This document shows, piece after piece, positions 1-55,132 of a stretch of 55,132 nucleotides of DNA. Below the pieces are notes generated by a model. That model was not told where the DNA came from, did not search any database, and worked only from the letters and a program-made list of their open reading frames with translations. Both the position numbers and the translations under genes were made by a program. The DNA lies in IMG/VR virus record IMGVR_UViG_3300043427_002441, positions 1 to 55,132 of that record. One strand, given 5' to 3'. Each line of letters opens with the position of its first letter. The first letter of the stretch is position 1. The DNA is from a virus.

Positions 1-97
1 TAATGTGCTCCTCTGGAATCATTTCTTCATCATAGATGCCACCTGTGCGGTCCCAAGTGGAATCAAACTTCAGAGTGATTTTTGCTTCGTAGGTCAT
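1..97 (-). CDS. hypothetical protein, 3' end beyond window
   Basis: Only the first 32 codons are in the window. The peptide begins MTYEAKITLKFDSTWDR and is then acidic (DEEMIPEE). The frame is open to the left edge, so the C-terminus is missing. A near-consensus sigma70 promoter lies 23 bp upstream, so this looks like the first gene of an early transcription unit. I do not recognise the family. No strong Shine-Dalgarno sequence is visible before the ATG. Confidence 0.6.
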   Translation of the reverse strand, partial: MTYEAKITLKFDSTWDRTGGIYDEEMIPEEHI

Positions 98-119
98 TTT
101 CAGGTCTTTTGATACACAT

Positions 120-148
120 ACTATAAACCCTCTTAACCCGAAAGTCAA
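120..148 (-). promoter_or_regulatory. sigma70-type early promoter
   Basis: Minus strand: -35 TTGACT (143-148), 17-bp spacer, -10 TATAGT (120-125). It lies inside a short inverted repeat that probably ends the preceding gene, so terminator and promoter share the same bases. It would drive the gene starting at 97. Confidence 0.7.
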
Positions 149-153
149 GAGGG
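128..153 (-). terminator. weak hairpin terminator overlapping a promoter
   Basis: CCCTCTT (128-134) pairs with AAGAGGG (147-153) around a 12-base loop. On the minus strand the hairpin is followed by TTTATAG, a poor T-run. It sits just after the stop codon of the gene at 176-349, so partial termination is plausible. Confidence 0.45.
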
Positions 154-175
154 AGTGGACGGTTTTGAAACTGGA

Positions 176-349
176 CTACGCTGAAAGTATTTTCCTACAC
201 ACTCTCTTACACTCTTGCTGACTATCAGTACATTCAATCATACACTGATAGTAATCATTAATAATGTCACCTTGCTCCACAAATTCATCTATTGTTTTTT
301 CTAATTGTCTCCAAGAAGCTAGTTGATTATAGGAAATAAGATTGTGCAT
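176..349 (-). CDS. small Cys-containing hypothetical protein (57 aa)
   Basis: The start chosen is the ATG at 349 (MHNLISYNQLASWRQ), because GGAGG lies six bases upstream. A longer frame would need a TTG codon before that Shine-Dalgarno site. The peptide is probably helical. Four Cys residues fall in its last 20 residues (C-x3-C, C-x7-C and C-x3-C spacings), which could suggest metal binding or disulphides, although no known motif is visible. A TATAAT (373-378) lies about 25 bp upstream of the start with only a poor -35. The family is not recognised. Confidence 0.65.
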   Translation of the reverse strand: MHNLISYNQLASWRQLEKTIDEFVEQGDIINDYYQCMIECTDSQQECKRVCRKILSA

Positions 350-459
350 AATGTCCTCCACACACAAAGAATATTATAATAAAGAAATTTTATGCTGTAG
401 TACTCTCACAGTATTAATTTAGCATACAATGTTCGTTTTGTGTGAGTTTCTTAATAGAA

Positions 460-564
460 CTACATACCACCCTCTATCTTACCAACAATATAACCAATCA
501 CTACTCCACACATAAATGCTACAAACAAATAAAGTTCATGTGAAGCAAATTGTATGAATTCCAT
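460..564 (-). CDS. single-pass membrane micropeptide (34 aa)
   Basis: The frame begins MEFIQFASHELYLFVAF and continues through a glycine-containing hydrophobic stretch, giving one predicted membrane segment of about 20 residues (12-29) and a short basic tail. Its ATG overlaps the stop of the upstream gene by one base (TGATG), a translational-coupling layout. AAAGGA lies about ten bases upstream as Shine-Dalgarno. Tiny membrane proteins of this kind are common in T4-like cyanophages, but the function is unknown. The call rests on start context and hydrophobicity. Confidence 0.55.
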   Translation of the reverse strand: MEFIQFASHELYLFVAFMCGVVIGYIVGKIEGGM

Positions 565-755
565 CAGGAAAGTCCTTTCAAAACCGCTTGAAGTTTATTT
601 GCACGGTTGGAATAACTTTGCTCCCATTCTTGTAAAATGTCTACAATATCTCCCAGTACAACTTCGGTAGAAGCATCATCCTCAAAATATTTCTGTATTG
701 CTTCTGCCAGATAGCGTTTCCTGCTCCACTCTGGAGAATAAGGTTTGTAGTCCAT
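564..755 (-). CDS. conserved cyanophage hypothetical protein (63 aa)
   Basis: The protein begins MDYKPYSPEWSRKRYLAEAI and is mostly helical and acidic. The MDYKPYSPEW-type N-terminus is one I recognise from hypothetical proteins of many T4-like cyanophages; no function is known. The ATG at 755 is preferred over a TTG two codons upstream. A near-consensus sigma70 promoter (777-805) lies directly before it, so it is the first gene of an early unit that also carries the membrane micropeptide. Confidence 0.75.
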   Translation of the reverse strand: MDYKPYSPEWSRKRYLAEAIQKYFEDDASTEVVLGDIVDILQEWEQSYSNRANKLQAVLKGLS

Positions 756-776
756 AATCAAAACATATATGCAAAA

Positions 777-805
777 ATTATAAGGTATCTATACGTTTTC
801 GTCAA
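777..805 (-). promoter_or_regulatory. sigma70-type early promoter
   Basis: Minus strand: TTGACG (800-805), 17-bp spacer, TATAAT (777-782). It overlaps the last codons of the upstream gene and lies about 22 bp before the ATG at 755. Confidence 0.75.
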
Positions 806-935
806 GTGATATGAGATAATTCACCCACCATTCAGGATCCTTGGGCACATACCAAAGTGGTTCCGGTTTTCCCGCTTCAAAATACCAGTCACTGATTGCT
901 TTACGAACAGTTTCACCAATAGTTATCGTCTTCAT
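789..935 (-). CDS. small hypothetical protein (48 aa), Trp-rich C-terminus
   Basis: The start chosen is the ATG at 935 (MKTITIGETVRKAISDWYFE). It overlaps the end of the upstream membrane-protein gene by 23 bases, with AGAG just upstream. The C-terminal half is rich in Trp and Pro (EPLWYVPKDPEWWVNYL), suggesting a compact folded motif. A longer frame upstream lacks a better start. I see no catalytic motif and know no function. It is the last gene of the overlapping run that begins at 1673. Confidence 0.65.
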   Translation of the reverse strand: MKTITIGETVRKAISDWYFEAGKPEPLWYVPKDPEWWVNYLISLDENV

Positions 936-1113
936 TCTCTGGGTCAAAATCGTTATAGACGTTGGGGAGAAATGGTCCGTGGGGTCGTTTTGCATCTTCT
1001 TTTACATACTTGACTTCAGAAACACTAGATGACAACCATAGAGATACTTTCATTATTATGTAGATTACTGCAAGTGGTAGGAAACATAGGGATACAATGA
1101 ATGCGTGTTTCAT
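913..1113 (-). CDS. membrane-anchored hypothetical protein (66 aa)
   Basis: Residues 3-28 form a strong hydrophobic segment (FIVSLCFLPLAVIYIIM), followed by a hydrophilic, acidic tail (DFDPENEDDNYW). This suggests one inner-membrane helix with a short soluble tail. The ATG is three bases after the stop of the glutaredoxin gene, and its 3' end overlaps the next gene, so translation is probably coupled. No family recognised. Confidence 0.65.
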   Translation of the reverse strand: MKHAFIVSLCFLPLAVIYIIMKVSLWLSSSVSEVKYVKEDAKRPHGPFLPNVYNDFDPENEDDNYW

Positions 1114-1116
1114 ATC

Positions 1117-1353
1117 TCATATAAGTTCTTTTTCTTTGAGAAACTGAAGTGTCTCTTTCAATCCCCCAATATGCTTATAATCAATCGCAATTTGCGGGAA
1201 ATCTGCTTCTTCACCGAACTCACCCACAAATGCCCTTCTATCAAAATCTTTTCCATACTTATACTCCAAATAATTTATATTAACACTATTAAATAACATT
1301 CGTGCTCTTTCACACTCTTGGCATTTATCTTTAGAATACAATACTGCTTGCAT
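1117..1353 (-). CDS. glutaredoxin-like protein with CQEC active site
   Basis: A 78-residue thioredoxin-fold protein of glutaredoxin size. The redox motif is C-Q-E-C (residues 11-14) after the first strand, in place of the usual CPYC. The family cis-proline (DFPQIAID) and the glutathione-site Gly-Gly (HIGGL) are present. Glutaredoxins reduce disulphides, for example in ribonucleotide reductase, using glutathione. The ATG at 1353 overlaps the upstream stop (TGATG) and GGAGG precedes it, so the longer TTG frame is rejected. A second glutaredoxin with the classical CPYC lies at 43339-43575, so the two are probably not redundant. Confidence 0.85.
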   Translation of the reverse strand: MQAVLYSKDKCQECERARMLFNSVNINYLEYKYGKDFDRRAFVGEFGEEADFPQIAIDYKHIGGLKETLQFLKEKELI

Positions 1354-1673
1354 CAGTCTCTTTGCCTCCAATCATCAGGTTTATCTTCACTGAACCAATC
1401 TGCTATATCATCTGCACCATTAAATCCACCTCTACCAAATCTTTCATGACCTAAACCACCAATATCAAGTTGGTTCAAAAAATCATCCAAACTTCCTTCC
1501 ACCATGTCAGGATTTTCTGCCTTTCTTCTTGCCTGTCTGAGTAGAGTAGCAGCAGAACGATTTGCCTTTGCGAGTTTTTCTGCCCAGATCATTTCCTCTA
1601 AACTAACCTCTTCACGAAGAGCAATCTTTTGGCAGATACCTTCCAAACGCAAGCGATATTGTGTAGAAAGCAT
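1353..1673 (-). CDS. conserved hypothetical protein (106 aa)
   Basis: The N-terminal two thirds are charged helix (LEEMIWAEKLAKANRSAATL). The C-terminus is Gly/Asp-rich (GGLGHERFGRGGFNGADD) and ends in a Trp-containing acidic tail. The ATG at 1673 follows GGAG, and a TTG four codons earlier is rejected. A TATAAT and a CTAAATA motif lie just upstream (about 1685-1697), so both early and late expression are possible. I recognise it only as a recurrent cyanophage hypothetical. Confidence 0.65.
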   Translation of the reverse strand: MLSTQYRLRLEGICQKIALREEVSLEEMIWAEKLAKANRSAATLLRQARRKAENPDMVEGSLDDFLNQLDIGGLGHERFGRGGFNGADDIADWFSEDKPDDWRQRD

Positions 1674-1704
1674 GTGATTCTCCAATTATAAGGATATTTA
1701 GACT

Positions 1705-1956
1705 TTACAAATTATTCTTTGATTTTTCTAAAAACTCTTTTTCAAGGTCTTTTGCCATCTTATCGTATTTCCACTTCATCATCAAGTTGGTGATAGGATT
1801 GCGTGGGTGAAATCTTATCATCCATAACATTCTTTCAGTATTGACTCTGAGTATCTTGAATATCAGAGTCAAATAGATTACCACATTTTCGTCTACCCAC
1901 ATAAGATATGCAAGTATTGCGAAAATAACAAGGCAACCTGATTGAAATGGAGTCAT
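1705..1956 (-). CDS. membrane protein, hypothetical (83 aa)
   Basis: The start at 1956 overlaps the upstream stop (TAATG). An ATG four codons earlier is possible. A hydrophobic segment spans about residues 8-38 (GCLVIFAILAYLMWV and IYLTLIF), then a basic, Lys-rich tail (KWKYDKMAKDLEKEFLEKSKN). This looks like one or two inner-membrane helices with a cytoplasmic basic tail. No family assigned. Confidence 0.6.
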   Translation of the reverse strand: MTPFQSGCLVIFAILAYLMWVDENVVIYLTLIFKILRVNTERMLWMIRFHPRNPITNLMMKWKYDKMAKDLEKEFLEKSKNNL

Positions 1957-2504
1957 TAGTCCCACCATAGTTCTAGTGATTTGAGAGCACGATAGAATTG
2001 CCCTGCATAGTATGTATCAGGATTATACATCTGCTGCAATTCTTTGATGTATGCAATAATACCTTCTGTGGCAGGATTTATCTCAAAAAACTCATAGAAC
2101 CGGAAGACATCAAACTTCTCATTATACTGGAACATCGTGCCCCAGTTTTCCTGATATCCTTTCGTGTAAACATCTTCTCTTTCAAGACCATTATCATTCA
2201 AGAATTCAATTTGAATCAATCCATCTTCATCTTCACCTTGAATTTTATCCAATAAATCTTTTCCAGTTTTTTTATTAATTACACGGAGACCATCGGAATA
2301 TTTCCGATGAAGGTCCAAATCCTGAACAATTTCGGACTTTTTCCACTCATTACATTCGTCCAGAAACTTCTGCTTTGTGCTGTAGTATTCATCATCAGTA
2401 TCAGACGCACGAAAAACAAGGTTGATTTTGTAGCAACCTTGTTCGTGATATGAGTTCCACTTTCTGTGAGAAAAGTGAAGTATTTCAAATGAGGATTGGT
2501 TCAT
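1956..2504 (-). CDS. hypothetical protein (182 aa)
   Basis: A soluble, charged, aromatic-rich protein beginning MNQSSFEILHFSHRKWNSYH. The ATG is unambiguous and overlaps the upstream gene by 20 bases. The C-terminus is rich in Tyr, Phe and Trp (NPDTYYAGQFYRALKSLELWWD). No signal peptide, membrane helix or recognisable catalytic motif is visible. It is the longest gene in this small-gene cassette; function unknown. Confidence 0.65.
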   Translation of the reverse strand: MNQSSFEILHFSHRKWNSYHEQGCYKINLVFRASDTDDEYYSTKQKFLDECNEWKKSEIVQDLDLHRKYSDGLRVINKKTGKDLLDKIQGEDEDGLIQIEFLNDNGLEREDVYTKGYQENWGTMFQYNEKFDVFRFYEFFEINPATEGIIAYIKELQQMYNPDTYYAGQFYRALKSLELWWD

Positions 2505-2667
2505 TGTCCTTTGCCTTCAGTTCATAGAGATATTCTAACAGAGCAACCTTGATTTCCTCAAGTTCTTTTTCACACTGAAGGGTTTTGGCAACACTACGAA
2601 TTTCGTGGTGACTGGTATGCAAATCTTCAATTACAAGGTCAATTGCCTGCTTTTGTTTTGGAGTCAT
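2485..2667 (-). CDS. small helical hypothetical protein (60 aa)
   Basis: Begins MTPKQKQAIDLVIEDLHTSH and is predicted to be entirely alpha-helical with heptad-like hydrophobic spacing, so a small coiled coil or helical hairpin is likely. It overlaps the genes on both sides (29 bases upstream, 20 bases downstream). Function unknown. Confidence 0.6.
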   Translation of the reverse strand: MTPKQKQAIDLVIEDLHTSHHEIRSVAKTLQCEKELEEIKVALLEYLYELKAKDNEPILI

Positions 2668-2827
2668 TTGATTTGATGATTACTGGACAAGAGGGAACAA
2701 CTCTCTTAAGTTCCACAAGAATTTCCGTTTTTTGTTGCGGAGATAAGAGAGCAATGTTCTGTAACCGATTCAGAACTCCAATCACTTGATTACAACTAAG
2801 GATTGTAGTCAGGAACAAGGAACCCAT
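2639..2827 (-). CDS. small hypothetical protein with hydrophobic N-terminus (62 aa)
   Basis: The ATG at 2827 is preceded by AGGAGA at good spacing. Residues 3-18 are hydrophobic (SLFLTTILSCNQVIGVL) and include a Cys, so a membrane anchor or lipobox-like start is conceivable; the rest is basic helix. A CTAAATA late-type motif lies about 25 bp upstream over the stop of the preceding gene. Family not recognised. Confidence 0.6.
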   Translation of the reverse strand: MGSLFLTTILSCNQVIGVLNRLQNIALLSPQQKTEILVELKRVVPSCPVIIKSNDSKTKAGN

Positions 2828-2851
2828 AACGGTCTCCTATTAGGTTGAATT

Positions 2852-2858
2852 TATTTAG
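2852..2858 (-). promoter_or_regulatory. late promoter motif CTAAATA over stop codon
   Basis: CTAAATA on the minus strand includes the TAA stop of the gene at 2855-3070 and lies about 25 bp before the ATG at 2827. The motif recurs at several gene junctions in this window. Confidence 0.5.
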
Positions 2859-3070
2859 ACCCCGAATCCTTTGCTCTTAACTTTTCCTTTACGCTTGGGT
2901 TTGTCAAGTACGTTTATAACATCCAAATAATCGGGAATTTGACTGTGAACGAACCAATACCCCTGAGCGTCGGTCCAATCATCAAAAAATACGGTTTTGC
3001 CGTTTTTGAGGACAAGTTCGTAGTTGTGGCGGTCGTATGGGGCGTCAGAAGTCTGCGAAAATACCTCCAT
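2855..3070 (-). CDS. conserved small hypothetical protein (71 aa)
   Basis: The ATG at 3070 overlaps the upstream stop (TGATG); the in-frame GTG one codon earlier is rejected. The sequence has the look of a small beta domain (ELVLKNGKTVFFDDWTDAQG), followed by a basic tail (KPKRKGKVKSKG). The tail could bind nucleic acid, but this is only inference. The coupled arrangement with the secreted-protein gene suggests co-expression. Confidence 0.6.
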   Translation of the reverse strand: MEVFSQTSDAPYDRHNYELVLKNGKTVFFDDWTDAQGYWFVHSQIPDYLDVINVLDKPKRKGKVKSKGFGV

Positions 3071-3270
3071 CACTGCATCCCATCAAACTGACGGACAAAC
3101 CGCACACAATCCTGAAACTGCTCCCATTCCTGATCTGAAAAATTATCAGATGCATAAGGAATCTGAACAATTGCTGCACAGAGTCGATTGACATTCAAGT
3201 AAACCATCATCTCATTTGCCGATGCCGGTTGAATGAACAAGAATGGTAAAATCAAAGCAAGTTTTTTCAT
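3070..3270 (-). CDS. secreted or periplasmic small protein with signal peptide
   Basis: The first 19 residues form a textbook Sec signal peptide: basic MKK, hydrophobic LALILPFLFI, then PASA before NEMM as a likely signal peptidase I site. The mature protein is about 47 residues with two Cys, which could form a disulphide in the periplasm. The ATG shares ATGA with the stop of the upstream gene. Exported small proteins are rare among phage early genes, and the target is unknown. Confidence 0.7.
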   Translation of the reverse strand: MKKLALILPFLFIQPASANEMMVYLNVNRLCAAIVQIPYASDNFSDQEWEQFQDCVRFVRQFDGMQ

Positions 3271-3491
3271 AGAAATTCAGTCAGAGTTGAAACAGATTTA
3301 CCTTTAACTGCCTTTTTGATGTAAGAAACAGCAGTCTTATAGTTGTTTGCAGTGTGAACTTGTCTTCCATTATGAATGATGATGTACTTAGTTCCAGACC
3401 AGGGAACCGCTGCCCATTCACCATTTTTTGTTACATATCCATTTGGGTATCCTGGAACAGCGTCCAAGATACCTTCGTTTTGAGTATTCAT
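3267..3491 (-). CDS. small hypothetical protein (74 aa)
   Basis: Begins MNTQNEGILDAVPGYPNGYV. It is Trp/Tyr-rich in the first half (WAAVPWSGTKYIIIHNGRQ), with a basic helix at the C-terminus. The ATG overlaps the upstream stop by four bases (ATGA), and the same overlap exists at its 3' end, so it sits in a tightly coupled three-gene string behind the promoter at 3658-3686. Function unknown. Confidence 0.65.
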   Translation of the reverse strand: MNTQNEGILDAVPGYPNGYVTKNGEWAAVPWSGTKYIIIHNGRQVHTANNYKTAVSYIKKAVKGKSVSTLTEFL

Positions 3492-3631
3492 CCAAACACA
3501 GCATTAACGCTTACAACTTTAGCAGTTGGATTTCGTGCCAGAGCAGTACGCTTGGCATCATCATAATTTCTTGCTTCCACAATCTCATCAAAGACTTTGC
3601 CAGCAACATAGAGTTGAACTTTGCAGCGCAT
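3488..3631 (-). CDS. conserved cyanophage small protein (47 aa)
   Basis: The frame translates as MRCKVQLYVAGKVFDEIVEA, then ARNYDDAKRTALARNP and a Val-rich end. It has a beta-strand followed by helix, like the short 'RNYDDAK' proteins I recognise in T4-like cyanophages. A perfect AGGAGA Shine-Dalgarno lies eight bases upstream of the ATG at 3631. A strong sigma70 promoter lies 27 bp further up, making this the first gene of an early operon of four. Confidence 0.8.
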   Translation of the reverse strand: MRCKVQLYVAGKVFDEIVEARNYDDAKRTALARNPTAKVVSVNAVFG

Positions 3632-3657
3632 TGGATTTCTCCTTGAATTACAGAAGT

Positions 3658-3686
3658 ATTATAGGGTATCTCAAGTCTGTTGACAA
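3658..3686 (-). promoter_or_regulatory. sigma70-type early promoter
   Basis: Minus strand: TTGTCA (3681-3686), 17-bp spacer, TATAAT (3658-3663). The -10 is 26 bp before the ATG at 3631. Confidence 0.75.
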
Positions 3687-3688
3687 GT

Positions 3689-4300
3689 TCAGTGTGCCAC
3701 TTCAGAATCTGTCACATCATCATATTTGAAATATTTTAGAGCAATTGTAAATCTATGATAATTTCTAAAACTTGTTGCCCTATGTTGTATATCTCCATCA
3801 AAAATAATCATCCGATTTGGAACTGGTGGAACACCGTATATGGTATTGTCTGCATAAAACTGAGTTTCCCCACCCTCATTTAGATCCCATTTTTGATTAG
3901 CATAATATAAGCACGTATAAGCTTGGGATACTTCTTCCGGTCTATCAACATGAAAATATGGGTTTTCTCCAGGTGTAAAACAATTAATATACATCCTTTC
4001 CAATTTAAACTGATTTAATATTCTAAATTGAGAAAGACATTCTCTGTGAATTAAATCTAATATTTTCTTTCTTAAATTTACATTAGGATTATTTTCCTCA
4101 TGAAAATGAATGGGAAATATTTGATGAATCATCCCAATCACATATTCATCGGTGTATCTACCAACGCTTTCATCATTGTCGTCAACTTCACCATACAAAT
4201 ATGTTGCTTTTCTACAATAATCAGAAATGTAGTTAAAGACATCATCTGAGAAAAAATTATCTATTGCTCTTATATCAATTGCCATTTTATTCACATCCAT
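3689..4300 (-). CDS. 2OG-Fe(II) oxygenase (prolyl-4-hydroxylase type)
   Basis: A 203-residue protein with the facial triad of 2-oxoglutarate/Fe(II) dioxygenases: H117-x-D119 in YFHVDRPE, distal H173 in DIQHRATSF, and R183 in HRFTIALKY to bind the 2OG carboxylate. The region GENPYFHVD and the GGETQFY strand match the jelly-roll core. Members hydroxylate proteins, nucleic acids or small molecules using O2 and 2OG; the phage substrate is unknown. The start at 4300 overlaps the upstream gene, and a second ATG five codons in (4285) is also possible. A second, unrelated-looking dioxygenase is directly upstream. Confidence 0.85.
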   Translation of the reverse strand: MDVNKMAIDIRAIDNFFSDDVFNYISDYCRKATYLYGEVDDNDESVGRYTDEYVIGMIHQIFPIHFHEENNPNVNLRKKILDLIHRECLSQFRILNQFKLERMYINCFTPGENPYFHVDRPEEVSQAYTCLYYANQKWDLNEGGETQFYADNTIYGVPPVPNRMIIFDGDIQHRATSFRNYHRFTIALKYFKYDDVTDSEVAH

Positions 4301-4961
4301 AATTGAGAACTGTGATATTCATTGCTATCGTAATTCTAGGATAATCTAAAGTTTTAGGTGATGGGCACACAGAATGAACTAAATGCGAAGGGAACATAAT
4401 AAAATCTCCTTCCTCAATATCTGGATGATGATATTCATGAACTTCACCATATTGTAGACTTTCTATGTCTATTGAGGTTGACCTTATTTGTTCTATGGGG
4501 TCATGAAATCTTACTGGTTTATGTCTAGTCTTATCAAAAGATAGAAAATGAATGCAGGAAAAATGTGGACCTGCTTGGTCAGGACTTCTTCTAGATAAAT
4601 GATCATGTTGTTCTTGATACTCACCATCCGTGTAGCAATTATACCAAATTTCATCAATTACAACACGATAAGGTATTTGCCCATTACCAAAAAAATTATC
4701 AATGCACTTTGCATACTTTGGTTCAAGAACTGAATGATATGTTTTGTCCTCACCAAAAAATATTTCTTTTCCTGGTTTTTCTCCAGCAAATGAAGTCATA
4801 AGTTTGTTTGTAAACCAACCCTCAGGAATTTTTAATTCCTGAACATCATTCATAATTTTATCTACAAGAAGAGTTTTTATCTCATCATTATTTTCAACAC
4901 TATCTTGAAAGTATTTTACTGGAAATATAGGTATTACTCGTGAAGTGTTATTAAAATTCAT
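4287..4961 (-). CDS. 2OG-Fe(II) oxygenase, tailed-phage type
   Basis: A 224-residue protein resembling the tailed-phage 2OG-Fe dioxygenase family: EIWYNCYTDGEYQEQHDH with H119/H121, then EEGDFIMFPSHLVHSV with H196, and R209 in PRITIAMNI. These supply metal and 2OG ligands in a cupin fold. Cyanophages often carry several such enzymes, and their substrates are not established. It overlaps the second oxygenase gene by 14 bases, so the two are probably co-translated. No clear promoter is seen in the 38-bp gap before the helicase gene. Confidence 0.85.
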   Translation of the reverse strand: MNFNNTSRVIPIFPVKYFQDSVENNDEIKTLLVDKIMNDVQELKIPEGWFTNKLMTSFAGEKPGKEIFFGEDKTYHSVLEPKYAKCIDNFFGNGQIPYRVVIDEIWYNCYTDGEYQEQHDHLSRRSPDQAGPHFSCIHFLSFDKTRHKPVRFHDPIEQIRSTSIDIESLQYGEVHEYHHPDIEEGDFIMFPSHLVHSVCPSPKTLDYPRITIAMNITVLNYGCE

Positions 4962-4999
4962 ACATTAAGTATATTCTTGTTTTAATTATAACAGATAAT

Positions 5000-6238
5000 C
5001 TACTTTTTCACAACACTGATGGCAGGTTGCCCCTGATTGAACACAGTGTCCACCACCGCCTGCACCTTCCTAGCGGTGCTCACGCCCACGGAGGAGTACA
5101 CAGGGATGCAGACCAACCCAAAGGACTTGGTGTAGTCTTGAAGGGCACCAGGGGCGATTCTGCCGCTGCTGAGACCCGCTGCATCGTCCTTGTGCAGGCG
5201 GATGACCCGCCCGATGGTCTGAGAGATGCCGATGTAATCCATGGAGCGCATGAACAGCACCGCTTCCAGACCGGAAACATTGATACCCTCACTCAGAATA
5301 CTGTGATGCAGAACCACAAACTTCTTGGAATCATCCTTACCCCAGGCGCTCAGAGTGTCGAAGAACACCTCACGGTTGACCTTCTGACCATCAATCACGG
5401 CACCAGTCTTGGAAGTGATGTACATCCAAGAGAAACCACGATCCTGAAGTTGTTGGCAGAAATCAGTTTGAGAAACCAAAGAAACAATCTGTTTGGTCGC
5501 CTTGGAGCAAATCAGAACCTTGCCCACATCTTGAGCATCGATAGTCTGAATCAGATTCTCACAGTCAACATCAGCAACGATTTGACCCTTACCCAGCATC
5601 TCAAACTGCTGCACCACAACCTTAGGAGGAACGATGAAACCACCTTGCACCAGTTCAGGAGCAGGAACGTTGCAGATAACCTGACCATAAACGGAAGAGT
5701 CATTCATGCCAGGTTTGGAAATAGTAGCAGAATGCTTAGGAGTAGCAGTGAAGAAATAGCAGCGGTCAGCAGCAGAAGCGAAGTGCTCCGTAGCAGGGAA
5801 AAAGTGACGCTGAACGGAATTGTGTGCTTCATCGAAGTAAATGGTATCAACGTGAAGGTCTGCCTGCTGCAGGCGCTGCAGAGAGTTGTAGGTGGTGAAA
5901 ATCAGTTGATGCTTGTAGGCACGGCGGGACCAGTTATAAATCTCGGAAGGTTTGGTGGTGCTTTGGTGATGAGTCTCACCACTATGAACGTGCAGAACAG
6001 CAGCAGTCGTGATAAACTCAAGAAACTCACTGGACAGTTGCTCTGCCAGAAGAATCCGAGGAGCAACCACTACGATGGTTTTAGGAGCATCAGTTTGAAA
6101 CTCACGCAGAGCATCAAAGATAGCGATATTGGTCTTGCCACCCCCGGTCGGAATAATCACCTGACCTTTGGAATGCTTGGCAAGGGAATCCAGAGCACGT
6201 TGCTGGTGGGGGCGAAGCGTGAAGGTCACAGGTCTCAT
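5000..6238 (-). CDS. superfamily 2 DEAH-box helicase
   Basis: A 412-residue SF2 helicase: Q-motif-like LRPHQQRAL at the N-terminus, Walker A TGGGKT (31-36), DEAH (136-139), TATP motif III (164-167) and a motif VI QTIGRVIRLHK near the C-terminus. It could act in recombination or fork remodelling like T4 UvsW, but it is shorter, so I do not use that name. The ATG at 6238 is chosen because the preceding codons run through a terminator hairpin. A TATAAT lies 14 bp before the start. Its base composition is far richer in G+C (one 60-base sample is about 57 percent) than the AT-rich flanks, which may reflect transfer or codon selection. Confidence 0.85.
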   Translation of the reverse strand: MRPVTFTLRPHQQRALDSLAKHSKGQVIIPTGGGKTNIAIFDALREFQTDAPKTIVVVAPRILLAEQLSSEFLEFITTAAVLHVHSGETHHQSTTKPSEIYNWSRRAYKHQLIFTTYNSLQRLQQADLHVDTIYFDEAHNSVQRHFFPATEHFASAADRCYFFTATPKHSATISKPGMNDSSVYGQVICNVPAPELVQGGFIVPPKVVVQQFEMLGKGQIVADVDCENLIQTIDAQDVGKVLICSKATKQIVSLVSQTDFCQQLQDRGFSWMYITSKTGAVIDGQKVNREVFFDTLSAWGKDDSKKFVVLHHSILSEGINVSGLEAVLFMRSMDYIGISQTIGRVIRLHKDDAAGLSSGRIAPGALQDYTKSFGLVCIPVYSSVGVSTARKVQAVVDTVFNQGQPAISVVKK

Positions 6239-6262
6239 TGAATATAGGATTATTATAGCACT

Positions 6263-6286
6263 AAAAAAGGGGGGTCGAAACCCCCC
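6263..6286 (-). terminator. rho-independent terminator with adjacent -10 box
   Basis: On the minus strand GGGGGG-TTTCGA-CCCCCC is followed by six T. It ends the fibre gene at 6317-8620. TATAAT (6252-6257) begins five bases after the T-run, placing the helicase promoter against the terminator, with no good -35. Confidence 0.9.
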
Positions 6287-6316
6287 AGTGGACAGTTTGG
6301 AAAGTGGATTCAAAAA

Positions 6317-8620
6317 TTATACAATTCCAACTCCATGAAGAATGAAAGTGTTTGATGCTACACATAATAAGAATCCCATACCATAATCTGGCAGTTGATG
6401 TGGGGCAGTAGAGGTGCTTCCAGCAAGTCTTACAGTAGCACCAACAGCATCATCTACATCACAAGTTCCAGTTGTAGAATTGACAAGGATAATAAAATCT
6501 CCAACTGAAAAAACACCAGAAGGAACAATAATTCCATTTGTAGTGTTGGTAATATAAACGTGTTTTCCAACATCAGAAGCCTGGAGAGTGTATGCTGTTG
6601 CTGATGTGCTTTGTGAGTTTTGTGGATAATCTCTAACGTTTCCAATTGAATCGTTAATGGTAGTTGCGGTCAGAATTCCACTGTTTCCACCATTAATCTG
6701 AACCCCACTACCTAAAAGTAGATAACCTCCTGCTGCTCCAGCTTCAGTAATGCCACGATACCCTACAGAAGTAATAATTCCAGTTGAACGAGTATTACCA
6801 TCGATTATAAGAGATGCGGCATTACTTAATGATCCATCAACTGGATCAGGAGGTGGTTTTCCAACATATAAGCTAGCAGAATCTCTTTCTGCAAGTGTTC
6901 CAGTATTACGGTCAGCTGCGCTTGTTGTTCCAATTCCGATTGAACCAAATAATGCACTAGCACCCAAAGCTTCTACAGTAATGTCTTCTCTGGGGAAACT
7001 TGCTGTTGAAATACCAATTCTTCCATTACTAATTATAACTGAAGATTGATCAGTTCCTACTTGAAATTCTGCAACGGGAGCAGCAGTTCCTACTCCAATA
7101 GAACTTGCAACATATGCAGTTGTTGCAACTGATATTATATTAAAAGTAGAAATTCCAGAGGTAATATTGATTTTAGTGTTTGCACCAAGAGATAGGTTGG
7201 CTTCACCATTAACTGTCAAATTATTAGCAATTGTAGCACTATTATTAACAGTTAAACTATTTGATACCGTTGCATCATTTGTGAAAAGGGTTTGTCCAAC
7301 ATATAAATCTTGAGTTACTGAAGCAATACCAGAAACTTTAAGTTTTTCTATACCCGCAAATTCTGTTGTTCCAAGTCCAAGTCTTCCTTGATAAGTTAAC
7401 GTCATTAATGGACTTGATGACAAATTCTTTCCATAAATCCAATTAAATGATCCAGTGTTAATTCCACTTGCAGTTGCAGTTAAACTTCCAGCATGTAAGT
7501 AAGAATTTACGCTACCTAAATCATAATTAATAATATCTAAAGATGCTCGATTACTATATTGATATGCGGCATTTGCATTACCGAATAATACTCCCGCAAC
7601 ATTTTGATTTTTACTAACACTTCTTCCTAAGAAAATTTGAGATTCAAGAGGACTAGTAATCTGCAATTCAGAGTTATCACTATCCTTAGAAATGTGTATA
7701 TCAGATGCTGGATTAGAGGTATTGATTCCAAGTGTTCCTGTTATAGATGCTATTCCAGTAATTTGAGTATCTCTCAATGAAGAAATTCCAGCCACCAATC
7801 TACCAGAAATTGTCGCAATTCCCGATATACTTACATTTCCAGATACATCTAATGCATTGGAAACTGTAGAAATACCAAATATTGAAGTATTTGCACTAAT
7901 GCTTGAAATAGAAACTCTAGCATTGGAAGTTAAATCTCTTGCAGTACTTGCAATTCCAACAAGTGAACCTTCAACATTTCCAATAAGTTTATTATTTACA
8001 ATAATATTATTAACCTGAAGAGGATCAGGAATTTGAGGATTTGTAAGTTGAGGAACTACGCTTACTGGAAGAACTCCTTCAGTCACATTTGTAGCATCAA
8101 TTGAAGTAAGTCCTATACCACTTCCATAAAATATGAAAGCACTTACAATACCAAGACTGTAAACATTTCCGTTTGAATTAATACCAATACCTGGCAATCC
8201 TAGTCTAGGATCTGCACCAACTTGGAAAGACCAAAGAGGAGAATTTGTAGCAACACCAACATTACCAGCAGCATATATGCTAGTGAATCCTAAGCCAACA
8301 TCAACATCAACCCATTGTGATGTTGGTAAATTGGAAAGTGTGCCACCGTCACCATAAAATGCGGTTGCTGTTACAACACCAGAGGAACCTTGAATCTGAA
8401 CATTATTTCCAGATCTAATTTCATTAAAGGTTCCAATTCCACTAAGTTGTTGATTATTTGCAATTAAAAGATTATTAAATTTTACATTCCCATCTGTGAC
8501 TTCAAATCTTTCGGAAGGTAAGGAAGTTCCAATACCAACTAAACTTCCACGTACAATAAATTTATCTACATCTACCTGAACACCATTCCTAAAGTTAAAT
8601 GATTTATTGAAATTAGTCAT
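6317..8620 (-). CDS. tail fibre-like virion structural protein (767 aa)
   Basis: Low-complexity beta-structured protein with many repeated short motifs of the type 'NNLTVNG', 'GIATISG' and 'IGVGTAAP', typical of triple-stranded fibre shafts in cyanophages. The N-terminus (MTNFNKSFNFRNGVQVDVDKF) probably anchors it to the tail. The last ~105 residues (AYTLQASDVGKHVYIT, then a loop-rich barrel) resemble the C-terminus of the collagen-like protein at 50425-52356 and probably form a cap or trimerisation domain. A CTAAATA late motif lies about 20 bp upstream. It is part of a three-gene fibre cluster. Confidence 0.75.
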   Translation of the reverse strand: MTNFNKSFNFRNGVQVDVDKFIVRGSLVGIGTSLPSERFEVTDGNVKFNNLLIANNQQLSGIGTFNEIRSGNNVQIQGSSGVVTATAFYGDGGTLSNLPTSQWVDVDVGLGFTSIYAAGNVGVATNSPLWSFQVGADPRLGLPGIGINSNGNVYSLGIVSAFIFYGSGIGLTSIDATNVTEGVLPVSVVPQLTNPQIPDPLQVNNIIVNNKLIGNVEGSLVGIASTARDLTSNARVSISSISANTSIFGISTVSNALDVSGNVSISGIATISGRLVAGISSLRDTQITGIASITGTLGINTSNPASDIHISKDSDNSELQITSPLESQIFLGRSVSKNQNVAGVLFGNANAAYQYSNRASLDIINYDLGSVNSYLHAGSLTATASGINTGSFNWIYGKNLSSSPLMTLTYQGRLGLGTTEFAGIEKLKVSGIASVTQDLYVGQTLFTNDATVSNSLTVNNSATIANNLTVNGEANLSLGANTKINITSGISTFNIISVATTAYVASSIGVGTAAPVAEFQVGTDQSSVIISNGRIGISTASFPREDITVEALGASALFGSIGIGTTSAADRNTGTLAERDSASLYVGKPPPDPVDGSLSNAASLIIDGNTRSTGIITSVGYRGITEAGAAGGYLLLGSGVQINGGNSGILTATTINDSIGNVRDYPQNSQSTSATAYTLQASDVGKHVYITNTTNGIIVPSGVFSVGDFIILVNSTTGTCDVDDAVGATVRLAGSTSTAPHQLPDYGMGFLLCVASNTFILHGVGIV

Positions 8621-8640
8621 CGGTGAATTATTTTTTTAAT

Positions 8641-8647
8641 TATTTAG
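8641..8647 (-). promoter_or_regulatory. late promoter motif CTAAATA over stop codon
   Basis: CTAAATA spans the stop codon of the glycine-rich adhesin gene and lies about 20 bp before the ATG at 8620. Confidence 0.5.
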
Positions 8648-9678
8648 GACGGAGAGGTACTATAAGCGACTCCACCAATAATTCCATTTCCAGTTATAGA
8701 AACACCGCTTCCATTATTTGTAACAATGATACCAAATCCAGACGCACCTGCCGCACCACCAGCGCCGACCAGACCACCAGATCCAGCACCACCATTTGCC
8801 TGTCCGCCACCACCATTTCCACCAACGGCAAAACCATCTCTAAGAATTGCTCCCACTCCACCACCACCATTCCCAGTGGAACTTCCTGAACCACCACCTG
8901 CGGCATAACGATTAATACCAGCTCTTAATTGATAATATCCACCTCCAGCGCCACCACCGGCACCTGCCGGAATACCATATCCGCCTCCGCCTCCGCCACC
9001 AGGAGCTCCTGCTCTTATATCTCTTCTTCTACTTCTTCTGTTTTCAGAATATGCAGCACCTCCTCCACCGCCGCCACCACCAGAACCTTGTATTCTTCCA
9101 CGATTTGTAACGGTGACTGGTTGATAATCTAAACATAATCCACTTGTACCAAATCCACCTCCTCCACCAGCATTTGCGATAAAATACCCAGAATCTCCTC
9201 CTCTACCACCATTTCCACCAGCACCAGATATAAAACCACTAGGTCCAATGTCAACTCTCAAATCAGTTCCACCTTCCCAACCTCCAGTAAACATTGAACA
9301 ATAATTTCTATTTGGAGCAGAGCCTGATCCAATATTAGAAGAAACAGTACCATAAACATGAACCCAAACCTTTGTATTTGCCGATGATGCAGGTCTAGTT
9401 TTAAATCCACCAATACAAAAAGTATCTGTGTTGTTATTATATCTTGTTCGTGCTGCAATTCTAGCGGCATTCCCAATAGCAACAACAGTATTAAGTTTCT
9501 TACTATAAAAACTACTAAATGATATTGCTCCTGACGTTGGAATACCAGTATCCAATGGTAAAGTTAGTTGGGCAATCGTCTGAGAAACTCTGTAAGCACC
9601 TAAGTTTATTCCTGGAGGAGAACCAAACTCATTGATGATATTGGAAAAGGAAATGGGTCCAGATGCCTGTAAAGTCAT
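8644..9678 (-). CDS. glycine-rich tail fibre adhesin (344 aa)
   Basis: The N-terminus MTLQASGPISFSNIINEFGS, continuing through SGAISFSSFYSK to about residue 57, is the short fold found at the start of many cyanophage adhesins. After a beta domain (58-150), residues ~150-330 are dominated by Gly-rich runs (GGGGGGGGAAY, GGGGGGYGIPAGAGGGAGGG). These resemble polyglycine-II sandwich receptor-binding tips such as gp38 of T-even phages. This points to a fibre-tip protein contacting the host surface. It lies two bases after the 1883-residue fibre gene, so the two are probably co-transcribed. Confidence 0.8.
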   Translation of the reverse strand: MTLQASGPISFSNIINEFGSPPGINLGAYRVSQTIAQLTLPLDTGIPTSGAISFSSFYSKKLNTVVAIGNAARIAARTRYNNNTDTFCIGGFKTRPASSANTKVWVHVYGTVSSNIGSGSAPNRNYCSMFTGGWEGGTDLRVDIGPSGFISGAGGNGGRGGDSGYFIANAGGGGGFGTSGLCLDYQPVTVTNRGRIQGSGGGGGGGGAAYSENRRSRRRDIRAGAPGGGGGGGYGIPAGAGGGAGGGYYQLRAGINRYAAGGGSGSSTGNGGGGVGAILRDGFAVGGNGGGGQANGGAGSGGLVGAGGAAGASGFGIIVTNNGSGVSITGNGIIGGVAYSTSPS

Positions 9679-9680
9679 AG

Positions 9681-12600
9681 TTACTTAACTCCTTTTAATT
9701 CATTTATTTCTGCTTTAAGTTCTTTAATTGCTTCAATCAGAAGTGGGACTAATTTTTCATATTGAACAGTCATATAATTTTCATCAACAGGGCAAGATTT
9801 AACTGCTTCAGGAAGAACTGCTTGAACTTGCTGAGCAGATACGCCAACATAAGTAATTTCAGTATCAAATCCAAGTTTTTGTCCAATTTCATTGAAATTA
9901 TAAGTAAATCCACTCAATTGCATCACTTTATCTAATGCATTTTCAAGAGATTTTATATTTGTCTTAAGTCTTTCATCAGACGCAAAAGCAGTAATATCTT
10001 GAGTGACAGACAGATTTCCATTAACAGTTGTAGTATCCGAAGTTGCATTACCTAAAGTTGTGTTACCATTAACTGTTAGATTATTAGTTACACCAAGACT
10101 ACCATTAACGGTTGTAGTGTCTGTAATCGCATCACCTAACGTTGTGGTTCCACTAACTGCCAGATTACCAGTTGCAGTTAAATTAGCGACAACAGTTGCA
10201 TTTGAGTTAAATGTTACCGTTCCATTAACTATCAAAGTTCCATCAATTGTTGCTGAAGAATTTGAAAGTGTCAAAATATCATTATAAGTTCCACCTGAGT
10301 TTTTATTCTGGAATATGGTAGTTCCACTATTTGAAGTGTTGAAAATAGTGAAAATCGAATCTGATCCACCAGTTGTGTATATGTCACCATCAGTAGCTGC
10401 TGAAGTTCCAGTGAAATAGAGCGACCCAGAAGTAAGTGTGGTGTTTCCAGAAATAGTTGTCGTATCTGTAGTTTGATTTCCTAATGCAGTGTTGCCATTA
10501 ACGGTCAGGTTACTGGTTACAGTTAAGTTAGAAGAACAATTAAAGCTACCACCAACATTTAAATTCTTTTCAATACCAACACCACCTTCAATTACAATTG
10601 CTCCACTATCTTTACTGGTGGAATCCACAGTGCTATTAAACGTTGTGTTTCCATTAATCTTAACTTCTCCAGTAATTGTGGCAGAATTATCAATCTTTAC
10701 TTCTTTGGTGAAAGTTACTGGACCATCAAATTGAGATAGAATAGTTCCAGAATTTCCACCTTCTACCAACAATCTCTCTTTAATTGTAACTTCATCATAA
10801 ACAACACTAAGTCTGTTTGGATCTAAACCAGTGATTGTTGGTGTTGGAATTGAGAATGTTGATTGTTGTCCACTAGCAGCAGAATACTTAGTGTTTCCAA
10901 TATAAAAGTCACCATCATTATTCATTCCAGTGTATATTACACTACCAGCAGATCTTTGTTGAGATTGAACAAGATAAGCTTCTTTTTCGGAAAGACTCTT
11001 AACCTGAACTTGTGGAAGACCAGTTGAGTAGTTACCAGGACCATAACCTAGATATTCAAAGGTATGTCCAGATGCTCTTAGAATAGATGGTCTGCGGAAT
11101 TCAATTGGCAGTGGTTTGATTTTCTTGATTAAAGAGTTATTATCGTGTGCAGAGATAATAGTTCCCAGTTGACCACGAAGAACAGTGATTTTGTTGTTTG
11201 ATGGTCCTGTTAGAGAATTTGTTGCAATTCTCATAATTTCAGAATCAATCTGAATGTAAGAACCTATCTCAAATCGTTTTGTAGTTCCAATTCCAGAGGA
11301 AGAAGTGACAATAAATGAGGTATTAGAAGAGCTATTGGTAAGAGCCTCTCCTAAAGTTAATGTTTCATTACCAAACAGAACAACATCTCTAACTCCAAGA
11401 TTTTCATTTCCAGAATCAGATTGACCTGAATTTGCACTGAATCCAAGTTTTAAAACTTGTGTGGGAGTTGGGCTTATTTGCCTATTTGTCTGAGAATTGA
11501 ATGAAGTAACACTTATTCTATCTTTGACTACAAATTCACCCAGATTATTGTTACTAGCATCAAGTAATCTAAACTTATTTCCACTTAATAATCCATGAGC
11601 AGTTGATGTTGTAAAGGTTGCCACACCAACAGTTGAATTATATACAACCGCACCAGTTATATTTGTTCTTCTACTAACTACTATACCATATTGATTGGGG
11701 AAAATTGTTGGATCACCAGTTGTAGACCCAAATGTGATTCTATCTCTGTCTGGAACAGATGCAATTACTGCATAATGATCTTGACCTGTACCAATACCAG
11801 TAAACTGAACTACATTTCCAATTGAAGTTGAAATTCCTGCTACAGTAATTCCAATTGTTGCGTTTGCAGCTCCACCTATTTTAGAAGTATCAAAGTACAG
11901 TGTTTCTCCATTAGCGTATCCAGATCCGGGAGATGTAATATCTGCGGTAACAACAGCGCCACCAGAAACTGTAACTGTCGCAGTTGCTCCTTTCCAACCA
12001 ATTAATGAAGAACTATTATATAATTTAACATTATAATAGGTTCCATTAACTTTTCCACTACCACCAGTTAATGAATTATATGTAATAATTCCAGCAAATC
12101 CATGGTCTTTTTTGAATACAACAGTTGTAATTCCAACAGTATTGTTTCTCTGAGTAAATGAAACTGCAACTCCAACTCCAAAATCTTGCATTAAAAGGTC
12201 AACAGTTTCTCGTGTAACACTCTTCTTAAGATCATTAGTTACAACTTCACCTAATGGACTTCTCTTTGCATATGTCTTAGCAGATTGAGGATTCTCATCT
12301 CTATTATCTAAATCTAATTGTGGATATAAATCAACTACGTTTTGACTATATTTTAAACTAGTAAATGTATCCTCTACAGTATTACCTGCATTTAAAACAT
12401 ATAGATGATATACACCATCTTGATTATCTTTAATGTATTGGCTAATAACTTCACTTCTATAAATGTAATAGTTTGTCTGAAGATCTCTTCTTTGATATCT
12501 TGGTGAATTAACAGTCTTTACGGATTTATCTGGACTTGTAAAAGTTCCGGGAGAACGTGTAACACCAAAAACATCTCTACTAGAATAAGTGAATACCTGA

Positions 12601-15332
12601 GAAAAAGGTGTTCCGGTAATTAAAAATTCACCATTATACCCTTTATTATCTTGGGCAAAGGGATTATCTGAACTTTGAACATTTAAAATTGTTACCTTTT
12701 CTCCAACTTTTAGATTATGTGGAAGTTCTGTAGTTACAGTAATCGTAGAGGATGGAGAACTAAATGTACAAGAACTAATAAATCTTGGATTTCTATTATA
12801 TGAATAGTCTGCAGGTGATAATGTTGTAATAGCTGGGTCAAAATCACTTCTTATACCAGTTTGACTTGATTCTTGAATGACAAAAGCAGTTGTAGGGTCT
12901 TTTGTATTTTGAGCTTCTTTTGGAATAAAGACTCTTAACTTATAGATTTTTTCATCAATACTTCTATTATCAGGTACTCTTTTAAAGTTAGAAACCGATG
13001 ATCTTGCTCCAATACCAGCAACTCCATAATTTCTAAAGGTAGTATAAACTTCACTATTTGGGTTTGTATGAAGATACCAATTGGAACGACTAGTATCAAA
13101 TTGGATTGGATGCCCAACATCTCCAGGTTCTTTATCGGTTACTCTACTGACAACTTTTAATCTAGTTCCACCATATATTTTAATAGCGTTTCCTAAAAGA
13201 GCATTTGTTGGGGATGATGCTACCTTGATAGAAGTGCTACTATCAACAATTGCATAATACTTCACCTCAGGATCAAGATTTTCTGGCAAATCTCCAGTAT
13301 CACTAAAAATCCTTATCGATTCTCCAGTCTGCAATCCATGAGCATTAATACCAAGATTTAAAGAATTATTTGTTGGTCCAGCTCCAACTATATAAACTTT
13401 TTCACCAGTAGAAGTACCAAAAGTAACAGTTCTTCCAATAGCAGTTACACCATATTGATCGACAGAATCTGCCATGAATATATTGGCAGAAACTGTTCCA
13501 ACAACTTCTGTTGGAACATATATTCTATCATCAGATTTTGCACCAACCTTATATCCTTGAATATTAATTGGTGGAATATCATCTCTAGAATTTAATCCAA
13601 AAAGATAAAGATGACTCGTGATGCCAACAGCAGTTGTTAATCCAACATCAAAAGACAACCAATCAATATCATTTTCTGAATTTGTGATAGTTCTTGGTGC
13701 AATAATTGATGTAATGACTGCGGTATTATCTTTTTCAAATGCTTCATTTTTAAATCCCTCTGCATTTAGTGCAATTTGTCCAAAGTTAGAGTTGGAGTTG
13801 GTAATTGATCCATCACCACCACTTTGAGCATCAAAATGTCTATTAAATCCAATAGCAAAAACTGAAACGATTTGAATGAAAGCATCATTCGATAATTTGA
13901 TATGACTTGTATCCCATCCTGGTCTATAAATTGCATCAGAATCTAAGTGATATGCCTGAGTGGGATCTGTAGAGGTTGCACCACCAGATAAATCTGATCC
14001 AGTAACTCTAGTGATTGGTGATATTCCACTATAAACCCTAGAAGTTTTGTCATACTTTACAAATGCTCTATCATCTTTTTGAAGTGATACGCCAGTGAAC
14101 TGTGCAACAACCATAGAGCGGAATCCACTTGCTCTATCGCCATCAGCGTGCATTCCGTTCATTCCCCAAACAGAACGTAATGAACAGTTAAAGATGTATG
14201 GAGAAGCACCACCAACAGTATCAGTTTCAATTGTTACTGTTCCACCAGCTGGATTTGGATTTGCACTAAGAATTGGATCAACTACAGGAAGAATATAAGT
14301 AAATTCTGTCTCAGATATAACAGACTGTACTTTTGTTGAAATATTATAATCCCTTGCAGAAATACCATTAATCTTAATTGGTGTCCCTGCTGTAAATTTA
14401 TGATCGGAAATCGTAGTTACGGTAATAACATTTCCTGGTGTAAATCCATCACCAGAAACAATCTTAGTAATTTGAATTGGATCAGAAGCAAATGCACCAA
14501 CAATTTCCCATTCTGGTCTTTGCTTAGTAAATCCTAGTGTTGCGGTAGGATACTTTTGATCAATATCTCGTCCAGAAGCTTCGTTATATGCATTTGAAAC
14601 CTTGCTATAATACATATCAAGGTCTGTTAAATCATATCCTACAACTGTATTAACACCATCAGCATACTCAAAGCAAGTTAATTTGTGGTGAGAGAATGTA
14701 GGATTTGCTGAATTTGCAATAGAAAAATCTTTATTATCAGTATAAACTAAAGTATTTTCTAGTCCATCAAAGAGTGATAATTGCCAGAAATAACATGCAC
14801 CAGTAATTCTAAAGATTGAAGATGCAGGAACTCCATCATCAGTAGGATTAGGAACATAAAGAGGTCTGACCTTTGTTTTTCTTAAATCTAGACCAACAAT
14901 TGAAGTTCCTCTTGGTACAATTGCACCACCATAAACACTATTAAACTTATAAAGAATATTATTTCTTTGTAATAGGTCAAAGTTTGATGTTAATGTAAGG
15001 GATAATTCTGTCTGAGCATTAAGAACTGTTCCTGATGGAGTTACTGCCTTTACGCCACCATCATCTTTTAGAGCAAATCCTGGACGGTTATCAACAAGAT
15101 GCTCACCAGGAAGCAAAAGAATTGTTGTTTTTTCTGTAATATCGTTATCGTTACCTCTTAAATATGAAAATCTCGCTGATTCTAAAAGTGCTCTTTGAAT
15201 TGTCTTAAATGGTTGAGAAAGAGCGTTTCCCTGATTTGTAATGCTATCCGTTGCATTTAAATCACTAGGACTCACATACAAAATTCTACCATCAGTATTC
15301 TTGATAAAATTATCTAATCTATTAAGAGGCAT
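9681..15332 (-). CDS. giant tail fibre with C-terminal S74 chaperone (1883 aa)
   Basis: The N-terminal ~130 residues (MPLNRLDNFIKNTDGRILYV, then a TIQRAL region and LLPGEH) match the pectate-lyase-like beta-helix start common to long cyanophage fibres. The middle contains many beta-sandwich and repeat segments. Residues ~1560-1780 are short shaft repeats (NLTVNGNTTLGN, TDTTTVNG). The last ~98 residues are an intramolecular chaperone of the peptidase S74 type, with the Ser-Asp...Leu-Lys signature (SDERLKTNI), GVSAQQVQAVLPEAV and a terminal coiled coil. In this family the domain trimerises the fibre and cuts itself off before that Ser. A CATAAATA late promoter lies 33 bp upstream. Confidence 0.85.
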   Translation of the reverse strand: MPLNRLDNFIKNTDGRILYVSPSDLNATDSITNQGNALSQPFKTIQRALLESARFSYLRGNDNDITEKTTILLLPGEHLVDNRPGFALKDDGGVKAVTPSGTVLNAQTELSLTLTSNFDLLQRNNILYKFNSVYGGAIVPRGTSIVGLDLRKTKVRPLYVPNPTDDGVPASSIFRITGACYFWQLSLFDGLENTLVYTDNKDFSIANSANPTFSHHKLTCFEYADGVNTVVGYDLTDLDMYYSKVSNAYNEASGRDIDQKYPTATLGFTKQRPEWEIVGAFASDPIQITKIVSGDGFTPGNVITVTTISDHKFTAGTPIKINGISARDYNISTKVQSVISETEFTYILPVVDPILSANPNPAGGTVTIETDTVGGASPYIFNCSLRSVWGMNGMHADGDRASGFRSMVVAQFTGVSLQKDDRAFVKYDKTSRVYSGISPITRVTGSDLSGGATSTDPTQAYHLDSDAIYRPGWDTSHIKLSNDAFIQIVSVFAIGFNRHFDAQSGGDGSITNSNSNFGQIALNAEGFKNEAFEKDNTAVITSIIAPRTITNSENDIDWLSFDVGLTTAVGITSHLYLFGLNSRDDIPPINIQGYKVGAKSDDRIYVPTEVVGTVSANIFMADSVDQYGVTAIGRTVTFGTSTGEKVYIVGAGPTNNSLNLGINAHGLQTGESIRIFSDTGDLPENLDPEVKYYAIVDSSTSIKVASSPTNALLGNAIKIYGGTRLKVVSRVTDKEPGDVGHPIQFDTSRSNWYLHTNPNSEVYTTFRNYGVAGIGARSSVSNFKRVPDNRSIDEKIYKLRVFIPKEAQNTKDPTTAFVIQESSQTGIRSDFDPAITTLSPADYSYNRNPRFISSCTFSSPSSTITVTTELPHNLKVGEKVTILNVQSSDNPFAQDNKGYNGEFLITGTPFSQVFTYSSRDVFGVTRSPGTFTSPDKSVKTVNSPRYQRRDLQTNYYIYRSEVISQYIKDNQDGVYHLYVLNAGNTVEDTFTSLKYSQNVVDLYPQLDLDNRDENPQSAKTYAKRSPLGEVVTNDLKKSVTRETVDLLMQDFGVGVAVSFTQRNNTVGITTVVFKKDHGFAGIITYNSLTGGSGKVNGTYYNVKLYNSSSLIGWKGATATVTVSGGAVVTADITSPGSGYANGETLYFDTSKIGGAANATIGITVAGISTSIGNVVQFTGIGTGQDHYAVIASVPDRDRITFGSTTGDPTIFPNQYGIVVSRRTNITGAVVYNSTVGVATFTTSTAHGLLSGNKFRLLDASNNNLGEFVVKDRISVTSFNSQTNRQISPTPTQVLKLGFSANSGQSDSGNENLGVRDVVLFGNETLTLGEALTNSSSNTSFIVTSSSGIGTTKRFEIGSYIQIDSEIMRIATNSLTGPSNNKITVLRGQLGTIISAHDNNSLIKKIKPLPIEFRRPSILRASGHTFEYLGYGPGNYSTGLPQVQVKSLSEKEAYLVQSQQRSAGSVIYTGMNNDGDFYIGNTKYSAASGQQSTFSIPTPTITGLDPNRLSVVYDEVTIKERLLVEGGNSGTILSQFDGPVTFTKEVKIDNSATITGEVKINGNTTFNSTVDSTSKDSGAIVIEGGVGIEKNLNVGGSFNCSSNLTVTSNLTVNGNTALGNQTTDTTTISGNTTLTSGSLYFTGTSAATDGDIYTTGGSDSIFTIFNTSNSGTTIFQNKNSGGTYNDILTLSNSSATIDGTLIVNGTVTFNSNATVVANLTATGNLAVSGTTTLGDAITDTTTVNGSLGVTNNLTVNGNTTLGNATSDTTTVNGNLSVTQDITAFASDERLKTNIKSLENALDKVMQLSGFTYNFNEIGQKLGFDTEITYVGVSAQQVQAVLPEAVKSCPVDENYMTVQYEKLVPLLIEAIKELKAEINELKGVK

Positions 15333-15364
15333 GGGATTATATTGACCAAAATAATTCTATGTTT

Positions 15365-15372
15365 TATTTATG
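15365..15372 (-). promoter_or_regulatory. T4-type late promoter CATAAATA
   Basis: CATAAATA on the minus strand, 33 bp before the ATG of the giant fibre gene, overlapping the stop codon of the preceding gene. Confidence 0.7.
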
Positions 15373-15679
15373 AGGTCAAATCTTCACCATTATAATCAAA
15401 TTCTAATTCATCAGGTAAATCTTCAGGATTTTCTAACTCAACTGGAAAGAAACAAGGATGTACTTCCTCATCTATGAGATAGAAAGAGTTTTTATATAAG
15501 TCTTCTGGTTCAAATGTACGATACTTGTCTGCAGTTTTGCACAAGTCCTGATCATATAAATGACCTTCTGGTAATTCATCAAAGGTAAAAGGAATCTCGT
15601 TGATGAAGTACATTTTCACTATCATACTGCCATTATTATACCAACAGTATGCGTGAGTGATTTTATACTTTAAAGACAT
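15368..15679 (-). CDS. acidic hypothetical protein (103 aa)
   Basis: The start chosen is the ATG at 15679 (MSLKYKITHAYCWYNNG), because the longer frame would run through the tRNA-Leu gene. A short beta-rich first half is followed by a very acidic C-terminus (ELENPEDLPDELEFDYNGED). No signal peptide or catalytic motif is seen. It lies 33 bp downstream of tRNA-Leu and could share its transcript. Function unknown. Confidence 0.6.
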   Translation of the reverse strand: MSLKYKITHAYCWYNNGSMIVKMYFINEIPFTFDELPEGHLYDQDLCKTADKYRTFEPEDLYKNSFYLIDEEVHPCFFPVELENPEDLPDELEFDYNGEDLTS

Positions 15680-15712
15680 AGGAGTGTTCCCATATCTTAT
15701 ATTTATTTTAAG

Positions 15713-15795
15713 TGCGAGTAGGGAGACTTGAACTCCCACGGGCAATGCCCAACAGATTTTAAGTCTGGTGTGTCTACCGATTCCACCATACTCGC
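15713..15795 (-). tRNA. tRNA-Leu (UAA)
   Basis: 83 nt. Acceptor stem GCGAGTA/TACTCGC, T-loop GTTCAAGTC, anticodon loop CTTAAAA giving UAA, and an extra variable-arm stem (GGGCA-TTG-CCC) as expected for class II tRNA-Leu. It decodes UUA/UUG, frequent in AT-rich phage genes. A consensus-like sigma70 promoter lies just upstream. Confidence 0.95.
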
Positions 15796-15806
15796 TTGTT
15801 AGGACC

Positions 15807-15835
15807 ATTATAACTCATAGAGTCTTAATGGTCAA
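15807..15835 (-). promoter_or_regulatory. sigma70-type promoter between two tRNAs
   Basis: Minus strand: TTGACC (15830-15835), 17-bp spacer, TATAAT (15807-15812). It starts directly after the 3' end of tRNA-Met and would initiate close to the 5' end of tRNA-Leu. Confidence 0.75.
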
Positions 15836-15836
15836 G

Positions 15837-15910
15837 TGCAGGTTGTGGGGATCGAACCCACCTTAGCCGAATTATGAGTTCGGTGCTTTCAACCAGAGAG
15901 CTAAACCTGC
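15837..15910 (-). tRNA. tRNA with CAU anticodon (Met, elongator type)
   Basis: 74 nt. Acceptor GCAGGTT/AACCTGC, anticodon stem CCGAA/TTCGG, loop CTCATAA giving CAU, T-loop GTTCGATC. The G1-C72 pair argues against initiator tRNA. A lysidine-modified Ile2 identity cannot be ruled out. Its first ten bases overlap the stop end of the HNH gene. Confidence 0.9.
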
Positions 15911-16332
15911 TCGTTTAGGAACTCTTCCCAACTACTTCCATAGTGTAGCATATGGTGGCAGTTATGGCAAAGAAGATCGCATTTGTCAACCTCTTCTTTG
16001 ATAAGTTCCCATTTTCTATTTGCAAAACTTCTCCCATCAAGATTAAACTCTTTTTGAGATGGATCTCTATGATGAAAGCATAGAGTTGCTGGTCTTTTTT
16101 CACCACAAGTTTGACACTTACCACCTTTATATTGAAGGGCTTCCCATTTATTGGAATAACCTCTTGCTTTTTGTTCTGTGTAAGTATCCCTGTTAATCAC
16201 AACAGGATCATTTTTATAACGCCATTTTTGCCTACACGCATTACTACACCATTTTTTTAATCGCCCTTTTGTTATCCTTTCATTAAGGATATCACAACCG
16301 CAACCTTGACAAGTAGTAATAGTAGTAAGCAT
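15901..16332 (-). CDS. HNH homing-type endonuclease
   Basis: About 143 residues. An N-terminal zinc ribbon-like segment (CQGCGC, CSNACRQKW) is followed by a Cys pair (CQTCG), an HNH core around LCFHHRDPSQKEF, and VDKCDLLCHNCHHMLHY. These supply the metal-binding His and the structural zinc Cys pairs. Such enzymes nick or cut DNA and often spread beside tRNAs in T4-like phages. The ATG at 16332 is chosen because the upstream GTG lies at or before the expected start of the late transcript (TATAAATA at 16361-16368). The stop codon lies within the first bases of tRNA-Met. Confidence 0.85.
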   Translation of the reverse strand: MLTTITTCQGCGCDILNERITKGRLKKWCSNACRQKWRYKNDPVVINRDTYTEQKARGYSNKWEALQYKGGKCQTCGEKRPATLCFHHRDPSQKEFNLDGRSFANRKWELIKEEVDKCDLLCHNCHHMLHYGSSWEEFLNEQV

Positions 16333-16360
16333 TATGGTGTTATGAACGTATACATACACC

Positions 16361-16368
16361 TATTTATA
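16361..16368 (-). promoter_or_regulatory. consensus T4 late promoter TATAAATA
   Basis: Exact TATAAATA on the minus strand, 29 bp before the chosen HNH start at 16332. It would give late expression of the endonuclease and possibly tRNA-Met. Confidence 0.75.
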
Positions 16369-16384
16369 ATAAATGTATGTTGGA

Positions 16385-16470
16385 GGAGAGATCCATACGA
16401 TGAAACAGAGTCGCAATACAAGTCATAGGTCTGTTTCGCACCGACTTGCAGCTGGGGTTTTTCACTCTCC
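16385..16470. ncRNA. candidate pseudoknotted structured RNA
   Basis: GGAGAG (16385-16390) can pair with CTCTCC (16465-16470). Inside, GAAACAGA (16402-16409) pairs with TCTGTTTC (16430-16437). CAAGTC in that hairpin loop (16419-16424) pairs with GACTTG (16443-16448) just 3' of the hairpin, an H-type pseudoknot. A T-run follows on the plus strand, but all neighbours are on the minus strand, so orientation is unresolved. It lies between tRNA-Ile and the HNH gene with no ORF. I cannot assign it to a named class; the phage manA and wcaG motifs are the first to compare. Confidence 0.45.
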
Positions 16471-16532
16471 CTTTTTCAAGTAGGTTTTCTGTTGCTTACC
16501 CTCTAAAACCCACTACAAAATGGATAAGCAAA

Positions 16533-16604
16533 TAGGGATACTGGGAGTTGAACCCAGACTAACCCGTTATAAGCAGGCCGCTCTAACCATTAAGCTATAC
16601 CCCC
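16533..16604 (-). tRNA. tRNA-Ile (UAU)
   Basis: 72 nt. Acceptor GGGGGTA/TATCCCT, anticodon loop CTTATAA giving UAU, T-arm CTGGG-TTCAACT-CCCAG. It reads AUA, a codon favoured by AT-rich phage genes and rare in higher-GC marine Synechococcus. Confidence 0.93.
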
Positions 16605-16619
16605 ATAAAACCCTGAGAA

Positions 16620-16793
16620 TTAGGGTGCTTCGTTGTTTAGTTCGGTGTGTATTCGTATAAGGTCATCATCTGTAGGTATCATAACTGCTGCCCTACCATT
16701 ATCATCCACTATTCCTATATGCTCTCCCATTTCCACTCTCCCAATTAGTTCGTCAAAACGTTCTTGAAATTCAGTCACCGTGAAAACTTCCAT
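16620..16793 (-). CDS. Phd/YefM-like antitoxin-type protein (57 aa)
   Basis: The protein starts MEVFTVTEFQERFDELIGRV and continues EMGEHIGIVDDNGRAAVMIP. This is the N-terminal dimerising DNA-binding fold of Phd/YefM antitoxins (strand, helix with regular Leu/Val spacing, 'GE.I.I....RAAVM.P' hairpin). The usual long disordered toxin-neutralising tail is cut to about 17 residues. No recognisable toxin gene is beside it. The upstream 61-residue gene is a partner candidate only by position. The protein could act as an autorepressor or as an antidote to host toxins. A CATAAATA motif lies 10 bp upstream, and the transcript leads into tRNA-Ile. Confidence 0.7.
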   Translation of the reverse strand: MEVFTVTEFQERFDELIGRVEMGEHIGIVDDNGRAAVMIPTDDDLIRIHTELNNEAP

Positions 16794-16802
16794 TTTTTTC
16801 GT

Positions 16803-16810
16803 TATTTATG
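16803..16810 (-). promoter_or_regulatory. T4-type late promoter CATAAATA
   Basis: Minus strand CATAAATA immediately after the stop of the gene at 16813-16998. The start of the Phd-like gene follows so closely that its transcript would be nearly leaderless, so use of this site is uncertain. Confidence 0.45.
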
Positions 16811-16812
16811 CA

Positions 16813-16998
16813 TCAAAAAGGATTACTATAAACCAGAGTATCCTCATCAAGTTTATCCCGAACGACTTCCAGCACATTCATAAACTGGTCTACGGTCTCA
16901 CATTGCACAACTCGTTCTCCACCTTCACTAGAGTACAGGTAAAACTTACGAGCAAGAGTATCGACAACACAGCGGGTCAGAAGTTCTTCGGCAGGCAT
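16813..16998 (-). CDS. conserved cyanophage small protein (61 aa)
   Basis: Begins MPAEELLTRCVVDTLARKFYLYSSEG and continues as an acidic alpha/beta peptide ending LVYSNPF. I recognise this 'MPAEELLTRCVVDTL' type as recurrent in cyanophages; no function is known. It is the first gene after an excellent sigma70 promoter (17025-17053), so early expression is likely. It precedes the Phd-like gene and tRNA-Ile in the same direction. Confidence 0.75.
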   Translation of the reverse strand: MPAEELLTRCVVDTLARKFYLYSSEGGERVVQCETVDQFMNVLEVVRDKLDEDTLVYSNPF

Positions 16999-17024
16999 CG
17001 GGCGTTTCGTTTGATTACCTAGGT

Positions 17025-17053
17025 ATTATAGGGCATCTGGGGCGGGGTGTCAA
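17025..17053 (-). promoter_or_regulatory. consensus sigma70 early promoter
   Basis: Minus strand TTGACA (17048-17053), exactly 17 bp, TATAAT (17025-17030): a full consensus match. It drives the 61-residue gene, the Phd-like gene and probably tRNA-Ile. Confidence 0.9.
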
Positions 17054-17062
17054 GGGGGTAAA

Positions 17063-19342
17063 TCAAATTCCAAATATTCCTCTTGATGCGTTGAAGTTTT
17101 GTTGAATTTCTTGTGAAGATAAAGTTCTATTATAGATTAAAACGCCATTTAAATGAACGTATGTCATACCAGCATTCCAAGCACCTCTACTATTAATAAG
17201 AAAATAATTTGTGGTGTCTATTGGCATAGAAAAAGAAGTGGATGTTGCTCCATCACTATTTCTATATAAAAGTTGTTCGGTCCCATTTTTATAAACTCTT
17301 ACATTTCTAGAAGAATCCATCGTGCATGTAACATTTACCCATGTATTTAAATCTATCCATTTAGTACTAGGATTATTAATAGAAAAATCATATGCAGAAT
17401 CAAATCCCCAATATCCAAGGTCTTGGGTCGGACCTACTCCAAACATCATCCCAAACATTGATCCTGGAGTAGTGCCTTGATTTAAAAATCCTATTTCCCA
17501 ATTATCATCTTGAGATAATGGTCTATCAGTTTTTATCCAAAAAGATAAAGTTTTTTCTCTTGCTATTATAATATTAGTTGCAAAGGAAATACTGTCCGAA
17601 CTAGAATTAAATATAGAATATCCATTAACAATTTCCACTGAATTAAGAGTTGCAGTATTAACATTACCACTCAAGTCAATCCAGTTTGTACCAGTACCAG
17701 AATAAGAATATGGATTAGATGCATCAAGACGTAACACAAGTCCATTAGTTATTATGGGCGCAGAATTATATTGAATTTGTTGATACCTACTTTGCATTAC
17801 ATTATAATTCTGTTGAACCTCTTGTGCCGACAAAACTCGATTATATGCCATCATATTGGATATTCTTCCATTCCAGTTTCTTCCACCAGCAAACCATCCG
17901 GCAAGTCTTAGAGATTGAGAACTGTAAAGAACATTTCTACCACCGGCAGCAATCCCTTGGTTAAAAAACTGACCGTTTATGTAACATTTAAGTCTATCGG
18001 ATGGAGTAAAAGTAAAAGTTATATTCGTCCAATAATTTGGTGGAAGAGTTAGGTAAACAATACTTATATTTCCACTAGCATCATTAACACCAAAGCTATA
18101 TTGATTCGTGCTTAAATTGTCTTGCTGCAATACAAAACTTCTATTTCCAGTGTGATTATTATCAAATATATCTGCGTATTGGACTTGAGTGCTTCCGGGA
18201 TATACCCAAATGGAAATTGTAAAAGATGCGTATGTAAAAAACGTTCCAAAGTCTGCATAATCATTACTACCATCAAAACTTATATAACCACCATCAGAAC
18301 TACTATAAGCAGGTCCATTTAAAAGAGTTCCATTACTTTTTGCAATTCCTAAATCATACCATACTGTCCCAGTTCCTGGATATGAGTCAGTTTGAGTTGT
18401 ATCAATATAAAAAACTAATCCTTCAGTTGATATTGAATATTGTTTTTCAAATCTAGACTTGAGCAATCCATAGTTCAATCTAATTTCCGATTCTGTAAGT
18501 GCTCTATTATATATTTTTAAGCTACCTATTCTTCCTGTTGCATAATTTATTCCATTTCCCCTTCTCATTAAATTTAAAGCACTATCATTTGTTATTGTTC
18601 CAGTCAAATTTAATGTGGTTGATGATGTAATATTACCTCCATTTCCATAAAGTGTAAGTAAAGACTTTGACCAATTAAATACTCCACAAATATGCCACCA
18701 ATTACTATGAGATATTTGAATAGATGCAATATTACTGGAAGTTCCATTATATACTGCAACTTCCATAGTTTGAGTTGACCTAACATATCTAAAAGTAAAA
18801 GGATATGAACCGGAATTGCTCCATTTCTCTACAACATCATTATCACCATTTTGAGTATTATTTTGTGTTTGATTTAAATATACCCAAAAATCAACTGTAT
18901 AATTATCAGTGTTTGAAAAATCAGTAACTCCTGTTATATCAGGGATAGTTACATAGTCATCTATCCCATCAAAAAATATACTACCTTCATTTGTATCACT
19001 ATCTCCTATCTCACTCAAAATATTTCCATACTGATAACTTGTACCATTTGCAAGAGTTCCGTTATTACTTCTTCCAGTTAAATCAAACCAAGTATTTCCC
19101 GTACCTGGATAAGACCTTGTAATTCCAGAATCTAAATTAAGAACTAATCCGGTTCTTAAAGTTGCTATTGTTCCAGTTTCAGTATCAATCCAGTCAATTC
19201 CATTATAGTACTCAGTACATTGAAAATCAGTATTATATCTTACCATCCCAATAGATGGAGATTGTGGTCTCTGCTCCACAGTCCCCGAAGCTATTTTTAG
19301 ATATCCAGTATCATTGATAGAAAGAGTTTTTAAATTTGACAT
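17063..19342 (-). CDS. triple LamG-domain tail adhesin (759 aa)
   Basis: The N-terminal ~52 residues (LKTLSINDTGYLKIASGT, then RPQSPSIG and RYNTDF...GIDW) form an anchor shared with the two adhesins upstream. Three concanavalin-like LamG/LamGL units follow, each beginning 'GLVLNLDSG', 'GLVFYIDTT' or 'GLVLRLDAS' with 'SYPGTGTxWYDL' and each ending in 'GRIGSLKIYNRALTESEI'-type strands. LamG folds commonly bind glycans, so host lipopolysaccharide is a plausible target. No enzymatic motif is seen. The gene ends 10 bp before the early promoter of the tRNA region. Confidence 0.85.
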   Translation of the reverse strand: MSNLKTLSINDTGYLKIASGTVEQRPQSPSIGMVRYNTDFQCTEYYNGIDWIDTETGTIATLRTGLVLNLDSGITRSYPGTGNTWFDLTGRSNNGTLANGTSYQYGNILSEIGDSDTNEGSIFFDGIDDYVTIPDITGVTDFSNTDNYTVDFWVYLNQTQNNTQNGDNDVVEKWSNSGSYPFTFRYVRSTQTMEVAVYNGTSSNIASIQISHSNWWHICGVFNWSKSLLTLYGNGGNITSSTTLNLTGTITNDSALNLMRRGNGINYATGRIGSLKIYNRALTESEIRLNYGLLKSRFEKQYSISTEGLVFYIDTTQTDSYPGTGTVWYDLGIAKSNGTLLNGPAYSSSDGGYISFDGSNDYADFGTFFTYASFTISIWVYPGSTQVQYADIFDNNHTGNRSFVLQQDNLSTNQYSFGVNDASGNISIVYLTLPPNYWTNITFTFTPSDRLKCYINGQFFNQGIAAGGRNVLYSSQSLRLAGWFAGGRNWNGRISNMMAYNRVLSAQEVQQNYNVMQSRYQQIQYNSAPIITNGLVLRLDASNPYSYSGTGTNWIDLSGNVNTATLNSVEIVNGYSIFNSSSDSISFATNIIIAREKTLSFWIKTDRPLSQDDNWEIGFLNQGTTPGSMFGMMFGVGPTQDLGYWGFDSAYDFSINNPSTKWIDLNTWVNVTCTMDSSRNVRVYKNGTEQLLYRNSDGATSTSFSMPIDTTNYFLINSRGAWNAGMTYVHLNGVLIYNRTLSSQEIQQNFNASRGIFGI

Positions 19343-19343
19343 A

Positions 19344-19598
19344 TTATGTTTTTTCTATTTCTTCTATCGTTATGTTTAAAATATCTATGTCAAAGCAACA
19401 AATTTTTTTATGCTCTATCAAATCATCAATACTATAATTCTCAATAGGATTGAAATTAAAATCTAAATCTATTTTTCTCTTTTCACTTGCCAGTAAAATC
19501 TCTCCATCATACCATTCAAAAATATAATCAACTAAACCATCAGAATCAATATTTTTTTTATCTTTTAAAATTTTTAAACAATTACATGATTGTTTCAT
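19344..19598 (-). CDS. small hypothetical protein between adhesin genes (84 aa)
   Basis: Begins MKQSCNCLKILKDKKNIDSD. It is acidic and Ile/Asp-rich, and contains C-x-C near the start and CC in the middle. The ATG overlaps the stop of the upstream adhesin by four bases (ATGA), so translation is coupled. It could be an adhesin assembly chaperone by position, but nothing in the sequence shows this. Unrecognised. Confidence 0.6.
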   Translation of the reverse strand: MKQSCNCLKILKDKKNIDSDGLVDYIFEWYDGEILLASEKRKIDLDFNFNPIENYSIDDLIEHKKICCFDIDILNITIEEIEKT

Positions 19599-20467
19599 TT
19601 TATGTATATTGCTCCATAGTTGTAATAGTCTGTACTAGAACCTGTCCAGTAAGCAGCATTTTGATATGTAGCTCCTCCATTAGCTCCCCATATACTACCA
19701 TCCCAACAATTACCATACCACCAAGGAGAATTATTAAATTGTACAGAACAGTTTCCAGCGAGAGTATCTTGGTCTCGGTCAAAAGAAGTAAAGTTATATG
19801 CACCCACAATATGATAAGCCCAAAGACCAGGAGTTACTCCACCAAGTTCATTCACTAAAGTATTAGCATTATTCCAAGAAAATAAAACATTCCATCCATC
19901 CCATTTCCATCGACTTCTTCTAGAATGTAAAGATACATCTCCTAATGAGCATTGAGATGCTGAAGTAAAATAAACCACATTTCTTCCTGCATTATTTGCT
20001 CTGGCAATCAAATTCCATCCAACTAATCCGACCCATACTGAATATGTAAGTGGATTTCCAGATCCATAAGTAGATGATGAATATCCATCGTAAGATTCTG
20101 CAGATTGAGCATATGTTAAGGCTGGTAATGCCACATTAATTGGGTGACTTGCGACTAAGACCCATCCACCCCCATCATACTTATTATCAACCCAATATCT
20201 TCTTGGAACTCCGTTTACACGAATCCAATACCATCCAGTAGAAGCAGTTGGATCTAAACTTAGAATATCTGTTGACTTGTCAAAGACTATTTCATTTAAA
20301 CTAGTTGTTAAAATCCATCTTGTTCCATTAAAGTACTCTATATTTTTCAAATCAGTATTATAACGATATGTTCCAATAGAAGGATTTGAAGGTCTCTGAG
20401 AGGTTGTGCCTCTTGCCAATTGCAAATATCCAGTATCATTAATGTTTGTATTTTTTAGTGTTGTCAT
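19595..20467 (-). CDS. tail adhesin with fibrinogen-like domain (290 aa)
   Basis: The anchor (MTTLKNTNINDTGYLQLARG, RPSNPSIG, RYNTDLKNIEYFNGTRW) matches the neighbouring adhesins. The rest, from about residue 75, resembles a fibrinogen C-terminal (FReD) domain: WVDNKYDGGGWVLVAS near its start and WWYGNCWDGSIWG, then AYWTGSSTDYYNYGAIYIK at the end. FReDs bind acetylated or sulphated glycans in animals; in phages they probably act as receptor-binding tips. Paralogous to the C-terminus of the next adhesin. Confidence 0.75.
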   Translation of the reverse strand: MTTLKNTNINDTGYLQLARGTTSQRPSNPSIGTYRYNTDLKNIEYFNGTRWILTTSLNEIVFDKSTDILSLDPTASTGWYWIRVNGVPRRYWVDNKYDGGGWVLVASHPINVALPALTYAQSAESYDGYSSSTYGSGNPLTYSVWVGLVGWNLIARANNAGRNVVYFTSASQCSLGDVSLHSRRSRWKWDGWNVLFSWNNANTLVNELGGVTPGLWAYHIVGAYNFTSFDRDQDTLAGNCSVQFNNSPWWYGNCWDGSIWGANGGATYQNAAYWTGSSTDYYNYGAIYIK

Positions 20468-20471
20468 ATTA

Positions 20472-23225
20472 CTACCTTATATACACTTCTACTCTTGCAG
20501 AACGATTTATACCAGTAGTATCCTGACAGCAGTTTATTCTATCTCCTGCAGAATATGAACCAAATTGTGTATCCATTCCAATACCACCACCAACATCATT
20601 ACTTCCAGTAACAGCTCCAACATTAACCGAAGGGAACAATCCCTCAGCATTTTCATTCCATCCAAATCCCCATCTCACTTTTGCCACACTTCCACCAAAA
20701 TAATTCGGATAGTTATCATAATTAAATCCGTAAAAACGAATATCTGTTTGACTTGAAAACACTCCAGATGCCCATCCACTAAAAGTTTTTGCATCTTGTA
20801 TAAAATATCCAGCACCACCAAAACTTGGAGCAGTATATGTTCTGTTCGATGGTGATGTGAAAAAACTAATTAAAGTTTGTCTTGTTCCATTATTAAAATT
20901 ATTTTCTAACCAAGTCCAATTTGATAGATTATCAATGCTTCCACTATTTGTACCAATATTTGAAATATCTGGCCAAACTGCCATTATATCTCTTGCTGGG
21001 AAATAATTCATACTATCAAATTTTGCATCTCCATTATTTTTATTAGTTTCTGATGGATTCAAAGTATTTGCAGTAGTCCAATAATTTGCACTATAATTAA
21101 ACGTAGTACCGGTAGTCGCCTTCATTGCCATCATCCAACCACCACCATCATAAGCTGGATTTAAGATACAATAAACTGGAGTTGGTCCAACTGTAGGTAA
21201 ATCAATATAGTAAACACCATCAGTAACAATACCCAGAGAGAGTAAATAAGATGCACTTGGAGCTGCTCTTTCTGGTGTAGATCCATCTTTTGAACTATCC
21301 AATAAAAATCTGTTTTTAGTTACATTGTAATTCTGTTGAATTTCTGATACTGTAAGATATCTATTGTATACCAAAACTTGTGCTATATTTCCTCTTATTG
21401 GTTCAATAATGGCACCATCAGTTCTCCGTTGAGCTCCAATTGTGGGAATAATCCCACTGTTCCAGGGAACTACAGTTGCATTCTTAGTAGCAATTTCAAC
21501 TCCATTCAAAAACACTTTCATATATCCTTGAGAACTATTATTTACAGCAACTAAATTGTTCCAAGTATTGTTTGGAGTAGTAAAAGGTAATATCTGTCTA
21601 TTTGTGACACTATCATTAGCACCATTTACTGTAAATTGGGTAGTAGAAAACCATAGGGATTCCCAAGTACTATTATGAAAATGATTTCCCAATAAAATTC
21701 CATCAACAGTTTTATAAAACCAAACAGAGACAGTAAAATTTGGTAATGAATTTGTAAAATCATTTGAAGTTAGAGATGCATAATCATTACTACCATCAAA
21801 AATTAAATTGCCGCTATTAGAACTTGTATAACTAACACCATTGACAAGAGTTGCATTTTGATTTCTACCACTCAAATCAGTCCAGGTAGTTCCAGATCCC
21901 GAGTAACTTTGTGTTTGTGCCGCATCCAAATAAAGAATTAATCCATCACTTATTAATGCTTGTGGCGTTTCAAATCTATATTTCGTTGCATCATAATTCT
22001 GCTGTATTTCTCGTGGTGTAAGTGCTTTATTATAAATTTTAACTTGAGAAACATTTCCTTGTAAAGGAACAACACCAGTCCCCGAACCACCTGCCCAATG
22101 CCTACCAATTTGATAATTGTTAGTCGTTGCAAAATTTCCACTATTCCAAGTTAAAGTTCCAAAAGTTTGTAGTAACTGCCCATCTTTATAACAATAGATA
22201 CTCAATGTAGTTCCGGATTTAGTAATTACAATATACAACCATCTGTTAGTATGTACTCCAAGATTTAAAAATACTCCATTTGCAAGTACCCCAACTTGAT
22301 TTAAACCTACAGAATTAAGAGGAGCTTCGGCAGATCCATTACCAAAAGTCATAAGATAGGTGTTGTTTGTTGCTGGAGATGAATTTGTAAAGACACCCTG
22401 CCAAGCTTGAGTTGCATTTAATTTATAAATCCAAGCTGTTTGAGTAAAATTTCCTGTAAATAATGAACCATTTATAGTTCCATTTATTACATCATCATAT
22501 CCATCAAAAACGATGTTCCCACCACTAGAACTATTATAAGTTGCTCCATGTGCAAGACTTCCATTATATCCATTACCACTCAAATCTCTCCAAGTTGTAA
22601 GTGGGAACACTGAAACTTTATCGACAAATATAGATGTTAAGTTTGTATCAACCGCAAATGCCACAGTTGTTGTAGAACTAAATGCAGTAAATGTTCCGGT
22701 TAAAATTAAAGTTTGTCCGGCAGTTCCACTTACAAGTAATAATTGCAAACCACCCCATCCAGAACCATCATTTACATATAAATCTCCTCTACTTCCAGAA
22801 GAATTTACTTCTGCAGATACACTATATCTAACTCCTGGAGTAGTATTAATTACTTGATATGATGCTAATCCCGTTCCACCTGACCTTGAAATTTGCATCC
22901 TACCTGAAGACCAAGTATTAGATGAGTTAAAGGTAGTCCAACCATTTACATTTTCATCAAAATCTCCATTTGTAATTAAATTAGTTAAAAGAGAAACGTC
23001 AGGTGCTGAATTTGGTTCAGCAGCATCCAAATATAAAACTAATCCATCTCTTACAACATCAGGAACATATTTCCAAGTTTGATTATCGTAAGTTTCTAAA
23101 GTATTGAGTGTTCTATTATATCTTAAATATCCAGACGTTGGATTTTGTGGTCTTTCCGCAGTGGTTCCTACAGGTAATTGAATTGCTGCAGTATCTTCAA
23201 TTATAGTATTCTTAAGTTCTGCCAT
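20472..23225 (-). CDS. multidomain adhesin: LamG repeats plus fibrinogen-like C-terminus (917 aa)
   Basis: The anchor (MAELKNTIIEDTAAIQLPVG, RPQNPTSG, RYNRTLNTLETYDNQTW) is followed by a carbohydrate-binding-type beta-sandwich (~75-205), two LamG domains (~205-405 and ~415-630), and a C-terminal fibrinogen-like domain starting near 660 (GVYYIDLPTVG, YDGGGWMMAMKA). The protein therefore combines the modules of the other two paralogs. It overlaps the S74 gene upstream by 14 bases. Likely role: host glycan recognition at the tail or fibre tip. Confidence 0.8.
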   Translation of the reverse strand: MAELKNTIIEDTAAIQLPVGTTAERPQNPTSGYLRYNRTLNTLETYDNQTWKYVPDVVRDGLVLYLDAAEPNSAPDVSLLTNLITNGDFDENVNGWTTFNSSNTWSSGRMQISRSGGTGLASYQVINTTPGVRYSVSAEVNSSGSRGDLYVNDGSGWGGLQLLLVSGTAGQTLILTGTFTAFSSTTTVAFAVDTNLTSIFVDKVSVFPLTTWRDLSGNGYNGSLAHGATYNSSSGGNIVFDGYDDVINGTINGSLFTGNFTQTAWIYKLNATQAWQGVFTNSSPATNNTYLMTFGNGSAEAPLNSVGLNQVGVLANGVFLNLGVHTNRWLYIVITKSGTTLSIYCYKDGQLLQTFGTLTWNSGNFATTNNYQIGRHWAGGSGTGVVPLQGNVSQVKIYNKALTPREIQQNYDATKYRFETPQALISDGLILYLDAAQTQSYSGSGTTWTDLSGRNQNATLVNGVSYTSSNSGNLIFDGSNDYASLTSNDFTNSLPNFTVSVWFYKTVDGILLGNHFHNSTWESLWFSTTQFTVNGANDSVTNRQILPFTTPNNTWNNLVAVNNSSQGYMKVFLNGVEIATKNATVVPWNSGIIPTIGAQRRTDGAIIEPIRGNIAQVLVYNRYLTVSEIQQNYNVTKNRFLLDSSKDGSTPERAAPSASYLLSLGIVTDGVYYIDLPTVGPTPVYCILNPAYDGGGWMMAMKATTGTTFNYSANYWTTANTLNPSETNKNNGDAKFDSMNYFPARDIMAVWPDISNIGTNSGSIDNLSNWTWLENNFNNGTRQTLISFFTSPSNRTYTAPSFGGAGYFIQDAKTFSGWASGVFSSQTDIRFYGFNYDNYPNYFGGSVAKVRWGFGWNENAEGLFPSVNVGAVTGSNDVGGGIGMDTQFGSYSAGDRINCCQDTTGINRSARVEVYIR

Positions 23226-23619
23226 TTTTTAACTGCTCTACTTCTTTTGCCAAAGTTTTAATGGCATCAATCAAGTACACTGAAAGTCTTGTATAATTAA
23301 TTCCTTGCAACTTTCCTTCCGAATCTTTACTCACAATATTCGGAATAACTTTATTAACTTCTTCGGCAATTAATCCAACTTCATTCTTATTCAGTCCATT
23401 TTTACGATCATAAGTGACTGGATTTAATTGAAGTATCTTATCAAGAGTGTTTATAAGAGGATTGATGTTTTCTTTTAATGTAATACTAGAACTTTCGGTA
23501 ATACTAGCCGCTATAAAATTACCAGTAATATTCATATTACCACCAACCTCGACATCTTTGTAGAGAGTTACGTTTTCATTAAAGATAGCGGGAGATCCGA
23601 AGGATTGAAAGTCTGCCAT
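23212..23619 (-). CDS. free-standing S74-type chaperone fibre protein (135 aa)
   Basis: A short N-terminal segment (MADFQSFGSPAIFNENVTLY, then VGGNMNITGNFI) is followed by an S74/endosialidase-type chaperone: SITLKENINPLINTLDKILQL, VGLIAEEVNKVIPNIV, YTRLSVYLIDAIKTLAKEVEQL. The same fold ends the 1883-residue fibre, but here there is almost no shaft. It may be a stub fibre or supply trimerisation in trans to the adhesins encoded next. It lies two bases after the baseplate spike gene. Confidence 0.8.
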   Translation of the reverse strand: MADFQSFGSPAIFNENVTLYKDVEVGGNMNITGNFIAASITESSSITLKENINPLINTLDKILQLNPVTYDRKNGLNKNEVGLIAEEVNKVIPNIVSKDSEGKLQGINYTRLSVYLIDAIKTLAKEVEQLKNGRT

Positions 23620-23620
23620 A

Positions 23621-24295
23621 TTACTCTGCTAATGCTCCACCACTTGCTGCTCCACCTGAAGCAAAAGAACCCGCAGTTTCATTTCCAGTAAGTCTTGTAT
23701 TTTCTTCACTCAATAAATCATCCTCTTCAGGTTGAGTTGATGCCACACCACCACCAAATGCAGACCTAGTTTCTTCACCACCAACATAAGTTCCAGCAAA
23801 ACACTGCTCACCAAATGTTGAACCTTCTGGTGCAAGATTTCCAGTCAGAGCATCACAATCTGCTTTATTTGACTTCAATAAAATTTTTCCTGATTTAGAA
23901 TCTAGTAAAATATTTCTACCTGCCTTGATATCAACATCTTCATCTGCTTCAATCATTATGTTTTGAGCACGTATTCTAACTCTTCCATTCTTTTCCGCTG
24001 TTATACAAATATCCCCGTTCTTTCCGGTAATGACAATATCAACTCCAGTCGATTGACTTTTTTGACCGGCAATAATTTCAATTGATTGGTCATTATATAT
24101 TTTATAGATACCGCCTTCGGTTAATCCTTTAACACATACGTCTTTATTGTCTGTCGTTGCATATTGTGTATGAACATCAGGTCCATTGAGTCCCATTTGG
24201 GGATTAGCAACATCACTTCTGACTTTTGGACCATCACTCTTCAGCTTTCGCTGTTGCCAGTTCTGTCTACTTTTTGGTCTTTCTCCTTTTCCCAT
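23621..24295 (-). CDS. baseplate spike-like beta-helix protein (224 aa)
   Basis: After a basic start (MGKGERPKSRQNWQQRK), residues ~55-155 show alternating short strands (VDIVITGKNGDICITAEKNG, VRIRAQNIMIEADEDVDIK, ILLKS) like the triple beta-helix needle of T4 gp5C or VgrG. The tail is Gly/Ala/Ser-rich. The start shares bases with the stop of the gp5-like hub gene, consistent with a spike split from the hub as a separate polypeptide. It probably caps the hub and pierces the outer membrane. Confidence 0.7.
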   Translation of the reverse strand: MGKGERPKSRQNWQQRKLKSDGPKVRSDVANPQMGLNGPDVHTQYATTDNKDVCVKGLTEGGIYKIYNDQSIEIIAGQKSQSTGVDIVITGKNGDICITAEKNGRVRIRAQNIMIEADEDVDIKAGRNILLDSKSGKILLKSNKADCDALTGNLAPEGSTFGEQCFAGTYVGGEETRSAFGGGVASTQPEEDDLLSEENTRLTGNETAGSFASGGAASGGALAE

Positions 24296-26349
24296 TAGCT
24301 AACACAATCAATAGATTTAATTGGTTCTCCAAATATTCCAGCCTCTGTTCTCAATATTGGTCGTAGAACAGCACCAAATCCAGTATCTGATTCTATAGTA
24401 AGTTCAGGAATATCTGTAACTGGTTTATTTATTGCCGTTGTCGTTGCCGCTGGAGTAACTTTGACTATTCCACCATTAACTACATTAGCAGTATACTTGT
24501 TACCAAAATTATCAGTTATGACATCACCATCATTATAATTTTCTCCAGACTCTTGAACTAGAATATCCTCTAAGTAATAATCAACTTCTTCATCAATTGG
24601 ATAATTCTCACCTTCTGATACTACGTAAATATATTTAATTCTCCCACTATCATCTTCTTCTAATACAGCTCTAGCAATAGCACCATATCCTTGTCCACAG
24701 TTATCTTCAAATTCTACAAATGGTGGGAAGAAATATCCAGATCCCGGATCCACTAATTTAACTCCAATAATACTACCAGTTTTACTTGACCCAGATCCAA
24801 CAATTCCACCAAATAATGGAATTGCAGATGCTCCAAAACCTCCTCCACCAAAAATTTTAACTTTAGGAGGTCCACAGAATTTAGGAGGTCCACTGTAACA
24901 TCCTCCAATGGACGAAGAACCTATTTTACTTGAAGATGCAAAAGACCCGAAAGTATTAACTAAAGATGATGCGGAATTAACCAAACCAGTTGCTTGATTA
25001 AGAACATCGCTGATTCCACCAGCGGCGGCAGAAAGAGTTGAGGCAATGTTATTTGCTCTCTCCACAACATCATCGAAATTTGTATTTTCACTTCCCTTTG
25101 GACCAGATCCAATCGTCCATTGATCAGTCATTCCTTTAGACTTATTAGCTGATTGACTACAATCAAGTGGAGATGCTGCTCCAGCAATTCCAGATCCAGA
25201 ACCTCTCAACAACCCAGAAACACTAAAACCACCTGCAAACTTTAAGATTGGTCCAAGTCCTTTAATTGCAGAAGACAAACCTCCAGAAATGTTATCAATT
25301 ATGTTATTAACAAGAGATCCAACAAACTGATTTGCTACGCAACTGACAAAATTTTGAACATTTTCTAGAGTTGATTTAAGCATACCTTTAATTATGCTTC
25401 CAAGACCACCAATTATTTTTCCACCAAGACAAACTATTTCAGACTGTAATTTCTTAACTGGATTAACCATTGCCTTTTGTGCGGCAACTCCAGCTTCATG
25501 TGCTATAGAATCAATTTTGGTTGCTGCGAATACAACTGCATAAACAGCTTTATATAATGCTTTCAATCCAGAATTAATAATAGGTATCATTTGCTTATAG
25601 ACTGAATTAATTGCATTCCCAACTAATTCATTAGTTGCCGATTGAATTTTTTCAGAAACTCTATCAATCTCACTATTTAAATTATTAAGAAAATTATTGG
25701 CATTTTGTATTTTTTTAGTTAAATTTGAAATTTCTGTAGAAATTTTATCTACAGTTGTATTTTTTGTCGTATTTCCAAATTGAACTGTTTCTCCTATTCC
25801 AGAAAAATAGGATATCTCATCTCCAGGAGATAAAGAAATACTTTTCGCCAATGCTGGAGGTACGTGTCTTGGAGATTTTTGAGACTCTGCATTTGACTCA
25901 TTTGACTGGTCAGGTTTTAGTGTTCCATTTGGTTTTTTAACTTTTCCAGTGTACCCAGTAAATGGTTGAAATGGATTTTTATAATCACCAGTTGCAACTT
26001 GAGAAGTTCTTCCGAAACATCCCATGATAACTGGTATTTGTGCATTGTCACCGTCTAAGAAAAATCCTAATACAATATCACCCGGAGAAATTTTTACAGA
26101 TGTGGAGTTATTTCCAGCGCCAGTTCCATCCGTTGTAGATAATAAACATTGAGCCCATGGCAAATCTTGATCGGGTAGTTCAGTTGTATCACTTGGATGA
26201 TATCCCATGATACGAACTTTAAATCTATTTCCCCATCCAGTTCCATTTATTTGCCCACCATGAGTAGACTCTGGTGGGATTTGCCCAATCCACCAACGGA
26301 ATCCATCTCTACCAATAAAATTACTTTTAATGAGTGATTGGTCTATCAT
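24295..26349 (-). CDS. 5: baseplate hub protein, gp5-like without lysozyme domain (684 aa)
   Basis: Residues ~10-125 match the gp5 OB-fold: FRWWIGQIPPES, NRFKVRIMGYHP, LPWAQCLLSTTDGTG, PGDIVLGFFLDGD, IPVIMGCFG. T4 gp5 then carries a lysozyme domain. Here a long helical, hydrophobic and Gly/Ser-rich region follows (~190-480), then a beta-rich C-terminus with repeats (VDPGSGYFFPPFVEF, GENYPIDEEVDYYLE). No lysozyme catalytic signature is visible. Cell-wall cutting is probably done by the 658-residue protein encoded two genes upstream. It overlaps the gp27-like gene by four bases. Confidence 0.8.
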   Translation of the reverse strand: MIDQSLIKSNFIGRDGFRWWIGQIPPESTHGGQINGTGWGNRFKVRIMGYHPSDTTELPDQDLPWAQCLLSTTDGTGAGNNSTSVKISPGDIVLGFFLDGDNAQIPVIMGCFGRTSQVATGDYKNPFQPFTGYTGKVKKPNGTLKPDQSNESNAESQKSPRHVPPALAKSISLSPGDEISYFSGIGETVQFGNTTKNTTVDKISTEISNLTKKIQNANNFLNNLNSEIDRVSEKIQSATNELVGNAINSVYKQMIPIINSGLKALYKAVYAVVFAATKIDSIAHEAGVAAQKAMVNPVKKLQSEIVCLGGKIIGGLGSIIKGMLKSTLENVQNFVSCVANQFVGSLVNNIIDNISGGLSSAIKGLGPILKFAGGFSVSGLLRGSGSGIAGAASPLDCSQSANKSKGMTDQWTIGSGPKGSENTNFDDVVERANNIASTLSAAAGGISDVLNQATGLVNSASSLVNTFGSFASSSKIGSSSIGGCYSGPPKFCGPPKVKIFGGGGFGASAIPLFGGIVGSGSSKTGSIIGVKLVDPGSGYFFPPFVEFEDNCGQGYGAIARAVLEEDDSGRIKYIYVVSEGENYPIDEEVDYYLEDILVQESGENYNDGDVITDNFGNKYTANVVNGGIVKVTPAATTTAINKPVTDIPELTIESDTGFGAVLRPILRTEAGIFGEPIKSIDCVS

Positions 26350-27704
26350 TTGTTATTTGTTCCGTAACGTCCAAATGTATCTCTGATTAATTTCATCGAT
26401 GTATAAGATGCCGTACTATCAAAATGATGGCATATCTCTTTAATCATATATAGACCACTTTGATCCTTATCATACTCTTCTTTATTAGATCTTGATATAG
26501 TTGGAAATTTGCAAGTAATTATATCACCGGCTTTTAGATTAGTGTTTAGTGGTACGGTCATACTCAATGCTTGAGTAAACATTAAGTTATATCTCATAAT
26601 TGCCTGAGACTGATATTTTTCTGGTTCAGCATTTACATCAGTTGAAATATCCTTATCCATTGTACCAACATCTAAAATTGCTGTTAAAAATCTAGTCGGC
26701 GTAGTTCCCAAATCTTCATTAGAATCCCCACCTATTTTAGGTAATGTAACCGTTTTACCAAGATTTTTAGTTTTTCCAGCATAGTTATCTGATGTAAAAA
26801 GTCCTTTCTGAGGATTTGTAAATTCAAACGTTAATGGATTATAGAAAATTCTATAACTTGAATATGTTCCCATTCTCAATTTTTCAATTAAATTTTGATT
26901 TTGCTCAGTCACATAACTCAAAATTTTAAAATCATTTGAAGGAAGATCTGCAGTTCCTTCAAATTCTGTGGAAGATTGATTAACTTCTGTGAAACTGTAT
27001 TCAGCTTTAGAATCTTGAGAGATTAAATTATCTAGCGATCTAAATTGAAATCCATCTTGTGTTTGATAGAATAAAAATCCCGCTGTGGCATCTCCAGAAG
27101 AATTAGGTGCAGCCTTAGATGCCAACCAAACCAACACAGTAAATGGTTTTCTCATGTTTCCAATAAAACCATACTTATTTGAAGACTTCTCTATTGTTCC
27201 GATATTATTTGTTTTTAAATAATTTTTAAGAATATCATTAACTGCTTCATCAATAGTCGCTGTAACTGGATATTTTTTTCCAACTCTTGAAGTTTCATTG
27301 GTAAATGCTTCTCTAGAAACTAGATGAAGAGTAAATGATTCTCTCTGTGTATCAGAAATAACATCACTAATACTAGAAACATACAAGTATTTTGATGGGT
27401 CTGTAGAAAAATCTAGTCCTTTATTTGTATTAGAATTTCCTTTTATCTTTATTGATACTCTTTCAGCACCTCTTAAAGGAAGTCCATTGTAAATTGACTG
27501 CTTATCACCATCAGCGTTTCCATCAGAGTCTGAAGGAGAAACAGTATCACCACCATTTACAACTCTTAGTTTTGCCGTTATAACTGGAGAAAAAATATCC
27601 TCATAATAATCAATAGAAACAGTACCGACTTTCATATCAACCGTTTTTTTCTGGTCGTTAGATTCAATTATAATTTCTTCGTAGATAGATTGTTTTGTTG
27701 ACAT
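26346..27704 (-). CDS. 27: baseplate hub protein, gp27-like (452 aa)
   Basis: Begins MSTKQSIYEEIIIESNDQKK; beta-rich with the VgrG/gp27-style hub pattern (KVGTVSIDYYEDIFSPVITA, KYLYVSSISDVISDT). Its position between the gp5-like hub gene and the tail lysin, and its size (T4 gp27 is about 390 residues), support a gp27-type trimeric hub that joins spike and tail tube. The gp27 assignment rests more on position and fold expectation than on residues I can match. Confidence 0.65.
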   Translation of the reverse strand: MSTKQSIYEEIIIESNDQKKTVDMKVGTVSIDYYEDIFSPVITAKLRVVNGGDTVSPSDSDGNADGDKQSIYNGLPLRGAERVSIKIKGNSNTNKGLDFSTDPSKYLYVSSISDVISDTQRESFTLHLVSREAFTNETSRVGKKYPVTATIDEAVNDILKNYLKTNNIGTIEKSSNKYGFIGNMRKPFTVLVWLASKAAPNSSGDATAGFLFYQTQDGFQFRSLDNLISQDSKAEYSFTEVNQSSTEFEGTADLPSNDFKILSYVTEQNQNLIEKLRMGTYSSYRIFYNPLTFEFTNPQKGLFTSDNYAGKTKNLGKTVTLPKIGGDSNEDLGTTPTRFLTAILDVGTMDKDISTDVNAEPEKYQSQAIMRYNLMFTQALSMTVPLNTNLKAGDIITCKFPTISRSNKEEYDKDQSGLYMIKEICHHFDSTASYTSMKLIRDTFGRYGTNNK

Positions 27705-29680
27705 TAGGTGTAAGACAAATCTAAGAGTAAATGATTTTTTATAAGATTATTTAACACTTTTTGTTTATCAAGTGTCATAGGTTGCATCATTTGACCTGGG
27801 GCAGACTGTGCCTGAGGAACTTGCATTTGTTTCTGAGGAATATCATTAACTATGGCAACTTGTGGAGCTTTTGCTGGTGCTGCAGAAACTTGCTGTGCTG
27901 GTTTTCCTTGTGTAGGAGATACCTGAGCTAATGAAGGTTGTTGAGAAACAGATGGAGCAACAAAACCTTGAGGTGGTTTTGAAGTATACATTAACACGTC
28001 AACATAAGGATCTGGACTTGTATCACCACCATAAGAAGTTCCAGACATATTTTTTGTTGCTTCCAAGTGCAAGTGTGGTGCAGTTGTCATCGTTCCACTA
28101 TTACCACTTCTTGCAAAAGGTTGCCCAGGTTTAACTTCACCACCGGTAATTAACTGAGCACTTAAGTGAGCAAGTCTAAGTCTAATATTTAATGATGGAA
28201 TGATAATATCCATATATTTTCCATAGCCACCTTCTGTTCTAGATTCAACAACTTTACAAGGTAGTTTACATGAAATATAAGTTCCAGAATTCATTCCAAT
28301 ATCAATTCCACCGTGTTGTGCATATTTACCAGTAATTGGATGTATTCGTCCTCCAAATAAACTAGTAACTGTACCAATTCCTCCCTGTATTGATTGCCCT
28401 TTACTATATCTCTTATTTGAATTTAATTGAAATGAACCTGATGTTGGTGCTGAAGTTGTTTGTGCTGGAGATGGAGTAGGAGTAGACAAAGATTGTTTAT
28501 AAGTTTTCTGTAAAGAAGATAAAGATTTTACTGGTTGTCCATAATAACTTTTACCACTAGCAACGGGAACTGATGCCCATTCTGGTGCAAGTAAAGAAGA
28601 AACTCTTTGTGAAAATCCTTCAGACTGAAGCATTTGGGCAGTAACTCCTCTTCTTTTTGCTAAAGCAAGAGCTGCTCTGTCCTGTACTTCTGGAGTAAAT
28701 GGTTCATTTGGTTTTAAATCACCAGACTTAATAAGACTTTCAAGAGTAAATGGCATGAACTGATAAGCACCGGTTGCTTTTGAACCTGACCCATATCCAG
28801 GAATTTTACCTCCACCTAATCTTTGTGGCAGTCTTCCAGTATCTGCCATATTAATTGTCTCTTGAACTGTTAATTTACCTTCGGATAATTCTTTAACTAC
28901 ATTTCCGCCGAAAATTGTACCATAACTTTTTGTTGTTCCTTCAGCAAATCTTAAGGTTTTTAATAGTGCTTGCTCTTGTGGAGTTCCATATCCACTTACT
29001 GAAGATGAAGGTCCTCCAGGTTCAGTAGTATAAGAAGTCCCCATTGGACTAGGTTGTTCACCTGGCATTTCTCCCAATGGAGTTGTAACTAATTTAATAC
29101 CATCATCTATTGAAGAATTTAAATCAGAAAAAGAATTGTAAAGATCATTTATAGAATTTTGAAATCTATTGCTAGTATCAAAAAAATCTAGTCTAACGAT
29201 GTTTGTCAAAACCGCTCCGATTACTCTTCCACTATTTGTAAATATCTTGGTAACTCCCGTAACAAAATTAGATAAGACTGTTCCTGCTTTTTTTAATCTA
29301 CCAATCAAATCAGTAGCCATTTGAATAATATTAGGTAAATTATACACCAACCATCCAACAACAAACCCACCAATAGCATCCATAATACGACCAAGAAATC
29401 CTTTGGTGCTTTCAGCAATAATGTTTCTAGCGCCCATTACGGCACCACCACCAACGTTTTTAGACTCTAAAAGTTCTTCAGCATCCTTTCTTTTTATATT
29501 CTCTTGTCTTTTTTTAAATAATCTATTATCACTAATTATCGCCTCTCTTTTAACTTTAGTTTTCTTAAATAAAACTGTTTTTATACTCGTAGCATCCTTT
29601 GAAGCGGACTGAAACCCACTACGAATATTTTTAAATTGATTTTGAAGCCCTATGGATGGTTTTAAAGTTGTGGTTGCCAT
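27704..29680 (-). CDS. tail-associated lysin: membrane helix, GH104-like muramidase, M23 peptidase
   Basis: 658 residues. The basic N-terminus is followed by a hydrophobic helix (IGGFVVGWLVYNLPNIIQM, ~103-121). Residues ~235-370 resemble a GH104 muramidase, with catalytic-type E247 in LRFAEGT, GYGSGSKATGAYQFMPFT and FTPEVQDRAALAL. Residues ~430-550 form a LytM/M23 zinc endopeptidase with HGGIDIG, LAHLS and APHLHLE (metal ligands H, D and HxH). The tail is Pro/Gln/Ala-rich. It would cut both glycan and peptide bonds of peptidoglycan during DNA entry, compensating for the missing lysozyme domain in gp5. It lies in the hub operon. Confidence 0.85.
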   Translation of the reverse strand: MATTTLKPSIGLQNQFKNIRSGFQSASKDATSIKTVLFKKTKVKREAIISDNRLFKKRQENIKRKDAEELLESKNVGGGAVMGARNIIAESTKGFLGRIMDAIGGFVVGWLVYNLPNIIQMATDLIGRLKKAGTVLSNFVTGVTKIFTNSGRVIGAVLTNIVRLDFFDTSNRFQNSINDLYNSFSDLNSSIDDGIKLVTTPLGEMPGEQPSPMGTSYTTEPGGPSSSVSGYGTPQEQALLKTLRFAEGTTKSYGTIFGGNVVKELSEGKLTVQETINMADTGRLPQRLGGGKIPGYGSGSKATGAYQFMPFTLESLIKSGDLKPNEPFTPEVQDRAALALAKRRGVTAQMLQSEGFSQRVSSLLAPEWASVPVASGKSYYGQPVKSLSSLQKTYKQSLSTPTPSPAQTTSAPTSGSFQLNSNKRYSKGQSIQGGIGTVTSLFGGRIHPITGKYAQHGGIDIGMNSGTYISCKLPCKVVESRTEGGYGKYMDIIIPSLNIRLRLAHLSAQLITGGEVKPGQPFARSGNSGTMTTAPHLHLEATKNMSGTSYGGDTSPDPYVDVLMYTSKPPQGFVAPSVSQQPSLAQVSPTQGKPAQQVSAAPAKAPQVAIVNDIPQKQMQVPQAQSAPGQMMQPMTLDKQKVLNNLIKNHLLLDLSYT

Positions 29681-29681
29681 A

Positions 29682-31430
29682 TCAGACTAATACATTATAG
29701 TTAATTTGGGAGTATAATGCATAAAAATTATCTGGATTTGACGAACTTATCTGAGGAACATCACTTGCAGCACCAGGTTGTGAAGACAATACAGTATCTC
29801 CAGGTCCTTGTGCCCCAGGAACAGAAGACATCATAACAACATTTGGTTTTGGTTCCGGAACCTCTCCAACCTTAGCAGGTGGTGTTGGAATACTCTGCGT
29901 TTGTGCTGGAGTTATTGATACAGACGGAGATTGAGTTGCATTTTGAGACTCTCCAGATTCAACAGGGACACTCACATTACCATATTGAGCTGGTTGGCTA
30001 AAATCCATCTCTCCAGACATTTTACTAGTATCAAGATTAAAAGATAAATCAGCAGAGGCAGGTGCCATTTTAGCAGATGGTGTTACCTCTGGTGTTTGTG
30101 CAGGAGTTGGTGGTGCTGCTGCTTCTACTGGTTGTATGGCTGCTGGTGTTTGAGGAACTGCCATAACCGCATTTGCAACATATTTCTCAAGGTCCTGACC
30201 AGTCATTCCAGATGCTTTACCATCCGCTCTTGCTTTTTGTGCCGCAGCAAACTGCTCTTTATTAAGTGCTTTATCTGGTCTCTGCCCTGGTGCTAATGCT
30301 CCAGGTGGATTGGGAGATGTTGGCGATTGAGGTTTATTTCCCCCACGAGGAGTGTTTCCTAAAATTCCTGCTCCTCCACGAAAACCAGCCATTTCTGCCA
30401 TATCATCAGCAAATGATACAATCCTACCACCAGCTCCAAGAAGTCCAGGAGCAGCACCTAAAGCACTAACGGCAGCATCAGTATATTCTCCACTCTGAAA
30501 ATTCATTACTGCACCAATACCAGCTTGTGCGGTATTAATTAATCCAGGACCCCTAGGAGCAGGTTTTGCTCCAGGTTTTCCACTTTTTCCAGGTGCTTCA
30601 GGAGCAATTGGAGTTCCACGAATTCCAACTGCCCTCCCCGCAATAGTAGCCAATCCACCAAATAATTTTCCTATTCCCGTACCAATAAATTTGGTAACCA
30701 ATCCAACAGTACCACTCACAACTCTAATAATTGAACTCAAAGTGTCTTTTACAACACCCATTGACCTGAAAACTATGTTTACAGAGCTAATAATATTATT
30801 GAATATTTCCTGAACTCTATTTTGATTATTATTTGATTGCTGTTGGAATAAAGTAAGAACGCTATTAGTTAACCACCCAGCAAAAAATGTGAATAATGCT
30901 TTCTGAAGTTTTTCAAAAATTGACTGTGTTTTGTTTGTTAATAAACGAATTGGAGCAAGAATAGCAGACTGTATTCTAGATTCTAATTCTCTCTCTTTAC
31001 CTTCTCTAATACCCTGTTCAGCAAGTCTAGATTCTTGTAATTGTTCTTGAAGAGTTTGCTGTTTTTCTAATTGAGCGTCAGTAGATAAGAGTTGATTTGA
31101 CTGCTTAATAGATGCGCCAAGGTCACGAACATTTACAGAAATAACTTGCATGTTATTCTGTATATTACCTATTTCTTTTTGAAATACGCCTAATGTTTCA
31201 GATTGTGATTTTTTTATTGCGTTAATTTCATTCTGCAATTGAACAATTGTAATATTTTGTCTCTTGACAATTGCAGAAGTCTGTGGATCTGTACCTCCTC
31301 CTCCACCAAAACCAGCTGCCGCAGATTGAATACTTCTATTTCTAAAAATGGCCAGTCTACTCTCTCTAGACAAATATGACCCTGTGGTAGGATCTACTCC
31401 AGTATTAGCAACGGTAGATGGGTCAGCCAT
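29682..31430 (-). CDS. 29: tape measure / hub protein, gp29-like (582 aa)
   Basis: Residues ~55-165 are coiled coil (IVQLQNEINAIKKSQSETLG, EKQQTLQEQLQESRLAEQG). They are followed by amphipathic to hydrophobic helices (LFTFFAGWLTNSVLTLFQ, VVSGTVGLVTKFIGTGIGKL) and a long Pro/Ala/Gln-rich region. Length is close to T4 gp29 (about 590), and it directly follows gp26 and the small assembly gene, which is the usual tape-measure position. It would set tail length and extend through the tube. The Pro-rich half is poorly conserved, so the name is by context. Confidence 0.7.
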   Translation of the reverse strand: MADPSTVANTGVDPTTGSYLSRESRLAIFRNRSIQSAAAGFGGGGGTDPQTSAIVKRQNITIVQLQNEINAIKKSQSETLGVFQKEIGNIQNNMQVISVNVRDLGASIKQSNQLLSTDAQLEKQQTLQEQLQESRLAEQGIREGKERELESRIQSAILAPIRLLTNKTQSIFEKLQKALFTFFAGWLTNSVLTLFQQQSNNNQNRVQEIFNNIISSVNIVFRSMGVVKDTLSSIIRVVSGTVGLVTKFIGTGIGKLFGGLATIAGRAVGIRGTPIAPEAPGKSGKPGAKPAPRGPGLINTAQAGIGAVMNFQSGEYTDAAVSALGAAPGLLGAGGRIVSFADDMAEMAGFRGGAGILGNTPRGGNKPQSPTSPNPPGALAPGQRPDKALNKEQFAAAQKARADGKASGMTGQDLEKYVANAVMAVPQTPAAIQPVEAAAPPTPAQTPEVTPSAKMAPASADLSFNLDTSKMSGEMDFSQPAQYGNVSVPVESGESQNATQSPSVSITPAQTQSIPTPPAKVGEVPEPKPNVVMMSSVPGAQGPGDTVLSSQPGAASDVPQISSSNPDNFYALYSQINYNVLV

Positions 31431-31596
31431 TAGATTGGTTCTTTAAGTTTTCTTCTTCAATGTACTGCTGAAGTAGAGAGATATATACATCTCTCTCCCA
31501 AGGGATCATATTTTCTAGCTCTGTCAAACTATATTTATGGTGCTGAAGGAGAGCAAAATTAGTTTTATAGTATGACTCAAGATTTTCATGAGCCAT
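31423..31596 (-). CDS. small tail assembly chaperone ORF (gp51-like position; 57 aa)
   Basis: Begins MAHENLESYYKTNFALLQHH and continues with ENMIPWERDVYISLLQQYI: a helical, Tyr-rich peptide typical of the second ORF before tape-measure genes. Its start is two bases after the gp26 stop, and its stop overlaps the tape-measure start by eight bases. It lies in the -1 frame relative to gp26, with a T TTT TTC heptamer five codons before its ATG, so it may also be made as a gp26 fusion. The T4 counterpart is uncertain; gp51 has been assigned to this position in cyanophages. Confidence 0.7.
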   Translation of the reverse strand: MAHENLESYYKTNFALLQHHKYSLTELENMIPWERDVYISLLQQYIEEENLKNQSNG

Positions 31597-31598
31597 AC

Positions 31599-32315
31599 CT
31601 ACCCGAAAAAAGCAGAAAGGCCCTCAAGAACAACTTCACTTTCAACTCCAGTATTTGGATTTTTAATTTTAATAATGTGAGAAAGTTTGGGCATTGTTTC
31701 AAAGAACTTTTCAATTTCTTTGAATTGCTTTGAACTTAGTCCTTCTAAGAATTCTAAAACTTCTTTCTTAGTAAAATCACTAGGATTCCAAGATTCTTCC
31801 TCATTATAAATTTGGTCAATGCACGATGCTATCAAATCAAATGTATCATTTACACTAATATCAGACATTGTAAAATTAGTTTTAACAAATTCATCCATTG
31901 ATGGATACTTCATTCTTAGTGTTAGATTTTCATCTAATGTAATATCTCTCTTATGCTTATCAGAAACTTTTACTTTAATATCATCAAGGTTAATTGAAGT
32001 GGGAACTTGAGTTGTACCATCATCTGGACATGTAACTAGAACATCCACCATTTCACCCACAGATTTTCCACGAATATTTAAAAACAAATATTCAATGTCA
32101 AAAGTAGACAGTTCGTTTACCTTTACACCTTTGGTTAAAATACAATTCGTGATTACATTTTTTACTGCAATAGCAATTTGCTTTGGATCATCAGTCTCCA
32201 TCGCAATAATTAGAATCTTTTCTTCTTTAACTAAAAATGGTCTGTATCTTATTTTCTTCTTTATAGATGGCAATTCCAATTCATATGTTGGAGTAGAAAT
32301 TGTTGGTAAAGGCAT
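31599..32315 (-). CDS. 26: baseplate hub / tape-measure chaperone gp26
   Basis: A 238-residue protein of the T4 gp26 baseplate family: N-terminal LPSIKKKIRYRPFLVKEEK, LFLNIRGKSVGEMV, a DDGTTQVPTSINLDDIKV strand pair, and C-terminal helices with LSHIIKIKNP and LEGLSAFFG. gp26 is needed for hub assembly in T4. It is preceded by a CTAAATA late motif and followed by the 57-residue ORF and the tape measure, the same order as the G/T chaperone genes of lambda-like phages. Confidence 0.85.
   Translation of the reverse strand: MPLPTISTPTYELELPSIKKKIRYRPFLVKEEKILIIAMETDDPKQIAIAVKNVITNCILTKGVKVNELSTFDIEYLFLNIRGKSVGEMVDVLVTCPDDGTTQVPTSINLDDIKVKVSDKHKRDITLDENLTLRMKYPSMDEFVKTNFTMSDISVNDTFDLIASCIDQIYNEEESWNPSDFTKKEVLEFLEGLSSKQFKEIEKFFETMPKLSHIIKIKNPNTGVESEVVLEGLSAFFG
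31605..31611 (-). other. candidate -1 ribosomal slippery heptamer T TTT TTC
   Basis: In the gp26 reading frame the last codons before the stop read GCT TTT TTC GGG TAG. A -1 slip on T-TTT-TTC continues as CGG GTA GGT ATG, in frame with the 57-residue ORF, giving a fusion of about 297 residues. No clear downstream stimulatory structure was seen. Confidence 0.5.
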
Positions 32316-32344
32316 AATTTTTGATTATGAATGTTCAGATATTT

Positions 32345-32351
32345 TATTTAG
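32345..32351 (-). promoter_or_regulatory. late promoter motif CTAAATA over stop codon
   Basis: Minus-strand CTAAATA includes the gp54 stop codon and lies about 30 bp before the gp26 start. Confidence 0.5.
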
Positions 32352-33181
32352 ATGCCAATATTAAAGAATCCACTGTCAAGACTAGAATTTGGAATTGGTG
32401 TTGAATTTGAAGTTAGATAATTCTGTAACGATGCATTTGAATTTTGATTAGAATCTTTATTGTTCTCAAAAGGAACTTTCTGCCCCAGAGCTTGAAGACT
32501 CTCAAGACTAAATACGTCCTTATTAAGTATGTTCACATTATAAAGAAGGTTATTAGAATCTTGACGTTTAACATTTAAACTATATGATCTTCCACAAACA
32601 TATCTTTCATAGTTAAATGTTGCACTCATAGTAAGTGTTTGTGCCGCATCATAAGAAACTCCAATTGAAGATATTGCAATTGGGAAAAGACCGAAAAAAT
32701 TATATTCTAACTCATTTTTAGAACGATAATCTCTGTTAAATTTAATTATTTTTGTATAATCTATCTTATATTCATCAGGATATCTCATTTTATAAAAATA
32801 ATCACTTGTTGTTGGTGAAATTCCAGACCCACTGGAAATATACTCCATCCAGTGCTCTAAAAATTTAACTACCTTATATTCTTTATCAACATAAAAAGAC
32901 AATTCAATAGGAGTAAATATTCTAGTATGAGCGACTTTCTCCATCAATCCGGTATAGTTACCAGCAACATCAGCGGTCGCAAAAGAAGATCCAGGAAGGG
33001 ACGCTGAATTACAAAGAAGACCTGCAGACTCTCCAGTAAATCTAGGATCAACTCCTCTATCCTTCAAATATTCTTTCAAACCCTTTCTAAACCCACCAAA
33101 CCTAAATTCATATTGAGATGTTTGAGCTAGATTAGTAAAAAGTGGTTTAATATCAGATATTTTACGTGGTTTTACAGGCAC
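32348..33181 (-). CDS. 54: baseplate tail tube initiator gp54
   Basis: A 277-residue protein with a tail-tube (gp19) type fold: YEFRFGGFRKGLKEYL, SASLPGSSFATADVAGNY, RIFTPIELSFYVDKEY, VKFLEHWMEYIS, and a C-terminal Asn/Ser-rich tail. T4 gp54 (about 320 residues) caps the baseplate and starts tube polymerisation with gp48, encoded nearby on the opposite strand. It is the first gene of the leftward tail operon and shares a 37-bp divergent promoter region with gp4. Confidence 0.75.
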   Translation of the reverse strand: MPVKPRKISDIKPLFTNLAQTSQYEFRFGGFRKGLKEYLKDRGVDPRFTGESAGLLCNSASLPGSSFATADVAGNYTGLMEKVAHTRIFTPIELSFYVDKEYKVVKFLEHWMEYISSGSGISPTTSDYFYKMRYPDEYKIDYTKIIKFNRDYRSKNELEYNFFGLFPIAISSIGVSYDAAQTLTMSATFNYERYVCGRSYSLNVKRQDSNNLLYNVNILNKDVFSLESLQALGQKVPFENNKDSNQNSNASLQNYLTSNSTPIPNSSLDSGFFNIGI

Positions 33182-33182
33182 T

Positions 33183-33218
33183 CTAAATACCTATTATGAG
33201 AAGATTGTAATTATTTAG
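33183..33218. promoter_or_regulatory. divergent late promoter pair (two inverted CTAAATA)
   Basis: CTAAATA on the plus strand (33183-33189) faces gp4 and CTAAATA on the minus strand (33212-33218) faces gp54. The whole gap is 37 bp, so the motif pair is the only obvious signal for two opposite operons. Confidence 0.65.
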
Positions 33219-33656
33219 ATGTCATACAAGGGAAAATACTCACCTTCATTTCCAAAAAAATATAAGGGAGATCCTACGAATATAATTTATCGTTCTTTAT
33301 GGGAACGTAAATTTATGAAATATTGTGACTTAAATGAAAATATCTTAGAATGGGGAAGTGAAGAAATTGCACTACCTTATATTTCCCCAGTTGATAATAG
33401 AGTTCATAGATATTTTCCAGATTTTTATATCAAAGTCAAAGAAAGCACCGGTCAAATTAAAAAATATATTATTGAAATCAAACCCAAAAAACAAACAATT
33501 GAACCAAAAGTTCAAAAGAAAAAAACAAGAGGATATATTTTTGAAGTTGTAGAGTATGCAAAAAATCAAGCAAAATGGAAAGCTGCAAAAGAATTTTGCA
33601 AAGATAGAATGTGGGAATTTAAAGTTCTAACAGAAGAAGACTTAGGTATCAAATAA
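33219..33656 (+). CDS. 4: head completion protein gp4
   Basis: A 145-residue protein very close to T4 gp4 (also called 50/65): FPKKYKGDPTNIIYRSLWERK, SEEIALPYISPVDNRVHRYF, PDFYIKVKE, IIEIKPKKQT, AKWKAAKEFCKDR, ending LTEEDLGIK. The E...D...E-x-K arrangement also looks like a PD-(D/E)xK nuclease-type core. gp4 seals the filled head before tail joining. First gene of the rightward block; its stop overlaps the next start by one base. Confidence 0.95.
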   Translation: MSYKGKYSPSFPKKYKGDPTNIIYRSLWERKFMKYCDLNENILEWGSEEIALPYISPVDNRVHRYFPDFYIKVKESTGQIKKYIIEIKPKKQTIEPKVQKKKTRGYIFEVVEYAKNQAKWKAAKEFCKDRMWEFKVLTEEDLGIK

Positions 33657-34060
33657 TGCCAAGAAAAACTCTAAGACAAAGATCACAAAAAATAACAAGT
33701 GAAACAAATGAGTTTAATAGAGTTCGTGAGATTTTAAAAAATTTAATTGGAACTGAAGACCCAGATGATTTAATGCTAGAACTATTGAATGTATTGGAGG
33801 AAGGAAGTAAATCAGTAATACCCGGCAACTATTATACCTTTATCTACAATCCAAAGACTCCTCTTATTCAATATGATCAAAATCCTTTAGTAGCAGTGAC
33901 AAATTTATACAATTGGGGATTTAGAGGAATTAATCTACATTGGGGCAGTGTAAGGCAATACACTTGGGAAGAAATACCTGGCGGAGTATATAAAATAAGA
34001 CCAGAAGAATTAGATGATGTTAGAAGTATTCCATATGCAAAAATTCGACTAAATACTTAA
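33656..34060 (+). CDS. conserved virion-region hypothetical protein (134 aa)
   Basis: The basic N-terminus (MPRKTLRQRSQKITSETNEF) is followed by helix, then a distinctive segment (IPGNYYTFIYNPKTPLIQYD, NLYNWGFRGINLHWGSVRQY, TWEEIPGGVYKI). It lies between gp4 and gp48 and overlaps gp4 by one base, so a structural or assembly role is likely. I do not recognise a T4 counterpart; conservation in this position among cyanophages is my expectation, not something shown here. Confidence 0.7.
   Translation: MPRKTLRQRSQKITSETNEFNRVREILKNLIGTEDPDDLMLELLNVLEEGSKSVIPGNYYTFIYNPKTPLIQYDQNPLVAVTNLYNWGFRGINLHWGSVRQYTWEEIPGGVYKIRPEELDDVRSIPYAKIRLNT
34049..34055 (+). promoter_or_regulatory. late promoter motif CTAAATA before gp48
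   Basis: Plus-strand CTAAATA overlaps the last codons of the preceding gene, 19 bp before the gp48 ATG. Confidence 0.5.
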
Positions 34061-34074
34061 AAAGTTCCTAGAAG

Positions 34075-35124
34075 ATGGTCAACTCTTTAACTGGATTTAA
34101 ATTAGCACAATCTGGGGTTGATTTATCTTCAACTTCTGGGGGAGCACTTTCTCAAGCTACAGCAGCTGCATCCACTCCAACAGCATTTAATCCAAATTCA
34201 TCCTCGCAACAACCACAATCACCACAAAATAGAGCAGTAGGTTTAAAAACTCTCAGATATCCAAATAAAGCAATTAAAGAATCTGATGATTACTTAGAAA
34301 TAAAAATTGTAAGATATATTCCACCGGCACCAAATGCTTCAGGGAGCAATGTTACTTTTACAAGCAGCACACAACTTTTAAATCAAAGTGATAACTTAAA
34401 AAAACCTGAAGCGATTATTATCTTACCAATGCCACAAGATTTGCAAGATTCAAACTCTGTCGATTGGGGTGACAGTAGTTTAAATGCTATGGAAATGGCT
34501 GGAGTTAAGTCTGTTGGAGAAGGAATGCAAGAAGGAAATGTAGTTACTGGAGGTATTAAAACAATATCAGGACTAATGGATGCAGCAAAAGGACTTGGTT
34601 CATCTGGAAATGTACAAGACCTAGCACAAAGTTTCTTTTCTGCACAATTAGTGAATATGTTCGGTGGCAATGTTGACGCTTCATCTCTCTTGTCAAGATC
34701 AACTGGTCAAGTTCTAAATCCAAATATGGAACTCTTATTCAAAGGAGTTGGATTAAGAGAATTTTCATTTAATTTTGATTTTGTTCCTAAAGATCCTAAT
34801 GAGGCAGGTGTTGTAAAAGATATTATTAGAACGTTTAAAACTTCAATGGCACCAAGAAGTTCTGCCGGGGGTGGAAATGGACTATTCATTAGTGCTCCAA
34901 ACGTTTTTGTTTTGGAATATAAGTCTGGAGGAAGATCTCATCCATTTTTAAATAGATTTAAACCAATGGCAATGAAAGGTATGAGTGTCAACTATACAGG
35001 ATCTGGAACTTATGCAGTTTATAATGATTCCACTCCTATTCACATGAAACTTTCACTTAACTTTCAAGAACTTAATCCAATTTACTTTGAAGATTACCAA
35101 GGTGTAGGAGGAGTAGGATACTAA
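34075..35124 (+). CDS. 48: baseplate tail tube cap gp48
   Basis: A 349-residue protein, close to T4 gp48 length (364). Signature segments: LKTLRYPNKAIKESDDYLEI, PEAIIILPMPQDL, VLNPNMELLFKGVGLREFSF, FDFVPKDPNEAGVVKDIIRT, FKTSMAP, and HPFLNRFKPMAMKGMSVNY with NFQELNPIYFEDY near the end. gp48 and gp54 together start tail-tube growth on the baseplate. Starts with ATG; the stop overlaps gp53 by one base. The N-terminal ~60 residues are Ser/Ala/Gln-rich. Confidence 0.88.
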   Translation: MVNSLTGFKLAQSGVDLSSTSGGALSQATAAASTPTAFNPNSSSQQPQSPQNRAVGLKTLRYPNKAIKESDDYLEIKIVRYIPPAPNASGSNVTFTSSTQLLNQSDNLKKPEAIIILPMPQDLQDSNSVDWGDSSLNAMEMAGVKSVGEGMQEGNVVTGGIKTISGLMDAAKGLGSSGNVQDLAQSFFSAQLVNMFGGNVDASSLLSRSTGQVLNPNMELLFKGVGLREFSFNFDFVPKDPNEAGVVKDIIRTFKTSMAPRSSAGGGNGLFISAPNVFVLEYKSGGRSHPFLNRFKPMAMKGMSVNYTGSGTYAVYNDSTPIHMKLSLNFQELNPIYFEDYQGVGGVGY

Positions 35125-35786
35125 TGGGATACTTTAGAGAACTTCCAAATATTGAATATCAATCAACTTTACCAGATAGGAATGGTTCAGACTCTTACAT
35201 AAGAGTTAAAAACTTATTCAGAAGAGTTAAGTTACGTGAAGATTTACAAAACATCACGACTGTTTTTAACAAATACGCAATTCCAGACAATTACAGACCA
35301 GACTTAGTTGCAGAAGATCTTTACGGAAGAGCTGATTTAGATTGGGTTGTTTTATTATCGGCAAATATTATTAGCGTCAGAGACCAATGGCCACTCTCAA
35401 ACAGAGAATTATATAATTTTGTTGTTAATAAGTATGGTGTTGAAAATCTATCAGCAATAAAATTTTATGAGACTACCGAAGTTAAAGATTCCCAGGGAAG
35501 ATTAATTATTCCAGCTGGAAAAGTAGTAGATTCTCAATTTACAATTCCAAAACCAGATACAATGTATCAAGAACAAATTGAAATTTTAAATCCAGTCGTT
35601 GGAATTACTAATTATGAATATGAAACTAGAAAAAATGAAGAAAAAAGATTAATATATGTTCTTAAAAAGTCTTATTTACAACAATTCTTGAATGATATGA
35701 GAAAGATTATGAATTATGATCGTTCTTCTCAGTATGTAAATCCAACTCTAGTTCGTACAGAAAATACAAGAAACACATTACCATAA
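35124..35786 (+). CDS. 53: baseplate wedge subunit gp53
   Basis: A 220-residue protein with the gp53 pattern: YIRVKNLFRRVKLREDL, IPDNYRPDLVAEDLYGRADLD, WVVLLSANIISVRDQWPLSN, and C-terminal LKKSYLQQFLNDMRKIM. gp53 is the last wedge protein that lets wedges assemble around the hub in T4. It overlaps gp48 by one base and is followed by a strong bidirectional terminator. Confidence 0.85.
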   Translation: MGYFRELPNIEYQSTLPDRNGSDSYIRVKNLFRRVKLREDLQNITTVFNKYAIPDNYRPDLVAEDLYGRADLDWVVLLSANIISVRDQWPLSNRELYNFVVNKYGVENLSAIKFYETTEVKDSQGRLIIPAGKVVDSQFTIPKPDTMYQEQIEILNPVVGITNYEYETRKNEEKRLIYVLKKSYLQQFLNDMRKIMNYDRSSQYVNPTLVRTENTRNTLP

Positions 35787-35789
35787 TAA

Positions 35790-35814
35790 AAAGAGGGGAG
35801 TAATCCCCTCTTTA
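35790..35814. terminator. bidirectional terminator between gp53 and gp32
   Basis: A 10-bp stem AAAGAGGGGA/TCCCCTCTTT with a GTAA loop, flanked by A-rich and T-rich ends, lies in the 37-bp gap between convergent genes. Confidence 0.85.
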
Positions 35815-35823
35815 TGAACTAAA

Positions 35824-36747
35824 TCAGTCTTCTGCCAACTTTGCAAAGTAGGAGAGAGCATCGTCGTCCTCATCCTCTTCAACCGCAGCACGACGGGTGG
35901 GTTTCAGATTGTTGAGTTCGGAACGAAGGTCATCATCAAGTTCCTTATAAGAACCACGAGTATTGTCTTCCTCGTCAAGTTCTTCAGGGTCTTGATACTT
36001 AGGAGTTCCTTTCAGACCCAGAGTATAATCAAGACGCTTCTTGAGGTCTTCGTAAGACTTATATTCAGAAGGACTCAGATACTCAGCAAGAGAATACTGC
36101 TTTTTCCAGAGTGCTTCCAGAGCATCATCATCATCAAGAAGCGCACTAGCAGAAGCGAACTCGGAAGAATCATAGTTGCGATAACCGGCAACATTCTTTG
36201 CCTTCAGTTTGAAGTTGGCACCTTGCCAGAAATCAAACGGATCGATAGGAGTCTCATCTTCAAATTCAGGTTGCATCGCTTCGGAAATCTTATCAAAGAT
36301 TTTCTTGCCATACTTGAAGAGGAACACTTTTCCTTCATTCTCAGGATTGGCAGGGTCCTTTACCACATAGATGTTGGAAACATAAGTCAGTTTACGCTTT
36401 TGCTTGCGAGCAACTTCCTTATTAGCATCAACACCAGAATTCCAGAGACCAGAGTTGTGTTCACAAATCGGACACTTCTGATTCAGAGAGGTCAGGCAGT
36501 TGTCAATCAACCAACCACCAGGACCTTGGAAAGCATGGGAATAAACTTTCACAAACGGAAGGTCTTCACCTTCGGGTGCGGGCAGGAAACGGATTACGGC
36601 ATACCCATTGCCGCTTTTATCTACATCAAGTTTCCAGAGACGGTCATCAGCACTACCACTGGAACTATTCATTTTTTCAACTTCTTTCACCAGTTTTTCG
36701 GTGAGAGAGCCAAGTTTAGATTGTTTTTTAAGATCTGCAAAAGACAT
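35824..36747 (-). CDS. 32: single-stranded DNA-binding protein gp32
   Basis: A 307-residue gp32 homologue. Residues 6-14 (LKKQSKLGSL) resemble the N-terminal LAST motif for cooperative binding. Zinc ligands are H71, C84, C92 and C95 (AFQGPGGWLIDNC, KCPICEHN). The C-terminal tail is very acidic (DDDLRSELNNL, VEEDEDDDALSY) for contacts with replication partners. It coats ssDNA in replication and recombination. It has its own sigma70 promoter (36789-36817) and a terminator. GC content is higher than in neighbouring genes, perhaps for strong expression. Confidence 0.95.
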   Translation of the reverse strand: MSFADLKKQSKLGSLTEKLVKEVEKMNSSSGSADDRLWKLDVDKSGNGYAVIRFLPAPEGEDLPFVKVYSHAFQGPGGWLIDNCLTSLNQKCPICEHNSGLWNSGVDANKEVARKQKRKLTYVSNIYVVKDPANPENEGKVFLFKYGKKIFDKISEAMQPEFEDETPIDPFDFWQGANFKLKAKNVAGYRNYDSSEFASASALLDDDDALEALWKKQYSLAEYLSPSEYKSYEDLKKRLDYTLGLKGTPKYQDPEELDEEDNTRGSYKELDDDLRSELNNLKPTRRAAVEEDEDDDALSYFAKLAED

Positions 36748-36788
36748 TAGATACCTCGGATACGTTGGATACGGGGGATTACTTGGAT

Positions 36789-36817
36789 ATTATAGCAGGG
36801 ATGAACCTATTGGTCAA
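36789..36817 (-). promoter_or_regulatory. sigma70-type promoter for gp32
   Basis: Minus strand: TTGACC (36812-36817), 17-bp spacer, TATAAT (36789-36794), ending 41 bp before the gp32 ATG. The -35 lies inside the last codons of the upstream DUF1825 gene. Confidence 0.75.
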
Positions 36818-37139
36818 CAAACTGCTTTAAGGATTCGATTGTTTTGTTCATGCTACTAAACAAGATGCTCATATCAGTCTCTGGTGGGAATCCCATCAGA
36901 GCAACTGACTTACGAAGATTCTCTTTCATCTCAACCGCTTGCGGGTCATCAGAAAGAGAGAGTCGTGTATACATTATACGCTGCTTATCAAGAAGCACCT
37001 GTAGTTTTTCAATGTGCTCCAATTTTGTTTCACGGTCCATCATACCAAAACTGAGAATACTTCCGTATATCTCTTCTTGTAAGTTGTTAATTTCTCTCAA
37101 TTCTTCCTGAATAATATCAGAATCAAAAAAGTTACTCAT
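36807..37139 (-). CDS. DUF1825 family protein (110 aa)
   Basis: Begins MSNFFDSDIIQEELREINNL and continues FGMMDRETKLEHIEKLQVLL, LSLSDDPQAVEMKENL, LMGFPPETDM. This matches the cyanobacterial DUF1825 pattern (FFDSEIVQ..., 'FDREGK', 'RLELSEDP...'). It is all helical. Its slot between gp59 and gp32 is where T4 carries gp33 and dsbA, but gp33 is elsewhere here (38459-38719). A host-derived regulator is plausible. Function of the family is not known to me. The start overlaps the gp59 stop. Confidence 0.8.
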   Translation of the reverse strand: MSNFFDSDIIQEELREINNLQEEIYGSILSFGMMDRETKLEHIEKLQVLLDKQRIMYTRLSLSDDPQAVEMKENLRKSVALMGFPPETDMSILFSSMNKTIESLKQFVDQ

Positions 37140-37722
37140 TTACAATTTCCCTTAAAATTTTTTTAAAATAGGAGACATCAATATTTAGAAATGGATTATA
37201 CTTCTTAATTTTTAAACTGACGGTTTCCCACACTGGGTCTAAAAGTTTCATATCGAACTTATTCCCGAACAGGAATATTTTATCATATATTACTAAGGTT
37301 TCAAGAGAAATCTTCCCGCCCAGGAAACTTTTTAGAACGGGTGGATGACCTTTGGAGCAATTCAAGGCATCCTCTAATTTTATCTGAGAGAACAATTCGT
37401 TGCTTTGCTCTTTGAATAAGTAAGTCAAACTCTGCTGCCTTCTCATCCACTCTGCGTATGTTCTTTCTCCAGAATTGATAATTTCTCCAATCCATAAGTT
37501 CTGTGGGTTATCTGCCTCTACAAAATTTGATACTAAAAAATTTACGACTTCTTTATCAGAATACTTGCGACTAGTTTTCTCAAACCAGTATTTGTCCTTT
37601 CGTTTATTGAAAGAAGTCATACTAGCACGAGTCTTCGCACCGTACTTAAAGAAATCGTATTTTGGATTTGTAAAATGAGACTTTAACGAAAGATAATGTT
37701 GATATGTTTCAAATGGTGACAT
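37132..37722 (-). CDS. 59: loader of gp41 DNA helicase, gp59
   Basis: A 196-residue helical protein (T4 gp59 is 217) with family segments FETYQHYLSLKSHFTNPKYD, FKYGAKTRASMTSFNKRKDK, SRKYSDKEVVNFLVSNFVEA. gp59 loads the replicative helicase onto gp32-coated DNA, and its gene sits one gene upstream of gp32 as in T4. The ATG at 37722 is clear. Confidence 0.9.
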   Translation of the reverse strand: MSPFETYQHYLSLKSHFTNPKYDFFKYGAKTRASMTSFNKRKDKYWFEKTSRKYSDKEVVNFLVSNFVEADNPQNLWIGEIINSGERTYAEWMRRQQSLTYLFKEQSNELFSQIKLEDALNCSKGHPPVLKSFLGGKISLETLVIYDKIFLFGNKFDMKLLDPVWETVSLKIKKYNPFLNIDVSYFKKILREIVNE

Positions 37723-37738
37723 AATTAAAAATAAAGAG

Positions 37739-38431
37739 TTACTTTCCCCCGTATGCTTTATATCTGGTTCCTTCTGGATTAGACCATTTTCTTTGAGTAA
37801 ATTTACCTGTTGTTTTATTCAACTCACCTGATTTTCCTTTAAGTTTAGCAAGAACTCTCGTAGGTGAAGGAGTATCAAGAGATCCTTTTTTTGCAGCATA
37901 TGGTTTAGATGAATTCACTTGTGATGGAGATGATACTTTAGATCCTCCATAATCTCTGGCAATTCTAGAAACTGAACTTACATAAATGGGAGAAGTTGCA
38001 TACGCACCATGACTTACTTCTTTTGATCCAGGAATTCTTTGTCCTCCAGGTATCTGCAGTCTAGTTGCAGCATCTTCAACGTCTTTAGAACCTCTAGTTT
38101 TATAGCTCCACTTATTAATTCTATCAGCAATAGAAGAATCTAAACTATCATAATCCTTAAATTTTGCTGAAGTATTATATCTACCACTTGCACCATACTC
38201 AAAAGTACCTTTTGATGTTCCTTTTTCGTTTGAACTTGCTTTTTGTCCAAAATAATTCCAAGAACCACTTGGACTTTTACCCCAACCTGTTTCTAAGGCA
38301 CCTTGAGCAGCAATAAGATTAGATTCAACGTCAGTTGCTCCCTGTCTTTTTGCTCTTGTTTTTATGTCATTAAAAAACTGCTGCTCTCTGCTACTTTGAG
38401 CTTCTGAAACAAATTGACTATAAGGCTTCAT
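37739..38431 (-). CDS. glucosaminidase (GH73-like) with capsid-targeting-like N-terminus
   Basis: A 230-residue protein. Residues ~15-165 match the N-acetylglucosaminidase (GH73) fold: LIAAQGALETGWGKS with catalytic-type E47, WNYFGQKAS, YNTSAKFKDYDSLDSSIADR, and YVSSVSRIARDYGG. The C-terminal ~60 residues are basic and low-complexity. The first 11 residues, MKPYSQFVSEA, resemble the capsid-targeting peptide of T4 internal proteins (MKTYQEFIAEA). The enzyme may therefore be packaged in the head and injected, or act as an endolysin; no signal peptide or holin is nearby. A CATAAATA late promoter lies upstream. Confidence 0.8.
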   Translation of the reverse strand: MKPYSQFVSEAQSSREQQFFNDIKTRAKRQGATDVESNLIAAQGALETGWGKSPSGSWNYFGQKASSNEKGTSKGTFEYGASGRYNTSAKFKDYDSLDSSIADRINKWSYKTRGSKDVEDAATRLQIPGGQRIPGSKEVSHGAYATSPIYVSSVSRIARDYGGSKVSSPSQVNSSKPYAAKKGSLDTPSPTRVLAKLKGKSGELNKTTGKFTQRKWSNPEGTRYKAYGGK

Positions 38432-38450
38432 TATTTCAATACTTTTTAGG

Positions 38451-38458
38451 TATTTATG
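38451..38458 (-). promoter_or_regulatory. T4-type late promoter CATAAATA
   Basis: Minus-strand CATAAATA directly after the gp33 stop and 20 bp before the glucosaminidase ATG, supporting late expression of that enzyme. Confidence 0.65.
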
Positions 38459-38719
38459 TTACAGAGGAAGTTTTGCCCTAGAAGTTTTTTTCATAAAGTT
38501 AAGACGAGTTGCGTCCCACTTTAATCTTTCTTTCAAAGGTTTTGAAATTAGTTTCGTAACAGATTCTACTTCAAGACAGTTAATTTCACAATAGTGGCAA
38601 ATTGCATCAATATAATTCATTTTTTCAAGCGCCACAATACTCTCAATTTCCAAAGCGAATTTGGAAGGAGTTAAAAACTTGCTCTCTATTGCTTGTTCTA
38701 GTTCTTTATTTGGTTCCAT
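38459..38719 (-). CDS. 33: late transcription co-activator gp33
   Basis: An 86-residue acidic helical protein beginning MEPNKELEQAIESKFLTPSK. The segments FALEIESIVALEKMNYIDAI, CHYCEINCLEVESVTKLI and LNFMKKTSRAKLPL match the phage gp33 co-activator family. gp33 links RNA polymerase to the late sigma gp55 and the sliding clamp. The ATG at 38719 is preferred (GGAA five bases upstream, 14-base overlap with the nuclease gene). Earlier in-frame starts would put about 35 extra residues inside that gene. Confidence 0.8.
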   Translation of the reverse strand: MEPNKELEQAIESKFLTPSKFALEIESIVALEKMNYIDAICHYCEINCLEVESVTKLISKPLKERLKWDATRLNFMKKTSRAKLPL

Positions 38720-39386
38720 ACAGTTCCAGTCTATGTCTAACAAACTCTCTAATGTATTCGGTGAGTAGTTTGATGTACTTTGATTTGTCATATTCTTCAT
38801 AAACAACGGATTCTCCATTTTCACATGCCATAATGATTACAAGTTTTTTAACTGAAATACCAGTCAGTTCGTAGAGCATACAACCATATGCCATACACTG
38901 AACAAAATAATGTTCAATCCACTCTCGTGGTTTTGGTTTTTTAGATGTTTTAAAATCGATTATCGCTAGTTCGCCATCAAACTCGGCAATACAATCTACG
39001 GTTCCAGCTATTCCAAGAACTTTGCTGTATAAGGAACCTTCAAGAGCATGAATATTATTTATACGATTTAAATCCTTCTTCGCAATTTTAAATAAAAATT
39101 CTGACAGTGGTTGAACTTTCGGAAGATCCTCATTCTTCATATGATGCTCAACCAGAAGGTGCATATCAGTTCCACGACTGGTTGCCTGTCTGGTAATTTT
39201 GTCTGCCTGCTCTTCACCAACTCTTTTACGCCAGTCCGCAAAGAACTGGCGGTTTTTATGACTTGTAACAGAAGTAATTGATACAAGTTTCAGAAGTTGT
39301 TCTTCATCTGGAACTTTATAATATCGAATACCATCTATAGTTTCTCTCTCAAGAAGAGGGAGATTCAATTCAACATGTTTGAACAT
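38706..39386 (-). CDS. PD-(D/E)xK (RecB-like) exonuclease
   Basis: A 226-residue protein. Catalytic residues in order: H76 (RGTDMHLLVE), D131 in AGTVDCIAEFDG, D144-x-K146 in AIIDFKTSKKPK, then Q163-x2-Y in HYFVQCMAYGCML. This is the classic RecB/Cas4-type nuclease layout with motif QxxxY. It probably trims DNA ends in replication or host genome breakdown. It overlaps gp33 and abuts phoH, forming one operon from the promoter at 41400-41428. Confidence 0.85.
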   Translation of the reverse strand: MFKHVELNLPLLERETIDGIRYYKVPDEEQLLKLVSITSVTSHKNRQFFADWRKRVGEEQADKITRQATSRGTDMHLLVEHHMKNEDLPKVQPLSEFLFKIAKKDLNRINNIHALEGSLYSKVLGIAGTVDCIAEFDGELAIIDFKTSKKPKPREWIEHYFVQCMAYGCMLYELTGISVKKLVIIMACENGESVVYEEYDKSKYIKLLTEYIREFVRHRLELYGTK

Positions 39387-40144
39387 TAAAATCCTGCGTC
39401 GATTTTTGCTAAAATATATTCTTTGACAAGTCCAGAACGAACAATATCATCGACTCCAAACTCAATTATATCAAAAGAAGGCATTTTACGCAAGATGGAC
39501 ATAAAATCTATGATTCCATTTCTTTCATTTGTTTTCTGCAAGTCGGATTGAGTTGCATCCCCACAGAAACAGATTTTTGTATTTTCACCAACACGAGTAA
39601 TAATCGAATCTAATTCGTGGAAATTGAGGTTTTGAAATTCATCAACAATAATGATTGAATTATCAAGTGTAGTTCCACGAAGGAAAGAAGTACTCCAAAA
39701 CTTAATTGTTTCCTGTGCCTTCAAATTACCATAAAGCATTTCAAATTCAGAGTCCGTAGGCATCTGAAACATATACTTCACCATATTCTTATAAGGAATC
39801 TGGTAAATATCTGCTTTATCGTCATGTGTTCCAGGAAGAAAACCAATTTCTCTTGTAGCAACTAAGGAACGGACAATATAAACTCTCTCATAAGGAGTTC
39901 TTTCCTCAAGAACATCACAAAGAGCATTATAGAGAGTGATAAATGTTTTTCCTGTTCCAGCGCAACCATAAGCAACGATATGCTTTCCCTTACTATATGA
40001 ATTATAGAGTTTTTGTTGATTTTCAGTAAGTGGTTCAATATCAACCAAAAAATCACTACTTAGCGGTTTTTTACGCTTCATTTGCTTTGCAGTTAGACCA
40101 ACACCAATTGGTTGATCGACAGTACCTCTTTTTCTTCTTGCCAT
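39386..40144 (-). CDS. phoH: PhoH-like P-loop ATPase
   Basis: A 252-residue protein with Walker A GCAGTGKT (60-67), Walker B SIIIVDEFQNL (~155), sensor-like KICFCGDATQSDL, and the typical PhoH segment YIVRSLVATREIGFLPGT. This ATPase family is almost universal in T4-like cyanophages; its role, perhaps as an RNA helicase-like ATPase, is unsettled. The basic N-terminus (MARRKRG) fits nucleic-acid contact. The stop overlaps the nuclease start by one base. Confidence 0.93.
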   Translation of the reverse strand: MARRKRGTVDQPIGVGLTAKQMKRKKPLSSDFLVDIEPLTENQQKLYNSYSKGKHIVAYGCAGTGKTFITLYNALCDVLEERTPYERVYIVRSLVATREIGFLPGTHDDKADIYQIPYKNMVKYMFQMPTDSEFEMLYGNLKAQETIKFWSTSFLRGTTLDNSIIIVDEFQNLNFHELDSIITRVGENTKICFCGDATQSDLQKTNERNGIIDFMSILRKMPSFDIIEFGVDDIVRSGLVKEYILAKIDAGF

Positions 40145-40150
40145 AAGTGT

Positions 40151-40399
40151 TTAGATTTTTTTAACTTTTGAACCGGGCATTTTGGCGGCACGACCTAGGA
40201 CATCGTTCCAACCAGGATTTCTTGCAACCAGTTTATCTTTCCACTCACCAACTTCTCCTGGAGAAGGGCAAGTAGAAGGATCAGACCAATCACGAATCCA
40301 TTCGGGATTATCATTTTTCCACTGATCCCAGTCGTGGATGCTCATCTCCACTTCTTTCTGTTCACCAGTGACTTTATTCACTACGGGATAAGTTGCCAT
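40151..40399 (-). CDS. conserved cyanophage small protein (82 aa)
   Basis: Begins MATYPVVNKVTGEQKEVEMS. Trp-rich centre (HDWDQWKNDNPEWIRDWSD), then GEVGEWKDKLVARNPGWNDV and a C-terminal LGRAAKMPGSKVKKI. The last segment recalls the tail of FmdB-type small regulatory proteins, but the zinc ribbon is absent. It lies between thyX and phoH in the same direction, with a CTAAATA motif over the thyX stop upstream. Function unknown. Confidence 0.7.
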   Translation of the reverse strand: MATYPVVNKVTGEQKEVEMSIHDWDQWKNDNPEWIRDWSDPSTCPSPGEVGEWKDKLVARNPGWNDVLGRAAKMPGSKVKKI

Positions 40400-40421
40400 A
40401 AGTTACGAATTCAAGATAATT

Positions 40422-40428
40422 TATTTAG
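40422..40428 (-). promoter_or_regulatory. late promoter motif CTAAATA over thyX stop
   Basis: Minus-strand CTAAATA includes the thyX stop codon and lies about 22 bp before the next ATG at 40399. Confidence 0.45.
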
Positions 40429-41060
40429 ACCCATTCCAGGGCTTCTGCCACTGATGGAAATTGTTCGGTAAATACTTTCTTACATTCCAGAGCAATATCC
40501 ATGTGTTCTTTTTGAGTTCCGTTTGCCGAACGAAGATTAATGTAGTGAATCCAACTACGACAGGAACCACTCATATAGATGCGTGTAGGCGTTGCCAGGG
40601 GCAGTACAAACCTTGCACACTCCTTTGCCACTCCCTTTTCTAGGAGACGATTGTAGAGGTTCATGGATGCCTTAAAATGTGCTGCGATTTCTCCTTGCAA
40701 TCCAAGTTTCACATAATCACCAAGGTCATCAATAGAATTTTGGCGGTTCTTTGTATCCTGCCTACGCAAATCTGGAATAGGAATATGATCCATTAGAAGA
40801 TTCGTATCTGCATAACGTTGCGAAAATTCCTGGTATGTGAAAGACCTATGACGCAAAATTTGAGCAGCAATTCCTCTTGTAGTTTCAATCTCAAGAGTCA
40901 TAAAAGATTGTTCAAACACAGACCAATGATTATGCTTAATGCAATAACGCAATAGCCCTGCATAGTTCTCATTATCCTGGTTACTAGGATTAGACACTCT
41001 AGCAACGTATGCCATTGTCTGCTCTGCATCTGGAGTAATTGAAATAAGTTTTACTGTCAT
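40425..41060 (-). CDS. thyX: flavin-dependent thymidylate synthase ThyX
   Basis: A 211-residue ThyX with the signature R70-H-R-SFTYQEF-S80 (RHRx7S), SQRYAD, and the C-terminal substrate segment LPLATPTRIYMSGSCRSWIH. It methylates dUMP to dTMP using FAD, NADPH and methylene-tetrahydrofolate, supporting phage DNA synthesis. It overlaps the upstream small gene by four bases. Third gene of the early unit that starts at 41378. Confidence 0.96.
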   Translation of the reverse strand: MTVKLISITPDAEQTMAYVARVSNPSNQDNENYAGLLRYCIKHNHWSVFEQSFMTLEIETTRGIAAQILRHRSFTYQEFSQRYADTNLLMDHIPIPDLRRQDTKNRQNSIDDLGDYVKLGLQGEIAAHFKASMNLYNRLLEKGVAKECARFVLPLATPTRIYMSGSCRSWIHYINLRSANGTQKEHMDIALECKKVFTEQFPSVAEALEWV

Positions 41061-41227
41061 TTTTTTCCAAATCCTTTTGATGTTTTTGCTTCAATATCTG
41101 CGAGTTCTTCTTTTACAACTCGTAATTGTGCTTTAATCTTCTTTAGTTCTTCATCACTGTATAAATGCTCTTGTTTGAGCAATCTGTTCAACAACCTAAT
41201 AAGTTTTTTTGCTCTATCAGTCTGCAT
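41057..41227 (-). CDS. small coiled-coil protein (56 aa)
   Basis: The start at 41227 (MQTDRAKKLIRLLNRLLKQE) overlaps the end of the previous gene by 11 bases. The protein is a basic amphipathic helix pair (EELKKIKAQLRVVKEELADI) ending in KGFGKK. The longer TTG frame is rejected because it reads through the upstream gene. It overlaps thyX by four bases. Function unknown. Confidence 0.65.
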   Translation of the reverse strand: MQTDRAKKLIRLLNRLLKQEHLYSDEELKKIKAQLRVVKEELADIEAKTSKGFGKK

Positions 41228-41378
41228 AACCGTCATCATCTTCAAAAATTTCGTCGTAATCTGTTATTCCTTGTTTGGGTGCCTTATAAGCATTAACATC
41301 AGAATAAATTTCTGCCTTTAAAGAATCTACAAGCAACTCTAGATTACGGACAATAAGTTTTAATTTGTCTTTGTCCAT
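41217..41378 (-). CDS. small acidic protein, first gene of the thyX unit (53 aa)
   Basis: The frame reads MDKDKLKLIVRNLELLVDSL, then KAEIYSDVNAYKAPKQG and a very acidic end (DEIFEDDDGYAD). It is helical in the first half. The promoter at 41400-41428 puts its ATG about 22 bp downstream of the -10. Its stop overlaps the next start region, consistent with coupling. Not recognised. Confidence 0.65.
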   Translation of the reverse strand: MDKDKLKLIVRNLELLVDSLKAEIYSDVNAYKAPKQGITDYDEIFEDDDGYAD

Positions 41379-41399
41379 ACTTTATAGTTCTCTTCAGTC

Positions 41400-41428
41400 A
41401 TTTTACATAAAAAAAGGGGGGAAGTCAA
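41400..41428 (-). promoter_or_regulatory. sigma70-type promoter nested in a terminator
   Basis: Minus strand: TTGACT (41423-41428), 17-bp spacer, TAAAAT (41400-41405). The -35 is in the terminator loop, and the spacer consists of the terminator's C-run and T-run. It drives the unit that includes thyX, phoH and gp33. Confidence 0.7.
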
Positions 41429-41435
41429 TCCCCCC
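41408..41435 (-). terminator. rho-independent terminator
   Basis: Minus strand GGGGGG (41430-41435), eight-base loop, CCCCCC (41416-41421), then eight T. It ends the riboswitch-controlled peptide genes eight bases after the stop codon at 41443. Confidence 0.9.
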
Positions 41436-41442
41436 TGGTTTA

Positions 41443-41544
41443 TTAAGCAACTTGTGGTTGTTTTGCCATATTAATTTGTGCAATATGGAGAAGTTTTTCT
41501 TTCTTTGCTTTTTTCTTAAGATAACGAACGAAGTAAGTATTCAT
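41443..41544 (-). CDS. basic micropeptide (33 aa)
   Basis: Reads MNTYFVRYLKKKAKKEKLLH, then IAQINMAKQPQVA. A strongly basic amphipathic helix with seven Lys in its first 17 residues. GAGGTGG precedes the ATG, and ATGA overlap with the upstream stop indicates coupling. It is the second and last gene of the transcript controlled by the NtcA/glutamine leader, ending at the terminator. It could bind RNA or an acidic host protein; no family known. Confidence 0.65.
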   Translation of the reverse strand: MNTYFVRYLKKKAKKEKLLHIAQINMAKQPQVA

Positions 41545-41699
41545 TTTGCCACCTCGCTATTATTGCAAGGACGGTATGCTAATCCTCTATATGTATTTTG
41601 AGGATGAGCAGGGGCATGAGTCCTGTTATACCAAGAAACATACTCTTTCTTTGCATCTTCGGTGTCGTATGAGCACCCTCTATAAACAACTTTTGACAT
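41541..41699 (-). CDS. riboswitch-controlled DUF4278-like peptide (52 aa)
   Basis: Reads MSKVVYRGCSYDTEDAKKEY, then VSWYNRTHAPAHPQNTYRGL, AYRPCNN. The duplicated 'YRG-x-x-Y' motif (residues 6-11 and 37-42) recalls the cyanobacterial DUF4278 family. A strong AAGGAGA lies nine bases before the ATG. It is the first ORF after a glutamine riboswitch of the downstream-peptide class, whose defining feature in cyanobacteria and their phages is a short ORF of this size. It is therefore probably made or shut off in response to glutamine. Confidence 0.8.
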   Translation of the reverse strand: MSKVVYRGCSYDTEDAKKEYVSWYNRTHAPAHPQNTYRGLAYRPCNNSEVAK

Positions 41700-41730
41700 T
41701 AGGTTTTCTCCTTAGTTTTTTAGGTTAAAG

Positions 41731-41830
41731 AGCGTTCCTTCAGTCGGCTTTTGCGTTCGCTATTTGCGAATAGCGAATGAACGATCCGTTCCGAGTCGGC
41801 TTACTTCCGTCCCATATGGGATGAACGTTA
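41731..41830 (-). promoter_or_regulatory. glutamine riboswitch (downstream-peptide / glnA class)
   Basis: On the minus strand the leader reads CGTTCATCCC, a short hairpin over a TCCCATATGGGA palindrome, then the conserved GGACGGAAGTA block, a variable arm with TTCGCTATT/AATAGCGAA, and the 3' block CCGACTGAAGGAACGC. CGTTC (41823-41827) closes with GAACG (41733-41737) as P1. GGACGGAAGTA and GAAGGAACGC are the hallmarks of the cyanobacterial glutamine aptamers. It lies 31 bp before the peptide start codon, starts at the expected transcription start, and likely controls translation of the 52-codon gene. Confidence 0.85.
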
Positions 41831-41835
41831 GGGGA

Positions 41836-41865
41836 ATTATACCCCTAGTCAAGGTATATAGTCAA
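41836..41865 (-). promoter_or_regulatory. sigma70-type promoter of the riboswitch transcript
   Basis: Minus strand: TTGACT (41860-41865), 18-bp spacer, TATAAT (41836-41841). The predicted start near 41829 coincides with the 5' edge of the riboswitch. Confidence 0.75.
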
Positions 41866-41872
41866 ATAATTT

Positions 41873-41888
41873 TGTAACATATGTTACA
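41873..41888 (-). promoter_or_regulatory. NtcA box TGTA-N8-TACA
   Basis: TGTAACATATGTTACA is a perfect 16-bp palindrome and an exact GTA-N8-TAC match to the site of NtcA, the cyanobacterial 2-oxoglutarate-sensing activator. Its centre is about 51 bp upstream of the predicted start and just upstream of the -35, further than the classical -41.5 position. Confidence 0.7.
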
Positions 41889-41910
41889 ATTTTAAAAAAT
41901 CTTAAAGGGC

Positions 41911-41937
41911 AAAAAAATACCCGAAAATTTTTCCGGG
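41911..41937 (-). terminator. rho-independent terminator
   Basis: Minus strand CCCGGAAAAATTTTCGGG hairpin (41920-41937) followed by TA and seven T. It ends the gene at 41949-42296 and isolates the NtcA-regulated leader. Confidence 0.85.
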
Positions 41938-41948
41938 CATCTGGGTAA

Positions 41949-42296
41949 TTATTTTCTCTTTTTTGATTTGGGGGGTTCGCATCCCCAAATCTTTGGACTT
42001 ATTCTACCGTATCCCCAATCAATACTCTTAATCACATCACCTAAATTATCATAATACATATCAAAAATATTAACTCTCTTTGATGACCTAGTTAAATCAT
42101 AACAGACCTTACCGTTATGAACATAGGTTACAATATAAGCGTCATTAGGAACTTGCTTGTCCTTCGCTTCTTCTAATGTGCAATTGTGTTTTAAAATCTC
42201 GCATCCATAACGAGATCTAAAAGTTTCTCTTTCTTGAGGACTCCAAGTTTCTAAACTTTTTTCTCTACTGGATGCCGAATCTTCTGTTTGGGGCAT
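41949..42296 (-). CDS. conserved hypothetical protein (115 aa)
   Basis: The ATG at 42296 (MPQTEDSASSREKSLETWSP) is chosen. A TTG at 42323, with GGAG eight bases upstream, is a reasonable alternative. The core is QERETFRSRYGCEILKHNCT, YIVTYVHNGKVCYDLTRSSK, with a basic C-terminus (KSKKRK). It may be a small alpha/beta protein that binds nucleic acid; I do not recognise it. It follows the gene at 42346-42945 in the same direction and ends at a strong terminator. Confidence 0.6.
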   Translation of the reverse strand: MPQTEDSASSREKSLETWSPQERETFRSRYGCEILKHNCTLEEAKDKQVPNDAYIVTYVHNGKVCYDLTRSSKRVNIFDMYYDNLGDVIKSIDWGYGRISPKIWGCEPPKSKKRK

Positions 42297-42345
42297 CTTT
42301 TCTTTTACTAATTTTTTCTCCAAAATTATAATCTCCAAAAATAAT

Positions 42346-42945
42346 TTAACTTCTGTTACCCCACTGAATATCTGGGTAAGCTTCACTTACAATTTCTTTT
42401 GTGACGTTATACTTCGTCTGTAGTTTTTTATCTTTAATCAAACAAAGAATCTCAGCTTCAAGAGGATGAAGACCCTCTAGAACATTAATGAACATTGATT
42501 CTCTACGAATTTTACTCAGGGAATCATTACCACCTTTCAGGAAATGATAAAAGTTCTTCCATTCTCTACGAATAGTTGTTCTACCATCACCATCACTACT
42601 TCCAAGAGAAAAAGATCCGTTCTCATGCATTTTACGAACTTCTTCGTCAATTTTAGTGGTCAAAGTTCCACTATACGATGTCTGTTCAGAATATCCAGAA
42701 TAAGGAACTTCACCATCAGGAAGCAATGAGATAATACTTTCATCAAAATTCCAAATAAGAACAGCCTTCAAAGAAGGCTCTTCATATTTTTTAAGAACTT
42801 CAACTTTTTTTACATTCGTCTTTTGTTTAGATACAAGATGTAGAACTTCAAAAATAAAAGGATTGTTCGGTAGATTTAAACTACCAACAGAAACAACCCT
42901 TTTTGTTGTCTTTGCACTAGTCTTCGGTTTCGTCGTCGTAGTCAT
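42346..42945 (-). CDS. conserved cyanophage hypothetical, DUF6433-like (199 aa)
   Basis: The N-terminus is a Thr/Lys-rich basic tail (MTTTTKPKTSAKTTKR). The remainder contains NNPFIFEVLHLVSKQKTNVK, VEVLKKYEEPSLKAVLIWNF, FYHFLKGGNDSLSKIRRESM, and LEGLHPLEAEILCLIKDKKL, a pattern I associate with a family of cyanophage proteins of unknown function (DUF6433). The ATG at 42945 is preferred to a TTG four codons upstream. The start overlaps the membrane-protein gene. Confidence 0.7.
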   Translation of the reverse strand: MTTTTKPKTSAKTTKRVVSVGSLNLPNNPFIFEVLHLVSKQKTNVKKVEVLKKYEEPSLKAVLIWNFDESIISLLPDGEVPYSGYSEQTSYSGTLTTKIDEEVRKMHENGSFSLGSSDGDGRTTIRREWKNFYHFLKGGNDSLSKIRRESMFINVLEGLHPLEAEILCLIKDKKLQTKYNVTKEIVSEAYPDIQWGNRS

Positions 42946-43138
42946 AATCGTTTTCAAATCGTACTGCTAAAATTTCATCGGGGATAATATTTCCGTTCTC
43001 ATCATACATTTCGGGATGAAATCTTGGAATTTCTTGGTGATTCATCATATACTCCCGAGCAACCCATCCAGTTAGAACTCCCACAATAAGAAATAAGACA
43101 GTTAAAAATGATCCAAAAACTAAACTTACTGCTACCAT
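42917..43138 (-). CDS. small membrane protein (73 aa)
   Basis: Residues 3-25 are a strong membrane helix (VSLVFGSFLTVLFLIVGVLT), followed by a hydrophilic acidic tail (MYDENGNIIPDE, ENDYDYDDETED). AAGGAGAGG at ideal spacing supports the ATG. Predicted to be a single-pass inner-membrane protein with a cytoplasmic acidic domain. The 200 bp upstream (43139-43338) hold a late-promoter motif but no convincing gene. Function unknown. Confidence 0.75.
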   Translation of the reverse strand: MVAVSLVFGSFLTVLFLIVGVLTGWVAREYMMNHQEIPRFHPEMYDENGNIIPDEILAVRFENDYDYDDETED

Positions 43139-43324
43139 TTTTCCTCTCCTTATGGGAAGTTTACTACTTTTTTATGTCCAAAGAAAATTCAAAATATACT
43201 GTTAATTTTCTTTTAAATATACAAATTAACTTTTCAAATATTATATGGAAATCCTTAGGTTGCTTTTGTTTTTTACCTCCCCTTAAAATAAATTCAAACC
43301 CACGATTGATATCGTAGTTACTTT

Positions 43325-43332
43325 TATTTATC
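43325..43332 (-). promoter_or_regulatory. T4-type late promoter GATAAATA
   Basis: Minus-strand GATAAATA just after the glutaredoxin stop, at the head of a 200-bp AT-rich gap. It would give a long leader to the membrane-protein gene at 43138. Confidence 0.5.
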
Positions 43333-43338
43333 GGCAAA

Positions 43339-43575
43339 TTAGACAATAGAATTCTCCTTCAGATATTTAATCGTATCTATACACCCACCAAGATTTTTAC
43401 CATCCATAATAACCTGTGGAAAAGTAGTTCCATGACCAAATTTTTCATAAAATTCTTCTCTGGTAAAATTTTCATCCAGAGAAAGAACTTTAAAATTTAA
43501 TTTAGATAATTCTAAAACTTGCTTCACATTCACACAATATGGGCAACCCTCTTTTGAATAAACTATAAATTCCAT
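43339..43575 (-). CDS. glutaredoxin (classical CPYC)
   Basis: A 78-residue glutaredoxin: active site C11-P-Y-C14 in KEGCPYCVNV, cis-proline in GTTFPQVIMDG, and GG-C in NLGGCIDTI. It would use glutathione to reduce disulphides, with phage ribonucleotide reductase the usual suspect. The sigma70 promoter at 43600-43628 lies 25 bp upstream, so it is an early gene. It differs from the CQEC glutaredoxin at 1117-1353. Confidence 0.93.
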   Translation of the reverse strand: MEFIVYSKEGCPYCVNVKQVLELSKLNFKVLSLDENFTREEFYEKFGHGTTFPQVIMDGKNLGGCIDTIKYLKENSIV

Positions 43576-43599
43576 AGTGTCTTAATTAAAATAATTTAT

Positions 43600-43628
43600 A
43601 TTATAGCAATTTAAATCCCAAAAGTCAA
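43600..43628 (-). promoter_or_regulatory. sigma70-type early promoter for glutaredoxin
   Basis: Minus strand: TTGACT (43623-43628), 17-bp spacer, TATAAT (43600-43605), directly after the stop of the large glycosyltransferase gene. Confidence 0.75.
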
Positions 43629-43630
43629 TC

Positions 43631-46600
43631 TTAAAATCCAAGATGCTTCTTACGAACAAAATCCAAATCATAAGTTGTATAAGTAACAGGTAGATTAGGA
43701 TTGTTGAAAGGATATTCCCAAGGTTGATAATCCCAATCATCACCCATAATTACCACCCAAGACTCACCCCATTTGTGTGCTATGTAATCAACTTCGTTTA
43801 AAACTCTGGAGTGATGTAATTTATCGTGAAGTTCGGGTTCTATTTTTGAAGTTTGTGAACCACCTTCTTTATATCCACCATCTCCATGTAGATAAGATGT
43901 ATTAATTGGTTCCCTCTTGACATTTGCTTTGTCTAAACGTATTAGATAATCACAATCCTCCACATATGCGGGATAGAAATTTTCATCAAAGAGTCCAACT
44001 TTTTGAACAACCCAATCTTTGAGTAAGAATAAATCAAAGTATCCGACCATTCCAATTTCTGGGTCTTCAGATTTTTCAACCATCTCTCTCAATAACCCTG
44101 GTGAGAAACAAACATCATGACTAGCAATAATCCAATAAGGTTCAAGCATATAAGATTTGATAATCAAATTCCATGCACCAGAGCATCCAATGTTTGAAGG
44201 AAGATGGCAAACCTTAATGTTCTTAATAAACTTATGATTTTCCTGGCAAATACTCTCCAATTCCTCAGTGATTTGTCCACGACCATTGTTATTAAAGATA
44301 ATAAGATCTTTGACAGGATAATCAACACTGTCGATTAATCTTCTCAACCAATGTACACCATTAACAATTGGAACACCTATAACTGGTATTTCTTTCACAC
44401 TTTTAGATGCCTCAATCTCAGCATTCAATTCATCCAAATTAACACCAATATGTTTAAGATTGTTATCAACCAAAATATTAAATTGTGAGTTCATCTGATG
44501 ATTTTTTTTCAGGTCTATAAAAATTTCCTTTGACTCATCAACTTTTCCCCACCACCAACCAGATAGAGCCTTTTCAAATAGAAGACCATACTTTCCAGGA
44601 TACTCAACATCAGTTCTTAGTGGCGGTTGATTAAAATCACAGTACAAAAGAGCAAGATGAGCATTTAAATAACAATCTTGCCACCATGATCTCTGCTCTG
44701 CATATCGACTTAGAAGAAAATATGCTTCTGGTCTGTCTGGTCTAAATGCCTGTGCTTGGAATAACATTCCTCTTGAACTTCCATCTCGTTCTCCTTGTTT
44801 TGAGTAGCAAAAAGATCCACGAATGATTGCTTCATAGGCAAGGTCTTTGTCTTCAGACCTTTCTGCACAACGCAAATAATATGAAAGAGCAGGAGCATTA
44901 TGTCCTTTAGATTCATACCATAGTCCAAGATTAAAATTGTTTTCTGCATTTTCAACATCTTCAGAAAACGCTTTCAAAAGATTTTCAAACTCAGATTGGT
45001 CATCTGAAGTATCGTCAAACGGTAATAGAAACTCTTTTACTCTTGGTAAATCAAAAATAATCTGAGGTAAATCCTGCACAGGATAAAACTTCATTATAAA
45101 GTCACTCATTCCCGATGGACAAACTTGACCTTCAGTTCTAGTGTAATTGAGCATGAAATTTTTCATCTCATTGCTTGCATAATTTTTATGAGATAATGAG
45201 TCAATAACCTGGTCAGCATGACAAAATGATTTTGCCTTTGTCAGTCTATTCTCGTTTGTACCCATCCAACTAAAGTGCCACCCCAAACCTTTCATCATCT
45301 GTCCATTTTCATATGGCCAAACGATTGGATAAGGATTATATGTATCTGCACGAACTTCGGTAAATCCTACATTAGATGCTTGTTCTTTTGTACAAAGGAA
45401 TAAAGAAAATCTCCAATCCCTAGGTTCACCAGTATCTTTATGGTACGCTCTCATGTCAGCACTACCCTCAAGATGAACAAGATCAATTTTAAAAATATTC
45501 TTAGGATGACTTATTACCAAGTCACGCAGCATCGGAATGTACGTTGGATTTAAAATTTCATCGCAGTCAGACACAATAAACATTGTGTCTTCATCAAAAT
45601 TATTTGTTTGTAAGCACTTTGCAAGAGCATTTCTTTGAACCTTTTCCCGTGATTCACGGGCAGGATTTTTATCCCAAACTTTTTCATAGGGGGTTGCTGG
45701 TCCTAATGCAGCATCAGAAAGGTCAACCTCAATAACTTCAATAATATCTTCAGGAAGACCAAGTTCTTTTATTGTCTTCTTAAGAGTATAATCTTTTGGA
45801 ATTCCACTATGAGTGTGATTCGCATCAGTAATTACAAACTTATCCACATGATCTTTTAAAAGATTAATTCTCAGTTCAAGAATTTCTTTTTCATTAAAGT
45901 ATGGAAAACAATCAACTACTTTTTTCTTTTTAGTAGGAATTTTTGCCTTAACTGTAAATGCTTTTGCCATAATTTCATCTATAGATTTAGTGTTTTTTTG
46001 CCACAATTCCAGAACACGATTGTGAGTGTAGTAATGATTTTTCTTTTGACCGTCCTTTACATCACCATCATTTCCTTCAAATGTAGATTGAAATTTCGTA
46101 TCTTCTACAAATAATGGAACAGTATAAACGTTACCAGTGAAAAGAATCGTCTCTATCAATGGTTGAACATCTGGGTTCTCACATTCAAGATGATATGAAT
46201 CTTTTCTGATATGCCTATCAATAAGTTTTTTGGCATGGGATCTTTTTATAATATAAGCCGTGACAGACCAATCATCCCAATACCTATTTCTTAAACAAAG
46301 ATTATCAAATTCTCCACGGATACACATTAATTGAACACATTCCCAATCATCAGGCAAGCGTTCTATAAAGTCACCCCAAGTAAAGTTCCAATATTCAACT
46401 GTCTCTAAACTCAAATCATCTTCACAGAAAAATCCATACTCTTCATTTGTACTATTATACCACTCCTTTATAGATTTTAAATGAGATACGGCACATCCTT
46501 TTGTACCATCGTTTAAAGTATGAACATAAGGACCAGTTACAACATCATTAGACTCACTGAATCTTTTTGAAATAACTGGATTTGGAATAATTCCATACTT

Positions 46601-47566
46601 AGAAAATTGTGCTCCTATATTTTTTTGTCTATCAATACTCTCATCTAATGTGACATAAAATACGGATGGCAAATCTTTTAATTTTGATTTAACTTTTTTT
46701 GCAAAGAACTTATTTACACCAACATTTTCAATTTTCCAATTTATTTTTTTCTCAATAAAAAATTCTTTTAATTCAAAATGCTCATGCTTATTTTTTTGTA
46801 TCAATTTTTCTGCAATTACATAATCTAAATTTCCCCGAACTTCATCAGGAGAATCATATTGTTCTTGTAAAATTGGTAGATAATATTCTTCTATCTCTAG
46901 GTAGTCTTTACAATTTTCAAATCTTTTTCTGTCTGGATGGGGTAAGTGGATTATGGACCCATCAAATTTAATTGTTCTATGCTCAAGTCCAAGAAGTTCT
47001 AGGCGAGATAAAATATTTGTATCTTCCCATCCATAAGTTTCAATTGATTCATCATATCCACCAACTTTATCAAAATTTTCTTTACTCACATAAAGAATAC
47101 CTTTCAAAAACTTAAACAAAGGATTATATGTAAAAACGTAATCACGGATTGCTCCGATATCCATTTTGTAAAAATCGATATCATAACAACCGGTCTGTTC
47201 ATTATAATATTCAACTGCTTCAACTTTAGAAAGTCCAGAAATAAATGAATTTTCATCAACTGGAAACTGTCCAAAAAAATTAAGATAAGGATTTAATATG
47301 TAATCACAATCAAACTTTGCAATGTAGTCTTGAGTTGCTAAACTTGCTGCAAGATTTAAAGGTTGAGCCAGATTAAAATATTCCTCACCATCAACTCTCA
47401 CCACTTTTATTCTATCATCTACTTCAGTAAGATGATCAATTGGTTCATCAGAGCTCCAATCAACAATGATAATCTCTTTAATCTGTTCAAAATGTAACCA
47501 TGATTGAAGAGAAAGTCTTAAAGAGTCATACCTGTTTTTGCAGGCACAAATAACAGAAATATTCAT
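43631..47566 (-). CDS. multi-domain glycosyltransferase (GT2-GT25-GT17-TPR-GT2; 1311 aa)
   Basis: Five modules can be seen. Residues 1-215: GT2-type (MNISVICACKNRYDSL, D86-C-D, and YGWEDTN near 178-184 like galactosyltransferase C-lobes). ~300-495: GT25-like (VFYVTLDESIDRQKN, FFCEDDLSLETVEYW, SHAKKLI). ~548-820: GT17-like (VDCFPYFNEKEILELRINLL, SDCDEI at 666-671, GWHFSWMG). ~880-1040: TPR-like helices. ~1070-1290: second GT2-like domain (EIPVIGVPIVNG, NNNGRG, NIGCSGAWN, VEDCDYLIRLD). It could assemble a glycan on phage fibres or alter host surface sugars. A GH130-like gene ends two bases upstream. Confidence 0.85.
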   Translation of the reverse strand: MNISVICACKNRYDSLRLSLQSWLHFEQIKEIIIVDWSSDEPIDHLTEVDDRIKVVRVDGEEYFNLAQPLNLAASLATQDYIAKFDCDYILNPYLNFFGQFPVDENSFISGLSKVEAVEYYNEQTGCYDIDFYKMDIGAIRDYVFTYNPLFKFLKGILYVSKENFDKVGGYDESIETYGWEDTNILSRLELLGLEHRTIKFDGSIIHLPHPDRKRFENCKDYLEIEEYYLPILQEQYDSPDEVRGNLDYVIAEKLIQKNKHEHFELKEFFIEKKINWKIENVGVNKFFAKKVKSKLKDLPSVFYVTLDESIDRQKNIGAQFSKYGIIPNPVISKRFSESNDVVTGPYVHTLNDGTKGCAVSHLKSIKEWYNSTNEEYGFFCEDDLSLETVEYWNFTWGDFIERLPDDWECVQLMCIRGEFDNLCLRNRYWDDWSVTAYIIKRSHAKKLIDRHIRKDSYHLECENPDVQPLIETILFTGNVYTVPLFVEDTKFQSTFEGNDGDVKDGQKKNHYYTHNRVLELWQKNTKSIDEIMAKAFTVKAKIPTKKKKVVDCFPYFNEKEILELRINLLKDHVDKFVITDANHTHSGIPKDYTLKKTIKELGLPEDIIEVIEVDLSDAALGPATPYEKVWDKNPARESREKVQRNALAKCLQTNNFDEDTMFIVSDCDEILNPTYIPMLRDLVISHPKNIFKIDLVHLEGSADMRAYHKDTGEPRDWRFSLFLCTKEQASNVGFTEVRADTYNPYPIVWPYENGQMMKGLGWHFSWMGTNENRLTKAKSFCHADQVIDSLSHKNYASNEMKNFMLNYTRTEGQVCPSGMSDFIMKFYPVQDLPQIIFDLPRVKEFLLPFDDTSDDQSEFENLLKAFSEDVENAENNFNLGLWYESKGHNAPALSYYLRCAERSEDKDLAYEAIIRGSFCYSKQGERDGSSRGMLFQAQAFRPDRPEAYFLLSRYAEQRSWWQDCYLNAHLALLYCDFNQPPLRTDVEYPGKYGLLFEKALSGWWWGKVDESKEIFIDLKKNHQMNSQFNILVDNNLKHIGVNLDELNAEIEASKSVKEIPVIGVPIVNGVHWLRRLIDSVDYPVKDLIIFNNNGRGQITEELESICQENHKFIKNIKVCHLPSNIGCSGAWNLIIKSYMLEPYWIIASHDVCFSPGLLREMVEKSEDPEIGMVGYFDLFLLKDWVVQKVGLFDENFYPAYVEDCDYLIRLDKANVKREPINTSYLHGDGGYKEGGSQTSKIEPELHDKLHHSRVLNEVDYIAHKWGESWVVIMGDDWDYQPWEYPFNNPNLPVTYTTYDLDFVRKKHLGF
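46375..46429. repeat. 55-bp block duplicated at 52877-52931
   Basis: This 55-bp stretch within the GT25-like module is identical to 52877-52931 in the methyltransferase-GT25 gene, including synonymous positions. The protein segment is FCEDDLSLETVEYWNFTW. Flanking codons diverge, indicating recent local recombination or gene conversion. Confidence 0.8.
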
Positions 47567-47567
47567 A

Positions 47568-48551
47568 TCAACTAAAAATAAAATCTTTTACTGTATCTTT
47601 ATTAACCTTAAGAAGATAAGCAGCATTATCTTGAAATCCAAAAGTAATCAAATAACTATTTTTATATTCGCACATACCAACTGCAAACTCAATCTCCCCA
47701 CCAAGAAAATCAAACTGTGGAGATACTTTGACAATGTTCCAATCTTTATCCCAAACAACGAAGCGATGTCTATATGTTCCGTCCTTTCTTCCTGCCGGAC
47801 TTTGGTATAGATAAGTTTCATGATTTAAACAAAAACGATATTCGCCAAAAGGAATTACTTGAGAACCTCCACGCAAATCGATACAACCCAAATCTTTCCA
47901 ATTTGTCAGAGCAACCTGAGTAGTTTCTCCAGTATTAATATCATATTTTACCATTTCAGTTCCGTTTGTCCACTTGACAAAATGGTATGGCATATCAACA
48001 ACTGGCATCCAATTTTTCTCACAATATGATCCTTCATCACCTTTATGTCCAGGGACGGGAATTCTATTTCTTGATATTTCCTTTACCCCATTATCTGTGA
48101 AAACTATTTCACACAACTCCATTCGACCTGTACCAATTGTGTCCAGGTCTCTTCTTACACCACAAACATATAACTTCCCATCCCAACGAACAATTCTACA
48201 ATCTTCAAGACCAACAAACTCCCAAAGTTCTTTTTCTGGAAAATCAGAAGTATCAATATGATGATAAGACTTGATTCTCATATCATCATCCATCTCACAC
48301 ATGATGTTCCAGGTTCTTAATTTCCAGTCATTTTCTGGATGAATATAAACCAGTGGACCCCAATGGTGTTCAAACTTTTTCTTTTCAGAATGATACAAAG
48401 TATAGTTAATGTTTCTCAGATTAACTAATATCTTATCACCGTCAAGATAAACTGATGGGTTTGTAATGGATGGTCCCTTTAATTCATTGGATGGAATAAT
48501 TAATGGATGAATACTTCCACCATTTTCAAGTGCATGTTTTACAAAATTCAT
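47568..48551 (-). CDS. beta-propeller protein, GH130-like glycosidase/phosphorylase
   Basis: 327 residues with repeated propeller strands: ITNPSVYLDGDKILVNLRN, FVGLEDCRIVRWDGKLYVCG, WMPVVDMPYHFVKWTNG, LRGGSQVIPFGEYRFCLNHE, GGEIEFAVGMCEY. The spacing resembles GH130 (mannosyl-oligosaccharide phosphorylases) and GH43/GH32-type five-bladed folds, with GLEDCRI as a typical blade motif. Substrate cannot be read from the sequence. It is followed two bases later by the multi-domain glycosyltransferase, suggesting paired trimming and synthesis of a glycan. Confidence 0.7.
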   Translation of the reverse strand: MNFVKHALENGGSIHPLIIPSNELKGPSITNPSVYLDGDKILVNLRNINYTLYHSEKKKFEHHWGPLVYIHPENDWKLRTWNIMCEMDDDMRIKSYHHIDTSDFPEKELWEFVGLEDCRIVRWDGKLYVCGVRRDLDTIGTGRMELCEIVFTDNGVKEISRNRIPVPGHKGDEGSYCEKNWMPVVDMPYHFVKWTNGTEMVKYDINTGETTQVALTNWKDLGCIDLRGGSQVIPFGEYRFCLNHETYLYQSPAGRKDGTYRHRFVVWDKDWNIVKVSPQFDFLGGEIEFAVGMCEYKNSYLITFGFQDNAAYLLKVNKDTVKDFIFS

Positions 48552-48611
48552 AAAGAATTTAATTTACCTTTAATTATGTATTATACTTTAGATGACTTCA
48601 AAAATCAAATT

Positions 48612-50423
48612 TTATACATCAGCAGTGTTTGTTGATGGATAAGAACGCCCAGAACCCCAGATAATTCTAACTGCACCGCCAGTACCATCCCCACCCTTTG
48701 AAAGTGCATCATCATCCCAAGAACCACCACCGCCTCCATAAAGACCACCAGTATTAACACCGACAATATTTGATCCAGAAGTTCCACTAGAACCCCCACC
48801 TCCACCTGCAACAACCACTCCACCACCAATTCCATTTGCCCCTTGGCCAAAAATACCCGTTCCACCGCCACCTCCTGTTCCTGCTGTTGCTGATCCACCA
48901 CCACCGCCACCGCCACCTAATCCATCTGTGCCTGGAGCAGTAGTATTGCCATATCCACCGGTTCCACCAACTCCAGTATAACCAGCAGCACCGCCGCCAG
49001 CACCACCGGCAGCATTGACTGAAGCAAGTCCACCAATTCCACCAGTTCCACCACCATCTCTTTCAGTTCCTGTAGAAGTACCACCAGTACCACCAGTTCC
49101 AACTTGAGAAGTTCCTCCGGCAGCGGAACCCGTCGATCCTCCAGTTCCACCACCACCTTCAATAAGAACAGTAGAATCTCTACGAATGTAACTTGAACCA
49201 CCATTCTCCCCGGAAGATATGCAAATGGTTGTTCCATTCGCACCTGCACCACCAGTTCCACCATAACCCACAAAGACAGTTAATGTCTCTCCGGGTGTTA
49301 CTGGGAAAGTACCATAAGAAAGTCCACCACCACCACCGCCTCCGCCTGCCCAGCCCGTAGAAGCACCAGTACAGTTTCCAGAACCTCCGGCACCACCACC
49401 ACCTCCAATTGCAACTGCAGAAATTTCTCCCACAGCTGTAGGAACAACAAAAGTATAAACTCCAGGAGTAGTATATGCTTGCTGACCTATTATATTTCCA
49501 TAATAAGTCAAATCTCCAGTAAAAATTGTCGGAGAATAATCTTGTGAGTTATTAGGATAAGACCTCACATCATTAACTGATGACCATATGACTCTTGCGG
49601 CACCTTGAGCACCATTACCACCGGTAGTGTTCTCTACACCAGCACCACCCCCACCATAATTTCCACCTGTTTTTCCACTTCCATCAGAACCACCAGATCC
49701 TCCACCGCCAACTCCGGCAGCACCGCCAGCAGTTCCATTTGTTCCTTCGGTTACTATACCGACTCCACCAGCTCCGGCACCTTGAGTTGTGGCATTTCGA
49801 CCACCACCACCTCCACCTCCACCGGTTCCTGCTTGTCCAGATACAGTTCCTACGTCACCAGCTCCACCTCCACCATTTCCAGAGTATCCACCGGCACCAC
49901 CACCGCCACAGTTGTTTGTTCCGTTACTAGTTCCTCCAGTTCCACCATCGCCACCACCAATGAAACCAAAAGTTGTAACTCCCACAACACTACCAGTTCC
50001 ACCAACTCCAGCAGCGGCACCAGCTGAACCATATAAAGCACCACCACCACCTTGAGCAAACATAAGAACTGGATTTGCCGATGTAAACAATCCTCTTTTA
50101 AAGTAACTATCTCCACCCTTAGCACCGTTACCGGCTGCACCAGAAACCTGAGCACCTCCAGTTCCTCCAGTACCAACATAAAATGTTAGTGTTTCGCCTG
50201 CTGTCACCGGGACATCTCTAATCCATCGAAGACCTCCACCACCACCGGCAGATTGTTCCTGGTTGTTGTTTCCAGAACCAGCACCTCCACCACCACCACC
50301 AACAAGAACTGCAGAAATACTTGTTACTCCAACAGGAACAATAAAAGTATTGATTCCTACGTTTGTAAATGGCTGTTGATTAATTTGATTAAAATAACCC
50401 AATAAAATAGATGGTATCGTCAT
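48612..50423 (-). CDS. glycine-rich fibre/adhesin protein with duplicated module (603 aa)
   Basis: Begins MTIPSILLGYFNQINQQPFT. Two tandem units (~25-285 and ~320-595) each start with a short beta segment (FIVPVGVTSISAVLVGGGGG; FVVPTAVGEISAVAIGGGGG), contain 'VTAGETLTFYVGTGGTGG' or 'VTPGETLTVFVGYGGTGG', then long Gly-rich runs, and end 'ARVIWSSVNDVRSYPNN' or 'VRIIWGSGRSYPSTN'. This pattern is common in phage glycine-rich tail tips. Likely a receptor-binding or virion surface protein. It lies one base after the collagen-like gene. Confidence 0.8.
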   Translation of the reverse strand: MTIPSILLGYFNQINQQPFTNVGINTFIVPVGVTSISAVLVGGGGGGAGSGNNNQEQSAGGGGGLRWIRDVPVTAGETLTFYVGTGGTGGAQVSGAAGNGAKGGDSYFKRGLFTSANPVLMFAQGGGGALYGSAGAAAGVGGTGSVVGVTTFGFIGGGDGGTGGTSNGTNNCGGGGAGGYSGNGGGGAGDVGTVSGQAGTGGGGGGGGRNATTQGAGAGGVGIVTEGTNGTAGGAAGVGGGGSGGSDGSGKTGGNYGGGGAGVENTTGGNGAQGAARVIWSSVNDVRSYPNNSQDYSPTIFTGDLTYYGNIIGQQAYTTPGVYTFVVPTAVGEISAVAIGGGGGAGGSGNCTGASTGWAGGGGGGGGLSYGTFPVTPGETLTVFVGYGGTGGAGANGTTICISSGENGGSSYIRRDSTVLIEGGGGTGGSTGSAAGGTSQVGTGGTGGTSTGTERDGGGTGGIGGLASVNAAGGAGGGAAGYTGVGGTGGYGNTTAPGTDGLGGGGGGGGSATAGTGGGGGTGIFGQGANGIGGGVVVAGGGGGSSGTSGSNIVGVNTGGLYGGGGGSWDDDALSKGGDGTGGAVRIIWGSGRSYPSTNTADV

Positions 50424-50424
50424 A

Positions 50425-52356
50425 TTAAGTTAATCCTGCTCCGGAAATAACAAAGGTAGAAACTCCGGCAGAAGTTCCAAGACAAAGAATCGTTGCAAGT
50501 CCTCTTTGACTTAAAAATCTATCTCCGGTTGATGCGGTTCCTGCCAAATACATCAGTGTTCCTCCGGAAGAGTAGATTGTACTAATCCCAGTAGAGTTAT
50601 TAAATACAACGACATTCTCCCCAGATTGAAAAACATTTGCTGGAACGGTAACAGCATTAAATGGACTTATCGTTACGTGCTTACCATTATCACTAGAAGT
50701 TAAAATGTAGCTAGAAGTCTGAGCATTTTGTGGAATAGTTGCTGGTCCAAATACACCCTGAGTGCCTTGAGTTCCTTGAGTACCTTGCTGACCTTGAGTT
50801 CCTTGATTACTTAATCCCTGAGTTCCTTGACGACCTTGGGTTCCTTGACGACCTTGGGTTCCTTGAGTACCTTGGGTTCCTTGAAGACCCTGAGTACCTT
50901 GAGTACCTTGAGTACCTTGAGTGCCTTGAGTACCTTGAACACCTTGTTCACCTTGAGTACCCTGAGTGCCTTGCTGCCCTTGAGTACCCTGAGTGCCTTG
51001 AGTTCCCTGGAAATTACTTAATGCACCCTGAGTACCTTGAAGTCCTTGCAATCCCTGAGTTCCCTGTGTTCCTTGAGTACCTTGAGTACCTTGAGTGCCT
51101 TGAGAACCTTGGCGTCCCTGAGTACCCTGCAATCCTTGAAGACCTTGAGTTCCTTGAGTGCCTTGAGTTCCCTGTGTCCCTTGAGTTCCTTGTTGCCCTT
51201 GAGTTCCTTGTTGCCCTTGAAGTCCTTGAGTTCCCTGAGTTCCTTGAGTTCCTTGAGTACCCTGAGTGCCTTGCTGCCCTTGAGTACCCTGCTGTCCTTG
51301 AGTGCCTTGAGTACCTTGAGTACCTTGGCGTCCCTGCAATCCCTGAAGACCTTGAGTTCCTTGTGTTCCTTGTGTTCCTTGAGTTCCTTGAGTACCCTGA
51401 GTTCCCTGAGTACCTTGAAGACCTTGAGTTCCCTGAGTGCCTTGAGTTCCTTGAGTTCCCTGTGTCCCTTGAGTTCCTTGGGTGCCTTGGGTGCCTTGAG
51501 TACCTTGAAGACCTTGAAGACCTTGAGTTCCCTGAGTTCCTTGAGTACCTTGAGTGCCCTGAGTTCCTTGAGAACCTTGGGTGCCTTGTTGCCCTTGAAG
51601 TCCCTGAGTTCCTTGAGTTCCTTGAGTTCCTTGAGTGCCCTGAGAACCTTGGCGTCCTTGAGTACCTTGCAAACCTTGTGTTCCTTGAGTACCCTGAGTT
51701 CCTTGTGTTCCTTGTGTTGTACCGTCTCTACCCTGAACACCCTGCAAACCCTGAGTTCCCTGTGTTCCCTGAGTACCTTGAGTGCCTTGGCGTCCTTGAG
51801 TACCCTGAAGACCTTGAAGACCTTGAAGACCTTGGGTTCCCTGAGTACCTTGAGTACCTTGAGTGCCTTGAGTACCTTGGGTTCCTTGAGTACCTTGAGT
51901 ACCCTGCAAACCTTGAGTACCTTGAGTTCCCTGTGTCCCTTGAGTACCTTGTGTCCCCTGGCGTCCCTGAAGTCCCTGAAGTCCCTGAGTACCTTGAGTG
52001 CCTTGGCGTCCTTGAGTACCCTGAAGACCTTGAAGACCTTGGGTTCCTTGTGTTCCTTGTGTTCCCTGAGTTCCTTGTTGTCCCTGAAGACCTTGTGTTC
52101 CTTGTGTTCCTTGAGTTCCTTGAGTTCCCTGAGAACCTTGAACACCTTGATTACTTAAACCTTGAGTGCCCTGTGCTCCCTGACCAGCAAAAAGACCATC
52201 TAATCCCTGAACACCTTGAAGTCCCTGAAGACCTTGAACCCCCTGCAATCCCTGTAGCCCCTGAGTGCCCTGTACTCCTTGTGCGCCCTGAGCAGCTACA
52301 GAGGATACAATTTTTATGGCATTTTCTTGACCAACTCTAACTTTTATATTTGACAT
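50425..52356 (-). CDS. collagen-like tail fibre protein (643 aa)
   Basis: The N-terminal ~22 residues (MSNIKVRVGQENAIKIVSSV) form an anchor. Residues ~24-535 are Gly-X-Gln triplets, overwhelmingly GTQ, GLQ, GRQ and GQQ, about 170 in total. Breaks occur at GLFAGQ, GLSNQ (twice), GRDGTTQ and GALSNFQ. The C-terminal ~107 residues (YILTSSDNGKHVTISP, VPANVFQSGENVVVFNNSTG) form a globular cap that resembles the end of the 767-residue fibre. The triplets should form a proline-free, Thr/Gln-rich triple helix. A TATAAATA late promoter lies 36 bp upstream. Confidence 0.92.
   Translation of the reverse strand: MSNIKVRVGQENAIKIVSSVAAQGAQGVQGTQGLQGLQGVQGLQGLQGVQGLDGLFAGQGAQGTQGLSNQGVQGSQGTQGTQGTQGTQGLQGQQGTQGTQGTQGTQGLQGLQGTQGRQGTQGTQGLQGLQGRQGTQGTQGTQGTQGTQGLQGTQGTQGTQGTQGTQGTQGTQGTQGLQGLQGLQGTQGRQGTQGTQGTQGTQGLQGVQGRDGTTQGTQGTQGTQGTQGLQGTQGRQGSQGTQGTQGTQGTQGLQGQQGTQGSQGTQGTQGTQGTQGTQGLQGLQGTQGTQGTQGTQGTQGTQGTQGTQGTQGLQGTQGTQGTQGTQGTQGTQGTQGLQGLQGRQGTQGTQGTQGQQGTQGQQGTQGTQGTQGTQGTQGLQGQQGTQGQQGTQGTQGTQGTQGTQGLQGLQGTQGRQGSQGTQGTQGTQGTQGTQGLQGLQGTQGALSNFQGTQGTQGTQGQQGTQGTQGEQGVQGTQGTQGTQGTQGTQGLQGTQGTQGTQGRQGTQGRQGTQGLSNQGTQGQQGTQGTQGTQGVFGPATIPQNAQTSSYILTSSDNGKHVTISPFNAVTVPANVFQSGENVVVFNNSTGISTIYSSGGTLMYLAGTASTGDRFLSQRGLATILCLGTSAGVSTFVISGAGLT
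50750..52290. repeat. 9-bp periodic triplet repeat array
   Basis: The collagen-like coding region is about 1.5 kb of near-identical 9-bp units (GGNACNCAA-type on the minus strand), with several higher-order blocks. Such an array can change length by slippage or recombination. Confidence 0.9.
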
Positions 52357-52392
52357 TATGCCGATGAAATGCAGGGAAAAACCGGTTTTTTA

Positions 52393-52400
52393 TATTTATA
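52393..52400 (-). promoter_or_regulatory. consensus T4 late promoter TATAAATA
   Basis: Exact TATAAATA on the minus strand, 36 bp before the collagen-like gene. Confidence 0.75.
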
Positions 52401-52418
52401 ATGATATCAAAGATATGA

Positions 52419-53795
52419 TTATTTCAGTTCTATTTGCCTTATGGTTAGATTTTTACCAATTGTTTTCCACCATTCCATTACGGTGTTATAAGAAGATGAA
52501 TTAAATATTCCTATTCCACCAAAGCTACTTTGACAATTAGTAACATCCTCTACAAATAGAGGGTATCCATAAACATTAGAATCTTCAGAATCAAACAAAG
52601 TAAAAACTATAGTTTCCGCAGTGGGAAATAGAGCCCATTTATCTCTAAGATTTACATCCCTACCAACATAATCTATAAAAAATTCACCATTCATATAATA
52701 ATTTGCAATTAATTTTTTAGCATGTGATCTAGTTATCAAGTATGCACATGCCGACCAATCACACCAACATCTAGATCTTAAACTTATTTGAGAATCCGAA
52801 AAACCAAAAATATTTTCTCTTACCCAAGAGAGTTGTACACAAGACCAATTACTTGGTAAAGTATTAAAAAATTCTTCCCAAGTAAAGTTCCAATATTCAA
52901 CTGTCTCTAAACTCAAATCATCTTCACAGAAGAATGCATATGATTCATCTGTATTAAAATACCATTCTTTAATTGCTTTGAGATGAGAAGTTAGTGGTCC
53001 ACCCCATCTCCAACTTGATTCTTCTTCAAGATTAATTATTTCTGGGCGATTAGATACAAATGTGTGTTCACTGTCTTCATATCTTTTGAAGATGTGAGGA
53101 GTGATATTTGTTATTCCATACTCTGAGAATTTTTTATTTAATAATTCTCTTCTATCTTCAGATTCTTCTATGCTGATAAAATGAACTGGTGGGAAGTTTT
53201 TTAGTTTTTCAGAAGAAGAAATTTCCTGAGCAACTCTATAAATCCAGCAGTTATCCTGAGTTTGAAAATTACTAAGTTCTTCATTTACTGCTCTTTTTAC
53301 ACCGGGAAACCAATCATAACAATCATCAGGATAATAATCATGTCCTGCTAAAATTCCACCTGGTTTTATTTTAGGCAACCAACTTTTTATATCATCCTTT
53401 ACATCTTCATATTCATGAGATGCATCTAAAAATACAAAACTTAAAGACTTATCTTCAAATTTTTTAGATGCCTCAAGAGAAGTCATTCTTAAGGGTGTGT
53501 AATACTCCTCAACCTTGTGCATGTTACTTGTAAAAATATCGTAGAGTTGATGCAAATCATCTCTGTCCTGATGCTCTACACTACCTTCCCAAGTATCTAC
53601 ACAATAAAAATTAATATTCTTGTTTGAATTTGCAATTTCTACAGCAAGAAAACAAGAGGACCTTCCTTTCCAAGATCCAACCTCCACAAACGTATCTTTA
53701 TCTTTAAACTCTTTTACAACGTTTTCGTAAAGATTTGGATAAGTAAACCAATTCTCACCAAATATTTCATCATTTTTCCAATAATGTTCTATCAT
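52419..53795 (-). CDS. methyltransferase-GT25 fusion protein (458 aa)
   Basis: Residues ~1-190 form a class I SAM methyltransferase-like domain (FVEVGSWKGRSSCFLAVEI for SAM binding, FYCVDTWEG, LSFVFLDASHEYEDVKDDI, PGGILAGHDYYPD). Residues ~205-440 are GT25-like (VHFISIEESEDRRELLNKKF, FFCEDDLSLETVEYWNFTW, ITRSHAKKLIANYY, LFVEDV). It could methylate and extend a glycan. It shares a 55-bp identical block with the GT25 part of the 1311-residue enzyme. The ATG at 53795 is clear. Confidence 0.85.
   Translation of the reverse strand: MIEHYWKNDEIFGENWFTYPNLYENVVKEFKDKDTFVEVGSWKGRSSCFLAVEIANSNKNINFYCVDTWEGSVEHQDRDDLHQLYDIFTSNMHKVEEYYTPLRMTSLEASKKFEDKSLSFVFLDASHEYEDVKDDIKSWLPKIKPGGILAGHDYYPDDCYDWFPGVKRAVNEELSNFQTQDNCWIYRVAQEISSSEKLKNFPPVHFISIEESEDRRELLNKKFSEYGITNITPHIFKRYEDSEHTFVSNRPEIINLEEESSWRWGGPLTSHLKAIKEWYFNTDESYAFFCEDDLSLETVEYWNFTWEEFFNTLPSNWSCVQLSWVRENIFGFSDSQISLRSRCWCDWSACAYLITRSHAKKLIANYYMNGEFFIDYVGRDVNLRDKWALFPTAETIVFTLFDSEDSNVYGYPLFVEDVTNCQSSFGGIGIFNSSSYNTVMEWWKTIGKNLTIRQIELK
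52877..52931. repeat. 55-bp block duplicated at 46375-46429
   Basis: Second copy of the identical block, encoding FCEDDLSLETVEYWNFTW in the GT25-like domain. See the copy at 46375-46429. Confidence 0.8.
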
Positions 53796-53815
53796 AGATT
53801 TTATTTTAATATATT

Positions 53816-54088
53816 TTATATATTAACTGGTTTCTGTTGCCCTTCTGGAAGTTTAATTTTATATTGCTCTAATGTATTTACCCTACCAGCAGGAAGTCCT
53901 TGTTGCCCAGAAAGTTGTTTATCGGTGGTTGAGATTACATCAATCACTTGATCCATTAAAAATCTATGACGACTGTAGGACCTGCCATTAGGATTAAATG
54001 AAACCATCATAATTGCATCATTGATATCTCCACAATGTGCGATAATTCTTCCAGTCTTATTTTCCGTTACTATCCAGTATTCGTTCAT
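53816..54088 (-). CDS. conserved cyanophage hypothetical downstream of psbD (90 aa)
   Basis: The start is the ATG at 54088 (MNEYWIVTENKTGRIIAHCG), with AAAAGGAAA upstream. It continues DINDAIMMVSFNPNGRSYSR, HRFLMDQVIDVI and a Pro/Gln-rich tail ending KPVNI. I recognise this 'MN.YWIV.....GRIIAHCG' type as a frequent cyanophage hypothetical protein. The longer upstream frame is rejected because it has no Shine-Dalgarno. It overlaps the previous small ORF by 32 bases. Function unknown. Confidence 0.75.
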   Translation of the reverse strand: MNEYWIVTENKTGRIIAHCGDINDAIMMVSFNPNGRSYSRHRFLMDQVIDVISTTDKQLSGQQGLPAGRVNTLEQYKIKLPEGQQKPVNI

Positions 54089-54197
54089 TTTGTTTTTCCT
54101 TTTGATTATTATAAAATACTTGTGGACTTCTGTAAAGTCCCGGCCAAGTATCTCTAATAATATCTGCAAGTTTATGGGGAGTTGTAGAAGATATCAT
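54057..54197 (-). CDS. small hypothetical protein (46 aa)
   Basis: Reads MISSTTPHKLADIIRDTWPG, then LYRSPQVFYNNQKEKQNERI and ends SNGK. The ATG overlaps the stop of a 26-codon frame by four bases, and its own 3' end overlaps the next gene by 32 bases. The central 'LADIIRDTWPGLYRSP' looks folded rather than random, but no Shine-Dalgarno is visible. Moderate to low confidence. Confidence 0.5.
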   Translation of the reverse strand: MISSTTPHKLADIIRDTWPGLYRSPQVFYNNQKEKQNERILDSNGK

Positions 54198-54274
54198 AAG
54201 TCTTGTGTCACAGAGATGATGAAGAGGAATATGCCGAAGAGTTGGAAGAGGAGGAGTATTAAAAAAAATGCCAT
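54194..54274 (-). CDS. possible hydrophobic micropeptide (26 aa)
   Basis: Reads MAFFLILLLFQLFGIFLFII then SVTQDL: one membrane helix and almost nothing else. It starts at the end of the psbD terminator T-run, so it would be translated only from read-through or a new promoter. It overlaps the next ORF by ATGA. Support is limited to hydrophobicity and overlap. Confidence 0.35.
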   Translation of the reverse strand: MAFFLILLLFQLFGIFLFIISVTQDL

Positions 54275-54299
54275 AAAAAAGGAGTTCTCTAGGAACTCC
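54275..54299 (-). terminator. rho-independent terminator after psbD
   Basis: Minus strand GGAGTTC (54293-54299), five-base loop, GAACTCC (54281-54287), then six T, starting 11 bp after the psbD stop. Confidence 0.88.
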
Positions 54300-54309
54300 C
54301 TTATTTATT

Positions 54310-55132
54310 TTAGAGTGCGTTACCCCTAGGTAGGACTTCCTCAGGGAACACAAAGTTCTCATGAGGTTGGTCTACCGGTGCCATCCACGCCCTAAGTCCT
54401 TCATTGAGTAGAATATTCTTCGTGTAAAAGGTTTCAAACTCAGGGTCTTCTGCGGCTCTAATCTCCTGAGATACAAAGTCGTAAGCACGGAGGTTAAGAG
54501 CAAGACCGATGATGCCGATAGAAGAAGTCCAGAGACCCATAACTGGTACGAAAAGCATAAAGAAATGCAACCAACGCTTATTACTAAAAGCAATACCAAA
54601 AATCTGAGACCAGAATCTGTTAGCCGTAACCATAGAATACGTCTCTTCCTCTTGAGTCGGTTCAAATGCCTTGAAAGTGTTTGCCTGTTCACTGTCTTCA
54701 AATAGTGTGTTTTCTACAGTTGCTCCGTGAATGGCACAGAGCAGTGCTCCACCTAGTATACCTGCCACCCCCATCATGTGAAACGGATTTAGCGTGTAGT
54801 TATGAAAACCCTGAAGAAACAGAAGGAACCTGAAGATTGCTGCCACCCCAAAGGATGGAGCAAAAAACCAACTAGATTGACCCAGTGGATACATCAGGAA
54901 TACAGAAACGAATACAGCAATAGGACCAGAGAATGCGATTGCATTGTAAGGACGAATGCCTACAAGACGGGCAATCTCAAACTGCCTGAGCATAAATCCA
55001 ATTAGAGCGAAAGCCCCGTGGAGTGCCACAAAAGTCCAGAGTCCCCCAAGTTGGAACCACCTGACGATATCCCCTTGAGACTCAGGACCCCAAAGTAGAA
55101 GAAGAGAATGACCCATAGCGTCAGCAGGCGTT
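54310..55132 (-). CDS. psbD: photosystem II reaction centre protein D2, 5' end beyond window
   Basis: About 274 C-terminal residues of D2 (full length is normally about 352). The frame stays open through [17 protein letters not shown] to the window edge, so the in-frame ATG at 55116 is internal. Visible landmarks: [15 protein letters not shown] (chlorophyll and P680 His region), [14 protein letters not shown] (non-heme iron His), [14 protein letters not shown] (second iron His), [12 protein letters not shown] and the conserved end [10 protein letters not shown]. Phage D2 replaces damaged host D2 during infection to keep electron flow going. The host 'HNWT' Trp is Tyr here. A terminator follows at 54275-54299. 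Confidence 0.98.

Follow-up and report, generated by a model that had tools for sequence, protein, structure and literature searches.

The minus strand of a 55,132 nt viral sequence (IMG/VR record IMGVR_UViG_3300043427_002441, the whole of which is called the window here) carries a leader with two copies of a glutamine riboswitch motif in front of a small gene. The locus raises the question of whether such a leader holds two glutamine aptamers or one, and of what the RNA would control. Genes for PhoH, ThyX, an exonuclease, and a glutaredoxin around the locus match those of T4-like cyanophages. Elsewhere on the minus strand of the window are an ORF of 1311 codons encoding several glycosyltransferase domains (Pfam GT2, GT17, and GT7C, with GT25 weak) at 43631-47566, three phage tRNA genes (Leu-TAA, Met-CAT, and Ile-TAT) at 15712-16605, and a Glucosaminidase-domain protein (PF01832), likely a lysin or tail hydrolase, at 37739-38431.

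The unit is ordered promoter, aptamer element, DUF4278-like ORF, basic ORF, and terminator (Table 1). From the strong sigma-70-like promoter, which stands immediately before the aptamer element, transcription is predicted to start at the first base of the aptamer or a few bases away from it. No terminator is present in the window sequence between the aptamer and the DUF4278-like gene.

Table 1. Features of the glutamine riboswitch locus, in window coordinates.
Feature	Positions	Strand	Remarks
Sigma-70-like promoter TTGACT-18-TATAAT	41836-41865	-	11 of 12 consensus bases; predicted by position
Strand-swapped composite glutamine-I aptamer, two RF01739 motif copies with one common P3	41733-41827	-	RF01739 matches, covariation, energy
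Outer P1, 5' strand CGTTC	41823-41827	-	pairs with 41733-41737
P2 hairpin TCCCATATGGGA	41810-41821	-	loop able to hold gene ORF1 in relatives
J2/3 canonical core CGGAAGTA, copy 1	41802-41809	-	
Shared P3, 5' strand AGCCGACT	41794-41801	-	covaries with 41742-41749
Inner P1' hairpin GAACG-GAT-CGTTC, capped	41779-41791	-	loop 3-5 nt in nearly all relatives
P2' hairpin TTCGCTATTCGCAAATAGCGAA	41756-41777	-	gene ORF2 instead in most relatives
J2/3' CGCAAA, degenerate core of the inner unit	41750-41755	-	
Shared P3, 3' strand AGCCGACT	41742-41749	-	covaries with 41794-41801
J3/1 canonical core GAAG, copy 2	41738-41741	-	
Outer P1, 3' strand GAACG	41733-41737	-	
Candidate expression platform CTCTTTA...TAAGGAG	41708-41732	-	could mask RBS AAGGAG (41713-41708); sequence and folding
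DUF4278-like peptide gene, 52 codons, two YRG motifs	41541-41699	-	72 viral relatives
Basic peptide gene, 33 codons	41443-41544	-	ATGA overlap with the DUF4278-like gene
Intrinsic terminator ending the two-gene unit	41415-41436	-	

A glutamine aptamer with a divided core

A first-pass annotation had described the leader as a cyanobacterial glutamine aptamer, with two hallmark blocks closed by a CGTTC/GAACG stem and a 52-codon ORF with repeated YRG motifs behind it. Both blocks were found on the minus strand, GGACGGAAGTA (to 41802) and GAAGGAACGC (from 41741), and the ORF with its two YRG motifs follows the leader. The stem is also present and was correctly paired, being the outer P1 of the composite described below. 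The annotation is confirmed in these points. What it had not noted is that each block comes from a separate motif copy, the element being a composite of two.

The annotation had also proposed scoring the leader with the Rfam glnA and Downstream-peptide models. The glnA (glutamine-I) model, RF01739, has a gathering cut-off of 35 bits, and in cmscan it gave 35.4 bits for copy 2 (41785-41729, minus strand) and a sub-threshold 28.8 bits for copy 1 (41829-41787, minus strand). When RF01739 was searched per genome, copy 1 reached 38.7 bits, above the cut-off, and copy 2 again 35.4; each of the matches in the window is near the threshold. The Downstream-peptide (glutamine-II) model, RF01704, was rejected at 19.9 bits against a cut-off of 33. 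Other weak Rfam matches near the site, among them Trp_leader and LhrC, fell far under their cut-offs and were likewise rejected, the Trp_leader match being the terminator of the upstream gene.

The RF01739 matches, together with covariation over hundreds of relatives, support the identification of the leader as a type-1 glutamine aptamer before a DUF4278-like small gene. The glutamine-I class is linked to DUF4278 genes in hosts (PMC6316151), and glnA elements have been reported in phages before (PMC9964418, PMC9004378). The full RF01739 core, CGGAAGUA and GAAGGAACG around one three-way junction, is found in the composite only and in neither copy alone. Copy 1 keeps the core half CGGAAGUA and ends CG-GAACG, and copy 2 keeps GAAGGAACG, ends GAAG-GAACG, and carries CGCAAA. 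It is the front half of copy 1 and the back half of copy 2 that make up the full canonical core.

The two copies share one P3 helix

If the two copies fold as a composite, a core divided in this manner requires pairing between the strand that follows CGGAAGUA and, in the other copy, the strand that precedes GAAGGAACG. The 5' strands of P1 and P3 from copy 1 would pair with the 3' strands from copy 2, forming one outer glutamine site with the core CGGAAGUA and GAAG. The inner unit would be circularly permuted, its P1' capped by a loop of 3-5 nt and its core degenerate (CGCAAA).

Across 247 distinct viral composites (215, and 32 more from marine contigs) the P3 strand of copy 1 pairs with that of copy 2, as AGCCGACN/N'GCCGACU. 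The closing pair changes in step (U-A, G-C, or A-U), and the strand lengths covary (5/5, 6/6, 8/8). The shared strands match in 29 combinations among the 215, to which the marine contigs add more. These combinations include AGCCGACT/AGCCGACT, AGCCGACG/CGCCGACT, AGCCGACA/TGCCGACT, AGACAACT/AGTTGACT, GGACGACG/CGCCGCCC, and CGCCGACT/AGCCGACG, as well as the shorter GGACGG/CCGCCC and AGTCG/CGACT. Among 96 distinct skeletons, 66 end P3 with a U-A pair, 25 with G-C, 4 with U-G, and 1 with A-U, and none departs from standard pairing. Pairing in P3 was observed at 77%, against 6-39% in slid controls. Pair counting gave the inter-copy P3 a covariation score of 0.311, against 0.142 +/- 0.016 for shuffled alignments, and 0 of 500 shuffles reached 0.311; by the same counting the P3 helices of a tandem model have no covariation.

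That tandem model, in which two independent aptamers each bind glutamine and give a steeper, pseudo-cooperative control, has the Rfam output in its favour, in which the copies are scored as separate matches. Tandem glutamine aptamers are known and have been read in this way (PMC2864571, PMC9481103), with 157 glutamine doublets counted as pseudo-cooperative systems in a 2022 review (PMC9481103), and viral contigs do contain true canonical doublets whose P3 hairpins are local. Such a tandem has a P3 hairpin and a full core for each aptamer. In the window-type element neither copy has the full core, and 12 of 30 sequences have broken local P3 helices. The spacer between the copies is 3-5 nt rather than the ten or so of canonical doublets. 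Nearest-neighbour energy also favours the composite over the tandem, being lower for 69 of the 70 hairpin-type sequences (by a mean of -5.0 kcal/mol). A plain tandem was therefore rejected on covariation, core content, and energy, and it is very improbable as an account of this leader. The published match in phage S-CREM1 is a single one of 99 nt, which is consistent with one unit.

Judged from sequence comparison, which supports P2 and P2' as well as the shared P3, the two copies form a single strand-swapped composite around one canonical core for glutamine, not independent tandem aptamers. In nearly all relatives 3-5 nt separate the inner GAACG from the CGUUC, a spacing that fits the capped hairpin P1'. 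The strands of P1 and P1' are invariant and thus give no covariation evidence either for or against the composite. Two features count against it: most sequences have two A.C mismatches in P3, and many phage composites have CGCAAGUA in place of CGGAAGUA in the outer core. A single canonical aptamer without an inner unit was considered and found incomplete, since the 60 nt that separate the P3 strands make up a second, conserved unit. Canonical single aptamers and true tandems with local P3 are also present in viral contigs, making the composite a derived form, perhaps from a doublet whose strands were exchanged.

Some variation was noted within the inner unit. The inner P1' loop of one leader (L001, about 1810-2000) has a 44-nt insertion able to form a long hairpin. 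The P2' stem TTCGCTATT/AATAGCGAA, found at 41756-41777 of the window and in many relatives, is nearly invariant among distant phages although any stem would serve, and the same stem is also found as P2 in other phages.

Genes within the P2 and P2' loops

Similarity to the DUF4278-like peptide of the window was the sole basis on which 72 viral loci were fetched, and 59 of these have the composite. In 47-48 of the 59 a gene of 50-70 codons replaces the P2 hairpin (ORF1) or the P2' hairpin (ORF2). Both ORFs are present in 17, ORF2 alone in 27, and ORF1 alone in 3; one more has ORF2 and is truncated by the contig edge, and the other 11 have only hairpins. Cultured phages are among them. P-HM1 and P-SSM4 have nested ORFs in both loops, and S-SSM7, P-SSM7, S-CAM8, P-RSM6, S-SRM01, DSL-LC02, and DSL-LC03 have one in P2'. 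S-PM2, S-CREM1, and Bellamy have hairpins without nested genes, as does the window, which counts against the explanation preferred below. Several nested ORFs are already hypothetical genes in GenBank (PHM1_179, PHM1_180, PSSM4_169.2, 169.3, and SSSM7_289), where their annotation makes no mention of a riboswitch. A gene in P2 was found in none of 82 canonical single aptamers.

A nested gene has its start codon in the P2 stem, and both ends of ORF2 are parts of the aptamer. The start of ORF2 lies in the 5' arm of P2' (UCUAUGG, UCCUAUG, UCCCAUG, UCCUUAUG), and its stop is a UGA that begins with the final base of P3 and runs into the core GAAG (...GAC GCA AAA GCC GAC UGA, the protein ending DAKAD). 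The length from AUG to the core UGA is a multiple of three in 150 of 153 distinct ORF2s. Where the last base of P3 is not U, and there is no UGA, 25 of 27 composites lack the ORF and have a hairpin instead; with U, 69 of 220 lack it. In 138 of 149 cases an unbroken P2' stem includes at least part of the AUG, and in 67 all of it. The mean P2' stem is 6.05 bp, compared with 2.75 bp when the arms are taken across sequence classes. In S-SRM01 (L075) the P3 pair has become C-G, so that the nested ORF no longer has its UGA stop; base pairing in the RNA has been preserved at the price of lengthening the protein.

The nested ORFs have the marks of protein genes. ORF2 has a third-position excess, and its median dN/dS is 0.52 in a small length class and 0.20 and 0.38 in the two large ones. 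Its proteins have two invariant cysteines and DA-D in common, and the predicted structure is a helical hairpin (mean pLDDT 86), for which a structure search returned, of note, only other uncharacterised cyanophage proteins. Pfam gave no match, and NCBIfam no credible match, to the nested proteins. ORF1 proteins often have a signal-peptide-like start (MTKALLLLAWVPLLS), and in the ORF1 RNA hairpins are maintained with compensatory changes, one at the start codon being conserved. In an alignment of 29 ORF1 RNAs, GACATCGTTAAAAACGACGATGT is almost invariant, and two members (L120 and L153) change both sides of the stem together, so that the coding region of ORF1 also holds a conserved RNA hairpin.

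T4-type phages are known for mobile promoter/stem-loop cassettes. It could be supposed from this that the small genes are simply separated by a repeated intergenic element that is spread by recombination and uncoupled from them, the aptamer being a relic or a site of processing or recombination. The P2' content, hairpin or gene, does differ between phages with downstream peptides that are 85-90% identical, and some half-elements stand alone at contig ends or behind an endonuclease-like gene. In one such case (L070, IMGVR_UViG_3300013132_002326, before position 2001) the endonuclease-like gene adjoins a composite with the second unit only, including ORF2, as if copy 1 had been replaced. An uncoupled element is nevertheless improbable, as covariation of P3 and P2 extends across the entire element, the outer core is preserved, and in nearly all cases the start codon is base-paired to the opposite arm of P2'. 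In addition, the canonical single aptamers have no gene in P2 (82 of 82).

The downstream peptides

The likeness of the 52-codon gene product to DUF4278 proteins, proposed in the first-pass annotation, is borne out by its context and less so by its score. It is a small protein with YRG at two places behind a glutamine riboswitch, the setting described in hosts (PMC6316151), and its match to PF14105 over residues 3-49 is 21.6 bits (E 0.00029), under the Pfam cut-off of 25.3 bits. By its sequence, the window peptide therefore resembles DUF4278 and is not filed as a member.

Domain searches with the basic 33-aa peptide behind it gave no family match and no recognised inactivating-factor domain. 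The YRG and basic peptides are separate in the window, fused with YRG first in S-CREM1, and fused in reverse in S-CAM8 and Bellamy. These fusions suggest that the two probably act together. By analogy with IF17 they might act on the glutamine synthetase of the host, which is no more than a lead.

A model for regulation

The explanation that is considered likely for this leader is a strand-swapped type-1 glutamine riboswitch with one outer canonical site, which would be ON with glutamine and would hide the nested genes. Glutamine would stabilize and close the outer site. As in the host class, the folded state would free the downstream RBS, and it would also hold the nested AUG within P2 or P2' and so hide the nested start. 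The sole purine-rich stretch upstream of the nested gene, GGAACGGA, would be held in P1'. One RNA could in this way give the nested protein at low glutamine and the DUF4278-like peptide at high glutamine. The full two-output switch, with the ligand burying the nested start and opening the downstream gene, translating ribosomes unfolding the aptamer, and reciprocal expression following glutamine during infection, is put forward tentatively, its chances being judged somewhat below even. In the window copy only the downstream arm would operate, with control over the DUF4278-like peptide and the basic one that follows.

The direction of switching was approached with a folding model. In S-PM2, enforcing the aptamer raised RBS accessibility from 0.11 to 0.54, and this leader thus models as ON. 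In the window leader there was no change (0.25 to 0.26), which counts against the preferred explanation. The platform hairpin CUCUUUA/UAAGGAG masks the RBS in both modelled states of the window leader, and the core AAGGA could compete for UCUUU. These would suit an OFF switch, or control of transcription, in the window phage. Either is unlikely given the S-PM2 result, the lack of a terminator between aptamer and gene, and the report that glutamine-I and glutamine-II are ON switches acting on translation in hosts (PMC6316151).

Significance and relationship to known systems

The strand-swapped composite indicates that a tandem aptamer pair scored as such by databases can be one domain-swapped RNA. 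At the least, the glutamine doublets of cyanophages should be reread with regard to cooperativity and stoichiometry. It also provides a widespread natural case, including the cultured phages P-HM1, P-SSM4, P-SSM7, S-SSM7, S-CAM8, P-RSM6, and S-SRM01, of a conserved protein gene inside a metabolite-sensing aptamer, with a start codon common to an aptamer helix and a stop codon common to the aptamer core. A direct test of the coupling of cyanophage gene expression to host nitrogen status is thereby opened. No description of the strand exchange or of genes in aptamer loops, and no paper on ORFs inside aptamers, was found in the literature searched, the coverage of which was partial, so that an earlier description is possible. 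In a scan of hosts with the junction pattern, whose 14 fixed bases are too few, all of the matches listed were non-cyanobacterial.

Group I introns can carry ORFs in peripheral loops, and the nested genes resemble these in being protein genes in the loop of a functional RNA. They differ in three respects: the surrounding RNA is an aptamer for a metabolite, the ORF encodes no homing endonuclease, and the aptamer includes both the start and the stop codon. Glutamine-II RNA resembles the window leader in preceding a small DUF4278-type gene, there in marine picocyanobacteria; the window leader is set apart from it by its low RF01704 score. IF17/gifB, a glutamine synthetase inactivating factor with a DUF4278 N-terminal part and, at its C-terminus, a basic inactivating domain through which it binds the enzyme, shares the combination of a glutamine riboswitch with a DUF4278 protein. 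In the phages, a basic helix follows the DUF4278-like peptide, fused to it in some, and domain searches recognised no inactivating-factor domain there.

With the glutamine-I (glnA) RNA itself the composite shares P1 (CGUUC/GAACG), P2, the core CGGAAGUA and GAAGGAACG, and its site before DUF4278-type genes. It differs in that the core is divided between two copies, P1 and P3 are exchanged between them, and the long P3 holds an inserted, permuted second unit, with genes in the P2 loops of relatives. Like the published tandem doublets (PMC2864571, PMC9481103), it has two head-to-tail motif copies before one gene. Those have been read as two complete and independent aptamers, whereas the copies of the composite covary together and make one complete site.

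Follow-up and report, generated by a model that had tools for sequence, protein, structure and literature searches.

The closest described counterpart of the locus examined here is gifB of Synechocystis and its kin, which, according to the accessible part of a review (PMC6316151), combines repression by NtcA, a glutamine riboswitch and a DUF4278 product. The same part of that review places the repressor NtcA boxes of gifA and gifB at -30.5 and -7.5, and describes glutamine riboswitches as activated by glutamine and linked mainly to DUF4278 genes. Since gifB already joins these three elements, the two-sensor principle is known from the host; a phage version was not found in the literature searched, which covered the primary work on the host genes only partly.

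On the phage side, Sullivan et al. (2010; PMC3037559, accessible sections) described the same GTAN8TAC site in T4-like cyanomyoviruses, at 1-16 per genome, and proposed that cyanophages exploit active NtcA. The main text of that study does not use the word riboswitch; the link to a riboswitch cassette and the 13-nt spacing to a TANATA element come from the present analysis. In the psbA promoter of S-PM2, too, sigma70 elements overlap those for gp55 and the 5'-UTR contains a hairpin; unlike the phage unit reported here, that promoter has no NtcA box or riboswitch described for it in the available part of the report (PMC5931967).

Layout of the promoter and riboswitch cassette

We analysed a virus record of 55,132 bases (the window), probably a fragment, whose close DNA relatives at this locus are T4-like cyanophages by DNA comparison. 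The locus comprises the following features.

41873..41888, no strand given: NtcA-type box TGTAACATATGTTACA, with the GTAN8TAC core at 41874-41887; read from the letters and kept in relatives
41855..41860, minus strand: TATATA, the late-type TANATA element, beginning exactly 13 nt past the box core (33-nt match 41855-41887)
41860..41865, minus strand: sigma70 -35 hexamer TTGACT, sharing one base with TATATA
41836..41841, minus strand: sigma70 -10 hexamer TATAAT, from a promoter scan
41829..41847, minus strand: palindrome with arms TAGGGG / CCCCTA and the -10 between them, from arm covariation among phages
41787..41829, minus strand: first glnA-type glutamine aptamer (28.8 bits; Rfam cut-off 35)
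41729..41785, minus strand: second glnA-type glutamine aptamer, RF01739 (35.4 bits; Rfam cut-off 35)
41541..41699, minus strand: ORF of a 52-aa peptide with two YRG motifs, DUF4278-like (21.6 bits; Pfam cut-off 25.3)
41443..41544, minus strand: ORF of a 33-aa peptide, overlapping the 52-aa ORF by 4 nt, without a convincing family match
41415..41436, minus strand: intrinsic terminator closing the two-peptide unit, from a terminator scan
41911..41937, minus strand: terminator-like hairpin, CCCGGAAAAATTTTCGGG followed by a T-rich stretch, closing the upstream gene; read from the letters

Along the minus strand, the hairpin of the upstream gene is followed by the box, the overlapping TTGACT and TATATA, TATAAT, the two aptamers, the 52-aa and 33-aa ORFs, and the terminator. 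That hairpin is absent from the minus-strand list of the terminator scan, and the Rfam leader match lying over it is weak and below cut-off. The sigma70-like promoter (TTGACT, 18-nt spacer, TATAAT) matches 11 of 12 consensus bases, and its expected start, at about 41829, coincides with the edge of the first aptamer. An earlier note on this DNA had described an exact GTA-N8-TAC NtcA site just upstream of a sigma70 promoter starting at the riboswitch edge, and both parts of that description hold; the single riboswitch of the note proved to be two tandem aptamers. The downstream aptamer passes the Rfam gathering score and the upstream one fails it, its core being kept in relatives despite the sub-cut-off score.

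All the components of the gifB type occur in the window (NtcA-type box, glutamine aptamer and DUF4278-like peptide), with what would be the same two sensors, and the same aptamer family and type of product, as in gifB and its kin, but the position of the box differs and the peptide scores below the Pfam cut-off. Host boxes of this type mostly overlie the core promoter at 9-15 nt from the aptamer, whereas phage boxes mostly lie 24-48 nt before it and are tied to TANATA (among the matches listed). Unlike gifB, the phage also has tandem aptamers and a second promoter.

The 52-aa peptide shares its two YRG motifs with the 33-aa host peptides encoded behind type 2 riboswitches. Its score against DUF4278 (PF14105) is below cut-off, as are those of the other relatives tested apart from the peptides of P-TIM68 (26.0) and P-SSM2 (29.0); both host peptides tested pass. 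The phage product is too short for a whole IF17 (149 aa, according to the accessible part of PMC7760959), and a family search with the 33-aa peptide returned no convincing match.

The aptamers of related phages frequently enclose small ORFs. Of 60 scorable related loci, 43 (L130, L132 and L128 among them) have an aptamer 2 of 166-229 nt, and 41 of these 43 long inserts are ORFs of about 50 to 65 codons (both among the matches listed). The nested frames start with an ATG after CGTTCATCC and mostly stop within the conserved 3' core (..GACTGAAGGAACG). Loci with a long aptamer 1 (e.g. L207, L135) contain an ORF in 25 of 25 non-redundant cases among the matches listed. The P2 stem that encloses a nested ORF is still paired (0.895 vs 0.736 for the null, whose maximum was 0.802 in 1000 rounds), and some of these ORFs are annotated as hypothetical protein (T4-GC 430).

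Conservation of the NtcA-type box

Within the window, GTAN8TAC occurs 12 times against 8.45 expected, TGTAN8TACA once against 1.22, and TGTAACN4GTTACA only here (1 against 0.00). The bare core is thus at chance level in the window alone, and its significance rests on relatives. We considered 139 sources (at least 120 IMG/VR contigs with a cyanophage-type tandem aptamer, 18 annotated phage loci and the window), which yielded 105 usable rows and, after removal of rows at least 80% alike, 88 non-redundant loci. Thirty-four rows were left out of the 105: 29 with the first CGTTC too far upstream, four that were too short (L176, L182, L201, L221) and one with a pattern mismatch (L121).

GTAN8TAC was present in 53 of the 88 cyanophage promoters among the matches listed, compared with 4.97±2.14 of 88 (maximum 11) over 200 rounds of shuffling. 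The N8 spacing was preferred, GTA inverted repeats with spacers of 3-7 and 9-12 nt each occurring in 2-7 of the 88 (among the matches listed). The search for the same tandem layout in other cyanophages, proposed in the earlier note, thus returned a conserved partner of the riboswitch, and the loss of the palindrome in related phages, which that note had named as evidence against the site, was not what we found. The exact box is missing from 35 of the 88 loci among the matches listed, and is therefore not essential. From the 29 loci set aside, 28 were recovered, 25 of them non-redundant, and in 21 of these 25 a box lies at a distance of over 15 nt from the aptamer.

The profile of the box in relatives is T-GTA-[AT]-C-A-N-A-N3-TAC-A. 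Because its interior is little more complementary than the shuffled null, the box is better read as a protein site than as an RNA stem, and a hairpin or terminator reading of it was ruled out. In two boxless cyanophage promoters, L177 and L225, TTGACT is directly preceded by another kind of inverted repeat, TTCGTGTTGATACGAA and TCGTGTTGATACGA, perhaps the site of another regulator. Three phage contigs (L072, L101, L119) carry a GTAAC..GTTAC-type inverted repeat between the late-type element and the aptamer.

Loci with the same aptamer in genomes were taken from one genome scan (among the matches listed) and were classed as cyanobacterial or not by record title. On that basis, a box lies within 100 nt of the aptamer in 26 of 37 non-redundant cyanobacterial loci, and in 22 of the 37 it overlies the core promoter at 9-15 nt from the aptamer; none of 64 non-cyanobacterial loci has a GTAN8TAC box. 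Phage loci retrieved with another aptamer pattern, from a mixture of hosts, have the box in 10 of 91 cases among the matches listed. The cyanobacterial layout (L282-L393) is likely to represent a general arrangement for NtcA repression extending beyond Synechocystis gifB.

Type 2 aptamers of the marine picocyanobacterial type (L418-L447) have GTAN8TAC 5-6 nt upstream in 7 of 7 non-redundant loci (from the best 30 loci). These boxes are GTAGC..GCTAC-like, with a similar one in P-SSM4 (L136), and because most of them are perfect inverted repeats, an RNA hairpin is as possible there as an NtcA site.

A search of 15 phage records and of the window for the HTH_Crp_2 domain was negative. A phage-encoded Crp-type regulator was rejected on this evidence, which makes host NtcA the likely binder: with the presence of NtcA in the host assumed from the cyanophage relatives, host NtcA is the simplest reader of the GTAN8TAC site.

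Spacing of the box relative to two overlapping promoters

To locate the box relative to the late-type element, a TANATA anchor was picked blind to the box, which was possible in 84 of the 88 loci. The gap from the end of the exact box to TANATA is 13 nt in 41 of these 84, and all other gaps together account for seven (12 nt in four; 8, 14 and 17 nt in one each), all among the matches listed. Among the 25 recovered loci the gap is 13 nt in 16, 21 nt in three and 9 nt in one. The distance to the sigma70 elements varies more widely among the matches listed: in 51 boxed loci, the gap to the -10 is 31 nt in 35, 26 nt in six and 25 nt in two, and the gap to the -35 is 8 nt in 32 and 2-3 nt in seven. 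Four of the six loci with a 26-nt gap retain TANATA at 13 nt. The 13-nt gap is also retained in short promoters that lack a sigma70 pair (including L128 and L269), and among six short promoters of the other aptamer set, whose box lies 24-25 nt upstream of the aptamer, TANATA lies at 13 nt in five (among the matches listed).

The box and TANATA thus appear to shift together, and TTGACT and TATAAT to form a second such unit. Given the fixed 13 nt to TANATA and the variable distance to the sigma70 elements, the box probably belongs to the overlapping late-type promoter, with its centre near -31.5. This is probably a new geometry, in which a box of the host-factor type keeps a constant distance of 13 nt from a phage promoter element of the late type; shared descent may add to the fixed spacing, since all loci are homologous.

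In the window, the box lies 32 nt from TATAAT and 13 nt from TATATA. Class II NtcA activator sites lie about 22 nt before the -10, and canonical class II activation was rejected on spacing. The earlier note had placed the box about 10 bp further upstream than classical activation sites, a figure that holds for the sigma70 promoter (centre of the box at about -51.5, against the classical -41.5); that promoter, however, is probably not the main partner of the box.

The late-type element was compared with TATAAATA; the late consensus of S-PM2 is described as highly similar to that of T4 in the accessible part of a review (PMC2988020). CTAAATA, the form found in many relatives, lies upstream of 61 of 1078 ORFs against 4 in coding DNA, and ATAAATA upstream of 71 against 5. 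The window has ACTATATA, found upstream of 0 of the 1078 ORFs, with TATATA in place of the consensus TAAATA. The ratio of TATATA to TAAATA was 24:12 in boxed loci and 11:22 in boxless ones (p=0.008, or 0.0037 under a slightly different selection; among the matches listed), a link that weakened between close pairs (10:4, p=0.18).

A general cyanophage class of 'middle promoter' was considered and rejected. Across 19 records, the 13-nt gap occurs in 10 of 13 riboswitch-linked GTAN8TAC..TAWATA sites and in 2 of 28 sites elsewhere, so this spacing is not favoured away from the riboswitch. The labels were assigned by coordinate; among the linked sites, W13 lies on the opposite strand, and one overlapping duplicate row was omitted. 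Near-spacing sites elsewhere in P-SSM7 and P-SSM2 (gap 14) have no gene in common. Two box-13-TATATA sites away from a riboswitch, in S-SSM7 (220999-221031, L153) and AG-345-L05 (73975-74007, L151), have similar linkers; the S-SSM7 site lies before a DUF680 gene and pstS.

The palindrome around the sigma70 -10 recurs in relatives. Stems flanking TATAAT average 6.19 pairs, compared with 4.31±0.16 (maximum 4.78, 500 rounds) when right halves are exchanged. TATAAT sits in the loop, and the arms covary, with 47 different arm pairs among 81 loci (among the matches listed). In 46 of 72 loci among the matches listed, the distance from TANATA to the start of the palindrome is 7-8 nt, which puts that start at about the expected start of a late transcript, which fits a TANATA transcript with a 5' hairpin without proving it.

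Candidate mechanisms and the sign of regulation

The reading we prefer, tentatively and with a little less than even confidence, is that of a predicted host-NtcA site within a compact phage control unit, bound near -31.5, where NtcA would repress at high 2-oxoglutarate (2OG). The unit would run from GTAN8TAC through exactly 13 nt to TANATA (a T4-type late element), followed by a short hairpin, the pair of glutamine aptamers and the genes of one or two small proteins, with a host-type sigma70 promoter overlaid on the same stretch. Host NtcA would bind the box and, from about -31.5, affect transcription from TANATA; glutamine on the aptamers would afterwards favour expression of the peptide. With NtcA repressing when 2OG is high (nitrogen short) and a glutamine switch behind it, the peptide would be allowed only in nitrogen-sufficient cells, as for gifB.

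The sign of regulation is unsettled, and our slight lean towards repression comes close to a coin-flip. Repression would accord with the host precedent, with a coherent two-sensor logic, with the overlap of the box and the late-type core, and with the way host boxes cover the core promoter (22 of 37 among the matches listed). Activation would be better suited to the rigid spacing than repression, and the weaker TATATA core of boxed loci would suit dependence on an activator, an argument that fades in close pairs.

T4 middle promoters consist of a MotA box at about -30 and a -10 element, a -35 not being required. By analogy, NtcA may activate the TANATA promoter from -31.5, with high 2OG turning it on and glutamine licensing expression, as an AND gate; the upstream box would then occupy the same position, at about -30, with a palindromic NtcA-like box and a late-type TANATA core in place of the T4 elements. 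We regard this as possible but somewhat doubtful. The concentration of gaps at 13 nt (41 of 84, against seven for all others, among the matches listed), the tie between box and weaker core (24:12 vs 11:22) and the short promoters built of box and TANATA without a sigma70 pair all speak for it, as does the 2010 proposal that active NtcA is exploited (PMC3037559, accessible sections). It fares less well with the close pairs, where the TATATA link is not significant (10:4, p=0.18), and it would set the two sensors in opposition. We know of no CRP-family activation from -31.5 with sigma70, and the host counterpart is NtcA-repressed (PMC6316151, accessible part). The fuller proposition, that host NtcA has been recruited by cyanophages to activate, in the manner of MotA and at a fixed 13 nt from TANATA, a late-type promoter whose RNA carries tandem aptamers, giving a 2-oxoglutarate AND glutamine decision, seems to us rather unlikely.

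Another dimeric regulator, of phage or host, might bind the palindrome in place of NtcA. The different inverted repeats in L177 and L225 (TTCGT..ACGAA, TCGT..ACGA) would sit well with such a protein, but the strict N8 spacing, the T-GTA-WCA..TAC-A profile and the restriction of the site with riboswitch to cyanobacteria (26 of 37 vs 0 of 64, among the matches listed) make it improbable; the domain search, which covered the HTH_Crp_2 fold, was negative in the 15 phage records and the window.

Class I-like activation of the sigma70 promoter from about -51, which the earlier note had offered as one option, is more improbable still. A sigma70-like -10 does follow at 31-33 nt in 38 of 51 boxed loci, but the gaps of 26 nt (six) and 25 nt (two) among those 51 are half a helical turn off, and this change of helical phase disfavours the option; TANATA stays at 12-14 nt in seven of these eight loci (13 in four), all among the matches listed. 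The short loci lack a sigma70 pair altogether, and CRP-type sites around -50 activate poorly. That the palindrome reflects chance or an RNA hairpin, as the chance-level core and perfect palindrome of the window copy might suggest, is extremely improbable, and we count it as already refuted by the shuffles (53 of 88 vs 5.0±2.1, among the matches listed), the low interior complementarity and the fixed spacing.

Together, the results support the combination of NtcA and a riboswitch that the earlier note had proposed, in that the pairing is conserved, and revise its promoter partner, its class I option and its number of aptamers. A likely site for NtcA, the central nitrogen regulator of the host, often stands at a fixed spot before the glutamine riboswitch in cyanophages, where one small gene probably reads two host nitrogen signals, as judged from comparative sequence. 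The comparison across genomes puts to the test the suggestion, made in 2010, that the NtcA system of the host is exploited by cyanophages. At a single gene, a lytic phage may be reading two nitrogen signals of its host, and a site of the type bound by a host transcription factor is joined at a set distance to a promoter element of the phage late type. The locus also offers one small promoter that can be cloned and on which exploitation of NtcA is testable. If the MotA-like reading were true, the phage would compute a 2-oxoglutarate AND glutamine decision for small proteins that, in many relatives, are encoded within the aptamer loops.
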